64,000 nt of DNA from contig JAUVAS010000001.1 of assembly GCA_030591585.1 (NCBI GenBank), positions 122,036-186,035 of the forward strand. The letters run 5' to 3'. The notes beneath the pieces were generated by a model, which saw nothing but the letters and a program-made list of their open reading frames with translations, searched no databases and was not told where the DNA came from. This document shows positions 1-64,000 of this stretch, in pieces. This DNA is from Flavobacterium sp. (GTDB taxonomy: Bacteria; Bacteroidota; Bacteroidia; Flavobacteriales; Flavobacteriaceae). How positions within the stretch are numbered: position 1 is the stretch's first letter; each line of letters starts with the position of its first letter. Both the position numbers and the translations under genes were made by a program.

Positions 1-605
1 CTCAGACCGAAGAATATTTAGGAAATGTAAATACCATAGGCCCAAGAGGAGTTTATGATGAAGCAAAACGCTTTCAAGAATCAATTACTATGGCCTATCA
101 CCGTTTTCATGGAGTAGAAACTCGAATTGCCAGAATATTTAACACTTATGGACCAAGAATGCGTTTAAACGACGGTAGAGTAATTCCTACTTTTATGGGG
201 CAAGCACTGCGAGGTGAAGATTTAACAGTTTTTGGTGATGGTTCACAGACACGTTCTTTTTGTTACGTAGAAGATGAAATTGAAGGGTTTTATAAACTTT
301 TAATGAGTGATTATTCACTGCCTGTGAATATTGGAAATCCTCATGAAATTACCATTTTAGAATTTGCCAAAGAAATAATTAAACTCACAGGAACCAATCA
401 AAAAATTGTATTTAAACCATTACCTACAGATGACCCTTTACAACGACAGCCTGATATTACTAAAGCAAAAGAAATATTAAAGTGGGAGCCTAAGACTTCA
501 AGAGAAGTTGGAATGAAAAAAACATTTGATTATTTTAAAAACCTTTCCCCAGAAGATTTATCAAAAAGTGAACACAAAAGTTTTACTAAACATATTAGAA
601 GATAA
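1..605 (+). CDS. UDP-glucuronate decarboxylase / UDP-xylose synthase-like SDR epimerase, C-terminal part (5' end outside window)
   Basis: Reading frame is open from base 3 ([34 protein letters not shown]...), with the [11 protein letters not shown] motif typical of UXS; the track ORF starts at an internal Met. Confidence 0.9.
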
Positions 606-608
606 ACT

Positions 609-1961
609 ATGATGTTTAAAAGAGGAAGATATTCAGGGTTATTAAGACCAACTTCATATCTAATTGACTTATGTATTGTTTTCTTCTTTGCAAAAGATTT
701 TTTTCAAGAAACCAACGATTATTTAAATTTCGTTGTTTTTATCACTATATCTTGGTTTGTAATCTCGTTTATTTCAAATTTTTATGAAATATATAGGTTT
801 ACAAAACTTGTTAAAATTGCTTCATTAATAGGAAAGCAATTTGTTTTATTTACAGTTTTATTGTTTTCCTTTTTTGGATTTTTTACTAGAATAGACAGAG
901 CAAACATTGACATATCCACCTATATTCTTTATGTTTTTGGACTTATTTCTATTTTTAAATTTACCATCTATTTTCTCTTAAAAAAATACAGAACAATACT
1001 TGGAGGAAACTATAGAACAGTAATAATTATTGGTTTAAACCAAAAAACAGACCAACTGCAAAAATTTTTCACCCAAAATCCTGAATATGGGTATCAATTT
1101 CAAAAAATCTTTGAAATTAAGGACCTTAAATCAAGTCTTGAAAAAGTGTTTACGTATATATTAGACAATGAGATTGATGAGATGTATTGTTCTATTGCAG
1201 AATTAACAGATGAACAACTACAAGATGTTATTACTTTTGCAGACAACAATCTTAAAATCTTAAAATTTGTACCAGATAATAAAGAGATTTATACAAAAAA
1301 ATTAGAATTTAATTACTATGGATTTATTCCGGTATTATCCTTAAGAAAAATACCAATAGACAACTCTTTTAATAAATTTCTTAAACGACTCTTTGATATA
1401 GTTCTTTCTATTTTTGTAATTGTTGGTGTTTTATCTTGGCTTACTCCTATTGTAGCGTTTTTTATAAAAATGGAATCCAAAGGCCCTGTGTTTTTCAAAC
1501 AGAAAAGAAATGGTCTAGATTACAAAGAGTTTTATTGCTATAAATACAGATCTATGCGACCCAATCCAGACGCACATTTACATCAAATTAAAAAAAACGA
1601 CCCAAGAGTTACAAAAATTGGAAAGATTATTAGAAAAACAAGCATAGACGAACTCCCACAATTTATTAATGTATTAAAAGGAGAGATGTCTGTAGTAGGT
1701 CCACGCCCTCATATGGTTAGCCATACTCATATGTATGCCGATAAGATAGATAAATTTATGGTGCGACACTTTGTGAAACCAGGTATTACAGGACTAGCCC
1801 AAGTAAGCGGATTTAGAGGTGAAGTAGAAGATGATAATTTCATTACTAATAGAGTGAAATACGATATTTTCTACTTAGAAAACTGGTCGCTATTATTGGA
1901 TTTAAAGATTGTATTTCTAACCATTTTTAATGCGGTTAAAGGCGAAGAAAAAGCGTATTAA
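609..1961 (+). CDS. Exopolysaccharide biosynthesis polyprenyl glycosylphosphotransferase (WcaJ/undecaprenyl-phosphate sugar transferase family)
   Basis: N-terminal TM segments and C-terminal sugar transferase domain (KRLFDIVLS..., KYRSM, DELPQFINVLKGEMSVVGPRPH, VKPGITGLAQVSG). Confidence 0.93.
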   Translation: MMFKRGRYSGLLRPTSYLIDLCIVFFFAKDFFQETNDYLNFVVFITISWFVISFISNFYEIYRFTKLVKIASLIGKQFVLFTVLLFSFFGFFTRIDRANIDISTYILYVFGLISIFKFTIYFLLKKYRTILGGNYRTVIIIGLNQKTDQLQKFFTQNPEYGYQFQKIFEIKDLKSSLEKVFTYILDNEIDEMYCSIAELTDEQLQDVITFADNNLKILKFVPDNKEIYTKKLEFNYYGFIPVLSLRKIPIDNSFNKFLKRLFDIVLSIFVIVGVLSWLTPIVAFFIKMESKGPVFFKQKRNGLDYKEFYCYKYRSMRPNPDAHLHQIKKNDPRVTKIGKIIRKTSIDELPQFINVLKGEMSVVGPRPHMVSHTHMYADKIDKFMVRHFVKPGITGLAQVSGFRGEVEDDNFITNRVKYDIFYLENWSLLLDLKIVFLTIFNAVKGEEKAY

Positions 1962-3127
1962 ATCAAATCGCTTTTTCCCAATAATTCTGTAAATTGCTTG
2001 TTAAAATCAAATCGTTTCACGGCGTTATTTAGTACGATAGTTTTAGAATAATGGGTTAGTTTTTCGTTCGTCATTGTGCCAATAAACTGTTTAAGTTTTT
2101 CTATATTATTTACAGGAATTACCCAACCTAATTGGTTTTCTAAAACTATTTTCTCTCCTTCCCCTCCTGCAAAATATAATACAGGAACCCCCAACCTACT
2201 CAACTCAAATATTTTTGAAGGCACAGAGCCATAGATTCTGTTTTTTAAAGGCACAAACCCTATATCATATGTAATCAATTCATGGTGTAGTTTATCTCTT
2301 TCAACTTCTCCATAATAATGAATATGAGGATTGTTTAACTCTTTGATTAGCTCTGCTTCAGGTCCAGAACCATAAATGTGAAGGCTTACTTTTTTAGAAA
2401 AAGAGATCTCATTACAAATTTTATATAGCCCTTGAGCAACACCTAACAACCCAGCATATACAATTTTAATTTCTTCAGGGTTTTTGTTAGATTCTTTCAA
2501 TAAAGGAGGAGTGAAATCTGGATAATTTCTATACAAAAATGTAGGTTTAGTAATTCTTAAATTTTCAATATGTGTTAGTATTTCTTCCGATTGACCTAAA
2601 ATCAAACTTGAGTTTTTATAACAAAAAATTTCCATTTTGGTAAGAACAGTATAATAAAAACCTTTGGTAAGTAATCCCATCTCTAAACCTGCCAAAGGCC
2701 ATAAGTCAGACACATTTAATATTACTTTTTTCCTTAATATTTTTGCCCATAAAACAGCTGTAAACCCTACAAAAAATGGAGAATACTGAATTAGCACAAG
2801 TTTTGGAGTCCTTTTTGTCAAAAAAAATAAAGTAAGGCTTAATGAGAAGGATATCATCGAAAAAATCCGAATGAACTTATTACTTGATTTAGTTGGCCAC
2901 AGCCATAACCTATATAATGTACCAAACACCTCTTCCGTTTTTTTATAAACGGTTCCTTTATAATTGTTAAAAATTTTTCCTTGTGGGTAGTTAGGTAAAG
3001 GGCAAACTGCTTTTACGTGGTAACCATTTTCAGAAAGACCTTTAACTAAAGAGAATAATCTATTGGAAGCAGCTCCTTTTTCTGGAGGAAAATAATTAGT
3101 TACTATTAGAATTTCTTTTTGCTTCAT
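1958..3127 (-). CDS. Glycosyltransferase family 4 (WbuB-like)
   Basis: NYFPPEKGAASNRLFSLVKGL N-terminus; GSGPEAELIKEL and SVPSKIFELSRLGVPVLYFAGGEGEKIV motifs. Confidence 0.9.
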   Translation of the reverse strand: MKQKEILIVTNYFPPEKGAASNRLFSLVKGLSENGYHVKAVCPLPNYPQGKIFNNYKGTVYKKTEEVFGTLYRLWLWPTKSSNKFIRIFSMISFSLSLTLFFLTKRTPKLVLIQYSPFFVGFTAVLWAKILRKKVILNVSDLWPLAGLEMGLLTKGFYYTVLTKMEIFCYKNSSLILGQSEEILTHIENLRITKPTFLYRNYPDFTPPLLKESNKNPEEIKIVYAGLLGVAQGLYKICNEISFSKKVSLHIYGSGPEAELIKELNNPHIHYYGEVERDKLHHELITYDIGFVPLKNRIYGSVPSKIFELSRLGVPVLYFAGGEGEKIVLENQLGWVIPVNNIEKLKQFIGTMTNEKLTHYSKTIVLNNAVKRFDFNKQFTELLGKSDLI

Positions 3128-3131
3128 TTAA

Positions 3132-4445
3132 TTATTTATTTAATAACGAAGTAAACTGCTTCAATTTTCCTCTTTTGTTTCTTGTTAGCACCTTAACTCT
3201 TTCAAAAGTTAAGGTAAGATTACTTTCTAAATAATTATCTAAAGCCTTTTCAACTGTTTTAATTTCTTCGGAATTTAATTGTTTTTTAGAAACATAGGTA
3301 ATAGTAAAAGAGTCTATTTGTGTTTGTTCTATCACAAATTCTTTTACATTACCATCATCTTCAATAACACTTTTAGTCACATAATAAAACGTAAGGCCAG
3401 GAACCACTTTCCCACTAGGTAATTTAGCAACATCATTGGTTCTTCCTATTAATTGTTGAAGAACGGGCTTTTTAAAAGTGCTTTTTTTGGAAAGAACACC
3501 AATGTCTCCAACTTCATATCTTATTAAAGGATGCGCTTTATTATAAAGTGACGTTATTATAATTCTACCTGAATTTCCATTTGAAACAGGTTGATTGTTT
3601 TCGTCTAAAATTTCAACAAATAGTGTTTCGCTATTAACAATAAGCTCCCCTTTTGTATTGGTAAAAGCAATTAAATCTAATTCTGCTGCACCATATTCAT
3701 TAATTATAGGGACTCCTAGCCATTTTTCTAAAATAATTTTATCCTTTTCAAAAAGCATTTCACTAGTCACAATACAATATTTTAAGGTTGGACAAACCTC
3801 ATTTAACACCGTATTTTTTTCTTTTAAAAATTTAGCGAAGAGAACGACGGAACTTGTGTACCCATTAATGTAATAAAACTTTTTTTGCTTGAAACTGCTT
3901 AAAAAGGTTTCTAGGTTTTTTTTAGATAAATCAAAAATCGGGAAGCGAAACCGATGACTCAACCAGTCTTTTAATCGTTCTTTTTGATAGCCTATAAAAT
4001 CTAAAGGAATGCCATAAAATCGAGCTTGATAACTTTTGTTAAAATCAATGTTAAACCAACCAAAACGATTAATAATTTCTGCCCAAGTCATTGCATGGCA
4101 AAATTTATCTTTTGCAAACATTAGAGGATGTCCACTAGAACCGGAAGTTTTATTGATATAGCAATTTTTAGCACTGTAGCCTTCTGAAAGCTTTTCGGCT
4201 AAAGGAATTTGCAAATCTTTTTTTTGCATTACAGGAATATCTCCCCAATTTTCAAGAGATTTATTTCCTATAAATTTCTTATAAAACTCATTGTTTAGTA
4301 AATGATAATCAACGATTTCTTTGCGGTGCCTCTTAATGTATTCCTTGTATTGTTCTTCGGGAATATTTTGAATTTCTTGCAACCGTTTTTTTGCTTCCTT
4401 AATTGGAAAACCATTTAATCGCAATATAAATTCAAATAAATTCAA
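3132..4445 (-). CDS. Phenylacetate-CoA ligase / CapK-like adenylate-forming protein
   Basis: NKTSGSSGHPLMF, YGAAELDLIAF, HPLIRYEVGDIG and IGRTNDVAKLPSGKVVPG motifs of the PaaK/CapK family. Confidence 0.85.
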   Translation of the reverse strand: MNLFEFILRLNGFPIKEAKKRLQEIQNIPEEQYKEYIKRHRKEIVDYHLLNNEFYKKFIGNKSLENWGDIPVMQKKDLQIPLAEKLSEGYSAKNCYINKTSGSSGHPLMFAKDKFCHAMTWAEIINRFGWFNIDFNKSYQARFYGIPLDFIGYQKERLKDWLSHRFRFPIFDLSKKNLETFLSSFKQKKFYYINGYTSSVVLFAKFLKEKNTVLNEVCPTLKYCIVTSEMLFEKDKIILEKWLGVPIINEYGAAELDLIAFTNTKGELIVNSETLFVEILDENNQPVSNGNSGRIIITSLYNKAHPLIRYEVGDIGVLSKKSTFKKPVLQQLIGRTNDVAKLPSGKVVPGLTFYYVTKSVIEDDGNVKEFVIEQTQIDSFTITYVSKKQLNSEEIKTVEKALDNYLESNLTLTFERVKVLTRNKRGKLKQFTSLLNK

Positions 4446-4504
4446 TGTAGAATAATTAAGGCAACAATTTACAAATTAAATAAAACCCAATCTTAAAATA
4501 ACTG

Positions 4505-4512
4505 TATTTTTG
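4505..4512 (+). promoter_or_regulatory. Bacteroidetes -7 element (TATTTTTG) upstream of purD
   Basis: TAnnTTTG match about 24 bp before the purD ATG. Confidence 0.5.
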
Positions 4513-4536
4513 CAATAGTTTTTAAACAGGAAACCC

Positions 4537-5811
4537 ATGAATATTTTAATATTAGGCTCCGGAGGTCGTGAACATACATTTGCTTACAAAATTGCCCAAA
4601 GCAATCGTTGTGAGCAGCTTTTTGTAGCCCCAGGAAATGCAGGAACTTCAGAGATGGCTATCAACATTCCAATTTCTGTAAACGATTTTGAAGCGATAAA
4701 AAATTGTGTGTTAGAAAATAATATTAAAATGGTAATTGTAGGCCCAGAAGACCCTTTGGTAAATGGAATTGCAGATTATTTTTTAGCCTCAGAGAAATTA
4801 AAAAATGTGATGTTTATTGGTCCCTCAAAAGCAGGTGCTTTACTTGAAGGAAGTAAAGAACGGGCTAAAGAGTTTATGATAGACCATCAAATACCAACAG
4901 CTGCCTACCAAAGTTTTACCAATAAAACATTAGCCGAAGGGAAGCAGTTTTTAGAAACGCTTAATTCGCCTTATGTTTTAAAAGCGGATGGATTGGCCGC
5001 TGGGAAGGGAGTATTAATCATCAATGATATTGACGAAGCAAAACAAGAATTAGAAAACATGCTTTCTAATGCTAAGTTTGGTGTTGCAAGCGAAACGGTA
5101 GTAATTGAAGAGTTTTTAGACGGAATAGAATTAAGCGTTTTTGTACTTACCGATGGGAAAAACTATAAAATACTTCCCACGGCAAAAGATTATAAACGTA
5201 TTGGCGAAGGAGATACGGGATTAAATACGGGTGGTATGGGAGCGATTTCCCCAGTTCCATTTGTAGATGAAGTCTTAATGCAGAAAATTGAAGAACGTAT
5301 TGTAAAACCTACGGTCAACGGACTTCAAAAAGAGAATATAGGTTATAAAGGGTTTGTGTTTATTGGGTTGATAAATGTAAATAACGAACCTTTGGTGATT
5401 GAGTATAATGTTAGAATGGGAGATCCAGAAACCGAAGTGGTACTACCAAGAATAAAGTCTGATTTGGTAGCGTTATTTGAAGCAACTTTCAATCAGAAAT
5501 TAGATGAAGTTTCTATAGAAATTGATGAGCGAGCAGCAACAACAGTAATGTTAGTTTCTGGCGGTTATCCTGAAGCGTATGAAAAAGGTAAGGTGATTTC
5601 AGGAATTTCAAAAATAAAAGACTCCATCGTTTTTCATGCAGGAACAACCATAAAAGAAGACGAGGTAGTTACTAATGGCGGAAGGGTTTTGGCGATTACT
5701 TCCTTAGATGTAGATTACAAAAAGGCATTAAAAAAATCGTATCAAAACATAGAAAAACTACATTTTGATATGATGAATTATCGTACAGATATAGGATTTG
5801 ATCTATCCTAA
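4537..5811 (+). CDS. purD: Phosphoribosylamine--glycine ligase
   Basis: MNILILGSGGREHTFAYK start; GLAAGKGV and NVRMGDPETEVVLPR motifs. Confidence 0.97.
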   Translation: MNILILGSGGREHTFAYKIAQSNRCEQLFVAPGNAGTSEMAINIPISVNDFEAIKNCVLENNIKMVIVGPEDPLVNGIADYFLASEKLKNVMFIGPSKAGALLEGSKERAKEFMIDHQIPTAAYQSFTNKTLAEGKQFLETLNSPYVLKADGLAAGKGVLIINDIDEAKQELENMLSNAKFGVASETVVIEEFLDGIELSVFVLTDGKNYKILPTAKDYKRIGEGDTGLNTGGMGAISPVPFVDEVLMQKIEERIVKPTVNGLQKENIGYKGFVFIGLINVNNEPLVIEYNVRMGDPETEVVLPRIKSDLVALFEATFNQKLDEVSIEIDERAATTVMLVSGGYPEAYEKGKVISGISKIKDSIVFHAGTTIKEDEVVTNGGRVLAITSLDVDYKKALKKSYQNIEKLHFDMMNYRTDIGFDLS

Positions 5812-6039
5812 AAACTCGTGTGCTTTAATGCTTTTATCATTACTGCCTTCAGCATCATGTTTTTTAAGTTGTCCAACCCAATAAACAAAGGCTGCCATAC
5901 AGATTGCGATAAATATCCAGGATACTGTATTTGCTCCAAACCAACTTGTTGGTTCAAGTTCTCTAAACGCGTCGTAGGGTTTAAACGCAAAATCTACAAA
6001 AAACGATTGAATTCCTTCAAAAAAACCTGTCCAAGTCAT
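5803..6039 (-). CDS. DUF6341-like small membrane protein
   Basis: MTWTGFFEGIQSFFVDFAFKPYDAFRELEPTSWFGANTVSWIF... is a familiar Flavobacteriaceae small protein; convergent with purD, 3' ends overlapping by 9 bp. Confidence 0.75.
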   Translation of the reverse strand: MTWTGFFEGIQSFFVDFAFKPYDAFRELEPTSWFGANTVSWIFIAICMAAFVYWVGQLKKHDAEGSNDKSIKAHEFLG

Positions 6040-6083
6040 ATCTTTATATCTTATTAAGATAGCAAAAATATAAATTAAGAACC

Positions 6084-7007
6084 ATGCTCACAAGCTTTTT
6101 CGGAAAATCTAAGCCTATAAATTTTATATTAGTGAGTATGTATGTCGTTATGGGCTGCGTGTTTTATTTTATAAACGTAATGGATAAAACAGAAGGGTTC
6201 CCTTTTTTTCAAAAACAAACACTTCTTTTATTAGGTTGTCTTTTTAGTGTATTTCTATTAAATTTTATAGTTAAAAAAAACAGTTTAACCCAAAACAATA
6301 CCTATTCAATTTTCTTCTTTGCTTGTTTTATGTTATTGATTCCTATACTTTTTAATAATACTGAGGTTATAATTTCAAGTGTTTTTTTATTATTAGCATA
6401 TCGACGAATATTGAGTTTGACATCGGAAAAGAATTTAGAAAAAAAGATTTTAGACGCCTCTATTTGGATTACACTAGCAGCTCTTCTCTACTTTTGGTGC
6501 ATCCTCTTTTTTATAGTACTGTTTGTCGCGATTATTCAACAACGATCCGAAAATTATAAATTAACACTTATCCCTTTTGTTGGGTTCTTTTCAGTAATCG
6601 TATTGGCAACTTCGTATAATTTAATTCAAGGAAATTCGTTTTTATGGTTTTTAAATATCGATAGAAAAATTAGTTTAGATTTTCAAATTTATGAAAGAAC
6701 AACACTAATAGTTCCAATCTCAATTCTAGCGATATTGTTAGTTTTAACGTTATTTAGAAAGGTAATTCGTTTTTCTGAAACTAGGTTAAAAGAGAAATCA
6801 AACACAACATTACTTATTTTAATCCTTTTAATTAGTGTAGCCTTAATTTTATTAACTCCAATTAAAAACGGTTCAGAATTTCTGTATTTAATGGCTCCTT
6901 TGGCAATTTTTACTGCTAATTTTATTGAAAAAGCACAAACCTTTTGGGTAAAAGAATTGTTTTTATGGCTCGCATTCACGGTTCCAATTATTATTTTGTT
7001 TTTATAA
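6084..7007 (+). CDS. DUF6427-like integral membrane protein
   Basis: 307 aa, multiple TM segments; position in the purD-DUF6341 neighbourhood. Confidence 0.7.
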   Translation: MLTSFFGKSKPINFILVSMYVVMGCVFYFINVMDKTEGFPFFQKQTLLLLGCLFSVFLLNFIVKKNSLTQNNTYSIFFFACFMLLIPILFNNTEVIISSVFLLLAYRRILSLTSEKNLEKKILDASIWITLAALLYFWCILFFIVLFVAIIQQRSENYKLTLIPFVGFFSVIVLATSYNLIQGNSFLWFLNIDRKISLDFQIYERTTLIVPISILAILLVLTLFRKVIRFSETRLKEKSNTTLLILILLISVALILLTPIKNGSEFLYLMAPLAIFTANFIEKAQTFWVKELFLWLAFTVPIIILFL

Positions 7008-7063
7008 AACGAGCATGTTAAAATCCTCATCACTTAAAGGAGTGATTAATAGCGAACAGCATA

Positions 7064-7092
7064 GCCTGTCCCGAACTTGATTTAGGGTGACC
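7064..7092. repeat. Dispersed intergenic repeat fragment (cctgtcccgaacttgatttaggg type)
   Basis: Resembles short intergenic repeats common in Flavobacteria; non-coding gap. Confidence 0.4.
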
Positions 7093-7117
7093 ATTAAAAA
7101 ACAATAGAGACAAACAC

Positions 7118-7759
7118 ATGAAAATAAACCTGTCTAAAATAGAAATAGAACTAAAAAAAAGACATCAATACCCTTATAAGTGGTATCGAAAACAAAATGA
7201 CATTTGGGACGGGTACACCAATTTTATATACACCACACTTTTTTGGGACGACCTAATTCCTAAAATTGCTACGACCGTAAAAAAATATCAACTAGACAAA
7301 AAAGAAGTGTTTTACTATGCGATAAACCGGTGGTATAATTTCTGGAGTGCAATGGCAGTAGAACATATATTTAGTAATTGTGAAGGAATTACTCCCGAAC
7401 AAAACTCAAAAGATAGAGTAGTAGATTTTACATTACAAGGAACATCCTTTGACCATAAAACTTCCGTATTTCCGAAGCATTTACAAAACGATTTATGGAG
7501 TGCTAAAAACAACAAAAGAGAGCTAATAACATGGCTGTATAAAAACCAAAGCACGCAACAACGGCAACACTTTAAAAACAGATTATTTATTATAGTCCAC
7601 AAAAAAGACGGGGAACATTGGAAATTAAAATCCGAAATAAAACTACTTGAAAAAGAAATTAAAAACTATGTGTTAAATTTTAAGCCTTCGCAATTACAAA
7701 AGTTTATTTTTACAACCCCAACCGAAACTTTAAGTGATATAATTTGGGTAAATAGATGA
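7118..7759 (+). CDS. Uncharacterised protein; possible PD-(D/E)XK nuclease
   Basis: 213-aa ORF; VVDFTLQGTSFDHKTSVFPK resembles a D...DxK nuclease core; adjacent to RM genes. Confidence 0.55.
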   Translation: MKINLSKIEIELKKRHQYPYKWYRKQNDIWDGYTNFIYTTLFWDDLIPKIATTVKKYQLDKKEVFYYAINRWYNFWSAMAVEHIFSNCEGITPEQNSKDRVVDFTLQGTSFDHKTSVFPKHLQNDLWSAKNNKRELITWLYKNQSTQQRQHFKNRLFIIVHKKDGEHWKLKSEIKLLEKEIKNYVLNFKPSQLQKFIFTTPTETLSDIIWVNR

Positions 7760-7772
7760 ATTTAAATACATT

Positions 7773-7804
7773 TGGACATTATTAGTCTAAAACAATATTG
7801 TCCA
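7773..7804. promoter_or_regulatory. Putative C-box operator of the RM controller gene
   Basis: TGGACA...TGTCCA outer inverted repeat enclosing GAC-N7-GTC and the perfect palindrome ACAATATTGT (7792-7801); overlaps the start of the HTH gene. Confidence 0.5.
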
Positions 7805-8112
7805 TGAAGTCGTTAGGAAATATTTTAAAAATTGCACGTGAAGAAAAAGAAATGATTTTGAGAAAGGTATCAGCAGAAGTTGATATTGACCAATCCCTGA
7901 TAAGCAAATTTGAAAAAAACGAAAGAAAACCAACCAAAGAACAACTAATTAGACTTGCAAAATTCTACAACCTTTCAGAACAAGAACTAATCATAAATTG
8001 GTATTCTGAAAAAATCGCAGAAGATTTAAAATACACACAAGCAACAACTGAAATTTTAAGAGTTGCAGAAGAAAAAATTAATTATTACAAATCTCAAGAA
8101 AATGGAAAATAG
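7804..8112 (+). CDS. XRE-family HTH regulator, probable RM controller (C) protein
   Basis: LGNILKIAREEKEMILRKVSAEVDIDQSLISKFEKNERKPTKEQL HTH_3 domain; immediately upstream of the methyltransferase. The track start is TTG at 7798; ATG at 7804 is preferred. Confidence 0.85.
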   Translation: MKSLGNILKIAREEKEMILRKVSAEVDIDQSLISKFEKNERKPTKEQLIRLAKFYNLSEQELIINWYSEKIAEDLKYTQATTEILRVAEEKINYYKSQENGK

Positions 8113-9343
8113 CAAATTAAAAGTAGCCGAATTATTTGCAGGTGTTGGAGGTTTCCGTCTTGGACTTGAAAAACACAATAATTACAATATTGTTTGGAGT
8201 AACCAATGGGAGCCGTTAACTAAAATACAACACGCATCGTTAGTTTACGAAAAGCAATTTGGAAAAGAGAACCACTCTAATGAAGATATAAATGAAGTTG
8301 TAACAAGAAATATTGAGGAAATACCAGATCATGATTTATTAGTTGGCGGTTTTCCTTGTCAAGATTATTCGGTTGCTACAACATTGCATAACTCAAAAGG
8401 ATTGAAAGGAAAAAAAGGTGTGCTTTGGTGGTCAATTCACAAAATTTTAGAAGATAAAAAGAATAAACCAAAGTATTTGTTTTTAGAAAATGTTGATAGA
8501 CTTTTAAAGTCGCCAGCATCACAAAGAGGACGTGATTTTGCAGTTATGCTAAAAAGTTTAAATGATTTAGGTTATGCAGTTGAATGGCGTGTTGTAAATG
8601 CAGGAGAATATGGAATGCCACAACGAAGGAGACGAACTTTTTTTATTGGTTATCACAAATCAACGGACATTTATAAAAGACTTTCTAAGTCTAAAAAATT
8701 AGATTGGTTACTTGAAAAAGGAACAATAGCAAATGCTTTTCCAATTAAAAAAGTGAACAAACTCGAAGAGTTTGAAATCAAAGGAGATTTAGTTGAAATC
8801 ACAAATGAATTCAATAAAAACGGGAAACTTTCACCTTTTCAAAATACAGGGTTACTTTTTAAGGGGAAAGTTTACACGACTAAAACAAGCCCAACATATA
8901 ACGGAAAAAGAACAGTTCTAGGAGATGTTCTTCAAAATGGAGAAGTAACCCCTGAATTTTTTATTGATGACAAAGACAAAGAAAAATGGGAATATTTAAA
9001 AGGCTCTAAAGCCATAGAAAGAATTTCAAAAGAGGGGTTTAAATACAAATATTCTGAAGGTGGAATGATTTATCCTGACAGATTGGATAATTCTTCAAGA
9101 ACAATAATTACAGGAGAAGGTGGAAAATCACCTTCAAGATTTAAACACGTTATAGTTTCAGATAGAGGTTTAAGAAGATTAACACCCGTTGAATTGGAAC
9201 GACTAAATATGTTTCCAGACAACCACACAAAATTGGAAGGGATTACAAATACGAAAAGGGCATTTTTCATGGGTAATGCTCTTGTAGTTGGAGTTATTGA
9301 AAAAATTGGAGAAGAACTATATAAACAAATTAATAATGGATAA
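8102..9343 (+). CDS. DNA (cytosine-5-)-methyltransferase
   Basis: AELFAGVGGFRLGLE (motif I), GGFPCQDYSVA (PCQ catalytic loop), LENVDRL, QRRRRTFFIGY, GNALVVGV. Preferred start MENSKLK (8102), overlapping the HTH stop. Confidence 0.95.
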   Translation: MENSKLKVAELFAGVGGFRLGLEKHNNYNIVWSNQWEPLTKIQHASLVYEKQFGKENHSNEDINEVVTRNIEEIPDHDLLVGGFPCQDYSVATTLHNSKGLKGKKGVLWWSIHKILEDKKNKPKYLFLENVDRLLKSPASQRGRDFAVMLKSLNDLGYAVEWRVVNAGEYGMPQRRRRTFFIGYHKSTDIYKRLSKSKKLDWLLEKGTIANAFPIKKVNKLEEFEIKGDLVEITNEFNKNGKLSPFQNTGLLFKGKVYTTKTSPTYNGKRTVLGDVLQNGEVTPEFFIDDKDKEKWEYLKGSKAIERISKEGFKYKYSEGGMIYPDRLDNSSRTIITGEGGKSPSRFKHVIVSDRGLRRLTPVELERLNMFPDNHTKLEGITNTKRAFFMGNALVVGVIEKIGEELYKQINNG

Positions 9344-10274
9344 AAGAAGCAATAGAGTACAACCAATAAGGTTGTCCCCTGAATTTTTCCCTTTAGACAT
9401 TCATAAGTCAATGTTTATAAATGATCTTATGATTACAATTCCACAATATTATGCAGAATCTTGGGACCCAAAAGTTCTTGCTAAACATAGTAAGAATAAT
9501 AACAAGTGGGATGTGGAAATAACATATGAATCTCCGAAAGAAACAGGGAAAGTAAAAAGAACATTCAAAGCTAAATTGTCTTTGTTTTTTGCTAGAGGAA
9601 GAAAGCAAACAAGTAGTTATAGGCTTAAATGGGATAACATGTTTGCGGTTCAACTTGCAAATGATTATCCAAAAAGTTTTGTTCGGTCTTTAGAGTATCA
9701 TATTGGTGACGAATACTATAAAGAACAAAAATTTACCGAATATGACATAGGTGGTTTTAAAGAACAATTACAAGTAAAGATTAAATGGAAAAATGACAGT
9801 CCAATTATTACGATTAAAGAATTCTTTAGAGTTAGAGAGGAATCACAAGGATTTCCAAAAGTGTTTAAAGAATTAAGCTCATATTTGATAGCAGATTACT
9901 TATTAAGCTCTGAAGATGAAATCTTAAGAAGAATCCAAATAACAAAATGGAAGCCAAGAAAAGAAATGTCTAAAGAATTAAATGAAAATAATATTTACCT
10001 CTTATTAAATAGAAATCAAAAAGAACTCTATTTCGGTGAAACTAAAAAATCTCTAGCTCAAAGATACCCTAAAAATCAAAAACATCACTCTTTTGAAGAC
10101 TGGACTGAATATTCTATAATTCAATTACCTCCCGAGACTTCTGAACACACAAGATTATTGATTGAGCGCATATTAATTGCCGTTGGCTCAAAACTTTTCC
10201 CAAACACTTTATATTCAGATTTACCTGTTTTGGGTGCGACTAGAGGGCTAATATTAAAAAATAAAAGAAGATAA
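9336..10274 (+). CDS. Type II restriction endonuclease with GIY-YIG nuclease domain (Eco29kI-like)
   Basis: IYLLLNRNQKELYFGETKKSLAQRYPKNQKHH...LLIERILI...LFPN matches the GIY-YIG pattern (Y, Y-x-G, R, H, E, N); start overlaps the m5C methyltransferase stop. Confidence 0.8.
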   Translation: MDKRSNRVQPIRLSPEFFPLDIHKSMFINDLMITIPQYYAESWDPKVLAKHSKNNNKWDVEITYESPKETGKVKRTFKAKLSLFFARGRKQTSSYRLKWDNMFAVQLANDYPKSFVRSLEYHIGDEYYKEQKFTEYDIGGFKEQLQVKIKWKNDSPIITIKEFFRVREESQGFPKVFKELSSYLIADYLLSSEDEILRRIQITKWKPRKEMSKELNENNIYLLLNRNQKELYFGETKKSLAQRYPKNQKHHSFEDWTEYSIIQLPPETSEHTRLLIERILIAVGSKLFPNTLYSDLPVLGATRGLILKNKRR

Positions 10275-10288
10275 CAAAAGTAAAACAA

Positions 10289-11296
10289 TTGGGTTCAATA
10301 GGATACATAGGTTCCAAACATAAATTATTCTCCTTTATTTCTGAAACCATTTCAGGAGTAGCAGGCAACGATCTTTCTCAAAAAGTTTTTTGTGATCTTT
10401 TTGCAGGAACAGGTATTGTTGGCAGGAACTTTAAAACAAGCGTAAAGCAAGTTATTGCTAACGATGTGGAGTTTTATAGTTATGTATTAAATCGAAATTA
10501 TATTGGGAACCACCAATCATTTCTTTCAGAAGCATTAATTGAAGAACTCAATAATTTAAAAGGGACAAAAGGATTTATTTTTCAGGAATATTCTGAAGGA
10601 GGAAAAGCAGGAAGAAATTATTTTACTTCAGAAAATGGGCAAAAGATAGATACGGTAAGAGCTCAGATAAAAACTTGGAGAAAAGCTACAAAAATAAATG
10701 ATGACCAATATTATTTTCTATTAGCAAGCCTTTTAGAGAGTGCAGATAAAGTGGCAAATACTGCTTCTGTTTATGGAGCATATTTAAAAAAAATTAAACC
10801 GTCTGCTGCCAAAAAATTGGTGATAAAACCAGCTGTTTTCTTGGAAACGAATAATAGCCATCAAGTATTTCAGCAAGATAGCAATGAGCTCATCAAGAGA
10901 ATTGAAGGAGATATTTTGTACTTAGATCCTCCTTATAATGCACGTCAATACGGGGCAAATTACCATGTATTAAATACTATCGCAAAATATGATACCTTTG
11001 TGCCAAAGGGAGTGACAGGCTTACGCGATTACTATAAAAGTGATTATTGTAAAAAAGGAGAAGTATTAAATTCGTTTACCGAAGTATTGAAAAACGCACA
11101 ATTTAAATATATCTTTTTAAGTTATAATAACGAAGGTTTAATGACTTCAGAAATAGTAAAAGAAACCATGAAACGTTTTGGAAAATACAGTTTAGAAACC
11201 ACCAAATACCAACGTTTTAAGGCCGATAAAACCGAAAATCGAAATCACAAAGCAAATCATACCTTTGAGTATTTACATATATTAGAAAAAGAATAA
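10289..11296 (+). CDS. D12-class adenine-specific DNA methyltransferase
   Basis: MGSIGYIGSKHKL...CDLFAGTGIVGRNF and ILYLDPPYNARQYGANYHVLNTI (DPPY motif). TTG start as in the track. Confidence 0.9.
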   Translation: MGSIGYIGSKHKLFSFISETISGVAGNDLSQKVFCDLFAGTGIVGRNFKTSVKQVIANDVEFYSYVLNRNYIGNHQSFLSEALIEELNNLKGTKGFIFQEYSEGGKAGRNYFTSENGQKIDTVRAQIKTWRKATKINDDQYYFLLASLLESADKVANTASVYGAYLKKIKPSAAKKLVIKPAVFLETNNSHQVFQQDSNELIKRIEGDILYLDPPYNARQYGANYHVLNTIAKYDTFVPKGVTGLRDYYKSDYCKKGEVLNSFTEVLKNAQFKYIFLSYNNEGLMTSEIVKETMKRFGKYSLETTKYQRFKADKTENRNHKANHTFEYLHILEKE

Positions 11297-11302
11297 AAAC
11301 GC

Positions 11303-11363
11303 GGCCACTGAGCTTGTCTAAGTGCCTATATAAATAATGAGATTCCTGCTTTCGTAGGAATTG
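11303..11363. repeat. Two adjacent dispersed intergenic repeats (ggccactgagcttgtctaagtgcc; gagattcctgctttcgtaggaattga hairpin)
   Basis: Second element forms an ATTCCT...AGGAAT hairpin; related to CCCGTTTTCACGGG elements at 35261 and 39518. Confidence 0.5.
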
Positions 11364-11382
11364 AAAATAAATAATAGTTCTC

Positions 11383-11991
11383 ATGTTTTCAGAAAAAGCA
11401 AACAAAATTTTTAAAGAAGTAATCGACAAATACCACGAAATTGATAATGTAGATCAACCGTTTAGTAACCCTTATAGTGATGAAACTAATTTATTAGCAC
11501 ACTTGTTATATAGAAAATGTTGGATAGATACGGTACAATGGCATTATGAGGATATTATTCGTGACCCAAATATTGATCCGGTGAGTGCGCTTTCTTTAAA
11601 AAGACAAATTGATGCTTCTAATCAAGATAGAACCGATATGGTTGAGTATGTGGATAGTTATTTTTTGGAAAAATACAACAACGCAACAGTAAAAGAAGGG
11701 GCAACAATTAATACCGAAAGCCCTGCTTGGGGAGTAGATAGACTTTCAATTTTAGCTCTAAAAGTATATCATATGAACGAAGAGGCAACAAGAGAAAACG
11801 CTTCTGAAGACCACAGAAATTCCTGCCAAATAAAACTAAATGTGCTTTTAGAACAACGTGTAGATTTAAGCACAGCGATAGATCAATTATTAAAAGATAT
11901 TTCTACAGGAGATAAATATATGAAGGTGTACAAGCAAATGAAAATGTACAATGATGATGAATTAAACCCTGTATTACGAGGAGAAAAATAG
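11383..11991 (+). CDS. DUF4254 domain-containing protein
   Basis: DNVDQPFSNPYSDETNLLAHLLYRKCWIDTVQWHYEDIIRDPNID; paired with GT9. Confidence 0.85.
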   Translation: MFSEKANKIFKEVIDKYHEIDNVDQPFSNPYSDETNLLAHLLYRKCWIDTVQWHYEDIIRDPNIDPVSALSLKRQIDASNQDRTDMVEYVDSYFLEKYNNATVKEGATINTESPAWGVDRLSILALKVYHMNEEATRENASEDHRNSCQIKLNVLLEQRVDLSTAIDQLLKDISTGDKYMKVYKQMKMYNDDELNPVLRGEK

Positions 11992-12020
11992 TGTCATTCA
12001 GAGCGAAAGCGAAGAATCTC
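11992..12020. repeat. Dispersed repeat TGTCATTCAGAGCGAAAGCGAAGAATCTC
   Basis: Near-identical copies at 35137-35166 and 45151-45211. Confidence 0.8.
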
Positions 12021-12025
12021 TTAAA

Positions 12026-13057
12026 TTGAAAAAACCAACTCACATACTAGTCATCCGACTCTCAGCAATGGGAGATGTAGCAATGACAGTTCCTGTGTTG
12101 CAAGCATTTTCTAACAAATATCCTGAAGTAAAACTCACCATACTGTCTCGAGCTTTTTTTAAACCTTTTTTTGAGGACATCCCGAATGTTAACTTTCTAG
12201 AAGCAGATGTTTACGGTAAACACAAAAGATTTGGAATATTTAAACTAGCAAAAGAAGCAAAGGGATTAGGAATTGATGCAGTAGCTGATTTACATAATGT
12301 AATCCGGTCAAAAGTTATTACAAAATATCTATGTATAAGTGGGATAAAAACAGCGACCATCAATAAAGGGCGGTCAGAGAAAAAAACACTTACCAGAGAA
12401 AAAAACAAAAAATTTAGACAATTAAAAACCACACATCAACGCTATGCAGATGTTTTTGTAAAGCTTGGGTTTCCTTTAGATTTAAAGGTGAGTCCAGCTT
12501 TGCCAAGAAAAGATTTTACTCAAAAATTACTAAATTTAACGGGATCTGCTCCTAAAAAATTAATTGGGATTGCTCCTTTTGCAGCTCATGAGAGTAAGGT
12601 GTATCCTTTGAAATTGATGAAGGAGGTAATTTCAATAGTAGATAAAACAGAAAAATATAAACTATTACTTTTTGGAGGAGGAAGCGAAGAAACCTCAAAA
12701 CTTAAAAGTATAGGAGCAGAATTTTCTTCAGCAATTTGTGTAGCAGGAATCTTAAGTTTTAAGGAAGAACTCGCCTTAATTTCTAATTTAGACGTAATGC
12801 TTTCTATGGACAGTGGGAATGGACATCTAGCAGCTATGTATGGGATCCCTGTCATTTCTCTTTGGGGAGTGACACACCCGTATGCAGGCTTTGCTCCTTT
12901 TGGTCAAAATTTCGAAAATAATTTAGTCGCAGATAGAGTAAAATACCCTTTAATACCAACGTCTATTTATGGTAATAAATATCCAGAAGGTTACGAGGGC
13001 GCTATGAAAACTATTTTTCCTCAAGAGGTAGTTGCTAAAATTCTAGAATTAATTTAA
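12026..13057 (+). CDS. Glycosyltransferase family 9 (heptosyltransferase-like)
   Basis: HILVIRLSAMGDVAMTVPVLQAF; MDSGNGHLAAMYGIPVISLWGVTHPYAGFAPF. TTG start. Confidence 0.92.
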   Translation: MKKPTHILVIRLSAMGDVAMTVPVLQAFSNKYPEVKLTILSRAFFKPFFEDIPNVNFLEADVYGKHKRFGIFKLAKEAKGLGIDAVADLHNVIRSKVITKYLCISGIKTATINKGRSEKKTLTREKNKKFRQLKTTHQRYADVFVKLGFPLDLKVSPALPRKDFTQKLLNLTGSAPKKLIGIAPFAAHESKVYPLKLMKEVISIVDKTEKYKLLLFGGGSEETSKLKSIGAEFSSAICVAGILSFKEELALISNLDVMLSMDSGNGHLAAMYGIPVISLWGVTHPYAGFAPFGQNFENNLVADRVKYPLIPTSIYGNKYPEGYEGAMKTIFPQEVVAKILELI

Positions 13058-13080
13058 TAAAACTAAAATACTATTAGTAA

Positions 13081-14445
13081 CTACTCTTTAATAATTTTTT
13101 TTACCAAAACCCCTTGTGTTGTCTCTATTTTTAAGAGGTACAAACCTGCCTGTAAAGCAGTAATATCTATTGAGTTTGTAACATTTTTTTGAGAGAAAAC
13201 CATGGCGCCTAACACATTATAAGCCACCACACTTTTTATAGGTGTTTCTATATTTTGTATGGTTATAATACCCTTGGTTGGGTTAGGTGTTAGCACAATG
13301 TTTTGCAAAGCATTATCCTCTAGCCCTAAATAAGTTAGATTTTTATACCAAGCTACTTTATCATCACTTATAGAGGCAGAAACTACATCTTTATAACCAT
13401 CCCCATCAAAATCTGCAACGTCTATAGATATGAGACTCTCTGCCGTTAAAGTAATGATTTGTTGTGCTCCAAAATTCCCCAATCCATCATTCTCGTACCA
13501 AGCTATGGTATCACCTCCAAATACTGTAACGACATCTTGGTCGCCATCGTTATCCAAATCTACTGTAACTATATGAATAGGAGCATTTACAGTGGTGGTA
13601 ATAATATTTTTTACACCAAAACTCCCCAATCCATCTAAATTTTCGTACCATGAAATAGTGTCTCCCCCAAATTCAATCAATAAAGTGTCCATATCACCAT
13701 CTCCATCTAGATCGTCTGCGATAATAACTTGAGGGCCAGTAAGATTATTATCAATAAGGTTTGCTAACCCAAAACTCCCTAATCCATCTAAATTTTCATA
13801 CCAATATATACTTTGATCCCCTGCAACTGTAGCTAACATATCTAAATCTCCATCATTATCTATATCTGTGGCATGAGCCCATGTTGTAACAGAAGCCTGA
13901 TTTGTGATAATATGCTCTTCAGTAAAATCTCCCACACCCGTTTTATTTTCATACCAGGCAACAACACCATCATATTTTGATGAAGAATAGGTGTCTAAAT
14001 CTCCATCATTGTCTAAATCTGCGGCAAAAACGGTTAAGGGAAGATCTCTATTTGTATTAATATTTTTTCTACCACTAAAGTTACCTAAACCATCTAAGTT
14101 TTCGTACCATACTACAATGTCTTCTGCTAAAGCTGTTGAAAGGATATCCAAATCCCCATCTCCGTCGATATCTGCACTAGATACAAACTGGTATTCAAAT
14201 AAAAACTCAGTAATGACTATTTTTGTCCCAAAATTCCCCAAGCCATCCAAGCTTTCGTACCACGCAATGGTATTATCACCAATTGATGCTACGACAACAT
14301 CCATAAAATTATCACCGTTTAGATCTGCCGAGTGTACATATCTTGCATTTATAGCTTCTGTAGTAATAATATGTTCTTCGCTAAATTGGGCAATGCCATT
14401 TGTTATAAAAATTAAGAACGTTAAAAAGGTAATGAATTGTTTCAT
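13081..14445 (-). CDS. Secreted VCBS/FG-GAP repeat protein with T9SS C-terminal sorting domain (copy A)
   Basis: Signal peptide; repeated DLDNDGDLD...WYENLDGLGNFG units; C-terminal LTPNPTKGIITIQN...LQAGLYLLKIETTQGVLVKKIIKE. Confidence 0.92.
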   Translation of the reverse strand: MKQFITFLTFLIFITNGIAQFSEEHIITTEAINARYVHSADLNGDNFMDVVVASIGDNTIAWYESLDGLGNFGTKIVITEFLFEYQFVSSADIDGDGDLDILSTALAEDIVVWYENLDGLGNFSGRKNINTNRDLPLTVFAADLDNDGDLDTYSSSKYDGVVAWYENKTGVGDFTEEHIITNQASVTTWAHATDIDNDGDLDMLATVAGDQSIYWYENLDGLGSFGLANLIDNNLTGPQVIIADDLDGDGDMDTLLIEFGGDTISWYENLDGLGSFGVKNIITTTVNAPIHIVTVDLDNDGDQDVVTVFGGDTIAWYENDGLGNFGAQQIITLTAESLISIDVADFDGDGYKDVVSASISDDKVAWYKNLTYLGLEDNALQNIVLTPNPTKGIITIQNIETPIKSVVAYNVLGAMVFSQKNVTNSIDITALQAGLYLLKIETTQGVLVKKIIKE

Positions 14446-14507
14446 CGCAATAAGATTAAAACCTTGGTTACTATTTAAAAAGTAACCAAGGTTGGTTTTA
14501 CAAATTA

Positions 14508-16079
14508 TTAATTATTCTGTTTTAATATGACCGTTTCTTGGGTATTCCCGTTTTCATAATTTTCAATAATATTATACAGCCCTGGCTGTAGGTTGTCAAT
14601 TAGTTCGGGATTATTAATACTGGTAGAATCTTGCTCTGTTATGGTAACATTGGTATTAAAAACATCATCGTTAAATTTAACAATAGTTCCTCCAATAACG
14701 GGAGGGCTGTTCCAGTTATCATAACATTTTTGTGGTTGTGGAAACACTTCATTCCCATTCCCACTAGTTTCATGTTTTATCCATATTGCCGTATGGTTGG
14801 GGTGGGTTATTGTAGAATAATCTGTTTCGTCTTTATTTATTAAAGAAATGACGGTATTTTTATCGTAGGTAAAATTGTCATTCCAACCTGCAGGAGCCGG
14901 ACATTCACAAGAACACTCAATAAATCGATAATTAAACCCAGGCTGAAACAGTGGATATTCCCAAGGTTGTGGATGGGGATAATAGGCAGGATATTCTCCT
15001 CTATAAGGCTCGTATAGCGATGCAACATCGGTTAGCACTGTCTGTAAAACACTTGAAGATTCTATGATTTCTCGTAAATAAATACCTTGCCCTGGCGTAA
15101 AGACATACTCCTCGCAAGGATGCGCAGGTAACATAACATTGATGACATCTTCGTGAGTAATAGTATATAATGTGGTTTGACAATCATCTCCTAAAACATT
15201 AGTATATACACAATCTTCTATATAGTTATAAGGTATATAGTTAGCCTCTGCATAGGCTTCGCTATAACCTTCATCAATTAGCTCGTAATAATGTTCTCTT
15301 TTAAACTCGGGTACTGCATTTGTATCTGTTATTCTATCTCCTTTGCAATGAGCATTATATACTTCATCTTCTGGATTTCGTGTGGCATGTTCACAGGTAT
15401 ATCCACAGGGATCGTTAGAGTTGTCATTGTATCTCCAACCATCTGTAGTATGCCTTAACCCTAAGTTATGCCCAGTTTCATGAGGCAATACAAGATTGTT
15501 AAGGTTATATAGAGGAACTATGCTTTTTTTGGTTTCATAATAAGGTACTGCTCCTCCAAAAAAATTAGCTTGATACGGCACATACACATTAATTGCGTCT
15601 TCAACAACATAACTGTTAATAGTTGCAAAATTCCATAGAGCTGATATTTGGCATCTATCAACAATACCGTAGCCATCAGGATCGTATTCTCCTGGATAAT
15701 CAACGCATTCATAATTCCCATTCACATCTTCATATCTTCTTTTGGGTACGTTTGGAGTATCAAAAGAATCATATCCTCGATACTTAAAAAAGATATTAAA
15801 TTGGTTATAATTAATATTTAAATTTGCGACTGCTTCAAGCGCTTTGTATTCTGTAAAATCACCATTATATTCTCCATTTGGCCCTTTTACTTGCCAAAAG
15901 TAAATATTTAATACAATAGGTTCAGCATCTGTGTATTCTGCTGGATCTATAGAATGACTATAAACACCTTCTGGTTCAGGGTCATTGTTATCTGGTGTTG
16001 CACAGATAAAATCATTTATTTGCGAATTTGCATAGGTAGTTAATAGAATAACGAACATAAATAGAATGTTTTTCTTCAT
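14508..16079 (-). CDS. Secreted M43 (pappalysin-like) metallopeptidase (copy A)
   Basis: HETGHNLGLRH zinc motif, GDRITDTNAVP segment and candidate Met-turn NVMLPAHPCEEYVFTPGQGIYLRE; signal peptide. Confidence 0.85.
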   Translation of the reverse strand: MKKNILFMFVILLTTYANSQINDFICATPDNNDPEPEGVYSHSIDPAEYTDAEPIVLNIYFWQVKGPNGEYNGDFTEYKALEAVANLNINYNQFNIFFKYRGYDSFDTPNVPKRRYEDVNGNYECVDYPGEYDPDGYGIVDRCQISALWNFATINSYVVEDAINVYVPYQANFFGGAVPYYETKKSIVPLYNLNNLVLPHETGHNLGLRHTTDGWRYNDNSNDPCGYTCEHATRNPEDEVYNAHCKGDRITDTNAVPEFKREHYYELIDEGYSEAYAEANYIPYNYIEDCVYTNVLGDDCQTTLYTITHEDVINVMLPAHPCEEYVFTPGQGIYLREIIESSSVLQTVLTDVASLYEPYRGEYPAYYPHPQPWEYPLFQPGFNYRFIECSCECPAPAGWNDNFTYDKNTVISLINKDETDYSTITHPNHTAIWIKHETSGNGNEVFPQPQKCYDNWNSPPVIGGTIVKFNDDVFNTNVTITEQDSTSINNPELIDNLQPGLYNIIENYENGNTQETVILKQNN

Positions 16080-16431
16080 TTTAATTAGATTTTAAAGTTA
16101 ATAAAAAAATGCAAACTATATAGGGGAGAGTAAAACAATGCTAGCTTTTAAGCTTTACATCAATAGTTTAATTTGTCAACACCTCAAAGCTAGTAAAAAA
16201 AAAAAACGATTTCCAAAACATTTTAACATTTATTTTAGATTTAAGTTTATAATTAATGCTTTTAATCTAAAAAATGATACTCTTTGAGGAATATTAATTC
16301 ATCTGCGTCACAGAAAAAGGAGTTATAATCAATAGCATTATAACTAATTCAATGGTAATATGTATTGGAAAAAAATTAAAATTGTTATAAAGATTTAGTT
16401 ACGTAGAGCATATAATACATCATATAAAAAA

Positions 16432-16722
16432 CTAGACATCATCATAATCTATCTTCAAAGTTGGTGTAGTGGGATGTGCTTGGCAAGTTAGAATCAACCC
16501 TTCAGCAATTTCACTATCGGTAAGAATTTGATTGTTTTCCATGGTAGCTTTCCCTTCGGTAATTCGTGCAATACAGGTAGAACAAACACCTCCTTGGCAG
16601 GAATATGGAGCGTCAATATCTTGATTTAATGCCGCTTCTAAAATGGTTTGTTTGTTAGACATCTTAACTGTAAAAGTCTCTTCATCTACTAGAATTGTTA
16701 ATGTTGTGTTTGTATTGCTCAT
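16432..16722 (-). CDS. 2Fe-2S plant-type ferredoxin
   Basis: CQGGVCSTCIARITEG...CQAHP cluster ligands. Preferred start MSNTNTT (16722). Confidence 0.9.
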   Translation of the reverse strand: MSNTNTTLTILVDEETFTVKMSNKQTILEAALNQDIDAPYSCQGGVCSTCIARITEGKATMENNQILTDSEIAEGLILTCQAHPTTPTLKIDYDDV

Positions 16723-16911
16723 CTCTATTAATTTTGGCAAAAATACAAAGGTTTTAAATTTTACAACACAGACTTGGTTTTAAATAACCTAACTTTTATA
16801 AGAATAACAGGTTAAATTTTAAAAAGAACCGTATTTTTACGGTTAATTTTGAGGTATACACACTAAAAGCGAAGCTTTTAAGTTTCAGTATTATATAAAA
16901 CAATTCATATT

Positions 16912-19584
16912 TTGAGGGGAATCACAAAAATTATAATTTTTTTAATGGCAGTCTTATTTTTGGCAGCCTGTTCACGTAAAAAGAACACTTTTCTTAGTAG
17001 AAATCACCATGCTGTTACAGCAGAATTTAATGCTCTTTATAATGGAAATTTATCGTTTGATACGGGTATAGACGAGTTAACAAGAAGTTTTAGAGATAAT
17101 TTTTGGGAAATACTTCCTGTAGAAAGAATTGAATTTGATGAAGACAAAGTTTTGCCTGGCCAAAATAAAAATCCAAACTTTAATAGGGCCGAAGAAAAAG
17201 CTACAAAGGCAATACAAAAACATTCCGTGTATGTAGATGGAAAAGAATATAATCCGCAAATAGATGAAGCATATATATTATTAGGGAAATCACGTTATTA
17301 TGATACTCGATTTGTACAAGCTTTGGATGCTTTTAATTTTATTTTAAATAAGTATCCTACTAGTAATAGTATAAATCTTGCTAAAGTGTGGAAGGCGAAA
17401 ACAAACATTCGGTTGAATAACGAAGAGGTCGCTATTGAAAGTCTAATAACAATGTTTAAGCAAAAAGAAATTAGTAAAGAAGATTTTGCTGATGCTTCTG
17501 CAATAGTAGCCCAAGCATTTATAAATCTTGACTCTCTTGATGCAGCATTACCCTATATAAAAAGAGCTTCAGAAACCGTAAAAAGCAATGAGTTAAAAGG
17601 GAGGTATTCTTATATAACTGGACAATTATATAATAAGCTAGGACTTAAAGATAGCGCAAATATTGCTTTTGATAATGTTATTGAACTTAACCGTAAATCT
17701 CCACGTATATATATGATTAATGCATATGTGGAAAAAGCTAAGAACTTTGATTTTACAAAAGAAGACAGGGTCGCTTTTTTAGAATTACTTTACGATTTAG
17801 AAAAAAATAGAGAAAATCGCCCATTTCTTGATAAAATTTATAATCAAATTGGCGAATATTACAGAAAAAATGACAGCATAGATTTAGCGATAGAGTTCTA
17901 TAATAAATCTATACAAGCTTATCGTGAAGATCAAATAATGCAATCTGTAAATTATCAAACCTTAGCCGAAATTTACTTTGATTATACTGAATATAAAATA
18001 GCGGGGTCTTATTATGATAGCACTTTAATAAATCTTGAAGAAGGATCTAGACATTGGCGCCGTATTAAAAAGAAACGGGAAAATTTAGACGATGTTATTA
18101 AATACGAAGATATTGCTTTCGTGAACGACAGTATTCTATCTATTGTCAACATGAGTGAATCTCAACAATTAGCTTATTTTACAGAATACACTACAGTATT
18201 AAAACAAAAAGCAATACAGGATTCTATTGCTTTGGTTGAAGCGCAACAAAATATTGAAAATCAAGAGTTTTATAATAATAACAGCAACTCTAGCAAAGGT
18301 GGTCCAAAAAATGGCGGCAGCTTTTATTTTTATAACCAAACCGCGGTATCATATGGCAAGCAAGAATTTTTAAAAAGATGGGGAAATAGAAGCCTAGAAG
18401 ACAATTGGAGGCTTTCAAACAAATTATCTAAACTAAAAAATCTTGAAGAAGAAGAAAGTACTTCAGCACCAATAGCAGAAAATGATCTTTACAAACCAGA
18501 AACCTATATGGCATTAATCCCTAGGGAACAAGGTGTTATTGACAGTATTTCTAAAGAAAGAAATTTCGCTTATTACCAGCTTGGATTAATTTATAAAGAA
18601 AAATTTAAAGAATATGGTTTGGCAATTAACAGACTAGAAACTCTACTCTCTTACAATCCTGAAAAACGTTTAGTTTTACCAACATTATATTTTCTACATA
18701 AAATTTATCTTATAGAAGGAGATGAGGCTTTAGCATCACAATATAAAAATGAAATAATTACTAGATACCCAGACTCTAGATATGCTGAAATATTAAGGAA
18801 TCCCGAAGCAATACTTGCAACTGATGAGTCAAGCCCAGAATATAAATATAGCGAACTATATAGAAAGTTTGAAGACTCAAAATACCAAGATGTCATTGAA
18901 AAATGCGACATATACACTGCACTTTATTTTGGGAATCCAATAATTCCAAAATTTGAGCTTTTAAAAGCTGATGCTATTGGTCGACAACAAGGATTTGAAG
19001 CTTATAAAAGTGCGCTCAATTTTGTTTCATTAAATTACCCTAATTCAGATGAGGGGAAACAAGCTCAAAAACTTTACGCTACTTTATTACCAAAAATTGC
19101 CAACAAAAACTTTTTATCTGATAAAGAAAGTGATAGATGGAAAATAGTTTATAGTTTTAATAGTGATTCTCGAGAATCAGCTGAGAAACTACAAGAAAAA
19201 TTAATTAAAGCTATCGAATTGTTTCATTATGATACGATGTCTACGTCGGTAGATTATTACAATCCAGACACTTTATTTGTTATTATTCACGGTTTAAATT
19301 CTAGATTAGGAGCCCGTGGTTTTGCCGAAGTTTTAAAAGAAAACAAAAAAATTAAACTAAAGAATCCCTTTTTTGAAATCTCTTCACCAAACTATAAAAT
19401 AGTCCAGATACATAAAAATTTAGAAGAATATTTAATAGCAGATTTGTCAAAACCTACCCAAAGTAAAAGTGGGAATAATGAGAAGAAAAGAACCGAAAAA
19501 AACATAATAGAAACCAAAACCAACAAGCAGGAAAAAGAAACTAAAAAAAGTAAAGGTAAAGGGAAATCAGATAAAAAAGGATAA
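16912..19584 (+). CDS. porW: Type IX secretion system lipoprotein PorW/SprE
   Basis: Lipoprotein signal (LFLAACSRKKNTFLSRNHHAVTAEFNALYNG) and TPR organisation characteristic of PorW/SprE; TTG start. Confidence 0.85.
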   Translation: MRGITKIIIFLMAVLFLAACSRKKNTFLSRNHHAVTAEFNALYNGNLSFDTGIDELTRSFRDNFWEILPVERIEFDEDKVLPGQNKNPNFNRAEEKATKAIQKHSVYVDGKEYNPQIDEAYILLGKSRYYDTRFVQALDAFNFILNKYPTSNSINLAKVWKAKTNIRLNNEEVAIESLITMFKQKEISKEDFADASAIVAQAFINLDSLDAALPYIKRASETVKSNELKGRYSYITGQLYNKLGLKDSANIAFDNVIELNRKSPRIYMINAYVEKAKNFDFTKEDRVAFLELLYDLEKNRENRPFLDKIYNQIGEYYRKNDSIDLAIEFYNKSIQAYREDQIMQSVNYQTLAEIYFDYTEYKIAGSYYDSTLINLEEGSRHWRRIKKKRENLDDVIKYEDIAFVNDSILSIVNMSESQQLAYFTEYTTVLKQKAIQDSIALVEAQQNIENQEFYNNNSNSSKGGPKNGGSFYFYNQTAVSYGKQEFLKRWGNRSLEDNWRLSNKLSKLKNLEEEESTSAPIAENDLYKPETYMALIPREQGVIDSISKERNFAYYQLGLIYKEKFKEYGLAINRLETLLSYNPEKRLVLPTLYFLHKIYLIEGDEALASQYKNEIITRYPDSRYAEILRNPEAILATDESSPEYKYSELYRKFEDSKYQDVIEKCDIYTALYFGNPIIPKFELLKADAIGRQQGFEAYKSALNFVSLNYPNSDEGKQAQKLYATLLPKIANKNFLSDKESDRWKIVYSFNSDSRESAEKLQEKLIKAIELFHYDTMSTSVDYYNPDTLFVIIHGLNSRLGARGFAEVLKENKKIKLKNPFFEISSPNYKIVQIHKNLEEYLIADLSKPTQSKSGNNEKKRTEKNIIETKTNKQEKETKKSKGKGKSDKKG

Positions 19585-19602
19585 TTAATTAAATTAGCAA
19601 TC

Positions 19603-20067
19603 ATGTTTTCAGATAAAAAAGATAAATCAATAGAAAACCCTGGAACAAGCCAAAACCGTATCAATGACGGAACCAATATAAAAGGAGATATAAACTCTAA
19701 TGGTTATTTTAGAATTGACGGGAACATTGAAGGGAATGTAAAAACACCCTCTAAGGTTGTAGTCGGAAAAACAGGTGTTATTATAGGAACCCTTAGTTGT
19801 AAAAACGCTGATATTGAAGGGAGAATAAAAGGAACTCTCAATATTTCAGAAACACTTACGCTTAAATCTACCGCATATATTGAAGGAGAAGTGGTCGTTG
19901 GGAAATTAGCGGTAGAACCAGGAGCAACGTTTAACGCGACTTGCTTAATGAAAGGAACAGTTACAGAACAACAATTGCCAAAAGACAAAGAAGAGGTGTT
20001 GAAAACAAACTCTTACCTTCGCCAGCAAAGAATTAAAACCGCTACCCCAGAAAAGACCGAATCATAA
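19603..20067 (+). CDS. Bactofilin family polymer-forming protein
   Basis: GDINSNGYFRIDGNIEGNVKTPSKVVVGKTGVIIGTLSCKNADIEGRIKG beta-helix repeats. Confidence 0.92.
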   Translation: MFSDKKDKSIENPGTSQNRINDGTNIKGDINSNGYFRIDGNIEGNVKTPSKVVVGKTGVIIGTLSCKNADIEGRIKGTLNISETLTLKSTAYIEGEVVVGKLAVEPGATFNATCLMKGTVTEQQLPKDKEEVLKTNSYLRQQRIKTATPEKTES

Positions 20068-20070
20068 CAG

Positions 20071-20289
20071 ATGTCTAATAATGATAAAAAAGGCATTAGG
20101 CGTTGGGCAATACTGTCTGGTATAGGAATACAAATGGGTGTTATTATATTTTTGTTTGTAAAAGGAGGTGTCTGGATAGATAGCACGTACAATCACAGCG
20201 AAAAGCTTTTTACAATTATTTTCACACTTCTTGGAGTTGCAGTTTCATTATTTCTAGTGCTTAAACAAACTAACGAGTTAAATAAATGA
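20071..20289 (+). CDS. AtpZ/AtpI family protein
   Basis: Small two-TM protein at the head of the atp operon; short overlap with next ORF. Confidence 0.75.
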   Translation: MSNNDKKGIRRWAILSGIGIQMGVIIFLFVKGGVWIDSTYNHSEKLFTIIFTLLGVAVSLFLVLKQTNELNK

Positions 20290-20675
20290 AACGTACAAGC
20301 CTTCTCTTTTTATTATTGTTATTAGCATTATTAGTATTGAGTTTTGCAATTCATCTTTTTGCATTGCATTTTACGGGTAATCCTCTTTTCGGAAACCAAA
20401 TTTTACTTTCTTATGTGGTTAATTATTTATTAGCGGCAACTGTTTTATTAGTAGTTGAGAAAACATTAAGTAATAATTCTGCTCAAGCAGGCTTTGTTTT
20501 TATGGCAGGAAGCGCGCTAAAATTTTTAGTGTTCTTTTTAGTGTTCTATCCAGTATATAAAGCAGATGACAAGATGGATGTGATAGAATTTACTGCCTTT
20601 TTTGTTCCGTATGCCATCTGTTTGATTGCCGAAGTTATGTACCTTTCTAAACAGCTTAATAATCAGGCGAATTAA
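20286..20675 (+). CDS. DUF6168-like membrane protein (AtpI-like position)
   Basis: Four TM segments; between AtpZ-like gene and atpB. Confidence 0.65.
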   Translation: MKRTSLLFLLLLLALLVLSFAIHLFALHFTGNPLFGNQILLSYVVNYLLAATVLLVVEKTLSNNSAQAGFVFMAGSALKFLVFFLVFYPVYKADDKMDVIEFTAFFVPYAICLIAEVMYLSKQLNNQAN

Positions 20676-20775
20676 TAAAATCGAGGAGAGTTAAAAAAAA
20701 GTGCAAATAGTTTTTTCTTTTTATAAAGAACAGTATTTTTGCACCGATTTTTAAAGCCAATATATTTTGTTTACT

Positions 20776-21858
20776 ATGCAAAGCAATTATTTAGTAAAAT
20801 TCCTTACAATCATACTTTTAGTTTTTGGCATGAATGTGCAGGCACAACATGAAGAACCTCAAACAACAAAAGAAGATGTTAGTTTTAAAGCAAAAATCAA
20901 GGAAAGTATAAATCATCACTTGTTAGATTCGCATGATTTTACTTTTTTTAGTGATAGCGAAACAGGAAAACATTATGGTTTTTCACTTCCTGTAATTCTT
21001 TGGGATAAAGAAGATGGATTACAACTTTTTTCTTCATCAAAATTTCATCATGGTGAAACTGTAGCCGAAAACAATGGTAATTACTACAAATTATACCATA
21101 ATAAGGTATATAAAACAGATGCAGAAGGAACCATTACTTTAGACGACCATCATCATCCAACACAAGCAAAACCTTTAGATTTTTCAATCACAAAAAGTGT
21201 ATTGATGATAATTGTTACAGGTATCCTTATGCTTTTAGCATTTGTGGGTATGGCAAAATCCTTCAAAAAAGGACCAATTGTTACTGGTGCTGGACGATTT
21301 TTAGAACCGATCATACTTTATATTAGAGACGAGATTGCTATTCCAAATATTGGTGTAAAAAAACACAAAAAATATATGCCCTATTTATTAACGGTATTTT
21401 TCTTTGTATGGTTTTTAAACTTATTTGGATTGACCCCTCTTGGCGTAAATGTTACAGGTAATATTGCTGTTACTTTTGCTTTAGCATTGATTACTTTTGT
21501 GATCACTCAGTTTTCGGGGAATAAAAATTACTGGAAACATATTTTTTGGATGCCAGGAGTACCAGTGCCAATGAAAATTATTTTAGCTCCTATAGAATTA
21601 TTAGGAGTAATGATTAAACCTTTCGCGTTAATGATTCGTTTGTATGCAAACATTATGGCAGGACACATTGTGTTAATGAGTTTGATAGGTTTAATATTTG
21701 TGTTCCAGAATTGGATAGGTAGTAGTTTAACATTCGTGTTATCCTTTGCCATTTCAATGATAGAACTTTTAGTAGCTTTATTACAAGCATATATCTTCAC
21801 CATGCTATCAGCCTTATATTTTGGCTTTGCTGTTGAAGAGCACGATGAAGCTCATTAA
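20776..21858 (+). CDS. atpB: F0F1 ATP synthase subunit a
   Basis: IELLGVMIKPFALMIRLYANIMAGHIVL; Bacteroidetes-type N-terminal extension. Preferred ATG at 20776. Confidence 0.96.
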   Translation: MQSNYLVKFLTIILLVFGMNVQAQHEEPQTTKEDVSFKAKIKESINHHLLDSHDFTFFSDSETGKHYGFSLPVILWDKEDGLQLFSSSKFHHGETVAENNGNYYKLYHNKVYKTDAEGTITLDDHHHPTQAKPLDFSITKSVLMIIVTGILMLLAFVGMAKSFKKGPIVTGAGRFLEPIILYIRDEIAIPNIGVKKHKKYMPYLLTVFFFVWFLNLFGLTPLGVNVTGNIAVTFALALITFVITQFSGNKNYWKHIFWMPGVPVPMKIILAPIELLGVMIKPFALMIRLYANIMAGHIVLMSLIGLIFVFQNWIGSSLTFVLSFAISMIELLVALLQAYIFTMLSALYFGFAVEEHDEAH

Positions 21859-21900
21859 TAAATTTGAATATTTAATGTTTAATTTTTAATTATATATATT

Positions 21901-22092
21901 ATGGAGATCCCAGCGATTGTAGGTGCAGGTTTAGTAGTAATTGGTGCCGGTATCGGTATCGGTAGAATTGGTGGTTCAGCAATGGACGCTATTGCTCGTC
22001 AGCCAGAAGCTTACGGAAAAATTCAAACAGCAATGCTAATTGCAGCAGCGCTTATTGAAGGTATTGGATTTGCTGCATTATTTGCAGTTTAA
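21901..22092 (+). CDS. atpE: F0F1 ATP synthase subunit c
   Basis: GAGLVVIGAGIGIGRIGGSAMDAIARQPE; carboxylate in ALIEGIGF. Confidence 0.97.
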   Translation: MEIPAIVGAGLVVIGAGIGIGRIGGSAMDAIARQPEAYGKIQTAMLIAAALIEGIGFAALFAV

Positions 22093-22100
22093 CAAAACCC

Positions 22101-22137
22101 AAACAACAATTGCAACGGTTGGTTGCAATTGTTGTTT
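22101..22137 (+). repeat. 16-bp perfect inverted repeat (5-nt loop) between atpE and atpF
   Basis: AAACAACAATTGCAAC-ggttg-GTTGCAATTGTTGTTT. Confidence 0.9.
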
Positions 22138-22171
22138 AATTAAAATTAAAAAAATTATTTAAAATATATTC

Positions 22172-22672
22172 ATGGAAAAGTTAATTAACGATTTCTCTTT
22201 TGGACTTTTTTTCTGGCAGATAACACTTTTTTTGCTATTACTTTTATTATTAAAAAAGTTTGCTTGGAAACCTATTTTAGACGCTCTTGATGAGAGAGAA
22301 GAAGGGATAAAAGCAGCATTAGATGCAGCGGAAAACGCAAAATTAGAAATGCAAAACCTTCAATCAGATAACGAAAAATTATTACAAGAAGCTCGTTCTG
22401 AAAGAGAGACTATGATAAAAGAAGCTCGTGAAATTAAAACTAAAATGATTTCAGTTGCAAAAGATGAAGCTAAACTAGCGGCAGACGATATGATTTCTCA
22501 AGCTCAACAAGCAATAGAGAACGAAAAGAAATCTGCAATGGCAGAGATAAAAAATCAAATCGCATCACTTTCTATCGAAATAGCTGAAAAAGTAGTTAAA
22601 GAAGAACTTTCTAACAAAGACAAGCAATTAAAATTGGTTGAAGATATGTTAGGAGATGCTACTTTAAATTAG
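22172..22672 (+). CDS. atpF: F0F1 ATP synthase subunit b
   Basis: LLLKKFAWKPILDALDEREEGIKAALDAAENAK. Confidence 0.95.
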   Translation: MEKLINDFSFGLFFWQITLFLLLLLLLKKFAWKPILDALDEREEGIKAALDAAENAKLEMQNLQSDNEKLLQEARSERETMIKEAREIKTKMISVAKDEAKLAADDMISQAQQAIENEKKSAMAEIKNQIASLSIEIAEKVVKEELSNKDKQLKLVEDMLGDATLN

Positions 22673-22683
22673 ATAAAATAATT

Positions 22684-23226
22684 ATGAGCGGAAGCAGAGC
22701 ATCCATACGATACGCAAGAGCAGTTTTACAACAAGCTAACGATGCAAATAACGCAAACGTTGTGTTTGATGATATGCAAAGCGTACATGCAACGATCCAA
22801 GCAAGTAAAGAATTACAAATGGTACTTAGTAGCCCTGTAATTACTGCAGGCGATAAACAAAATGCCTTGTTAGCAATTTTTGAACATCAATCAGATGCAA
22901 CCAAATCTCTAATTAAAGTATTGGTAGAAAACAAACGTACCCGTTTATTGGACGATGTTTCAACAAACTATATTGATTTGTACAATGAAGCTCAAGGAGT
23001 AAAAATAGCACAAGTAACAACCGCTGTAGCTCTTACAGATGAACTTTCAGAAAAGGTTTTGGCAAAAATTAAGGAGCTTACAGGGAGTGATAAAGTTACC
23101 ATAGAAAGCATAATAGACGAATCTATAATAGGAGGCTTTATTCTTAGAATAGGTGACCTTCAATATAATGCTAGTATTTCAAATAATCTGGCAAGAATAA
23201 AAAGAGAATTTAGTAAAAGTATATAA
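22684..23226 (+). CDS. atpH: F0F1 ATP synthase subunit delta
   Basis: Operon position; SIRYARAVLQQA and IIGGFILRIGDLQYNASISNNLARIKREF. Confidence 0.95.
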   Translation: MSGSRASIRYARAVLQQANDANNANVVFDDMQSVHATIQASKELQMVLSSPVITAGDKQNALLAIFEHQSDATKSLIKVLVENKRTRLLDDVSTNYIDLYNEAQGVKIAQVTTAVALTDELSEKVLAKIKELTGSDKVTIESIIDESIIGGFILRIGDLQYNASISNNLARIKREFSKSI

Positions 23227-23263
23227 ATAAATTTCAGATACTAATCTGAATAATATAATTAAA

Positions 23264-24841
23264 ATGGCAGAAGTTAAACCAGCTGAAGTATCAGCAATAT
23301 TAAAGAAACAATTATCGGGTTACGAATCTACCGCTTCTTTAGACGAAGTAGGAAGTGTATTAACTGTAGGTGATGGTATTGCACGTGTTTACGGACTTTC
23401 TAATGTTCAATATGGTGAATTAGTTGAGTTCGAAAACGGATTAGAAGGGATTGTACTTAACCTCGAAGAAGATAATGTGGGTGTAGTATTATTAGGGCAT
23501 TCAACAGATATTGTTGAAGGAGCTACTGTAAAACGTACACAACGTATTGCATCTATCAATGTTGGAGAAGGAATTGTGGGTCGTGTAGTAAATACTTTAG
23601 GAGATCCTATCGATGGTAAAGGAGCAATTACAGGGGAAACTTTTGAAATGCCACTAGAGCGTATCGCACCAGGGGTTATTTTTAGAGAACCAGTAACAGA
23701 ACCATTACAAACAGGAATTAAAGCAATTGATGCGATGATTCCAGTAGGTAGAGGACAACGTGAGTTGGTTATTGGTGACCGTCAAACAGGTAAGACAACG
23801 GTTTGTATTGATACCATTTTAAATCAAAAAGAATTTTACGATGCTGGAGAACCTGTTTATTGTATCTATGTTGCCATAGGTCAAAAAGCTTCTACAGTAG
23901 CGAATATAGCTAAAGTATTAGAAGAAAAAGGAGCGCTAGCCTATACAACTATTGTAGCGGCAAACGCATCAGATCCTGCTCCAATGCAAGTATATGCTCC
24001 TTTTGCAGGTGCTGCAATTGGTGAGTATTTTAGAGATACAGGTCGTCCTGCTTTAATTGTCTATGATGATTTATCAAAGCAAGCAGTAGCGTATCGTGAA
24101 GTATCATTATTATTACGTCGCCCACCGGGACGTGAAGCATATCCTGGAGATGTTTTCTACCTTCACTCAAGGTTATTAGAGCGTTCTGCAAAAATCATTA
24201 ATAACGATGAAATTGCAAAAAACATGAATGACCTTCCTGCGTCTTTAAAAGATAAAGTTAAAGGAGGAGGTTCATTAACAGCGCTGCCTATTATTGAAAC
24301 ACAAGCGGGAGATGTTTCGGCATATATCCCAACCAATGTAATTTCGATTACAGATGGTCAGATATTTTTAGATGGAGATTTATTTAACTCTGGTGTACGT
24401 CCAGCAATTAACGTAGGTATTTCGGTATCTCGTGTGGGAGGTAATGCACAGATTAAATCAATGAAGAAAGTTGCGGGTACATTAAAACTGGATCAAGCAC
24501 AGTTCCGTGAACTTGAGGCGTTTGCTAAATTTGGTTCTGATCTTGATGCTGCGACACTTAACGTAATTGAAAAAGGAAGACGTAATGTTGAAATCCTTAA
24601 ACAAGCACAAAACGATCCGTTTACAGTAGAAGATCAAATTGCAATTATTTATGCAGGATCTAAAAACTTATTACGCGACGTTCCAGTTACTAAGATTAAA
24701 GAATTTGAAGCAGATTATATCGAATTCTTAAATGCAAAGCATAGAGATACTTTAGATACATTAAAAGCAGGAAAATTAACCGATGAGGTGATTGCTGTTT
24801 TAACTAATGTAGCAAAAGACCTCACTGCTAAATATAACTAA
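23264..24841 (+). CDS. atpA: F0F1 ATP synthase subunit alpha
   Basis: GDRQTGKT Walker [45 protein letters not shown]. Confidence 0.98.
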
Positions 24842-24886
24842 AAAGAAGTAATCGGTTAGCAGTATTTAGTCAGCAGAAATAAATTG

Positions 24887-24921
24887 ACTGAATACTGAAT
24901 ACTGAATACTGCGTACTGAAA
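24887..24921. repeat. Five tandem heptamers (ACTGAAT x3, ACTGCGT, ACTGAAA) between atpA and atpG
   Basis: Direct reading of the intergenic sequence. Confidence 0.85.
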
Positions 24922-24924
24922 AGA

Positions 24925-25791
24925 ATGGCAAATTTAAAAGAAATACGTAATAGAATAGCTTCGGTATCTTCAACGATGCAGATTACTAGTGCCATGAAAA
25001 TGGTATCTGCTGCAAAGCTGAAAAAAGCACAAGATGCAATTACCACATTGCGTCCGTATGCTGATAAACAAACCGAGTTATTACAAAATCTAAGCGCAAG
25101 TTTAGATGGCGATGTAGGTAGTGATTATACCAATCAACGAGAAGTAAAAAAAGTATTACTAGTTGCTATTTCTTCTAATCGTGGATTAGCAGGAGCGTTT
25201 AATTCAAACATTGTAAAAGGGTGTAATGCTTTAATTGAGGAGTCTTACAAAAACACACAAGTTGATTTTATTACTTTAGGTAAAAAAGCAGGTGATGTTA
25301 TTGTAAAAGACCACACAGTTATTGAAAGTAATACTGAAATATTTGATGATTTAACTTTTGATAACAATGCTATAATCGCTGAAAATTTAATGAATTTATT
25401 TACTGAAGGCACGTACGATAAAATAGTGCTAGTGTATAATAAATTTAAAAATGCTGCCACTCAAATTATCACTACAGAGCAATTTTTACCAATTGTTTCA
25501 GTGAGTAATTCTGAAGAGAAAACAGTTACAGCAGATTATATTTTTGAACCTTCAAAAGAAAAAATTGTAGAAGAATTAATTCCGAAGAGTTTAAAAATGC
25601 AATTATTTAAGGCACTTAGAGACTCCTCTGCAAGTGAGCACGGAGCCCGTATGACAGCAATGCATAAAGCAACAGATAATGCAACAGAGCTTAGAGACGA
25701 ACTAAACTTACAGTACAACAAAGCAAGACAAGCATCTATTACTAACGAGATTTTAGAAATTGTTGGTGGTGCGGAAGCGTTAGCAGGTTAG
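24925..25791 (+). CDS. atpG: F0F1 ATP synthase subunit gamma
   Basis: MANLKEIRNRIASVSSTMQITSAMKMVSAAKLKKAQ; C-terminal NKARQASITNEILEIVGGAEAL. Confidence 0.97.
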   Translation: MANLKEIRNRIASVSSTMQITSAMKMVSAAKLKKAQDAITTLRPYADKQTELLQNLSASLDGDVGSDYTNQREVKKVLLVAISSNRGLAGAFNSNIVKGCNALIEESYKNTQVDFITLGKKAGDVIVKDHTVIESNTEIFDDLTFDNNAIIAENLMNLFTEGTYDKIVLVYNKFKNAATQIITTEQFLPIVSVSNSEEKTVTADYIFEPSKEKIVEELIPKSLKMQLFKALRDSSASEHGARMTAMHKATDNATELRDELNLQYNKARQASITNEILEIVGGAEALAG

Positions 25792-25815
25792 TAAAAAACA
25801 AACTATTTAAAAGGA

Positions 25816-25850
25816 AAGCCTTCTAAGTTTTTAGAAGGCTTATTAGTTTT
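25816..25850 (+). terminator. Rho-independent terminator after atpG
   Basis: AAGCCTTCTAA-gttt-TTAGAAGGCTT followed by a T-rich tract. Confidence 0.85.
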
Positions 25851-26010
25851 TATCTATTTTAAAAGTTTTCTCTTAAAAACTTTGCTAATTCGTTTTTTTT
25901 TTCAGCTTTGTAGGGTAATGATTACTAAAATTTAATTTTATTCATAATAATTGTAATAAAACTCCCCAATTAATTAAGGTGAACTTTTTATTAACCCTTA
26001 ATTTATTATT

Positions 26011-27591
26011 ATGAATAAAATCTTATTTATTTGTATATTTATAACAATGATTATAAATGTACATGCACAAATTGACAAATGCGCAACACTTCCACCACAA
26101 TTTGAATTTTCTGAGACTCCTTTCACTCATTCTATTGACCCAGAAGATTTAGCTAGCTTCGGACCTGTAGTATTTAATATTTATTTTTGGCAAGTAAATG
26201 AATTTGGCGGCAATAATGAGAAACCGTTAACAGAACAAATTGTATTAAATGCAGTTGCAAATTTAAATATAGAGTTTAACCCTGCTAACATCTTTTTTAA
26301 ATATAGAGGTTTTGGAGAACTAGATAGTCCAGAGCATGTAACATATGTTAATTATGAATTAAATAGTTCTGGAGAATTAACTTGTGTTATACATAATGAA
26401 ATAGATGACACTAATGGTTATGGGATTTTAAATCATTGTCAAACAGGTGATTTGTTAGAACATGCACAAAACATAGGTGCTTATAAAGAAGATGCTTTTA
26501 ATGTGTATGTGCCTTATGGTACCGATAATTTTGCAGGGAAATCTGCATTTCTTGAAACTTATTTATTTGTACCCACAGTAAATTTAACGAACCCAGTTTT
26601 AATACATGAGGTGGGGCATAATTTTGCACTTTTCCACACCGAAACAGGTTGGACTAGTTTAACAGAAAATGGAGAACCAGACCCTAATTATGAAGATTGT
26701 GAACATGTAACCCGTAACACAGATGATGAAGATTATTACAATGCAGATGTAAAAGGTGATCAAATTCCAGATACTGCTGCTGTACCTAATTTTAGGAATG
26801 AATATTGTATTTTAAACGACACAGAAGCAGATTGCTCTACAGAAGAAGAAGGATATAAGTTTCATTGGATAGATGACTGTTCGTATATTGGAGAAAATGC
26901 TGATTGTCAAGGAACACCATTTGAAATAGGTGACAGTGATGTTCAAAACTTTATGCATGCCAATACGAAAAAAGAATGCAGGAATAATTTTAGTATTGGG
27001 CAGTATATAAGGATGCGTGAAGCGAATAATTGGGATCCTTATGGTACATATCAAGAAGCAATAACAGACATCGCCTCCTTGTACGAGCCTTATAAAGGCG
27101 AGTATTATATTGCTGGACCACTACCAAATAATTATATTCCACCTCATTTTCAGCCTGGTTTTGAGTATCGTTTTGTAGAATGCGAAAGCCCTTTATCAAC
27201 ACCTGAACCTTATAGTACAAGCAATACATTTCCTTATGATATTAATAATGTTATTCTACAAATTGATGCAAACGAAGGACACCATGACCTCATTGTACAC
27301 CCTAACCATACCGCAATAGGAATTATTTCTACTGGAGCACCAGATAATGGATTTTGGCCAAGACCCAAAAAATGTTATGATAACTGGAACAGAGCTCCTA
27401 ATGGTGGTAGTGTTATAAAGTTTAACGATGATGTTTTTAACACTAATGTTACAATAAGCTCGCAAGATTCTACAGCAATAAATAACCCACAACTTATAAA
27501 TAATTTGGAGTCTGGTTTGTATAAAATAGAGAAAACCTATGATGACGGTAGTTCCCAAGAAACAGTAATTTTTAAAGAGAATAATGACTAG
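26011..27591 (+). CDS. Secreted M43 (pappalysin-like) metallopeptidase (copy B)
   Basis: Paralogue of 14508-16079: HEVGHNFALFH, KGDQIPDTAAVPNF, NFMHANTKKECRNNFSIGQYIRMRE, shared C-terminal tail. Confidence 0.85.
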   Translation: MNKILFICIFITMIINVHAQIDKCATLPPQFEFSETPFTHSIDPEDLASFGPVVFNIYFWQVNEFGGNNEKPLTEQIVLNAVANLNIEFNPANIFFKYRGFGELDSPEHVTYVNYELNSSGELTCVIHNEIDDTNGYGILNHCQTGDLLEHAQNIGAYKEDAFNVYVPYGTDNFAGKSAFLETYLFVPTVNLTNPVLIHEVGHNFALFHTETGWTSLTENGEPDPNYEDCEHVTRNTDDEDYYNADVKGDQIPDTAAVPNFRNEYCILNDTEADCSTEEEGYKFHWIDDCSYIGENADCQGTPFEIGDSDVQNFMHANTKKECRNNFSIGQYIRMREANNWDPYGTYQEAITDIASLYEPYKGEYYIAGPLPNNYIPPHFQPGFEYRFVECESPLSTPEPYSTSNTFPYDINNVILQIDANEGHHDLIVHPNHTAIGIISTGAPDNGFWPRPKKCYDNWNRAPNGGSVIKFNDDVFNTNVTISSQDSTAINNPQLINNLESGLYKIEKTYDDGSSQETVIFKENND

Positions 27592-28942
27592 GATAATTTA
27601 TATTTTATTTTTTATACCAACAATAGTTAGCGCACAGTTTGGTCCACAACAGGTAATTTCTACAGAAGGAGATGGCCCTCAAAGTGTTTTTGCTGCAGAT
27701 TTGGATGGAGATACTTTTAAAGATGTACTCTCTGCCAATAAGTTTGGTTATAATCTTACTTGGTATAAAAATATGGGAGATGGTAGCTTTGGAGAACAAC
27801 AGATTATAGCCACACTAAACCAACCAAAAATTATATTTGCTGGAGACTTGGATGGAGACAACGATCTAGATGTATTAGCTACAGCTTTATTTATAGATGA
27901 ACTTGTTTGGTATAAGAATTTAGATGGTCAAGGTACTTTTAGTACTCAAATAATTATAGATAATGAATTGGATGGTCCTTACGATGTAAAAGCAGTAGAT
28001 ATTGATGGAGATTTAGATTTAGATGTAGTTTGTGGTACAGAATCTTCTGGCTTAGTTTGGTTTGAAAACCTAGATGGCTTAGGCACTTTTAGTACTAAAA
28101 AAGTAATAAATGCATCAGTTTCCAATTCTCGGTCTGTTATGGCAATAGATTTAGATGGTGACACCGATTTAGATATAGTTGCTTCATCCTCGGGATCAGT
28201 GACGGTATCTTGGTACGAAAACCTAGATGGTTTGGGTAACTTTGGAGAACAACAGGTAATTGCGGGTAGTACACTTACAGTTCAATCAATTTATGCAGCA
28301 GATTTGGATGGAGACCTTGATAATGATATAATTTCAGCTACAACAGTAGAAGATAAGGTTTCTTGGTATGAAAACTTGGACGGCTTAGGAAACTTTGGAG
28401 CAGAACAAATAATAACCACTCAAGCTGATTTTGTTTTTTCAGTATTTGCAGCAGATTTAGATAATGACAACGATATGGACGTATTAGCTGCTGCTGCGAG
28501 TGATGATAAGGTTGCTTGGTATAAAAACCTTGACGGAGAGGGTGATTTTTCTACAGAACAAATAATAACAAGCAATGCAGATTCTGTTCGATGGGTTATT
28601 GCTTCTGATTTGGATAATGATGGTGATATGGATGTGCTCTCTGCCTCACAAAACGATGATAAGGTAGCTTGGTATGAAAATTTAACCATACTTGGTTTGG
28701 AGGAGGTATTAAATTTAAAAATAGAGCTTTACCCCAACCCTGCAAATACACTACTAAATATTACTAATAAAGAGAATTACAGTATCGATTATATAAAAAT
28801 GAGTGATGCTCAAGGAAAATTGGTAAAACATATTAAAGGTTTTAAAACCCCAATAGCTATCACGAATTTACAAAAAGGTGTTTATTTTATAACGATACAA
28901 ACCGATCAAGGTAAATTGATAAAAAAAATAATAAAAGAATAA
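27584..28942 (+). CDS. Secreted VCBS/FG-GAP repeat protein with T9SS C-terminal sorting domain (copy B)
   Basis: Repeated DLDGDxDxD...WYENLDGLGNFG units; C-terminal LYPNPANTLLNITN...LQKGVYFITIQTDQGKLIKKIIKE; overlaps the peptidase stop by 8 bp. Confidence 0.92.
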   Translation: MTRIIYILFFIPTIVSAQFGPQQVISTEGDGPQSVFAADLDGDTFKDVLSANKFGYNLTWYKNMGDGSFGEQQIIATLNQPKIIFAGDLDGDNDLDVLATALFIDELVWYKNLDGQGTFSTQIIIDNELDGPYDVKAVDIDGDLDLDVVCGTESSGLVWFENLDGLGTFSTKKVINASVSNSRSVMAIDLDGDTDLDIVASSSGSVTVSWYENLDGLGNFGEQQVIAGSTLTVQSIYAADLDGDLDNDIISATTVEDKVSWYENLDGLGNFGAEQIITTQADFVFSVFAADLDNDNDMDVLAAAASDDKVAWYKNLDGEGDFSTEQIITSNADSVRWVIASDLDNDGDMDVLSASQNDDKVAWYENLTILGLEEVLNLKIELYPNPANTLLNITNKENYSIDYIKMSDAQGKLVKHIKGFKTPIAITNLQKGVYFITIQTDQGKLIKKIIKE

Positions 28943-28951
28943 ATGCAAAAA

Positions 28952-28979
28952 ACACCGTTCTGATATTTTCAGAAGGGTC
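28952..28979 (+). terminator. Possible terminator hairpin after VCBS copy B
   Basis: ACC-g-TTCTGA...TCAGAA-g-GGT then ctttt. Confidence 0.4.
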
Positions 28980-29010
28980 TTTTAAGTTATAATAGCTATA
29001 GTTCATCTAG

Positions 29011-30924
29011 CTACATCGTTTCCTTCAACCACCTATAAAATTCACGTTGCCAAATCAAACTATTTTGATTATTTAATACCCAATGGTTTTCTTCTGGGAA
29101 GTATATTAGTTTACTTTTAATACCTTTTAATTGTGCTGCTTGAAAAGCTGCTAAACCTTGACCAATTGGTACACGATAATCTTTTCCTCCTTGAATAATT
29201 AAAATAGGCGTATCCCAATTATCAATATAGGTAGTTGGATTAAATTCATTGAATGCTTTTTGTGCATCTTTATTATTTTTATCCCAATATGCTCCACCTA
29301 AATCCCATGCAGGAAAGAAAATCTCTTCAGTGGTTCCATACATACTTCGCCAATCAAAAATCCCATCGTGAGAGATAAACGACTTAAACCTTCCTTCGTG
29401 CTTTCCAGCTAAATAAAAAGCAGAATACCCTCCGTAACTTGCTCCAATACACCCTAATCTATTAGCGTCTACATAGTTTTCATTAGAAATATCATCGATA
29501 GCAGAAAGGTAGTCGTCCATATTTTGACCACCATAGTCTTTACTAATTTGTTCGTTCCATTCAACTCCGTATCCTGGCATTCCTCGTCTATTTGGTGCAA
29601 TAATAATATAACCGTGGGCAGCCATTAATTGAAAATTCCATCTAAAAGAATAAAACTGACTCAATGCTCCTTGTGGCCCACCTTGGCAATATAATATGGT
29701 TGGGTATTTTTTATTTGGATCAAAATCAGGAGGATAAATTACCCAAGAAAGAAGTTGTTTCCCATCGGTGGTTTTGGTCATTCTTTTTTCAACTTTACCA
29801 AGATTGGTTTTCGCATAAACTTTGTCGTTTACATGACTTAACTGCTGCGTTTCTCCTGACTTTATATCTAAGGAATAAACTTCAGCAGCATGATTCATAT
29901 CTCTTCTTAAAACTGCAAGTTTATGATCTACTTGTCCAATAATTGAATACACATCAAATTGTCCATTGGTAATTTGCCGAGGGGTGTTTATTATTTTTTT
30001 TGAAGAAGAAGCAATCTTAATTTCAAAAACTTGTACTGTTCCTAAAACAGGAGCTACAAAAAATATAGATTTTCCATTCTTTGCCCAAAGGAAGCTGTTT
30101 ACGGTTCCATCCCAAGCTTCTGTAAGATTGATGTCTTTTCCTTTTAAACGAACAATAATATCGTTTTTATCAGATTCGTAACCGTCACGTTTCATTTGTA
30201 ACCAAGCTAAATTCCCATTACTTGAAAATGCTGGAGAAGTGTCGTACCCTTTATTGTATTTGGTTAAGTTGGTGGTTTTTTCAGTAGCTAATTCATATTG
30301 AAAAATATTGGCATTGGTGCTAATTGTGTATGCAGTTCCGCTTTCTTTTTTAGAAACATACAAAATACTTTTACTGTCTGGCGACCATAGATAATCTTCT
30401 GATCCACCAAAAGGTTTTTGCGGAGAATGAAAAGGTTCTCCCTTCATAATATCTATAAGTTTTGCTTTTTTATCTGAAGCAGATCGATACATTATATGAT
30501 TAAAAGTACCGTCCTCCCAGGAATCCCAATGACGATAATTAAGCGCATCATATATCATTACATTAGAGTTTGTAATATCTGGATGGAAATCTGAACCCGA
30601 TACTTTTTGTAACTTTTCATTTTTTACTATAATTTTATATTTTTTGTTGGGCGAAATACTTTTATCGTGAAGATGGCTTTCTTTTATTGTAATTTTCTTT
30701 ACTTCTCCACCATCAATATCAACAGAATATTGCGTGTTGGTTTTCTTTTGAGTTGTAAAACTATATTTGGAAACTCCAAAAACAACATGGTTGTTATCTT
30801 TTGAAATACCTTTACCACTAACTCTACCTAATTTAATTAGGCGTTCTGGTGTCATATTGGTTTTTTGTGCAATAATCATTGTGCTAATGCAAGTAAGTAC
30901 TAAGGTTAAAACTAATTTTTTCAT
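29011..30924 (-). CDS. S9 family prolyl oligopeptidase-like peptidase
   Basis: Signal peptide; GASYGGYSAFYLAGKHEGRFKSFISHDGIFD (GxSxGG), catalytic His in EENHWVL. Confidence 0.92.
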   Translation of the reverse strand: MKKLVLTLVLTCISTMIIAQKTNMTPERLIKLGRVSGKGISKDNNHVVFGVSKYSFTTQKKTNTQYSVDIDGGEVKKITIKESHLHDKSISPNKKYKIIVKNEKLQKVSGSDFHPDITNSNVMIYDALNYRHWDSWEDGTFNHIMYRSASDKKAKLIDIMKGEPFHSPQKPFGGSEDYLWSPDSKSILYVSKKESGTAYTISTNANIFQYELATEKTTNLTKYNKGYDTSPAFSSNGNLAWLQMKRDGYESDKNDIIVRLKGKDINLTEAWDGTVNSFLWAKNGKSIFFVAPVLGTVQVFEIKIASSSKKIINTPRQITNGQFDVYSIIGQVDHKLAVLRRDMNHAAEVYSLDIKSGETQQLSHVNDKVYAKTNLGKVEKRMTKTTDGKQLLSWVIYPPDFDPNKKYPTILYCQGGPQGALSQFYSFRWNFQLMAAHGYIIIAPNRRGMPGYGVEWNEQISKDYGGQNMDDYLSAIDDISNENYVDANRLGCIGASYGGYSAFYLAGKHEGRFKSFISHDGIFDWRSMYGTTEEIFFPAWDLGGAYWDKNNKDAQKAFNEFNPTTYIDNWDTPILIIQGGKDYRVPIGQGLAAFQAAQLKGIKSKLIYFPEENHWVLNNQNSLIWQREFYRWLKETM

Positions 30925-31000
30925 ATTAAATACAGAAATTGATGTTATGGTATTAAAGGAACAAATATATAAAAAGAGAAATTACTTATTTTACTAATAA

Positions 31001-31033
31001 AAACCCCTTCTGAAATTGTTTCAGAAGGGGTTT
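31001..31033 (-). terminator. Terminator of the CoA-transferase gene
   Basis: AAACCCCTTCTGAAA-ttg-TTTCAGAAGGGGTTT; T-rich on the minus-strand downstream side. Confidence 0.8.
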
Positions 31034-31053
31034 AGCTTTATAAACAGGAGTTG

Positions 31054-32325
31054 TTAATACACTTTTCCATCAAAATAATCTCTTGCAATACCTTCTCTAA
31101 AGTCAGGGTGTGCAATTTCGGTTAAAGCCTTAACACGTTGTTTAATTGTTTTTCCGTAGAGGTTAGCAACACCATATTCGGTCACCACATAATGTATATG
31201 TGCTCTTGTAGTTACCACTCCGGCACCTGGTTTTAAAAAAGGAACAATTCTATTTACCCCTTTTTTTGTTACAGAAGGCAAAGCGATTATTGCTTTTCCT
31301 CCTTCACTTAACGAGGCACCACGAATAAAATCCATCTGCCCTCCTACACCACTGTACATTCTTGATCCAATAGAATCGGCACATACCTGCCCAGTAACAT
31401 CAATCTCAATAGCAGAATTTATCGCCACCATTCTAGGGTTTTGCATAATTATTCCCACATTATTTACAAAATCTGCTTCTCGCATTTCAATAAATGGGTT
31501 GTCGTCTACATACTCAAATAAACGTTTAGAGCCCATTAAAAACGTAGCCATTGCTCTACCAGGATTAATCCCTTTATAATTTCCATTAATGACATCGTTT
31601 AAGATTAAATCGATGACCCCGTCTGAAAACATTTCGGTATGTAAACCAAGATCTTTATGGTTTCCTAAGCGAGTTAATACAGCATTTGGGATATTTCCAA
31701 TTCCCATTTGTAGCGTACTTTTGTCTTCAATTAATTCAGCAATAAAATCACCAATTTTCTCTTCACTCTCGGTAGGTTTAGCGGGCTCATGATAATGTAG
31801 GGGTTCGTCTACTTCAACAAAAGTATCAAACTCTGTATAGTGAATAATACCGTCACCGTGAGTACGAGGCATATTTGGATTTATTTGTGCAATTACATGT
31901 TTTGCATTTCCAATTGCCGCTAATGTTGCTGCTACTGTAACACCTAATGAACAATATCCATGTTTATCTGGTGGCGAAACCTGAATTAAAGCAATATCTA
32001 AAGGGATGATATTTTTTTTAAATAATAAAGGCAATTCACTTAAAAAAACGGGAGTGTAAGATCCGTTTCCAGCCTTTAAAGTATGTCTAACATTAGGGCC
32101 AATGAAAAATGAATTTACATGAAAACTTTTACTATATTTTGGATCTGCATAAGGAGCATCTCCTTCAATATGAAGGTGGCAAACCTCAACGTTTCGAAGC
32201 TCTTCATGCCTTGCAGACATCGCATTAATTAGGGCTTGTGGCGCTGCTGCTGCTGCTTGAATATACACACGGTCATTAGATTTAATAACCTTAACAGCTT
32301 CTTCTGGTGTTTTAGATTTATACAT
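31054..32325 (-). CDS. Acetyl-CoA hydrolase/transferase family (4-hydroxybutyrate CoA-transferase-like)
   Basis: LQMGIGNIPNAVL, HTEMFSDGVIDL, VTTRAHIHYVVTEYGVANLYGKTIKQR, IAHPDFRE. Confidence 0.92.
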   Translation of the reverse strand: MYKSKTPEEAVKVIKSNDRVYIQAAAAAPQALINAMSARHEELRNVEVCHLHIEGDAPYADPKYSKSFHVNSFFIGPNVRHTLKAGNGSYTPVFLSELPLLFKKNIIPLDIALIQVSPPDKHGYCSLGVTVAATLAAIGNAKHVIAQINPNMPRTHGDGIIHYTEFDTFVEVDEPLHYHEPAKPTESEEKIGDFIAELIEDKSTLQMGIGNIPNAVLTRLGNHKDLGLHTEMFSDGVIDLILNDVINGNYKGINPGRAMATFLMGSKRLFEYVDDNPFIEMREADFVNNVGIIMQNPRMVAINSAIEIDVTGQVCADSIGSRMYSGVGGQMDFIRGASLSEGGKAIIALPSVTKKGVNRIVPFLKPGAGVVTTRAHIHYVVTEYGVANLYGKTIKQRVKALTEIAHPDFREGIARDYFDGKVY

Positions 32326-32479
32326 AACAATTTCTTTAATTTATGACAAAGGTACTATAGAAAAAACATCAAAAAACTGTTAATTGTCATATTTTTATTG
32401 TGAGGAGATATTACTTATTTTTTCCATAAAATAAATAGATTTTTTCGGAATAGTTTTTGTAATAAATGACAAAACTAAA

Positions 32480-33025
32480 TTGATAATTATGAAACATAAT
32501 AAACTAGTTCTTTTTATAACAATAGTATTTACCTCTTTTTGCTTTTCTCAAAATCAAAAAAAAGAGACGTTTGTTTTTTTACAAGTAGCGCCATTTATTT
32601 CTGGAGAAAACTCTAAAGATATTGGAGCTATTGGAATTGCTGGTTTTGAGGTTTTTGTCACTAATAATATCTCTGTAGCAACAGGTGTTTTCTCCTCTAA
32701 TAACACGATGTTTAAAAACAATAACGGGACAACTATTCATTCATACGGTATCTTGCCTTCTGTTCAATATTATATAATTAACAAATCAAAATTTAATGTT
32801 TTTTGCACATTAGGCTATGGGTTTGGGTTTGAAGACTTAACGCGTTCTGCTATACAAAATAGTGCGTTAACCATAGTTAACATTGGCTTAGGAGGAAATT
32901 ATAGTATTATGAATAACCTTTATTTAAAGTTAACTATTCCATATTTTTATGCAAAAAATATTACAATAAATAAAAAAGCATTAGAAGGAATTACTCCGTT
33001 CTTTGGTGTAAATTATAAACTATAG
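32480..33025 (+). CDS. Putative outer-membrane beta-barrel protein
   Basis: Signal peptide followed by alternating barrel-like strands (NIGLGGNYSIMNNLYLKLTIPYFYAKN). Confidence 0.6.
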   Translation: MIIMKHNKLVLFITIVFTSFCFSQNQKKETFVFLQVAPFISGENSKDIGAIGIAGFEVFVTNNISVATGVFSSNNTMFKNNNGTTIHSYGILPSVQYYIINKSKFNVFCTLGYGFGFEDLTRSAIQNSALTIVNIGLGGNYSIMNNLYLKLTIPYFYAKNITINKKALEGITPFFGVNYKL

Positions 33026-33102
33026 AAAGTTACTAAATGTCATTATTTTAGAAATAATCTAACTTCATTTTGTACATTTATAACGTATTAAATAGTCATA
33101 CT

Positions 33103-33615
33103 ATGAAAAGATTACAATTAGTTTCGGGTGTTATAGGAATGGTTTTTCTAAGTGTTTTGTTTTTTAATTGTGCTGGGTTAAAAAAAGACAATTCAGAATA
33201 CGCATTTGCACAAAACCCTCCTTTTTCAATAGAAGAAGTTTATAGTCAAAAATGGATGGCAGGTGTTGAAGAAGGTGGATCAGGAATACAGATGTATATA
33301 ACTATTAAAAATTTAGAACCTGAAACCCTCATAAATAAAATCTATTTCAGAAATAAAATAGCATCTGCTGAAGAAAAGAGAAACAATAATTTTGTTGGAT
33401 ATTTCACGAATAAACAACTAGAGATCATTATGGACAGTGATGTCACTAATGAAGCAAATAATACGCCTCCACAGAAATCTCCTTTTCAGTTAGATGAAAA
33501 CGAAGCGGTGTTAAGTTACATTTACAAGGGGGTAGAATATTATTTTAAACTTTCTAATATCGAGGAGAAAGAAGTAATAGCCTATCCAAGTAGCAATCCC
33601 AATAATGGCAATTAA
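33103..33615 (+). CDS. Conserved hypothetical lipoprotein-like protein
   Basis: MKRLQLVSGVIGMVFLSVLFFNCAGLKK lipobox-like; preferred start ATG 33103. Confidence 0.6.
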   Translation: MKRLQLVSGVIGMVFLSVLFFNCAGLKKDNSEYAFAQNPPFSIEEVYSQKWMAGVEEGGSGIQMYITIKNLEPETLINKIYFRNKIASAEEKRNNNFVGYFTNKQLEIIMDSDVTNEANNTPPQKSPFQLDENEAVLSYIYKGVEYYFKLSNIEEKEVIAYPSSNPNNGN

Positions 33616-33667
33616 TATTGCACCACCCACAGAAATTCAATACTTTTAAAAATTAAAATTCAAGGGA

Positions 33668-35134
33668 TTGGGCGTCTTTAAAAAACTTTTTAAACAAACA
33701 TTTATTTATGGTTTAGCAACGGTATTGCCTCGTGCATTGGCAATATTTTTAGTGCCGTTGTATGTGTTGGTTTTAGGAAAAGAACAGTTCGGGATTTATG
33801 CTTCTTTAATGGCATTTTTAATCCTAGGAAATGTGATGCTTTCCTATGGTATGGAAACTGCCTTTTTTAGATTTATTAATAACGATGAATTTAATAAAAG
33901 CAACGTACAATCTACTGCACTAACTTCACTAACTATTACAACACTTCTATTTCTATCTATTGCCTTATTTACAAGGGAACAACTAGCGTCTTTTTTAGAT
34001 TTTAAAACTGAATATATCACCTACGGACTTCTAATTTTAGCACTAGACGCCTTAGTAGTAATCCCATTTGTATGGTTTCGGGCTCATGAAAAACCAATGT
34101 GTTATGCCGTTATTAAAATAGTTAATGTGAGTATAAATTTAGGGTTTAATTTATTTTTCTTTTTGGTAGTACCCATTTTGGCTGAAAAAAACACGGACTC
34201 CATCTGGAACTCAATATATATAGAAGAAGGCAAAGTAGCGTATGTATTTATAGCGAACTTAATTGCTAGCGTAATTACATTTTTAATTTTAGTACCCACC
34301 TATTTTAAAATAAAGTTCTCTCTTAATCGTATTATTTTGAAGAAAATGTTGCGGTATGCATTTCCTGTTTTAGTTGCAGGAATTGCTTTTTCTATCAATG
34401 AAGCCTTCGATAAAATCTTATTGAAATACCTATTGCCTTCAGATATAGCTGAAGCTCAGGTTGGTATTTACGCAGCCTGCTACAAACTAGGAGTTTTCAT
34501 GACACTTTTTGCAACCGCTTTTAGATTGGGAATAGAGCCTTTTTTCTTTAATCATTCAAAAAATGAAAATGCCAAAGAAACCTACGCGACCATCACCAAA
34601 TATTTTACAATAATTGGAAGCTTAATTCTTCTGTTTGTGGTGGTTTATCTAGATGTTTTTAAACGAATATTAATTCCAGATAGTTCCTTTTGGGAGGCGC
34701 TAGTTATTGTCCCCATTATATTACTAGCCAATTTATGTTTAGGGATTTATCACAACCTTTCGGTTTGGTATAAGGTTACAGACAAAACAAAATTTGGAGC
34801 GTATATCTCGGTAATTGGAGCGTTAATCACTTTGACGCTTAATTTTGTATTGATCCCTATTATTAGCTATAAAGGGTCTGCTATTGCAACTTTAGCGGCT
34901 TATGGGAGTATGATGGTGATCTCCTATTTTATAGGAAAGAAACATTATGCCGTTCCGTACGATCTAAAAAAAACAGGATTTTATCTATTGCTATCTGTTG
35001 TATTTTCGGTACTTTCATTTTATATTTTTGACGGAGATTTATGGATAGGAACGGCACTATTATTGGTGTTTGTTTTACTGATATATTTTTCTGAAAAGAA
35101 GGAAATAAAACAAATTTTGAAACAGAATAATTAA
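33668..35134 (+). CDS. Polysaccharide/lipid flippase (oligosaccharide flippase family)
   Basis: KLFKQTFIYGLATVLPRALAIFLVPLYVLVLGKEQFGIYA; multiple TM segments; TTG start. Confidence 0.9.
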   Translation: MGVFKKLFKQTFIYGLATVLPRALAIFLVPLYVLVLGKEQFGIYASLMAFLILGNVMLSYGMETAFFRFINNDEFNKSNVQSTALTSLTITTLLFLSIALFTREQLASFLDFKTEYITYGLLILALDALVVIPFVWFRAHEKPMCYAVIKIVNVSINLGFNLFFFLVVPILAEKNTDSIWNSIYIEEGKVAYVFIANLIASVITFLILVPTYFKIKFSLNRIILKKMLRYAFPVLVAGIAFSINEAFDKILLKYLLPSDIAEAQVGIYAACYKLGVFMTLFATAFRLGIEPFFFNHSKNENAKETYATITKYFTIIGSLILLFVVVYLDVFKRILIPDSSFWEALVIVPIILLANLCLGIYHNLSVWYKVTDKTKFGAYISVIGALITLTLNFVLIPIISYKGSAIATLAAYGSMMVISYFIGKKHYAVPYDLKKTGFYLLLSVVFSVLSFYIFDGDLWIGTALLLVFVLLIYFSEKKEIKQILKQNN

Positions 35135-35136
35135 TA

Positions 35137-35166
35137 TGTCATTCAGAGCGATAGCGAAGAATCTCT
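35137..35166. repeat. Dispersed repeat TGTCATTCAGAGCGATAGCGAAGAATCTCT
   Basis: Second copy of the element at 11992. Confidence 0.8.
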
Positions 35167-35244
35167 AAATAATATTAATTTTAAAAAGATTGACAATAAA
35201 AATAAAAAGATGTGATTTATCACGTTTGGTTTAAAAAAGAAACA

Positions 35245-35709
35245 ATGAATAAAAATCAAGAGATACCCGTTTTCACGAGTATTAAAATAATAAACAAATC
35301 CAATCACGAGTTACCTAATTACGAAACCAATGCTTCGGCGGGGATGGATTTACGTGCAAATCTAACAGAATCGATAAGATTAAAACCCCTAGAAAGAACC
35401 ATTGTTAAAACAGGTCTTTTTATAGAACTCCCCGTTGGGATTGAAGCACAAGTACGCCCTCGTAGCGGATTGGCAGCAAAAAAAGGGGTTACTGTTTTAA
35501 ATGCTCCTGGCACCATAGATGCAGATTATCGTGGTGAAATAGGCGTGATTTTAGTCAACCTTTCTACCGAAGATTTTACTATTGAAAACGGAGAACGAAT
35601 TGCGCAATTAATTATCGCTAAACATGAACGCGCAGATTGGGAGGAAGTTGATGTGTTGGGTGAAACGGCTAGAGGTGAAGGGGGATTTGGGAGTACTGGG
35701 GCGAAATAA
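35245..35709 (+). CDS. dut: Deoxyuridine 5'-triphosphate nucleotidohydrolase
   Basis: [64 protein letters not shown]. Start uncertain (see finding). Confidence 0.95.
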
Positions 35710-35798
35710 TGGAATTATTCCATTGTTATATAGGAATTATTCCATAACTTTAACAGCTTCCCCCATTGAATAATATTTTAATAACTTATTTAAGTTAT
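35709..35798. promoter_or_regulatory. Cluster of palindromes upstream of the fused RM gene
   Basis: ATGGAATTATTCCAT (35709-35723), AGGAATTATTCCAT (35732-35745), ATAACTTA-TT-TAAGTTAT (35781-35798). Confidence 0.6.
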
Positions 35799-35851
35799 GC
35801 GATTTAAGCAGATTCATTTTATAAATTTGTATTGAAAAACTTAACCAGAAA

Positions 35852-38800
35852 ATGCCTTATAAAAATTTAATATTAAAACTTGGTTTTTTTCCTAAAGAAA
35901 ACACCTCGGGTATTTTTATTAAAAAATATACTGATGGATATGCTATTGAAATAGATTTTGAAAAAGAAAATTTCAACTACGGAAATAAAATAACCGCAGA
36001 AAGTAAGACAACACAAAATTTTTCCCAAGCTGAAAACTGGGTTGTTTTAGAATGTGTAGATAGGCTTTTAGAAAAAGGATATAACCCTAAAGATATTATA
36101 TTAGAAAAAACGTTTCCTTCTGGTCACGGGCATTCAGGAAGATTAGATGTTTTAGTTAAAAAAGATAAGAAAGCTTTTTTAATGATAGAATGTAAAACCT
36201 ACGGGAAAGAATATGACAAAGAACTAGCAAATATCAATAAAAAAGGAGGACAACTTTTCACATACTTTCAAAATGACACCAATACAGAATTTTTAATGCT
36301 TTATGCTTCATCCCTAATTGATGGAAATCTTATTTATAAAAATGAAATTATAAAAATTGAAGACAATTATAGAACCGCTGGTAATGTAGAAGATGTTTTT
36401 AATAGGTGGAATAAAGTAAGTAACCAAAATGGTATTTTTGAGGATTGGGTTGATGCGTATAATTTTCAAAATAAATTACTCACACAAAGAGAGTTAAAAT
36501 CATTAAACAAAGAAGATAGTGAATTTATTTTTTACGAATTCCTTTCTATTTTAAGGAGACATTCTGTTTCTGACAAACCAAATGCTTTTAATAAAATTTT
36601 TAATCTATTTCTTGCAAAAATATTTGATGAAAAGAAAAAACCAAATGACGAATTAGATTTTCAATGGCGAGAAAAAAGAGATACTCCTGTAGATTTTCAA
36701 ATACGATTGATAAATCTTTACAAAGAAGGAATGTTTACTTTTTTAGAAAAGGAAGTTGCGGGTATTAATGAAGACGATTTTAAATATTTCCCTCCAGAAA
36801 AAATAGAAGCACAAAAGAAAAAATGGTTAATGTTTAATAATGTCTTTGCAATAAAAGAAGTTGTTGATAATGAGTCTTTTAATGACAATCAAATCGTATT
36901 AAAAGAAGTTGTAGAGTTATTGCATAAATACCAAATTCGGTATCCAAGAAGACAACAGCATTTAAGCGATTTTTTTGAAAGATTATTAACTACTGGTTTA
37001 AAACAAGAGGCAGGGCAATTTTTTACACCTCCACCAATTACTAAATTCATTATAAAATCACTTCCTGTAGAAAATGAAATAAAAAAAGCATTAGACAACC
37101 CAGTAGCAGAATTACCTGCTGTAATAGATTATGCAGTTGGTAGTGGACACTTTATTACAGAAATGTTAGAGGAGTATCAAACCATTATTGATAACTTAGA
37201 AACAGATAGTTTTTATCCAGAAGTAGCAAAAAAAGTAAAAAACTGGGTATCAGATAAATACGATTGGGCTTCAAAATATGTATATGGAATAGATAAAGAT
37301 TACCGCTTGGTAAAAGTTGCTAAAGTTGGTTGTTATTTCTATGGTGATGGATTGGCACAAATTATTCACGGAGATGGTTTAGATAATTTTAAAAACTCAA
37401 AAAGTTACAGAGGTTTACTAAAACAAAAAGAAGATAAACCAAATAATGGCAAGTTTTCTTTTGTAATTTCTAACCCTCCGTATTCGGTAAGTTCTTTTAA
37501 ATCTAATCTTAAAAATGCTAATGCAGATAATGATTTTGAACTATTTAAATACTTAACAGATAGGAGTTCAGAAATTGAATGTTTGTTTGTAGAACGGACT
37601 AAACAACTCTTAAAAGAAGGCGGAATAGCAAGTATTGTGTTACCAAGTTCTATTTTAAGTAATACAGGCATTTATACCAAAGCGAGAGAAATTATATTAA
37701 AAGACTTTGATATTGTAGCTATTACAGAATTAGGTTCTGGAACCTTTATGGCAACAGGAACAAATACGGTTGTACTATTTTTAAAACGCAGAAAAAATAC
37801 ATTTGCCGAAGACATACAAGAAAAAGCAAACAATGCTTTTTCCAATATTAAAGATGTTACCATAAACGGTATTGAAAACCCAATAAACAAATATGTTGCA
37901 CACGTTTGGGAAGGTGTTTCGTTAGATGATTATAAAACATTATTAAAACAACAACCTAACAAACTTATTGAACAACACGAAATTTACCAAGAGTATAAAA
38001 AGAAAATAAAAGCAAAAAACGAAGCTGAAAAAAGAGTTAAAATAATAGCCTTAGAAAAAGAGAAGTTCTTTTATTTTATATTGGCTTACACTCAAAAAGT
38101 AGTGTTGGTAAAAACAGGCAGTAAAAAAGAAGAAAAACGCTTTTTAGGTTATGAGTTTAGCAACCGTAGAGGTAGTGAAGGCATACACCCAATACAAAGA
38201 GGTAAAAGCATAGACGAATGTACAAGCCTTTTTGCAAATGAAGATAATGTAGAAAAAGCAAATTACTATATTAAAAAAGCATTTACTGATAATGCATTTG
38301 ATTTAAAAATACCAGAACATTTACAAAAGAATATAAGCTATCAAAACTTGGTGGATATGCTTACGTTTGATAGAATAGATTTTGAAAAAAACATTTCACT
38401 TTCTTCTAAAAAAAAAGTTGATTTTGAAGCGGTTTGGAAAACTAATAAATTAGAATTTTTAAGTGATATTTCTCAAATTAAAAAAGGTAAAACGATAACA
38501 GAAGCTAAATCAATTAAAGGTGTAATACCTGTTATTGCAGGCGGGAAATCTCCTGCCTATTATCATAATGAGTTTAACAGAAATGGGAATGTAATTACAA
38601 TAAGTGCTTCAGGTGCTTATTCTGGATTTGTAAATTATTTTGACAATCCAATATTTGCATCTGATTGTAATACAGTAATTTCTAAAGATGAAAATATTAT
38701 TTCTACAAAATTACTTTTTTACTTTTTAAAATCAATACAACAAATAATTTACGGTTTACAAAGAGGGCAAGCACAACCTCACGTATATGGAGATGATTTA

Positions 38801-39508
38801 TCAAAAATTAAAATCCCACTGCCACCAAAAAACATACAAGAAAAAATAGTTTCTGAAATTGAGGTTTTAGAGAAAAAAGAACGAAAGACTGTTGAGGAGA
38901 TTGAGAACTTGAAAAATATAATCCCTAAATTAATAAATAGTTTAAAAAACAACAAGTTAGAGCGATTAGAAAATTTAGCAACTGTTTCTTCGGGAGGAAC
39001 TCCGTCAATGAAAGTACTTGGTTATTGGAAAAATGGAACTATTCCTTGGTTAAAGTCAGAAGTATGCAAAGAAAAAGATGTTCTTTTAGCTGAAAATTTT
39101 ATTTCAGAATTAGGTTACCAAAAATCAAGTGCAAAAATGTTAGATATTGATTCTACATTAATAGCTTTGGTTGGTGCTACAAAAGGAAAAACAGCATTTT
39201 TAAAATTTAAAGCCACTACAAATCAAAATATTGCAGGTATTTCATCTATTGATAAAAACATAATACTTAACAGGTATATCTATAATGTTTTAAAAACAAT
39301 GTATTTAGAAATTATTAAAGATTTAAGTCAATACGATATGCTTAATTTAACAATGATTAGAAATATAAAAATCCCATTACCGACAATCCAAGACCAACAA
39401 AAAATAGTTTCGAAAATTTCAACAATAGAAACTAAAATCACTTCTTTAGAAAAAGAAATTTCGTTAATACCACAACAAAAAGAAACTGTTCTAAAAAAAC
39501 ATTTATAA
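35852..39508 (+). CDS. Fused restriction-modification protein: N-terminal PD-(D/E)XK nuclease, N6-adenine methylase, C-terminal HsdS-like specificity domains (type IIG/I-like)
   Basis: GRLDVLVKKDKKAFLMIECKT (nuclease), AGQFFTPPPITKFI, VIDYAVGSGHFITEML and VISNPPYSVSSF (methylase), two half-S domains ending IKIPLPPKNIQEKIVSEIE and IKIPLPTIQDQQKIVSKIS. Confidence 0.9.
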   Translation: MPYKNLILKLGFFPKENTSGIFIKKYTDGYAIEIDFEKENFNYGNKITAESKTTQNFSQAENWVVLECVDRLLEKGYNPKDIILEKTFPSGHGHSGRLDVLVKKDKKAFLMIECKTYGKEYDKELANINKKGGQLFTYFQNDTNTEFLMLYASSLIDGNLIYKNEIIKIEDNYRTAGNVEDVFNRWNKVSNQNGIFEDWVDAYNFQNKLLTQRELKSLNKEDSEFIFYEFLSILRRHSVSDKPNAFNKIFNLFLAKIFDEKKKPNDELDFQWREKRDTPVDFQIRLINLYKEGMFTFLEKEVAGINEDDFKYFPPEKIEAQKKKWLMFNNVFAIKEVVDNESFNDNQIVLKEVVELLHKYQIRYPRRQQHLSDFFERLLTTGLKQEAGQFFTPPPITKFIIKSLPVENEIKKALDNPVAELPAVIDYAVGSGHFITEMLEEYQTIIDNLETDSFYPEVAKKVKNWVSDKYDWASKYVYGIDKDYRLVKVAKVGCYFYGDGLAQIIHGDGLDNFKNSKSYRGLLKQKEDKPNNGKFSFVISNPPYSVSSFKSNLKNANADNDFELFKYLTDRSSEIECLFVERTKQLLKEGGIASIVLPSSILSNTGIYTKAREIILKDFDIVAITELGSGTFMATGTNTVVLFLKRRKNTFAEDIQEKANNAFSNIKDVTINGIENPINKYVAHVWEGVSLDDYKTLLKQQPNKLIEQHEIYQEYKKKIKAKNEAEKRVKIIALEKEKFFYFILAYTQKVVLVKTGSKKEEKRFLGYEFSNRRGSEGIHPIQRGKSIDECTSLFANEDNVEKANYYIKKAFTDNAFDLKIPEHLQKNISYQNLVDMLTFDRIDFEKNISLSSKKKVDFEAVWKTNKLEFLSDISQIKKGKTITEAKSIKGVIPVIAGGKSPAYYHNEFNRNGNVITISASGAYSGFVNYFDNPIFASDCNTVISKDENIISTKLLFYFLKSIQQIIYGLQRGQAQPHVYGDDLSKIKIPLPPKNIQEKIVSEIEVLEKKERKTVEEIENLKNIIPKLINSLKNNKLERLENLATVSSGGTPSMKVLGYWKNGTIPWLKSEVCKEKDVLLAENFISELGYQKSSAKMLDIDSTLIALVGATKGKTAFLKFKATTNQNIAGISSIDKNIILNRYIYNVLKTMYLEIIKDLSQYDMLNLTMIRNIKIPLPTIQDQQKIVSKISTIETKITSLEKEISLIPQQKETVLKKHL

Positions 39509-39517
39509 TTTAACAAA

Positions 39518-39540
39518 GTTACCCGTTTTCACGGGCATGA
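39518..39540. repeat. Hairpin repeat ttACCCGTTTTCACGGGcatga
   Basis: CCCG...CGGG hairpin; related copies at 35261 and 11337. Confidence 0.65.
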
Positions 39541-39541
39541 T

Positions 39542-40558
39542 ATGAAAATAATAGTCCCAATGGCAGGCCGTGGTTCACGCCTTCGCCCACATACGTTAAC
39601 AGTTCCAAAACCATTAATTCCTGTTGCAGGAAAACCAATTGTCCATCGCTTGGTGGCAGATATTGCTAATTTATTGGATGAGCCTATTGAAGAAATCGCT
39701 TTTATTTTAGGAGACCCTGCTTGGTTTGGTGACGAGGTTGTAGAAAGTTTAAAAAAATTAGCAGAAAGTTTAGGTGCAAAAGCAAGTATTTACAGACAGT
39801 TAAAGCCGTTGGGGACGGGTCATGCAATTATGTGTGCCGAGCCATTGCTTTCGGGCCCTGCCGTGATTGCGTATGCTGACACCTTGATTAGAGCAGATTT
39901 TAATTTAGACAAAGAAGCAGACAGTGTTATTTGGACCAAAAAAGTAGATAATCCAGAGGAATATGGTGTGGTAAAACTAAACGAAAAAGATGAAATTATT
40001 GAGTTGGTAGAAAAACCCGAAGCCTTTATAAGTGATCAGGCAGTAATAGGGATTTACTATTTTAAAGAGGTGGCGGATCTTAAAAACGAATTGCAATTTG
40101 TCTTAGATAATAACATCATCAACGGAGGAGAATACCAAATCAACGATGGGATTAAACGAATGATGGCTGACGGTAAAGTGTTTAAAACCGGAACGGTAGA
40201 TGAATGGATGGACTGCGGAAATAAAGAAATCACCATTGAAACCAACCGTAGAATGTTAGGTTTTTTAGCTGAAGGCGATGAAAAAACAGTTTCAGAAAAC
40301 ATCAAGATGGAGAACTCAAAAATTATAGCCCCCTGTTTTATTGCTGAAGGAGTAGTGCTTAAAAATAGTACTGTTGGGCCTTATGCATCTATTGGAGAGA
40401 ATACCACTATCGAAAACAGTAACGTTAAAAATAGTATAATCCAAACCAACACCCTGATAAAAAACGCTACTTTGGACAGCGCAATGATTGGGAATCATGC
40501 GATTTTTGACGGTAATTTTACCAATGTGAGTATTGGAGATTTTTCGGCTTTGAAGTAA
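39542..40558 (+). CDS. Sugar-phosphate nucleotidyltransferase
   Basis: MKIIVPMAGRGSRLRPHTLTVPKPLIPVAGKPIVHRLV; hexapeptide C-terminus. Confidence 0.92.
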   Translation: MKIIVPMAGRGSRLRPHTLTVPKPLIPVAGKPIVHRLVADIANLLDEPIEEIAFILGDPAWFGDEVVESLKKLAESLGAKASIYRQLKPLGTGHAIMCAEPLLSGPAVIAYADTLIRADFNLDKEADSVIWTKKVDNPEEYGVVKLNEKDEIIELVEKPEAFISDQAVIGIYYFKEVADLKNELQFVLDNNIINGGEYQINDGIKRMMADGKVFKTGTVDEWMDCGNKEITIETNRRMLGFLAEGDEKTVSENIKMENSKIIAPCFIAEGVVLKNSTVGPYASIGENTTIENSNVKNSIIQTNTLIKNATLDSAMIGNHAIFDGNFTNVSIGDFSALK

Positions 40559-40607
40559 CATATAAAATGATATCTAAAATGGTGTTGAAGGGTTTTAACT
40601 ATAATTA

Positions 40608-40632
40608 AGGTCTCGACTGCGACCGACCAGAC
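40608..40632. repeat. Dispersed repeat fragment aggtctcgactgcgaccgaccagac
   Basis: Resembles a common flavobacterial intergenic repeat; non-coding gap. Confidence 0.4.
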
Positions 40633-40638
40633 AAAAAT

Positions 40639-42012
40639 TTGAACATAAAAACTATATTTTTCTTCCTTTTTTTATTAGGAATACTCCAATTCCAAACAAT
40701 CTTTTACGCCCAAGAAATTCAAGGACAAGCTACAGATGATTTAGGAAATGTAAGTGATGCATTTCAGGAAAATTTTTTCGAAGCCCTTAAGCAAAAGAGT
40801 ATTGAAAACTATGAACTGGCATTAAAAGCGCTGAGAAAAGCAGAATCTGCTGCAAAAGATAATGAAGAAAATAAAGCTGTTGTATATTTTGAAATGGGTA
40901 AAAACCTTGCAAAATTGAAACGTTACGAAGAAGCAGAAACAAATTTTTATAAAGTATTGGAATGGAACAATAATAAAATTGAAGTGTTGGAAGCCCTTTA
41001 TGATATTTATTTTGATCTAAAAAATTACGATGCTGCCATCCCTTTAGTGATAAAACTGATTGAGTTTGATTCAGATTATAAAGAGGATTTAGCAAACCTA
41101 TACAATCGAAATCACCAATATGATGAAGCTTTGAAAATTTTAGATGAATTAGACAAAGAATGGGGAGAAAGTAGCTACCGAAATGTCTTGCGTTCACAAA
41201 TTTATAGAACGACAGGAAACACGTCTAAAGAAATTAATAATCTTGAATCTAAAATTGAATCAAACCCCAAAAGTGAGAAAGAATATTTAAAACTAATTTA
41301 TCTTTATAGTGAAGAAGGAAATTCAGAGAAAGCATTTAAAACTGCTAAAGATCTTTTAAAACAAAAGCCTAATTCTCAGTTAGTGCACATGGCGTTGTAC
41401 AAGTTTTATTTGGAAGAAGGAAATCATCAAGAGGCAATAAAGTCTATGGTAATTGTGTTTAATTCACAAGAAATAGGAAATGAAAGCAAGAATCGAGTGT
41501 TGAAAGATTTTTTAAATTTCACCCAAAAGAATCCAGCATATAAACCTGATATAGAAAATATTGCTACTTCATTTTTAAATCAGGAAGACAGCCCTGCATT
41601 TATGTTGTTGGGAGATTATTATCTTTCAGAAAAGAATAAAGAGGTCGCCCTATCTTATTATTTAAAAGGAATTGAAAAGGACTCACAGAATTTCGGCTTA
41701 TTAAAAAACGCATTATTGCTTCAGATAGATATTAAAAAATATAAGGATGCTTCAGAATTAAGTATCAATGGATTAGATATTTTTCCTGCACAACCCTTAT
41801 TATATCTAATAAATGGTGTCGCGAATAATTATTTAAAACAAACAGAACAAGCCATAGAAAGCTTAGAAACAGGATTGGATTATTTGTTTGATGATTCAAA
41901 AATGGAATATGACTTTTACCAGCAATTAATCATTTCCTATACCCAAAAAGGAGCTGTTAAAAAAGCAACGATGTACCAGCAAAGGGCAGCAGATTTAAAC
42001 ATAACAAATTAA
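40639..42012 (+). CDS. Tetratricopeptide repeat protein
   Basis: Multiple TPR units; signal peptide; TTG start. Confidence 0.88.
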   Translation: MNIKTIFFFLFLLGILQFQTIFYAQEIQGQATDDLGNVSDAFQENFFEALKQKSIENYELALKALRKAESAAKDNEENKAVVYFEMGKNLAKLKRYEEAETNFYKVLEWNNNKIEVLEALYDIYFDLKNYDAAIPLVIKLIEFDSDYKEDLANLYNRNHQYDEALKILDELDKEWGESSYRNVLRSQIYRTTGNTSKEINNLESKIESNPKSEKEYLKLIYLYSEEGNSEKAFKTAKDLLKQKPNSQLVHMALYKFYLEEGNHQEAIKSMVIVFNSQEIGNESKNRVLKDFLNFTQKNPAYKPDIENIATSFLNQEDSPAFMLLGDYYLSEKNKEVALSYYLKGIEKDSQNFGLLKNALLLQIDIKKYKDASELSINGLDIFPAQPLLYLINGVANNYLKQTEQAIESLETGLDYLFDDSKMEYDFYQQLIISYTQKGAVKKATMYQQRAADLNITN

Positions 42013-42022
42013 TAAGAAGTAG

Positions 42023-42799
42023 GTGAATTTTAAATTAGTATATATTATTTCAGTTTCATTTTTACTGTTTTCTTGTGGAGGAGGAAAAGTTGTTAACGAG
42101 TCTAACCAAGCCAATAATAGCCTTTCTTCAAAAAGCATTATCATTACTCATCTAGCAGCTTCTCCAGAGTTTTCTACATTAGCAGCTCGAATGCAAGTGG
42201 TGTATGAAAATGGAGATGACCTAAAAAGTCTTACGGTAAGTTTGCGAATGGAGAAAAATAAAAAGATATGGATCAAAGCGTCTATATTAGGAATTACCTT
42301 GGCTAAGGTTTTAATAACTCCGGGGTCTGTACGTTTTTACGAAAACATTTCTAATACGTATTTTGATGGTGACTTCTCGTTATTAAGTGATTGGTTAGGG
42401 ACTGAAATTGATTTCCAGAAAGCCCAAGCGATTTTGTTAGGTCAGTCTATATTTGACCTAGGTGCCAAGCATAAATCTACAGTGATAGTTAATAAATATA
42501 AACTTCAACCTAAAACGCAAATGAATAATTTTATTTATTCACTGTTTTTGAATCCTGAGAATTTTAAAATTTCTTCCGAAACAGTATCCCAACCAAACGA
42601 CCAAAGAATGTTTACTGTGAACTATGGGAAATACCAAAAAATTGAAGGAGGACATTACCCTTCCCAAATTAGAATTTTAGCAATTCAAAAAGGTGCGGAA
42701 ACTAAGATTGCTGTAAATTATAAAAAGATAGATCACAACGCTCCTATACGGTTTCCGTTTACAATTCCAAGAAGCTATGAAAAAATAGAACTGAATTAA
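42023..42799 (+). CDS. DUF4292 lipoprotein
   Basis: Lipobox FLLFSCGGGK; SLRMEKNKKIWIKASILGITLAKVLITPGSVRFYENISNTYFDGDFSLLSDWLG. Confidence 0.85.
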   Translation: MNFKLVYIISVSFLLFSCGGGKVVNESNQANNSLSSKSIIITHLAASPEFSTLAARMQVVYENGDDLKSLTVSLRMEKNKKIWIKASILGITLAKVLITPGSVRFYENISNTYFDGDFSLLSDWLGTEIDFQKAQAILLGQSIFDLGAKHKSTVIVNKYKLQPKTQMNNFIYSLFLNPENFKISSETVSQPNDQRMFTVNYGKYQKIEGGHYPSQIRILAIQKGAETKIAVNYKKIDHNAPIRFPFTIPRSYEKIELN

Positions 42800-44041
42800 A
42801 TGACGAAACTCCAAACATACTTATTTCTGGTTTTTTCTTTTTTCCTATTCACTTCTACCGTGGCTCAAGTTAACAAGCAACAGCAATTAGAAGAAAAAAG
42901 GCAGGCGCTTTTAAATGAAATCAAACAAATTAACAGCTTGCTGTTTGCTGCTCAAAAGGAAGAGAAATCGGTGCTATCCCAGGTAGAAGATTTGGAGAGT
43001 AAGATTAACACACGTCAAAATTTAATTAGAGTTACCAACCAACAAGCAAATTTATTGTCGAGAGAAATCAACGATAATCTTGGTAAAATAAATCATTTAC
43101 GAGGAGAACTAAAGGAGTTGAAAGAAGATTATGCTTCTATGATATTAAAATCGTATAAGAGCAAATCGACCCAAAGCAGGATAATGTTTGTGATGTCTTC
43201 CGAAAACTTTTTACAGGCCTATAAACGATTTCAGTATATGAAACAATATACAAAACATCGCAAATTGCAAGGAGAAAGTATAAAAGAAAAAACGATTATA
43301 CTTCAAGAATTAAACAAAGATTTAATAGCCCAAAAAAAACAAAAGCAGGTTTTAATAGAAGAAAATAAAGTTGCGAAAACAAAGCTTTCAGCAGAGAAAA
43401 AGGATCAAGAAGAATTAATTGCCACACTTAAAAAAGATGAAGGAAAATATGCGCGACAGATAAAGAAAAAGCAACGGCAAGCTAGTAAAATTGATAAGGA
43501 AATAGAAAAACTAATACGGGATGCTATTGCAGCTTCTAATGCTAAAGCAGCCAAAAAGGGAGGGGCAACCACCACAAAAAAATCATCTAAAACTTTTGCG
43601 TTAACTGCAGAGGCAAAAGCATTGGCAGTAGACTTTACCAATAATAAAGGCAAGTTACCTTGGCCTGTAAAAAATGGTGTGGTAGTTAAACGCTTCGGAA
43701 ACACAAGACACCCACAATTACCTAATGTAACAACCTACTGTAGTGGCGTAGAAATTGCAACAGGAAACAATGCTAAAGCAAGAGCAGTTTTTAATGGTGA
43801 GGTGATGGAAATTCAGAAAATAAAAGGAGCTAATAACGCGATTTATATTCAGCATGGTAATTACATTACCGTTTATCAAAACATCATCAATGTTCTTGTA
43901 AAAAAAGGAGATAAAGTAACGACCAAACAAGAATTAGGAACCGTGTACACCAAATCTAACTCTGGAAAAACAATTCTTAAATTTTTGGTATATAAAAATG
44001 CCACTAAGATGAACCCTGCTAGTTGGGTTTATAGGATGTAG
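42800..44041 (+). CDS. EnvC-like murein hydrolase activator / M23 peptidase-family protein
   Basis: N-terminal coiled coil; C-terminal GKLPWPVKNGVVVKRFGNTRHPQLPNVTTYCSGVEIA...ARAVFNGEVMEI; the HxxxD/HxH zinc residues appear degenerate. Confidence 0.88.
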   Translation: MTKLQTYLFLVFSFFLFTSTVAQVNKQQQLEEKRQALLNEIKQINSLLFAAQKEEKSVLSQVEDLESKINTRQNLIRVTNQQANLLSREINDNLGKINHLRGELKELKEDYASMILKSYKSKSTQSRIMFVMSSENFLQAYKRFQYMKQYTKHRKLQGESIKEKTIILQELNKDLIAQKKQKQVLIEENKVAKTKLSAEKKDQEELIATLKKDEGKYARQIKKKQRQASKIDKEIEKLIRDAIAASNAKAAKKGGATTTKKSSKTFALTAEAKALAVDFTNNKGKLPWPVKNGVVVKRFGNTRHPQLPNVTTYCSGVEIATGNNAKARAVFNGEVMEIQKIKGANNAIYIQHGNYITVYQNIINVLVKKGDKVTTKQELGTVYTKSNSGKTILKFLVYKNATKMNPASWVYRM

Positions 44042-44045
44042 GGTT

Positions 44046-44537
44046 TTGAAATCTATACAGAGTAAGATAGAAATTTATAAAAAGAAGATGCTTAACTCAA
44101 ATTTAAAACGAGTAGTTAATTTAATTGCAATTTTAAGTATTTCACTTTTAATTCTAAGTTTTCAAGAACCATTTAAAATTTCAGGAAAATATAAAGTTGT
44201 TCATAATGACTTAAGGACTCCAAATGGGATTATTAAGGTTGATGATTTTGAAATTGTTTTTAATAAAGACACTTATAAAAAAACATTCCCAAAAGGGGAA
44301 AAAGTTAACGGAACTTTAAAAAGAATAAAAGTAAATAATAATGAAACTATTATTTACTTAAATGATATAATAAAAGTTCAGCTTGAAATACAGTTAGATT
44401 CTTTGCTTTGGGAATCTCATGGGAATCCAGTTATCGAATTACAAGAATTGAATGCAGATACAATACCTTTTAGAACAACATTTAACTATAACCTACATAT
44501 AACTAAAAATGAAGGAATGTTAATTCGTGTAAATTAA
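44046..44537 (+). CDS. Hypothetical protein
   Basis: 163-aa ORF with an N-terminal TM/signal segment. Confidence 0.5.
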   Translation: MKSIQSKIEIYKKKMLNSNLKRVVNLIAILSISLLILSFQEPFKISGKYKVVHNDLRTPNGIIKVDDFEIVFNKDTYKKTFPKGEKVNGTLKRIKVNNNETIIYLNDIIKVQLEIQLDSLLWESHGNPVIELQELNADTIPFRTTFNYNLHITKNEGMLIRVN

Positions 44538-44600
44538 AAGTTAACCCTTAAATTCAGTTTTTTTAGATAAAATACAGATAACATTAGGATAATTTATATC

Positions 44601-44807
44601 CTAACAACACTCCTCCCCCTCAGCATCTTTCACGCCTAATTTTTTAAGTATTCCTTCCATCAAACACCATTTGGTAAATGAGGATTGTAATAAGTTAGCG
44701 CCTACAAACAAGGTAAACCACAACCAATTCTGGTTTACGTACATCGCTAGTAATACACTAATAATAATAAATGTTCCTGCAATTGCTTTAATAAATCTGT
44801 TAATCAT
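44601..44807 (-). CDS. DUF2892 (YgaP-type transmembrane) protein
   Basis: MINRFIKAIAGTFIIISVLLAMYVNQNWLWFTLFVGANLLQSSFTKWCLMEGILKKLGV; preferred start 44807. Confidence 0.85.
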   Translation of the reverse strand: MINRFIKAIAGTFIIISVLLAMYVNQNWLWFTLFVGANLLQSSFTKWCLMEGILKKLGVKDAEGEECC

Positions 44808-44817
44808 AATATTGTTT

Positions 44818-45123
44818 TTAAAGTGATCTTTCAATAGGCAGTACAACTGCTTTAATGGGATTGTTAGTTTCTAAATTTTGATTGTATTCTTTCAATAATA
44901 CAAAGAGTTTGTCTATTTTTTCTGCTTCCGTAAAAGAAAATATTAAAATAGAGTTTGTGGCACTTTTATTAGCAGCAAACCAATTGGAAGTTGATAGAAT
45001 AGTTGGTTTGTTTTTATAGCCATCTATTCCAGATTCACTAAAGTTTTGAATTCCTGCTTTATTAAATATTTGAAGAATATCACTATGAAATTCTTCTACC
45101 GAGGTTACCATTACTAGTTTCAT
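44818..45123 (-). CDS. PII/ferredoxin-like-fold small protein
   Basis: MKLVMVTSVEEFHSDILQIFNKAGIQNFSESGIDGYK...; preferred start 45123; follows the RND gene. Confidence 0.55.
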   Translation of the reverse strand: MKLVMVTSVEEFHSDILQIFNKAGIQNFSESGIDGYKNKPTILSTSNWFAANKSATNSILIFSFTEAEKIDKLFVLLKEYNQNLETNNPIKAVVLPIERSL

Positions 45124-45150
45124 GTGTTTTGTTATTTTAATAAATGTCTC

Positions 45151-45211
45151 TGTCATTCAGAGTGAAGCGAAGAATCTTACTATGAGATTCTTCGCTTCAC
45201 TCTGAATGACA
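45151..45211. repeat. 27-bp perfect inverted repeat (7-nt loop) from two head-to-head copies of the dispersed repeat
   Basis: TGTCATTCAGAGTGAAGCGAAGAATCT-tactatg-AGATTCTTCGCTTCACTCTGAATGACA. Confidence 0.95.
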
Positions 45212-45222
45212 AGAAAGATTCG

Positions 45223-48200
45223 TTATTCATTATGCTTCTTACGTTCTATTAAATAATAAACCAACGGCACCACCAATAAAGTTAGTACGGTTGATACAAT
45301 GGTTCCTCCCATTAATGAGATGGCTAACCCTTGAAATATTGGATCGAATAATATTACAAAAGCTCCAATAACTACGGTTCCTGCCGTTAATAAAATAGGA
45401 GTAGTTCTTACGGCTCCTGCTTCAATAACTGCCTTTTTTAAAGGGACTCCTTCATCTAATCTCAGGTTAACAAAGTCAATTAGTAATACCGAGTTTCGCA
45501 CCATAATACCTGCCAGAGCGATCATTCCTATAAAAGATGTTGCGGTAAAAAATGCATCTAACATCCAGTGTCCCAGAATTATTCCTATTAGCGAAAGAGG
45601 AATTGCAACCATCATTACCATAGGAGTTCTAAAACTCTGGAACCATCCTACAATAAGAATATAAATAAAGATTATTGCGCCTCCAAAAGCCATTCCTAAA
45701 TCCCTAAATACTTCTAGGGTAATTTGCCATTCTCCATCCCATTTTACCGTATAATTATCTTCATATTCAGGTTGCGATAAGTAGGATTCGCTTAATGTAA
45801 ATCCTTCAGGAAGCTTCACTTCTTTTAATTTATCTGTCATACCTAAAATAGCATACACAGGGCTCTCTAATTCTCCTGCCATGTCTGCCATTACATAAAC
45901 CACGCGTTTTTGATTTTTTCTAAAAATGCTTTTAGCTTTTGTGCTTTCTTTAATTTCAACCAAGTCTCCAATGGTAATCATTGTACCTTGTTGCGATTTT
46001 ATTTTCAGTTGTGAAATATCGTTAATAGTAGATTTTTCTTTTTCGTCTAAAGCCAATATTAACCCTACTTGTTTGGAAGCGTTTTCATCATAAAGATTGG
46101 TGATGGCTCTTTCAGACAAGGCCATATTCATGGTATAGACAATTTGTTGTGGCGAAATACCGTACAGAATTGCTTTTTCTTTATCGATCACAAATTCATA
46201 TTCAATTTGGTCTGCTTCTACCATCCAATCTACATCCACCACATCGTCTGTATTTTTAAGAATATTTTGAATCTGATTGGCAACATCCATTTGTGTCTCA
46301 TAATTGGGGCCATATATTTCAGCAACAATAGTAGACAACACAGGAGGTCCTGGCGGTACTTCTACAATTTTCACATTGGCATTGTACTTCGCTGCTATTT
46401 TCTGAATATCCGGCCGCATCAAACTAGCAATCTCATGACTCTGTAATTTACGGTCATGCTTATCTGTTAGGTTTACTTGAATGTCTGCCATATTTGAACC
46501 TCCACGAAGATCGTAATGACGTACCAATCCATTAAAGGTAATAGGGGCTGAGGCACCTACATAACTTTGGTAATTCACCACTTCGGGCTGGGCAGATAAG
46601 TATTGAGAGATCTCTTTTGCCACGACAGCAGTACGTTCTAAAGTGGTTCCTTCGGGCATATCGATAACCACTTGAAATTCATTTTTATTATCAAAAGGAA
46701 GCATTTTCACCGCAACCGAATTGGTAAAAAACAATCCCATACTAGCAAATAATACAAAGAATGTTCCTCCTAAAAATATCCAACGGATTTTGGAATTTTC
46801 AATTAAAGGCAATTCAACTTTATTATAGAATTTATAGATAAAGGTTTCCTCTAATTGTTTTACTGGTTTTGCTTTCTTCCCTTTTTTATCTTTTTCTCTA
46901 AGGAAAATAAATCCTAAATACGGTGTGATGGTTAAAGCCACAAACAAAGAAAGTATCATTGCAATAGAGGCTCCAATTGGCATAGGTGCCATATAAGGAC
47001 CCATCATCCCAGAAACAAACGCCATTGGTAATACTGAAGCGATTACTGTAAAAGTTGCGAGTATTGTTGGATTTCCTACTTCGTTAATTGCATATAATGC
47101 TGCCTGTTTAAAGGGCAATCGTTTCATTTTAAAATGCCGGTGCATATTTTCGGCTATAATAATAGAGTCATCGACGACAATTCCTGTTACAAATACCAAT
47201 GCAAACAGTGTGATTCGGTTCAGCGTATAATCCAGCATATAATAACTAAGGAGCGTTAATGCAAACGTTATTGGAACCGATAAAAACACGACCAATCCGC
47301 CACGCCATCCCATAGCAAGCATTACCACTAAAGTAACCGCAAGAATGGCTCCCATTAAGTGCATTAATAATTCTGACACTTTTTGTGAAGCGGTTTCTCC
47401 GTAATTTCTAGTTACCTCTACGTGAACCTCATCTGGGATTAAATCTAATTTTAAGTGCTCCACTTTATCCAAAATAACGTTGGATAAATTCATCGCATCT
47501 GCACCTTTTCGTTTTGCAACCGATATGGTTACCGCAGGATATTCAGAATTATAAAGTTCAGATTTTTCACTAGCGACTCCGTATCCTAATGCTACGTATG
47601 CTTTAGAAATTTCTGGACCATCAAGTATAGTCGCAATTTGTTTTAAATAAATAGGTTGACCTTGTTGAACACCTACTACCAAATTTTCTACATCCTTAAC
47701 TGTTTTTAAAAAGTCTCCAGTATTTACACTAAACTCTGTATCGCCGCTATTAAAACTACCAGAACTTAATTGCTGATTGTTAGACTTGATCATTTGTGAA
47801 ATAGAAAGGAAATCCAATCCGCTTTCAGCCATTTTATCTTTATCTAAAACAACCCTAAGTTGTCTGTTTCTACCACCAATTCTTTTGGTAACCGAAACAT
47901 CATTTACTTTTTCAATCTCATCGGATAATTCTTGAGCAATCTGTTTTAGTTGATAATCGTCATAGGCTTCACTCCAAAGGGTTAATCCTAAAACAGGAAC
48001 ATCATCAATCGCACGTGTTTTTATCAATGGCATCGTAACCCCTTCAGGCATAATATCCATATGCTTATTGATTTCGTTGTAGAGTTTTACAAACGAACGT
48101 TCAATATCTTCACCCACATAAAACTGAACAATGACCATTCCTTGTTCTTTCATAGAAGTTGAATACACATATTCTACGCCCTTAATGTTTGAGATTAATT

Positions 48201-48420
48201 TTTCTAAAGGTTTTACTACTCTTGATTCCACTTCGGTAGGACTTGCGCCTGGATAACCCACAAATATGTCTGCCATTGGCACATCAATCTGTGGTTCTTC
48301 CTCCCTAGGTATTAAAAATGAACTATACACTCCAATAACCATAAACACGATCATTAGAAGCACCGTAAGCTTTGAGCCAATAAAGCCCTTTGCTATTTTA
48401 CCTGCTAATCCTTCTTTCAT
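45223..48420 (-). CDS. RND efflux permease
   Basis: 1065 aa; IPREEEPQIDVPMADIFVGYPGASPTEVESRVVKPLE; GIVVDDSIIIAENMHRH; MVRNSVLLIDFVN. Confidence 0.95.
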   Translation of the reverse strand: MKEGLAGKIAKGFIGSKLTVLLMIVFMVIGVYSSFLIPREEEPQIDVPMADIFVGYPGASPTEVESRVVKPLEKLISNIKGVEYVYSTSMKEQGMVIVQFYVGEDIERSFVKLYNEINKHMDIMPEGVTMPLIKTRAIDDVPVLGLTLWSEAYDDYQLKQIAQELSDEIEKVNDVSVTKRIGGRNRQLRVVLDKDKMAESGLDFLSISQMIKSNNQQLSSGSFNSGDTEFSVNTGDFLKTVKDVENLVVGVQQGQPIYLKQIATILDGPEISKAYVALGYGVASEKSELYNSEYPAVTISVAKRKGADAMNLSNVILDKVEHLKLDLIPDEVHVEVTRNYGETASQKVSELLMHLMGAILAVTLVVMLAMGWRGGLVVFLSVPITFALTLLSYYMLDYTLNRITLFALVFVTGIVVDDSIIIAENMHRHFKMKRLPFKQAALYAINEVGNPTILATFTVIASVLPMAFVSGMMGPYMAPMPIGASIAMILSLFVALTITPYLGFIFLREKDKKGKKAKPVKQLEETFIYKFYNKVELPLIENSKIRWIFLGGTFFVLFASMGLFFTNSVAVKMLPFDNKNEFQVVIDMPEGTTLERTAVVAKEISQYLSAQPEVVNYQSYVGASAPITFNGLVRHYDLRGGSNMADIQVNLTDKHDRKLQSHEIASLMRPDIQKIAAKYNANVKIVEVPPGPPVLSTIVAEIYGPNYETQMDVANQIQNILKNTDDVVDVDWMVEADQIEYEFVIDKEKAILYGISPQQIVYTMNMALSERAITNLYDENASKQVGLILALDEKEKSTINDISQLKIKSQQGTMITIGDLVEIKESTKAKSIFRKNQKRVVYVMADMAGELESPVYAILGMTDKLKEVKLPEGFTLSESYLSQPEYEDNYTVKWDGEWQITLEVFRDLGMAFGGAIIFIYILIVGWFQSFRTPMVMMVAIPLSLIGIILGHWMLDAFFTATSFIGMIALAGIMVRNSVLLIDFVNLRLDEGVPLKKAVIEAGAVRTTPILLTAGTVVIGAFVILFDPIFQGLAISLMGGTIVSTVLTLLVVPLVYYLIERKKHNE

Positions 48421-48451
48421 AATTAAATATTTTGAAGTTTTACCGAAATAA

Positions 48452-48480
48452 TTCCCCCTTTGAAGGGGGTTAGGGGGATG
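48452..48480. repeat. Dispersed repeat fragment tccccctttgaagggggttagggggatg
   Basis: Palindromic CCCCCTTTGAAGGGGG between the RND and MFP genes. Confidence 0.55.
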
Positions 48481-48520
48481 TTTACCATCTTATATCCCAA
48501 AATTATTTCGATCAACTTTT

Positions 48521-49591
48521 TTATTGTATTGAAATTTTTACTCCGTTGTATAATTTTCCTTCTGCTGAAACAATGTATTCTTCCTCAGCATTTAAACCAG
48601 ATAACACTTCTATTTTATCTCCATAGGTTTTTCCTAATCGTAACCAACGCAATAATGCAGTTTGGTTCTGACTTACTGTATAAATACCCGATAGTTGCCC
48701 TCTGTGAACAATAACATTTATAGGTACCAAAACAATGCTTGTATTAGACTTCCTTTTTGTTGGAAACATCACGCTGGTATACATTCCAGATAATATAGAA
48801 ACTTCGGTTTTATCGAGTTTAATTTTTACATAATATTGACCACCAGTATTACTTGCTGAGGTACTAACTTCGGTAACTACTCCTTTAAGTGTTTCTGAAA
48901 TAGATTTCACCAAGACATTTACCTTAGTTCCTTTTTTAATTTGTGATATTTCACTTTCAGGAACTGTCAATGTAACTTCAAAATCACCTGGAGCTTCTAC
49001 AGATATTAATGGCATTCCAGGATTTGCTAAGTCACCAGCATCAATAAATTTATTGGTCACCACTCCGTTAAAAGGAGCTTTAATATCTACATATTTAAAC
49101 TGAGCATTGATTTCGTTTTTCATTTGATTGGCAGCCTCTAATCGCGCTTTTGCCATTTCGAAATTTGCCGTTATATCGTCCATTTCTTTTTGAGAAGCTG
49201 AGTTTTCAGCAAACAAGTTTTTATAGCGATTGTAATCTTTTTCAGCAATATTATAGGCGGCACTTGCTTCGGTTATACTTGCGTTAACCTGTGCTCGTTT
49301 TGCTTGTAAATCGGTATTATTAATAGATAAAAGCAGTTTCCCTTTAGCAACATTATCTCCAACCTTTACATAAATTTGGTCTACATAACCACTGGTTCTA
49401 GTACTTAATGTAACTTTATTTTCTGCTTCAATTTTCCCGCTGGCTGTAAAAAACGGACTGTTATTTTCTGAATTTACAGAACTTACCGTCACAGCAATCG
49501 CAGGTGTTTTACTAATTGTAGTTTCTTTTTTGTCGCTACCACAGCTAATAAGTAAAAGTGATAAAGCAACAAGAGTGATGTATTTTTTCAT
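48521..49591 (-). CDS. RND efflux periplasmic adaptor (MFP)
   Basis: SGYVDQIYVKVGDNVAKGKLLLSINNTDLQ; DIKAPFNGVVTNKFIDAGDLANPGMPLISV; lipobox LLLISCGSDKK. Confidence 0.94.
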   Translation of the reverse strand: MKKYITLVALSLLLISCGSDKKETTISKTPAIAVTVSSVNSENNSPFFTASGKIEAENKVTLSTRTSGYVDQIYVKVGDNVAKGKLLLSINNTDLQAKRAQVNASITEASAAYNIAEKDYNRYKNLFAENSASQKEMDDITANFEMAKARLEAANQMKNEINAQFKYVDIKAPFNGVVTNKFIDAGDLANPGMPLISVEAPGDFEVTLTVPESEISQIKKGTKVNVLVKSISETLKGVVTEVSTSASNTGGQYYVKIKLDKTEVSILSGMYTSVMFPTKRKSNTSIVLVPINVIVHRGQLSGIYTVSQNQTALLRWLRLGKTYGDKIEVLSGLNAEEEYIVSAEGKLYNGVKISIQ

Positions 49592-49598
49592 AATGATT

Positions 49599-50912
49599 TT
49601 ATTCTTTGGTTAGAAATTGTAAGTATAAGTATGCGTAATTGTACTCGAAAATGGTTTGATAATATTGTAATTGTTTCTGTGCGTATTGAGTTTCTGCCAA
49701 CAATAAATCGGTGGTTTTTTCAAGACCCTCTTTGAATCTGTTGGTTCTAATACGTAAGGATTCTTCAGATTGTTCTAAGGCTAAAGAGGTTAGTTTTAAT
49801 TTATTATCGGCATCTGTTAGCATCCTATTTGCTTTGTTAAGGTCAAGTGTGCTTTGTGAAACATACTGCTCGTACTCTAACATGGATTGATTGTATTGTG
49901 CTTTGCTTCTTTGAGCTTTCCCAACATTTTTATAGCCTTCAAAAAGATTCCAGTTTAATTGTGCACCCACTAAATATCCATTGGCACTTCCTTGAAAAAT
50001 ATTTTGATCGTACAATTCATAACTTCCAAAAGCATTTAATCTTGGTAGAAATGCCATTTTATCTGCTTTGTACATAGATTCATAAGCTTCGGTTGTTAAT
50101 TGCATTGCTTTTATGTCTGTTCTTTTTTCTGAAATGATTTCACTATTAGTTAACGAAAGCGAAGAAACACTCAGGCTATCTGAAGGGATAAAAACCGAAG
50201 CCTCTTTTTCATTCATTAAAAAGGATAAATAATCTGACGCATTTTTCACATTACTTTTTGCAGACTGAAGTTGATTCTGAACTTCGCTTACACGAACATC
50301 TACCGAAAGAACATCGGCTCTTTGCAGGTAACCTTGTTTAAAACTATTGTCTGCATTTTTTTTGTTTTCTTGGGCAGCTTCAAAAGATTTTTCTAAAACA
50401 TCAACAGCTTTATAAGCTAATTGTAGTTGCATATATGCTTTTTCAACTTCAAATGTTAGGTAATCTTTGTTTCGTAAAGTTTGAAGTTCTACCGCATCCA
50501 TTTTGTTTTTGGCAGCCTTACGTTGATAAAAACCATCAAGGTTGATTAAGGGTTGTTGAATTTCGAATTTTGTTGCAAATCCGGTTACTTCATCCGGATT
50601 ATTTAATAGATCTGGATTAAAATCTTCGGGAGTTAAAATACCTTGATTTAGTTTTGTTCCAAATGCCATTAACGGGTTGGTTGTAGCAACGCCAGAATGT
50701 GAAGCTGAAATATTTGGCAAAAAAACAGAGTTGGTTTGTCTGTATTCTGCTCTTGCTTTTAAAAATTCTTGTTCAGATATCTTCAAAGAAGTATTCTGTT
50801 CAAGAACTTTAGATAAGACTTCAGATTTGGTAATAGGCTTTAATTCCTGTGAGAATAAAGATGCTGAAAACATCAATATTCCAAAACTGATTATATATAG
50901 GTATTTCTTCAT
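49599..50912 (-). CDS. TolC family outer membrane efflux protein
   Basis: Signal peptide; two-fold repeat (AEYRQTNSVFLPNISAS; ADKMAFLPRLNAFGSYELY), start of the efflux operon. Confidence 0.93.
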   Translation of the reverse strand: MKKYLYIISFGILMFSASLFSQELKPITKSEVLSKVLEQNTSLKISEQEFLKARAEYRQTNSVFLPNISASHSGVATTNPLMAFGTKLNQGILTPEDFNPDLLNNPDEVTGFATKFEIQQPLINLDGFYQRKAAKNKMDAVELQTLRNKDYLTFEVEKAYMQLQLAYKAVDVLEKSFEAAQENKKNADNSFKQGYLQRADVLSVDVRVSEVQNQLQSAKSNVKNASDYLSFLMNEKEASVFIPSDSLSVSSLSLTNSEIISEKRTDIKAMQLTTEAYESMYKADKMAFLPRLNAFGSYELYDQNIFQGSANGYLVGAQLNWNLFEGYKNVGKAQRSKAQYNQSMLEYEQYVSQSTLDLNKANRMLTDADNKLKLTSLALEQSEESLRIRTNRFKEGLEKTTDLLLAETQYAQKQLQYYQTIFEYNYAYLYLQFLTKE

Positions 50913-51044
50913 TTTACTTTTTTATTTGGCGCAAAAATAAAACGATAAACTAAAGCTAACGGTAACATTAGATACAATACTGTGTTACATAAAAAAAGAT
51001 GAGACAAGGACTTAATTGAGAGTCAATCCTGTTATTAAAAAAAA

Positions 51045-51191
51045 TTATTTTATTTTTTCCGAACTTCGAGTACCTCCATGTCCCATAGCCACTACATTCA
51101 GAATTTTAAAGTTCAAGTAAATGAATTTAAAAAACTGAATAATAGGGTTGTGCATTATGAATTTTTGAAAACGAGTTATTTTTTTAGCCAT
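51045..51191 (-). CDS. Small conserved-looking 48-aa protein downstream of the SQR-like gene
   Basis: MAKKITRFQKFIMHNPIIQFFKFIYLNFKILNVVAMGHGGTRSSEKIK*; 21 bp after the SQR-like stop on the same strand; below the track's length cutoff. Confidence 0.6.
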   Translation of the reverse strand: MAKKITRFQKFIMHNPIIQFFKFIYLNFKILNVVAMGHGGTRSSEKIK

Positions 51192-51212
51192 TTATATTTT
51201 TTTAAGTTTTGT

Positions 51213-52667
51213 TTATTCAGGAATTAACCACCAAAAAGGTTTCATTTTAGCTTTGTATAAAAAAGCATAATGCAGTGCAAGTTTTACCCAGTGACCTGCT
51301 AATCCAAGATCTCCAATAGTTTTAGAGTTTATTCTTCCTGTTTCAGGATATTTTTTATAATCTGGAACAATTGGATTAGTAGTAATGGTAACCCCTCTCC
51401 CTCTTAGCATTCCAAATCCTGTTGAAGCAATACATGCAGCACCCATATTACCCATTGAACCTAGATGGTGTAACTCATCATTTCCTTTTTTAATCATTTC
51501 CACAATGTTGTCTGCCACTAATTTTGCAGTAATCCCCGAAGGCATTCCAGTTCTTGGAGGAGTTGGGAAAATAGGAGTCCCATTGGTGCTTTTTCTTGGT
51601 TTTGAAATCCCATGAGGAGGAGCAAATGCTATCCCTGGGGCAAAAATATTTTTATAACTTGGGTTTTGATACGTCTCTGGCCAATCTTGTACTGTCCATT
51701 CTTCATAAGGTTTTTGAGTATAATCAGCATCTACAATCATAAAACCATTAAATAATTTTTGGGTAATATCATCACCATTTTTATCATATGCGCTAAACCC
51801 ATGACCCGAAAATGCTGGAATTAACATAGCAAAATCAAATTCCTCCGTTTTATGCTCTCCATTTAATGTTTCATAATGGACAATACCGTCTTCTACTTTG
51901 TTTACACCAGCTCTTTTAATAATGTCTATTCCACGGTCTTCAAAGACCATTTCTATGAGTTCTTGTGATGTGGTTAATTTTCCCCCCATAGTCACCATTA
52001 ATCCATCCATTCCAAAATCCCCAACTTCATATTCGTTAGAAATCCACGTCACAGTAGCTTTATCTCTTACTTTATGCCTGTTTAATTCTTGTTCAACATT
52101 CATAATATACTCAAAAGCGGCACCTTGACAAGTAGCTTTTGCATGACCAGTTCCAATTAGTATTTTAACGTTTACACCATTTTTCATACGGGTAATTAAT
52201 TTTTCAAAATCATTCCATGCGTGTTGGGCGTGATCATAGGTGCAAACGGAAGCAGTTTTATTGGTTCCAGGTTTTAAGCCTTCGGTTGCCTCAAAATTAA
52301 GTTTTGGACCTGTGGCATTAATTAAATAATCGTAGTCAACTTTAATGGTTTCTCCTTTTTGCTCACCAGTTACATATTCAGCACTAACAAAACCTTTGTC
52401 TGTTTCATTATCTCCTTCAGGATAAAAGGTGGTGACTTTAGCTTGAATATAGGTAATTCCCTTTTTTTTATAAAGAGGAGCTAATGGAAAAATAAGTTGG
52501 TCAGGTTTCATTCTACCTACTCCAACCCAAATATTAGAAGGGATCCATTGATAATTGCTGTTTGGTGAAACAACGACAACTTCGTGTTCTTTGGATAGGT
52601 TTTTTCTTAAATAGGATATTGCGGTATGTCCAGAAATACCAGCTCCTAAAACTACAATTTTTGCCAT
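51213..52667 (-). CDS. FAD/NAD(P)-dependent oxidoreductase, sulfide:quinone oxidoreductase-like
   Basis: MAKIVVLGAGISGHTAISYLRKNL (FAD), YDYLINATGPKLNF, CQGAAFEYIMNVEQ, FGMLRGRGVTITTNPIVPDY. Confidence 0.85.
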   Translation of the reverse strand: MAKIVVLGAGISGHTAISYLRKNLSKEHEVVVVSPNSNYQWIPSNIWVGVGRMKPDQLIFPLAPLYKKKGITYIQAKVTTFYPEGDNETDKGFVSAEYVTGEQKGETIKVDYDYLINATGPKLNFEATEGLKPGTNKTASVCTYDHAQHAWNDFEKLITRMKNGVNVKILIGTGHAKATCQGAAFEYIMNVEQELNRHKVRDKATVTWISNEYEVGDFGMDGLMVTMGGKLTTSQELIEMVFEDRGIDIIKRAGVNKVEDGIVHYETLNGEHKTEEFDFAMLIPAFSGHGFSAYDKNGDDITQKLFNGFMIVDADYTQKPYEEWTVQDWPETYQNPSYKNIFAPGIAFAPPHGISKPRKSTNGTPIFPTPPRTGMPSGITAKLVADNIVEMIKKGNDELHHLGSMGNMGAACIASTGFGMLRGRGVTITTNPIVPDYKKYPETGRINSKTIGDLGLAGHWVKLALHYAFLYKAKMKPFWWLIPE

Positions 52668-52839
52668 ATAATTTATTTTGGAACAAGGTAAGTCCTTGAC
52701 AAAGTGGTTACAGCAACTTTTGTTACAAATGGGTGCCTAAAGAATTTTTGTAGGCTATTGAGAGTAAAAAAGAATTCCTCTTGATTATAAACCTAAAGAA
52801 ACATTAGTTATTCAGCTTTGTGATAATTGTTACGTAAAA

Positions 52840-52882
52840 TGACAAATGTCACTTTTTTTTTTATTGGAGTTATATATTTTTG
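52840..52882 (+). promoter_or_regulatory. Putative Crp/Fnr-type site (TGACAAATGTCA, 52840-52851) and -7 element (TATTTTTG, 52875-52882)
   Basis: TGA-N6-TCA centred 43.5 bp before the ATG at 52889; same arrangement before 57977. Confidence 0.55.
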
Positions 52883-52888
52883 CAAATT

Positions 52889-53263
52889 ATGAATCGACAA
52901 AGGAGCATTTTTTCTTTAATACTCGTAACTGCATTGTTGTGGAATGTTTTTCATGTAGCAATTACGTATGGGTATTATTACTTAGATGAATCTGGATTTA
53001 TAGAACAATTCTGCGTCAATATAGAAAAGCCAGAATTAAAATGTGATGGAAAATGTCATTTAAAAGATGTTGCCCAAAAGGATTCAACTAATGATAAGGC
53101 TCCTTCAAAAATGATTACTTCAAAAGACGTTACATTTTTTGTTCAAGAAAAAGAAAAATTAGAGTTTGGCTATATTACTTATAACAAAAAGGAAGTAAAA
53201 ATATATAACAATCTTTACTCCTACTTAAGAGAATATTCCTTGTATCAACCTCCTCAAGTTTAA
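52889..53263 (+). CDS. Cys-rich small membrane-anchored protein (copy 1)
   Basis: One N-terminal TM then YYYLDESGFIEQFCVNIEKPELKCDGKCHLKDV; ATG at 52889 preferred over TTG 52880; paralogue at 57977. Confidence 0.75.
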   Translation: MNRQRSIFSLILVTALLWNVFHVAITYGYYYLDESGFIEQFCVNIEKPELKCDGKCHLKDVAQKDSTNDKAPSKMITSKDVTFFVQEKEKLEFGYITYNKKEVKIYNNLYSYLREYSLYQPPQV

Positions 53264-53384
53264 TCGATTTTCAGGTTTAATTCCCCGTCGCTCTGCGTCG
53301 AAATAAAAAAGGGAATTCCTTTTTGATATCTCGTACTCTTGGGTCGAGGTAGTTCATTTTCCATAATAAACAAATTTCACTATT

Positions 53385-53407
53385 CTATATTGATTAATTC
53401 AATATAG
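53385..53407. promoter_or_regulatory. 9-bp perfect inverted repeat CTATATTGA-ttaat-TCAATATAG
   Basis: Direct reading; in the gap before the TonB-dependent receptor. Confidence 0.6.
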
Positions 53408-53535
53408 GAATCTGTTTATGTTCTAAAATAATAGGATGTAAACCCTAGGTATTATGTGGAGGGTATTAAAATTCAATTCAAAAATAAAAGCCGTCACTAA
53501 ATCAATTAGCTGACGCAAACAAAAATAATAATATC

Positions 53536-55836
53536 ATGAAAAAATACATTTTAACAATATTGCTATGTATTAGCACCTTATCAATTTGGTCACAAGAAAT
53601 TACAGTAAAAGGAACTGTAGTTGACGCTTTTGATGAACCTTTAGAGGGCGTTTCTATCAAATCAAAAAAGTTAAATAAAGGAACAACAACAGATAAGACT
53701 GGAAATTTTATTCTAGAAAATATAGAGGAAGGTGAATGGTTAATTTTTTCATTTATAGGACATAATACATCTTCAGTTAAGGCAAAAGATGCGGTGTATG
53801 TCACTATGGATGAAGCTACAACAGACCTAGATATGGTGGTTGTAAGTGCTTCTCGAACGCTACAGAGACGTAAAGAACTTCCCGTAGCGATATCATCTGT
53901 TTCACGTTTGACAATGGATGAAGTAAATCCTATTTCTATAGATCAGGCTTTAAATCAAAAAACAGGGGTTCATATGATCGACTTAGGAAATGAGCAACAT
54001 ATGATGGCTATCCGTCAGCCAATATCTACCAAAAGTTTATATCTTTATCTAGAAGATGGAATTCCCATTAGACCCACAGGAGTTTTTAACCACAATGCTT
54101 TATTGGAAATGAATATGTTGGCCACTGAGAATATAGAAATTATACGAGGCCCTTATTCTTCTTTATACGGTAGTGAAGCGATTGGTGGAGCTATTAATTT
54201 TATTACAGAAAAACCGAGTAAAGCGTTGACAGGTAGATTAGGTTTAAGAGGGCATACCGATGGATACTTTAGAGGCGATTTTAAAATATCAAAAACATTT
54301 GGAAAAACAGGAGTTTACTTAGCGGTTTACAAATCGGCCATAAAAGACGGAATACGGGATTATGGTGATTATGATAAATTAGCTGTAACTGGTAAAGTTA
54401 CACATCAATTTTCTGACAAGTTAGATTGGTCAAACACCTTAACCTATGTAGATTATTTTAGTGAAATGAGTGGTAGTTTAGACGAGGAAAAATTTAAAAA
54501 TGAAGATTATTCTTCTTATCATACTTTTACTTTTAGAGATGCAAAAGCTTTGCGTTTTAATTCAACATTAAACGGAAAATGGAATGATCATAATATCTCT
54601 ACGTTAAGTTTAATATTTCGTGATAACACTATGAGGCAAAACCCCAGTTATAGAATTGCTAGTGATACTGAATTTGGAGAATACACAACAGGAGAGTTAA
54701 ACGACAATAGTTTTAAAACTTTTGCAGTTTATTTACAGCACAATTTTAAATTTGATGTAATGAAGTCAAATCTAATAGTAGGAGCAAACCTAGATTCAAG
54801 TCCTAAAACCTTTATTGCTGAACTATTAGATGTATACCGTAATGATGACGGTTTTTTTGAATCCTATACAGCTACAGGAGTGTATAAATCAGATTATGAA
54901 ACAGATATTGTCAATACGGGATTTTATTTAACAGGTGACATGGAGCCTTTTGATAATTTTAAAATAAATGCTGGTATCCGATATGATATTTATAGCTATG
55001 ATTTTAGAAATAAATTAGATGATGCCTCTGATTATTCATCAAAAGATGCAAAGGAAACTTTCACTTCAATTACACCACGTATAGGATTTGTATATAATTT
55101 CACCAAAAGTATAGGACTATATACAAACTATAGTGTTGGATTTATTCCACCTAGTATTGGAGATTTATTTAGAAAAGATGATGTGCCTTTATTAGATCCT
55201 TCAACATTTAATAATATAGAATTAGGCGGTTGGATTGGGTTATATAATAATAAACTATTTTTAGATTTTGCTGTGTATTCATTAAAAGGAAAAGATGAAG
55301 TAGTTTCAGTTACCATAAAAGAAGATGAAATTACAATGAGAGAGAATAAAAATGTAGGAGAAACCAAACACAATGGTGTTGAATTTGGCATTAATTATAA
55401 ACCTATAGAAGGTTTATCTATTCGTTATAATGGGGCATATTCTAAACATGAATATATAGATTTTGTAACAAAAATAGTAGATGGAGAACCTGTCAAAGAT
55501 TATAGTGGTAATGAAATGCCGGGAGCACCAGAATGGGTAACAAATGCAGGAATTGATTATAAACCAAAGGCTTTTTTAAAAGGCTTTAGAATAGGATTAG
55601 AGTGGCAACATGTAAGTGAATATTTTACAGATCAAGAAAATGAATATACTTATGAAGGTTATGATGCTTTTAATGCAAGATTGGGTTATGATATTAAACA
55701 CTTTGGTTTTTGGATGAATGTAATGAATTTGTCGGATAAATTATATGCAACAAGGGCCAATACAGATTGGGGTAGAACAACTTATACACCAGGAATGCCA
55801 CGTACTTTTATATTCGGTGTTAATTATAAGTTTTAA
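53536..55836 (+). CDS. TonB-dependent receptor with N-terminal carboxypeptidase-regulatory-like domain
   Basis: ITVKGTVVDAFDEPLEGVSIKSKKLNKGTTTDKTGNF; plug motif IEIIRGPYSSLYGSEAIGGAINFITEKP; C-terminal aromatic FGVNYKF. Confidence 0.95.
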   Translation: MKKYILTILLCISTLSIWSQEITVKGTVVDAFDEPLEGVSIKSKKLNKGTTTDKTGNFILENIEEGEWLIFSFIGHNTSSVKAKDAVYVTMDEATTDLDMVVVSASRTLQRRKELPVAISSVSRLTMDEVNPISIDQALNQKTGVHMIDLGNEQHMMAIRQPISTKSLYLYLEDGIPIRPTGVFNHNALLEMNMLATENIEIIRGPYSSLYGSEAIGGAINFITEKPSKALTGRLGLRGHTDGYFRGDFKISKTFGKTGVYLAVYKSAIKDGIRDYGDYDKLAVTGKVTHQFSDKLDWSNTLTYVDYFSEMSGSLDEEKFKNEDYSSYHTFTFRDAKALRFNSTLNGKWNDHNISTLSLIFRDNTMRQNPSYRIASDTEFGEYTTGELNDNSFKTFAVYLQHNFKFDVMKSNLIVGANLDSSPKTFIAELLDVYRNDDGFFESYTATGVYKSDYETDIVNTGFYLTGDMEPFDNFKINAGIRYDIYSYDFRNKLDDASDYSSKDAKETFTSITPRIGFVYNFTKSIGLYTNYSVGFIPPSIGDLFRKDDVPLLDPSTFNNIELGGWIGLYNNKLFLDFAVYSLKGKDEVVSVTIKEDEITMRENKNVGETKHNGVEFGINYKPIEGLSIRYNGAYSKHEYIDFVTKIVDGEPVKDYSGNEMPGAPEWVTNAGIDYKPKAFLKGFRIGLEWQHVSEYFTDQENEYTYEGYDAFNARLGYDIKHFGFWMNVMNLSDKLYATRANTDWGRTTYTPGMPRTFIFGVNYKF

Positions 55837-55899
55837 TCACAGAGTAATAGCTAAATAAAAGGGAAGTAAAGCGAGTACTTCTCTTTATAAAAAAATAAA

Positions 55900-57222
55900 A
55901 TGAAGAATATTAAATTTATAGTAATTATAGCATTGATAATTACCTCTATAGAATCTTGTAGAGAGAAAAGGACCTCATTGGATGACAAAAAAAATGTAGT
56001 AAATACAATAGAGGGTAATAAAAAGGATACCATTTATATGCTTACTAAACCTAATGTAAATTCTGAAGGTGCTTTTATCTTTAATTCAGGTAAAGATATA
56101 TTGATAAACTGGACAGAATGGTATAAAGACAGTAAGCAAAATGTATTAAAATTTGCTTTTTTTGATGAGAATTCACAAAAATTTTCAAAGCCAATTGTTG
56201 TTACTCCTTCTAAAGGACTTCAAATCCATGCTGAGAGTATGGCAAAAGTAGGCGTAACATCAAAAGGTATACTTTATGCGGTATTTAGAGTAAAATCTAA
56301 ATCTAGGAAAAATATGTTTGGTGGAAGTGTGTATTACACTATTTCTTCTGATAGAGGTTTAACATGGAGTCCTAATGTTAAATTAGTAGCAGATAAAAAT
56401 TCAGACAGTCAAAGTTTTTTTGATATCGCTTTGTTACCAGATGGCGAATTGGGAATAACGTGGCTAGACAATAGAAAGCCTATTCATAAAGACAGAAAAG
56501 GGAAAACATTATATTTTGCTAAAACAAATTCGGATAGAGGTTTTTATGAGGAATCACCAATTGCTGGATCTACCTGTGAGTGTTGTAGAACTGAAATTTA
56601 TGTAGATCAGCAAAAAAAAATACATATAGCTTATCGGAATATTATAGAAAGGGAAGAAGATTTTACAAATCCTAGTTTCACTTTAAGTAATGTAGAAATT
56701 AGAGATATGTATTATGTATCGTCTCAAGATAATGGAACTAGTTTTTCAGAACCGATACCTATAAGTAAAGACAATTGGCAGATTAATGGCTGTCCGCACA
56801 CAGGACCGTCATTGGCTAAAACTAATTCTAATTTAGCAGCGGTTTGGTTTACAGGTGCAAATAATAGTCCAGGAATTTTCTTTTCAAATTATGTAAATGA
56901 ACAGTTTACTGACAGAAAATTTTTAAGTAAAGAAGGACTTCATCCTCAAATGATTGCTAATAAAGGGAGATATTATATTGTTTATGAGGAATATTATGAA
57001 TTGGAAGATAAAGGATATACAAAAATAATGCTAGAAACTATAGAATCAACAATTGAAAACAAAATTTCAACTGAAATAAGCAGTCCTAAAACTAATAACA
57101 ACTGTGTTGTTATTAGTTCAATTAATCAATCAACAATATTGACCGCATGGGTAAATGTCAATACAAGAAATCCTAAGATTTTGTATAAGTTAATTAACAT
57201 AAAAAATAAAAAAAGAAATTAA
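55900..57222 (+). CDS. Sialidase-like (BNR repeat) beta-propeller lipoprotein with CECC motif
   Basis: Asp-box SSDRGLTW and SQDNGTSF; lipobox-like SIESCREK; STCECCRTEIY and INGCPHTGPS. Confidence 0.75.
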   Translation: MKNIKFIVIIALIITSIESCREKRTSLDDKKNVVNTIEGNKKDTIYMLTKPNVNSEGAFIFNSGKDILINWTEWYKDSKQNVLKFAFFDENSQKFSKPIVVTPSKGLQIHAESMAKVGVTSKGILYAVFRVKSKSRKNMFGGSVYYTISSDRGLTWSPNVKLVADKNSDSQSFFDIALLPDGELGITWLDNRKPIHKDRKGKTLYFAKTNSDRGFYEESPIAGSTCECCRTEIYVDQQKKIHIAYRNIIEREEDFTNPSFTLSNVEIRDMYYVSSQDNGTSFSEPIPISKDNWQINGCPHTGPSLAKTNSNLAAVWFTGANNSPGIFFSNYVNEQFTDRKFLSKEGLHPQMIANKGRYYIVYEEYYELEDKGYTKIMLETIESTIENKISTEISSPKTNNNCVVISSINQSTILTAWVNVNTRNPKILYKLINIKNKKRN

Positions 57223-57394
57223 AAACATTTTTTTTCAATTTGATTTTAAATCCAAGTAAAGGTAAAACTATCCATAAACAGAGTGCTAAAATGAAAGAAA
57301 AGTTACAAGTTTAATTGGAATGACAATTGGAGCAGATGGTGTTTGTAATTAAACCGCTTTAGAAAATGCGTTTATTTTAAACATCAGTATCAAT

Positions 57395-57665
57395 GTTGTT
57401 TATAAAATGTTCCTTCGGGAACTTTAAGGGGAATGTTGGGTTATATAATATAGGGAAAGATACCAAGGAATAATTTACCGCTAATAAGCCCTTTTGTATA
57501 TAAAGCAGCATCTCATTTTAAAAAGAGCTTTTACAATGGTCTTTATATGTAAAAGTAGGAGTTGAAAACCTTTTTGACACCTCTTATTCAACCTATGCAG
57601 ATTGGAATAATATACCAAGAATGGGACAAATTTTTTTTATAAATGCTTCTTATGTGATTCGGTAG
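57395..57665 (+). pseudogene. Decayed TonB-dependent receptor C-terminus
   Basis: Broken frames read NNLPLISPFVYKAASHFKK and LQWSLYVKVGVENLFDTSYSTYADWNNIPRMGQIFFINASYVIR*, separated by a frameshift, with an in-frame stop upstream. Confidence 0.8.
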
Positions 57666-57669
57666 AAGT

Positions 57670-57798
57670 TTATTTCTTTTTTTCGCTATTCATAAAAGAA
57701 ATTAAAACAACAACAAGAACCACACAAACTAAAGCAAAAATCCCAATCATTATTACCCCATTAGAATAGTTGTAAAGTGCAATATTTTGAAGAATCAT
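57670..57798 (-). CDS. Small single-TM protein (42 aa)
   Basis: MILQNIALYNYSNGVIMIGIFALVCVVLVVVLISFMNSEKKK*; below the track cutoff. Confidence 0.5.
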   Translation of the reverse strand: MILQNIALYNYSNGVIMIGIFALVCVVLVVVLISFMNSEKKK

Positions 57799-57927
57799 AT
57801 GATTAGTTTTTAATTATTTTCGATTATCAAAGTTACAAATGTTTTAATAAAGTAAAATGATATTTATCAGTTGGAGGAAAAAGCATCTAAGGATAAGATA
57901 TTTTTGAATGAAATATTTCTGATTTTA

Positions 57928-57970
57928 TGATTTTTGTCACCTCTTAAAAATTAGAATGACAGTAATTTTG
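57928..57970 (+). promoter_or_regulatory. Putative Crp/Fnr-type site (TGATTTTTGTCA, 57928-57939) and -7 element (TAATTTTG, 57963-57970)
   Basis: Site centred 43.5 bp before the ATG at 57977; matches the arrangement at 52840. Confidence 0.55.
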
Positions 57971-57976
57971 TAGCTT

Positions 57977-58354
57977 ATGTATTTTAAGAAAACCATTTTT
58001 TCTTTATTATTATTATTTGCTCTTTTTTGGAACACTTTTTACGTGTCTTTAACTTATGCTTATTATTATGTAGATCAACCTGGTTTTATAGAACGGTTTT
58101 GTGGAAATATTGACAAACCAGAAATGAAATGTAATGGGAAGTGCCACCTTAAAGATGTTGTTGAGAAGAAGACAGCGAATGAAGATGTACCACTAAATAT
58201 GATTGTCTTAGAAGAACCTACACTATTTTTTAAAAACATCAAAAACATTAATTTAAACTCTGAAAGTATAGAAATAAAGCAACAACCCGAGTGGTATTTT
58301 AATTTCTATACCTATACACGAACCTACTCATTAGATCGCCCTCCACAGGTGTGA
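57977..58354 (+). CDS. Cys-rich small membrane-anchored protein (copy 2)
   Basis: YYYVDQPGFIERFCGNIDKPEMKCNGKCHLKDV; same length and C-terminus (PPQV) as copy 1. Confidence 0.78.
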   Translation: MYFKKTIFSLLLLFALFWNTFYVSLTYAYYYVDQPGFIERFCGNIDKPEMKCNGKCHLKDVVEKKTANEDVPLNMIVLEEPTLFFKNIKNINLNSESIEIKQQPEWYFNFYTYTRTYSLDRPPQV

Positions 58355-58403
58355 ATTAAATCCCCAAAACACATGTTATTTTAATAGAAAGAAATACTAA
58401 GTC

Positions 58404-58550
58404 TTGGATTTATGCTCTTGTGGGATTTTCCTGTATTTAGGGTTCTATTCTATAAAACGAAAGGAACGATTTAGTTTACTATGTGTATTGGCAGGTACAT
58501 TATACCAAAGCCTAGCATTACTAATTGCTAGCGTTATTATTTCACATTAA
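58404..58550 (+). CDS. Possible small two-TM protein (48 aa, TTG start) or remnant
   Basis: MDLCSCGIFLYLGFYSIKRKERFSLLCVLAGTLYQSLALLIASVIISH*; lies between copy 2 and the TonB-dependent receptor. Confidence 0.3.
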   Translation: MDLCSCGIFLYLGFYSIKRKERFSLLCVLAGTLYQSLALLIASVIISH

Positions 58551-58564
58551 ATAAAAATTATAAA

Positions 58565-60664
58565 ATGAAAAATATTTTTAGTATGCTCCTTTGCATACTG
58601 TTATTCAATAGCGCTTTTTCACAAGATAAAAATGAAAAAGTTAAAGACACAAGTGCATTAAAAATAATTGAAATTGATGAGGTTATCGTTGTGGGAAATG
58701 CTACAATAGATCCTGTATTTTCAGCAGTTTCTAATAATTATGCCGAGAGAGTTGTACAGCCAAAAAATGTTGCTGAATTATTTGAAAGCATCAACGGAAT
58801 TTCAACGATAAAAAGAGGGAGTTATGCAATGGATCCTTCTTTTAGAGCAGCTCAATACGAGCAACTTAATATTATGTACGATGGAGGTACTAAAGTTGTC
58901 AATGCTTGTCCAAATCGAATGGACCCAATAACAACCCATGTTACTCCCGAAGAGGTTACTAAAATTGAAGTTATAAAAGGCCCATACTCTGTACGTTATG
59001 GAGCTACATTTGGAGGAATCATCAATGTGGTTACCACTAAACCAGGTTCAGAAGAGTTTGGGTTTAATGGAAATATTTCAGCAGGTTATGAAACCAACGG
59101 GAACTCTTTTGTAACTATGTTAGGTCTTCAAAAAGCTACTAATAAATATGATATAGCTGGAAATTTTGGTTATCGAGATTACGGAAGTTATGAAGACGGA
59201 GGCGGGACAGAGGTCCCTTCTTCCTTTAGAAGTACAGATTATGGAATAAAATTTGGGTATAATTTTACAGATGATCAGCGTATTAAACTTACATGGAGAC
59301 AATCTTTTGGTAGAGATGTACAACATGCAGGATTGCCGATGGATACAGATTATGATAATAGTAGTATCCTGTCTTTAGACTATAATTTACATATTGGAAA
59401 GTTTATTAAAAAAGTTACCGCAAAAGCGTATTATAGTTATGTAGATCATCTAATGAATAATTATGACAGACCTTCTTTTATGATGATGGAAGCCTCTTCT
59501 CCAGTAGAAGCTACAACTGTAGGCGGAAAACTGGAGTTTGTATTAGATCCTTCAAACAAGTTTAAACTTTTTAGCGGACTTGACTTTATTCATATAGGAA
59601 GAGACGGTGTAAGAAACCGACTTGTAAAAATTATGAATGGAGAGCCATTACCTATGCCAATGGAGTTTGTTGATAAAGTTTGGCAGGATTCCTATATTAA
59701 TGATATGGGGATATTTACTGAAACAAAATGGTATGCAAATAGCACCACTATTTTTACGGGTGGAATCCGGTATGATCTAGTAGTTTCAGATATTCAAGAC
59801 CCAGAAGAAGATTTTGCTGAAATGTATGATTTAAAAAAGCGTACAGAAAATAATGTAAGTGGGACGGTTTCGGTTAGAAAATTGGTGTCTGATAATGTCA
59901 CTCTTGAAGCTGCGTACGGAAGAGGAGTGCGTTCTGCAAATATGACCGAACGCTTTATCAATCATTTTACAATAGGAGAAGACCCTTATGAATATATAGG
60001 AAACCCAGGCTTAAAAGCAGAAGTAAATAACCAGTTTGAAATTGGGATTAAAGGTAAAGTAGATCTAAAAAAAGGGTTTAATAGGCTTAGTTATGATGCT
60101 TCTTTTTATTATTCTTTTTTTGAAAACCTTATTGTAGCTCAAATAGACGAAGACTTAATTAGAAAGTTTAACCCTATGTTGGAGCCTATTCATCCAAAAG
60201 TATTTAGAAATATAGATGACGCTTATAAGACAGGTTTTGAAATTATGGCTAAACTAGATTTTCTTGATGACTTTTATTTTAAAACAGAATTGGCTTATGT
60301 TTATACAGAGAATAAAGATTATGGCGAATCTATTCCTCTAACTCCACCTCTCACAACAAGATTGTTTTTGGGATATGAAACGGATAAGTATTGGATAAAC
60401 GGTCAATATAATATAGTAGCAGAACAAACAAATATAGCTGAGACTTTTGGAGAAACTATAACAGAGGGCTGGTCTACTTTTGATCTTAGATTTGGAATAA
60501 TTCCTATAGAAAAACTTACACTAGGTGTAGCGATTTTAAATATTTTTGATGAAGAATATAATAATCATTTAAACTTTTCTTATACGAATCAAGAAGACTT
60601 TATACGGAAGCCTATTAATGATCCTGGAAGAAACTTCACAGCTTTTATTCAATATAAGTTTTAA
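58565..60664 (+). CDS. TonB-dependent receptor, probable copper receptor (OprC/NosA-like metal site)
   Basis: Plug NACPNRMDP (CxxxM, C115/M119) and HLM (H295/M297); IEVIKGPYSVRYGATFGGIINVVTTKP; C-terminal FIQYKF. Confidence 0.9.
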   Translation: MKNIFSMLLCILLFNSAFSQDKNEKVKDTSALKIIEIDEVIVVGNATIDPVFSAVSNNYAERVVQPKNVAELFESINGISTIKRGSYAMDPSFRAAQYEQLNIMYDGGTKVVNACPNRMDPITTHVTPEEVTKIEVIKGPYSVRYGATFGGIINVVTTKPGSEEFGFNGNISAGYETNGNSFVTMLGLQKATNKYDIAGNFGYRDYGSYEDGGGTEVPSSFRSTDYGIKFGYNFTDDQRIKLTWRQSFGRDVQHAGLPMDTDYDNSSILSLDYNLHIGKFIKKVTAKAYYSYVDHLMNNYDRPSFMMMEASSPVEATTVGGKLEFVLDPSNKFKLFSGLDFIHIGRDGVRNRLVKIMNGEPLPMPMEFVDKVWQDSYINDMGIFTETKWYANSTTIFTGGIRYDLVVSDIQDPEEDFAEMYDLKKRTENNVSGTVSVRKLVSDNVTLEAAYGRGVRSANMTERFINHFTIGEDPYEYIGNPGLKAEVNNQFEIGIKGKVDLKKGFNRLSYDASFYYSFFENLIVAQIDEDLIRKFNPMLEPIHPKVFRNIDDAYKTGFEIMAKLDFLDDFYFKTELAYVYTENKDYGESIPLTPPLTTRLFLGYETDKYWINGQYNIVAEQTNIAETFGETITEGWSTFDLRFGIIPIEKLTLGVAILNIFDEEYNNHLNFSYTNQEDFIRKPINDPGRNFTAFIQYKF

Positions 60665-60682
60665 ACAATATAAAATAGCACA

Positions 60683-60712
60683 AAAGAGGCTCCTACTATT
60701 AGGAGCCTCTTT
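60683..60712. terminator. Bidirectional terminator between TonB-dependent receptor and Crp/Fnr gene
   Basis: AAAGAGGCTCCT-actatt-AGGAGCCTCTTT. Confidence 0.88.
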
Positions 60713-60736
60713 CATTTAATTTGTTAGAGCAATTAT

Positions 60737-61393
60737 CTAATCAAGGTTTTCAACAATAATTCTATTACGGCGAATGGTTATTTGCCCTTCATTTTCAAGG
60801 CGTTTCAATAAACGAGATACCACAACTCTAGAGGTATTGATGTCGTCTGCTATTTCTTGATGAGTGATTACAAGGGTATTGTCTTTTGCAATTTTAACTT
60901 TATCAATTAAGTGTTTGTAAAGTCTATCTTGTAAATTTAAAAAGGCAAGTCTATCTATGGATTCTACCATTTCTATCAAACGAAAATGATAACTATCAAT
61001 AATAAAACGCCGCCAAGAATCATATTTTTTTAACCATTCCCCAACCATATTAACAGGAATAAATACCCCTTCAGCATCTCGTGTAACTACTCCTCTGAAC
61101 ATGCTTTTATTTCTATTGATACAGTTTGCAAAAGAGATGGCACAAGTATTTCCTTTTTCTAAATAGTATAAAACAATATCATCTCCTTTTTCATCTTCGC
61201 GCATAATTTTCACGACACCTTCAACCAATAAAGGAATGTGTGTCATTTCATCGTCTATATCAATAAGTGTTTCTCCTTTTTTTAGAGTTTTAAACTCACC
61301 TATTTCAATAATTTCATTGATGAGGTCTGTTTCAAAAATTGAAGAGAAACTTTCTTTTAATTTTTCTTCGATTAGGGTTTTTTTAGTAGGCAT
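60737..61393 (-). CDS. Crp/Fnr family transcriptional regulator
   Basis: cNMP-like domain and C-terminal HTH (ITHQEIADDINTSRVVVSRLLKRLENEGQITIRRNRI). Confidence 0.93.
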   Translation of the reverse strand: MPTKKTLIEEKLKESFSSIFETDLINEIIEIGEFKTLKKGETLIDIDDEMTHIPLLVEGVVKIMREDEKGDDIVLYYLEKGNTCAISFANCINRNKSMFRGVVTRDAEGVFIPVNMVGEWLKKYDSWRRFIIDSYHFRLIEMVESIDRLAFLNLQDRLYKHLIDKVKIAKDNTLVITHQEIADDINTSRVVVSRLLKRLENEGQITIRRNRIIVENLD

Positions 61394-61424
61394 ATTTGGA
61401 ATCATTAATTATTGCAAATTTACG

Positions 61425-61466
61425 AAAAAAAAGGCTGTCTTCCGAAATTTCGGGGCAGACAGCCTC
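61425..61466 (-). terminator. Terminator after the porin gene
   Basis: Minus-strand GGCTGTCT...CCGAAATTTCGG...AGACAGCC followed by a T-run. Confidence 0.85.
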
Positions 61467-61501
61467 TTCCAATAAAAACTAACCAATGAAAACAAAATTA
61501 T

Positions 61502-62542
61502 TTAAAATTTCACTTGCACTTGTGCTAAAAACATATCATTGTCAATATTGACATCGGTTTCAATATGAGCTTGATAATTTAATTGAAATCTAATATTTTT
61601 TCCTACAAAATAGCTTGCTCCAATAGTCATCATTTCTTGATAACCAATATCTAAAACGTCCAAGTTGGCATCAAAATACTCATATTTAAAGACAGGCTGT
61701 AGGTTCCATTTTGTATCATAATAAATCATTGCATAGGCTCCAGCTCTTTCTTCGCCTAATTCAACAAGAACATCTCCACAACCACCACCGGCTCCTCTGT
61801 TAAAAGCGCCTTCGTCATAAATATATTCTCCTTGAAAATGGAAATTACTATATTCAGCTGCTATTTCTACTCCATATGTAGTTCTTGAATCATCAATATT
61901 AGTTGGGTATCCATATCTAAAGCTACCCCCTACAGTTACATAATCTAAAACCTTATAAGTAGCTCTACCTATAATGTCTTTTTTAGAGTTATTGTCTGAA
62001 GTAAGTAAACCACTACCATTCATCAATGCCACAGCATAATTAAACTTTGTAAATTTATTTCCGCCAAAAACCATCATACCATAATCTCTTTGTGGAGCAA
62101 CTAACTGGTTAACCACAACAGATCGACTAATTGTTGCAAGCGCATGACATGGTGTTGACACCTCTAAACTAAAAGGTTGTTTAAACGAACCAACAGACAT
62201 TTGAGCCCAGTTATACTTTCTATAACTTACAAAGGCATCTAGCAATACAACACTCCCGGTACCACTTACAAAAGGACTAGTTTCTAAAGAAAAGTAGTAA
62301 TGGAAATTCTCATAAATTTCACCTCTAACTCCTACTCTGGCTCTTTTAAATTTAAAAGTATTCTCATTGTCATCATTAAAAGTATATTCATATTGTGGTT
62401 GTAAAAAACCAAATACTATTACTTTTTTATTTATAGAATCATTAGATGTTGATGCATCATCCCCATCACAACCTTGCGAAAAGGCATTATTTATTTGAAA
62501 CATAAATACTAGTGCAACTGTTAATATTATTTTATTTTTCAT
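61502..62542 (-). CDS. Porin (OprO/P-like beta-barrel)
   Basis: Signal peptide; FKFKRARVGVRGEIYENFHYYFSLE, QMSVGSFKQPFSLE; barrel-like C-terminus AQVQVKF. Confidence 0.85.
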   Translation of the reverse strand: MKNKIILTVALVFMFQINNAFSQGCDGDDASTSNDSINKKVIVFGFLQPQYEYTFNDDNENTFKFKRARVGVRGEIYENFHYYFSLETSPFVSGTGSVVLLDAFVSYRKYNWAQMSVGSFKQPFSLEVSTPCHALATISRSVVVNQLVAPQRDYGMMVFGGNKFTKFNYAVALMNGSGLLTSDNNSKKDIIGRATYKVLDYVTVGGSFRYGYPTNIDDSRTTYGVEIAAEYSNFHFQGEYIYDEGAFNRGAGGGCGDVLVELGEERAGAYAMIYYDTKWNLQPVFKYEYFDANLDVLDIGYQEMMTIGASYFVGKNIRFQLNYQAHIETDVNIDNDMFLAQVQVKF

Positions 62543-62564
62543 CTCGCTTATTATTTATATTCTA

Positions 62565-63569
62565 CTAATTTACTAGCGGTAAATTTTTTGAAACAGACTC
62601 ACTCCATTGGTTTGAAACCCAAGCAGGGTTTGAATTGTACAATCCATTCATCCCAAATTTTAAACTATATGCATCATAACCCAACACATTTAACCAAGCA
62701 GTTACAACTGCTGAAGTTTGTCCTGTATAACAATAAGTAACAACAGCATTTGCGTCAGGATCTAAGCCTTGATATCCATTACCAGCAAGCAATAGGTCTT
62801 CTAGTATACGATAAGCACCAGTGATATGTCCAAACCCAGTATAATCAGTTGAATTGAAATAATTATTTATATAATAATCACTTGGAGAATCAAGCACTTC
62901 TGTTGAAGAAAACCCTTTAAACCCCTCTGTAATAACCTGTGCAATTCTATTATTTAGTATTACTTCTCCTTCTGTTTCAAAACTGGAAATATCAGGATCT
63001 CCAAAAACTGGTGCTGCTGTTGCATCTGCATAATCCCAATTTGCATGACCTGCTGCAGGATCACCAATTGCACCATTCCAAGCACCTGCTGTAGCTGAAT
63101 TCCATCCAGACATACCCCATTTTAATGCTTGCGTACTACTATATCCTGATAAACGTAATAGCGCAGTTCCATAACATGCAGTCTGGCCTGTATAACAAAC
63201 CACCAAAATAGGTTGTCCACCAGCTACAGGAGCCTCGTCTAAAATATTTGCAAAAGGAACATTTTTAGCACCTTCTATATGGCTTGTGCCAAAATCGGCA
63301 GCACTTCTAATATCAATAATATAATACTTGTCTAAAAAAACTTGTAAGTCTGCTTCTTCAGGTGCGCCAGTAACAAATTTTGCGCCTTCTGCATTGACGA
63401 TTATTTTATCTAAGTCCAAGTCGTTGGCAAGCATATAATCTTTCATAAGTGAAAATGCAGGCGTGGTGATTACAGAACCATCTGATAAATCATCACCTCT
63501 GTCACAAGAAGTAAGGAGTAATGATGGTATCAACAATAATCCGATAAGAAATAATGATAATTTTTTCAT
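62565..63569 (-). CDS. Double rhodanese-domain lipoprotein
   Basis: Lipobox LLLTSCDRG; two active-site loops VVCYTGQTA and VTYCYTGQTS. Confidence 0.92.
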   Translation of the reverse strand: MKKLSLFLIGLLLIPSLLLTSCDRGDDLSDGSVITTPAFSLMKDYMLANDLDLDKIIVNAEGAKFVTGAPEEADLQVFLDKYYIIDIRSAADFGTSHIEGAKNVPFANILDEAPVAGGQPILVVCYTGQTACYGTALLRLSGYSSTQALKWGMSGWNSATAGAWNGAIGDPAAGHANWDYADATAAPVFGDPDISSFETEGEVILNNRIAQVITEGFKGFSSTEVLDSPSDYYINNYFNSTDYTGFGHITGAYRILEDLLLAGNGYQGLDPDANAVVTYCYTGQTSAVVTAWLNVLGYDAYSLKFGMNGLYNSNPAWVSNQWSESVSKNLPLVN

Positions 63570-63614
63570 GATAAATAATTTTAGTTGGTTAAAAAATGTA
63601 TAAAAATGTTTTTG

Positions 63615-64000
63615 TTATTCAATTACAGGATACATGTTGACTTCCTTTTTAGAAAATCCATTCCACCCTTTTTCTTTTAATGTTTTATTCATAAAGCTAT
63701 TTGCTCCGTATGCTAAATTTCCAGCATCGTATCCAATTAGGTTTAAGTAAGCAACTACATAAGCTGCGCTTTGACCAGTAGAGCAATACACTAATACTTG
63801 TTTGTCTGTAGGTAGGGTATATAAGTCTGTAGTAGATGAGAATGAAGCTTTAGGTTGATATTGAACAGCACCTGTTATATGGCCTGTAGAATAATCTTCT
63901 TCATTCCAGTAATTAACTATATAATAGTCATCTGGGCTTTCAAAAACCACTGGAGACTTAATAATATATTCTTTATAAGGTTTTGCAAAAGCTTCTTCTA
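63615..64000 (-). CDS. Rhodanese-domain protein, C-terminal part (5' end outside window)
   Basis: VLVYCSTGQSAAYVVAYLNLIGYDAGNLAYGANSF; frame stays open to the window edge (EAFAKPYKEYIIKSPVVFESP). Confidence 0.88.
   Translation of the reverse strand, partial: EEAFAKPYKEYIIKSPVVFESPDDYYIVNYWNEEDYSTGHITGAVQYQPKASFSSTTDLYTLPTDKQVLVYCSTGQSAAYVVAYLNLIGYDAGNLAYGANSFMNKTLKEKGWNGFSKKEVNMYPVIE

Follow-up and report, generated by a model that had tools for sequence, protein, structure and literature searches.

Is a TonB-dependent receptor of Flavobacterium sp. an importer of copper, and how might its production be set? To our knowledge, outer-membrane copper import is understood in detail from only a few Proteobacteria. 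The receptor is encoded in a stretch of 64,000 nucleotides (GCA_030591585.1, contig JAUVAS010000001.1, positions 122,036 to 186,035 of the forward strand), which is referred to here as the window. An earlier inspection of the DNA letters, here called the sequence-only reading, had pointed to the residue pairs C115/M119 and H295/M297, likened them to the copper site of OprC from Pseudomonas aeruginosa, and proposed copper as the substrate.

The receptor is most similar to OprC in sequence and predicted fold

The receptor and the residues considered below are:

58565–60664, + strand: OprC-type TonB-dependent receptor, 699 aa (phmmer, TIGR01778, Plug and barrel Pfam domains, AlphaFold model)
58907–58921, + strand: CPNRM, C115 to M119, in the plug (columns of OprC C143 to M147)
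59339–59341, + strand: M259, methionine track (column of OprC Met286)
59447–59455, + strand: HLM, H295 to M297, barrel strand end (columns of OprC H323 to M325)

Translation of 58565–60664 on the + strand placed the four residues exactly as claimed, with codons starting at 58907 (C115), 58919 (M119) and 59447 (H295) and M297 encoded at 59453–59455. The OprC copper ligands are likewise those named in that reading, C143, M147, H323 and M325 (PMC8610252). OprC (6fok) was the best sequence match among solved structures in a phmmer search (E=3.4e-45, receptor residues 34–699), and the next protein was PhuR at 3.7e-12. A comparison with the TonB-dependent copper receptor family had been suggested as a check. 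TIGR01778 (TonB-copper) was by far the best NCBIfam model (266 bits, E=8.4e-79), but the score lies under the equivalog cut-off of 472 bits, and the receptor is therefore placed in a sister subfamily outside the named equivalog.

In both the phmmer and the MAFFT alignments C115, M119, H295 and M297 occupy the ligand columns of OprC. The motif ACPNRMD has the same letters in the two proteins, and YYSYVDHLMNNY of the window receptor is aligned with YYNYADHIMDNF of OprC. The sequence-only reading had also stressed that the C-to-H distance (180) and the M-to-M distance (178) equal those of OprC. The numbers are right, but they are weak evidence because they are net of insertions and deletions: between the Cys and the His, four residues are found only in the window protein and four only in OprC. 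Equal spacing was therefore rejected as proof of a copper site; the weight lies on the homology together with the conserved columns. M259 is the counterpart of OprC Met286, a silver ligand (PMC8610252), and is a Met throughout the relatives in that alignment. Most of the OprC methionine track is not conserved in the receptor; of the methionines at OprC 338–343, one is aligned (M308) and is not kept in relatives, and the others have no counterpart.

A structure prediction, also suggested earlier, was performed with AlphaFold2 on a 44-row alignment and yielded a model with pLDDT 87.4 and pTM 0.85. The model shows a plug and a TonB barrel, with H295 and M297 located at a barrel strand end. In a Foldseek search against the PDB its best 28 matches were OprC chains without exception (E 2e-42 to 2e-39, TM about 0.8, identity 23–24%), followed by PhuR at 5.6e-36. 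At the level of the fold, OprC is thus the best match among solved structures.

The ligand quartet is kept among close relatives and varies in distant homologues

Receptor homologues were detected at E<1e-30 in 60 of 396 sampled Bacteroidota genomes, and 59 loci besides the window were examined. C/M/H/M is present in 34 of these, whereas 19 have Gly in place of the Cys and keep M (one I), H and M, and five have none of the four ligands (W-RY/F). In the one further locus the receptor is broken by a stop, and the plug half is missing from the ORF that was read. An alignment of 44 diverse homologues contains 13 invariant columns, among them M119, H295 and M297; in the C-type set, C115 is invariant as well. 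Orthologues lacking the quartet had been named beforehand as evidence that would speak against the proposal. None were found in the clade, where the quartet is present in each of the 26 intact C-type sequences that were set against OprC, but the distant homologues vary as described.

A contig scan retrieved 80 named relatives from Psychroserpens, Winogradskyella, Algibacter, Maribacter, Zobellia, Polaribacter and others. Because the scan pattern ACP[NS]RMDP preset the CxxxM half, only the HxM half is independent in this set; it reads DHxM in 79 relatives and GHLM in one. The C-to-H distance takes a single constant value in 78 of the 80. Two close same-genus relatives contain ACTNRMD and ACANRMD, both together with DHLM.

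In a related subfamily (L037, L038, L109–L121 and others), GPARMD replaces CPNRMD, so that a Gly stands at the position of the copper Cys while M, H and M are kept. Its members mostly have a Cys-rich leader ending in HPP, and their ligand may be different. Two distant same-genus homologues (L257, L258) have ACTDKMD with HVM or HIM, and their leader and receptor are separated by a lipoprotein-like gene that contains MMHM and SHSCPKSE.

A cysteine-rich ORF ending in Pro-Pro precedes the receptor gene

Upstream of the receptor the window contains:

57977–58354, + strand: leader ORF, 125 aa, C42-x9-C52-N-G-K-C56, RPPQV end (family invariant columns, upstream position, hydrophobic segment)
58355–58564, + strand: leader–receptor gap, 210 nt (folds better than its shuffles, z = -2.8)

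The leader ORF has a hydrophobic, putatively membrane- or signal-like segment at residues 7–25. Only C42, N44, P48, C52, G54, C56, P122 and P123 are invariant across 18 members of its family, and the middle part is not conserved. In 159 of 160 members the C-x9-CxxxC span has the same length, and the distance from the last Cys to the Pro-Pro is 62–73 residues (160 members). A Pro-Pro occurs within the last 15 residues in 161 of 164 distinct members, compared with 5.8% of the other small ORFs of the same loci, an enrichment that is partly built in, since the search model includes the Pro-Pro columns. At loci beyond the reach of this model (L020, L022, L024, L026, L027, L035, L119, L121), other upstream Cys-rich ORFs likewise end in FHPP. 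RAPP was not found at the leader C terminus: in 148 of the 161 members the Pro-Pro follows H, K, R or Q, and an F stands one position further back in 106.

The pairing of leader and receptor is tight. A leader-family ORF lies directly 5' of the receptor in 79 of the 80 close relatives, with a median gap of 65 nt; three of these 79 leaders (L147, L148, L189) have no Pro-Pro end as read. Among the more distant loci, the leader is directly upstream of 27 of the 34 C/M/H/M homologues, 15 of the 19 Gly-type homologues and none of the five without ligands, and several exceptions have a family member one gene more distant on the upstream side, as judged from positions and from L257 and L258. When neighbourhoods of about 17 kb were compared for 20 relatives, the small upstream ORF was the only widely shared neighbour of the receptor, and no other gene was common to most loci. 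The family is present in 159 of the 396 Bacteroidota genomes and also heads genes that resemble SCO, MbnP/MbnH, PepSY and TonB-receptor types, as judged by inspection rather than by a family search.

No match to PF11162 (DUF2946) was obtained for 18 leader-family members even at E=10, and 39 relatives gave no match above the cut-off. Membership in DUF2946 was thus rejected at the profile level. The published description of CutF-like proteins comprises fewer than 150 aa, an N-terminal signal peptide, a Cys metal motif (CxxxC in CutF), a Pro-Pro in the last 15 residues and a same-strand gene within 1 kb (PMC9973294). The leader fits it with its 125 aa, its RPPQV end, the motif C52-N-G-K-C56 plus C42, and the same-strand receptor 210 nt downstream. 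Given the missing DUF2946 match, the longer distance from Cys to Pro-Pro and the missing RAPP, we regard the leader as working like CutF and CruR and not as a DUF2946 member. It is probably a copper sensor. Arrest at the Pro-Pro is a mechanism towards which we lean, and by analogy with CruR, copper would lower the output of the receptor.

A covarying hairpin lies between leader and receptor in close relatives

The gap of the window is about 145 nt longer than that of most relatives. The folding energy of leader–receptor gaps was rejected as evidence because control same-strand gaps fold almost equally well (mean z -1.8 against -1.9); only a hairpin that covaries in 13 close relatives stands. 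All five of its pairs show double changes, and none of 500 shuffles reached the covariation score. In a second alignment, built from another clade, the consensus hairpin was weaker. The hairpin could equally be an attenuator or terminator or a translation switch. No Rfam family was found in 52000–61500. The gap 58355–58564 also contains an open frame reading LDLCSCGIFLYLGFYSIKRKERFSLLCVLAGTLYQSLALLIASVIISH, without a counterpart in the relatives' loci compared.

A second leader-headed receptor is present in the window

A second leader–receptor cassette occupies 52889–57222:

52889–53263, + strand: second leader ORF of the same family, QPPQV end (own-genome match E=1.4e-36)
53536–55836, + strand: second TonB-dependent receptor, 766 aa, plug residues M147, H155, M157 and H186 (leader-headed homologues)
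55900–57222, + strand: BNR-repeat protein after the second receptor (PF13088)

All 26 homologues of the second receptor at ≥34% identity have a leader-family ORF upstream, in two cases with one gene between, and M147, H155, M157 and H186 are invariant in them. In three more distant homologues without a leader, V and T replace the two methionines. The second receptor is probably another kind of copper receptor, a candidate from a family different from the OprC type.

The BNR protein contains the Cys-rich motifs CECC and GCPHTG, and by inspection locus L097 has a similar order of leader, receptor and a protein that begins in a BNR-like way. At 57560–57667, between the BNR gene and the first-mentioned leader, the C-terminal end of a TonB receptor is present in degraded form (VGVENLFDTSYSTYADWNNIPRMGQIFFINASYVIR); a short blastp gave no match of it to the homologues of the second receptor. 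Neighbours on the minus strand, at 60737–63998, are a regulator of the Crp/Fnr type, rhodanese-domain proteins and a Porin_O_P porin that weakly matches ExtI of selenite/tellurite operons.

Proposed mechanism and alternatives

The proposal of copper as substrate is supported by the homology to OprC, the ligand quartet, the OprC-like AlphaFold model and the copper-type leader ORF upstream. Copper is very likely the substrate, which the receptor would both bind and transport. In the mechanism envisaged here, outer methionines (M259, perhaps M306–308) would probably lead copper in, and the metal would be held by C115 and M119 of the plug and by H295 and M297 of the barrel wall until a TonB pull on the plug released it to the periplasm. 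Ahead of the receptor gene, a small and presumably exported leader peptide would be translated; its Cys triad may sense copper, and its C-terminal Pro-Pro would slow the ribosome, so that receptor production would track copper status, as for CruR and CutF.

An OprC-type copper importer behind a copper-sensing leader is the explanation that we hold with good confidence, because OprC ranks first by both sequence and fold, the ligand columns and M259 are kept, leader and receptor are paired, and the leader family occurs before copper-type genes, as do the published CutF and CruR leaders. The copper enzymes of the genome, NosZ and a COX2 domain, were also counted in favour of copper import. Counted against this explanation were the TIGR01778 shortfall, the identity of about 24% to OprC, the mostly unconserved methionine track, the lack of DUF2946 and RAPP in the leader, its longer Cys-to-Pro-Pro distance than in CruR, and the 210-nt gap. 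The receptor might instead serve to import haem, a siderophore, zinc or a copper chelate, with the four residues kept for other reasons. The next best matches after OprC are haem-receptor models and the PhuR and ChuA structures, and some homologues have Gly for the Cys and yet retain M/H/M and the leader, so that the wider family may not have a single ligand. This is nevertheless rather improbable for the window receptor, for which OprC clearly leads the matches in both sequence and fold, whose clade keeps the full quartet, and whose leader family heads copper-type genes. Chance resemblance of the motif to that of OprC can be given next to no weight: the equal spacing is partly fortuitous, with four residues gained and four lost, but the homology to OprC runs end to end, and the four residues stand in ligand columns that are conserved across the phylum.

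It is also conceivable, if unlikely, that the upstream ORF is a stable periplasmic copper chaperone that passes on copper received from the receptor, and not a regulatory leader. Its Cys triad (C-x9-CxxxC), its hydrophobic N terminus and its joint inheritance with the receptor would suit such a role. However, conservation outside the Cys cluster is strongest for the terminal Pro-Pro and for its spacing from the Cys, a pattern that suits arrest leaders better than a folded chaperone. The middle of the protein is not conserved, and CutF itself is published as a protein that is degraded and works in cis (PMC9973294).

Significance and comparison with known systems

The general idea of such leaders is not new, since many CutF-like proteins have been counted in Bacteroidota, with TonB-like proteins named among their neighbours (PMC9973294). 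Nor is this the first OprC-like receptor of the phylum with the motif: G2EC70 of Bizionia argentinensis was noted in 2024 as OprC-like, with CxxxM-HxM, and proposed for copper uptake (PMC11213822). The link to the leader is the stronger finding. In the literature searched, no description was found of the firm pairing of a receptor with an H/K/R/Q-PP leader or of the second receptor family. Whether a separate family of copper-sensing arrest leaders (C-x9-CxGKC, terminal F-[H/K/R/Q]-P-P, no detectable DUF2946 homology) serves Bacteroidota as a general switch of copper-acquisition operons, including the OprC type and the second receptor family with its plug M/HxM/H site, seems to us evenly balanced. 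The present data extend the OprC site across Bacteroidota and tie it to this leader family. A survey from 2025 reported copper-related RAPP/RGPP leaders to be absent from Bacteroidota (PMC12992588), a gap that the H/K/R/Q-PP leaders could fill.

OprC of P. aeruginosa and NosA of P. stutzeri (PMC8610252) share with the window receptor the homologous plug and barrel, the columns of the CxxxM-HxM quartet and the Met286 counterpart. The window receptor differs in having about 24% identity, a score under the TIGR01778 cut-off, few of the methionine-track residues and a different leader family. G2EC70 is likewise a Flavobacteriaceae receptor with OprC similarity and CxxxM-HxM, a likeness taken from its published description, and in the part of that report consulted no upstream leader is described for it (PMC11213822). 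CrtA/BfrG is a TonB receptor linked to copper, and a copper leader heads its operon too, but unlike the window receptor CrtA lacks conserved Cys and Met residues and takes up Cu(II) in chelated form (PMC12914433).

Among leaders, CruR of Bordetella pertussis (DUF2946; PMC9426467, PMC12992588) is, like the presumably exported window leader, a small exported Cys ORF with a C-terminal Pro-Pro that heads a copper-type TonB receptor. Its relatives head copper TonB receptors including the OprC type (PMC9426467), and its arrest at RAPP was shown in vitro (PMC12992588). CruR has CXXC, RAPP and 45 residues from Cys to Pro-Pro, whereas the window leader family has CxxxC with a third Cys, [H/K/R/Q]PP and about 65 residues, and lacks a DUF2946 profile match. 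CutF resembles the window leader in size (under 150 aa), putative signal-like segment, CxxxC, terminal Pro-Pro and a nearby same-strand gene; it heads a multicopper oxidase, whereas the window leader heads a receptor (PMC9973294).
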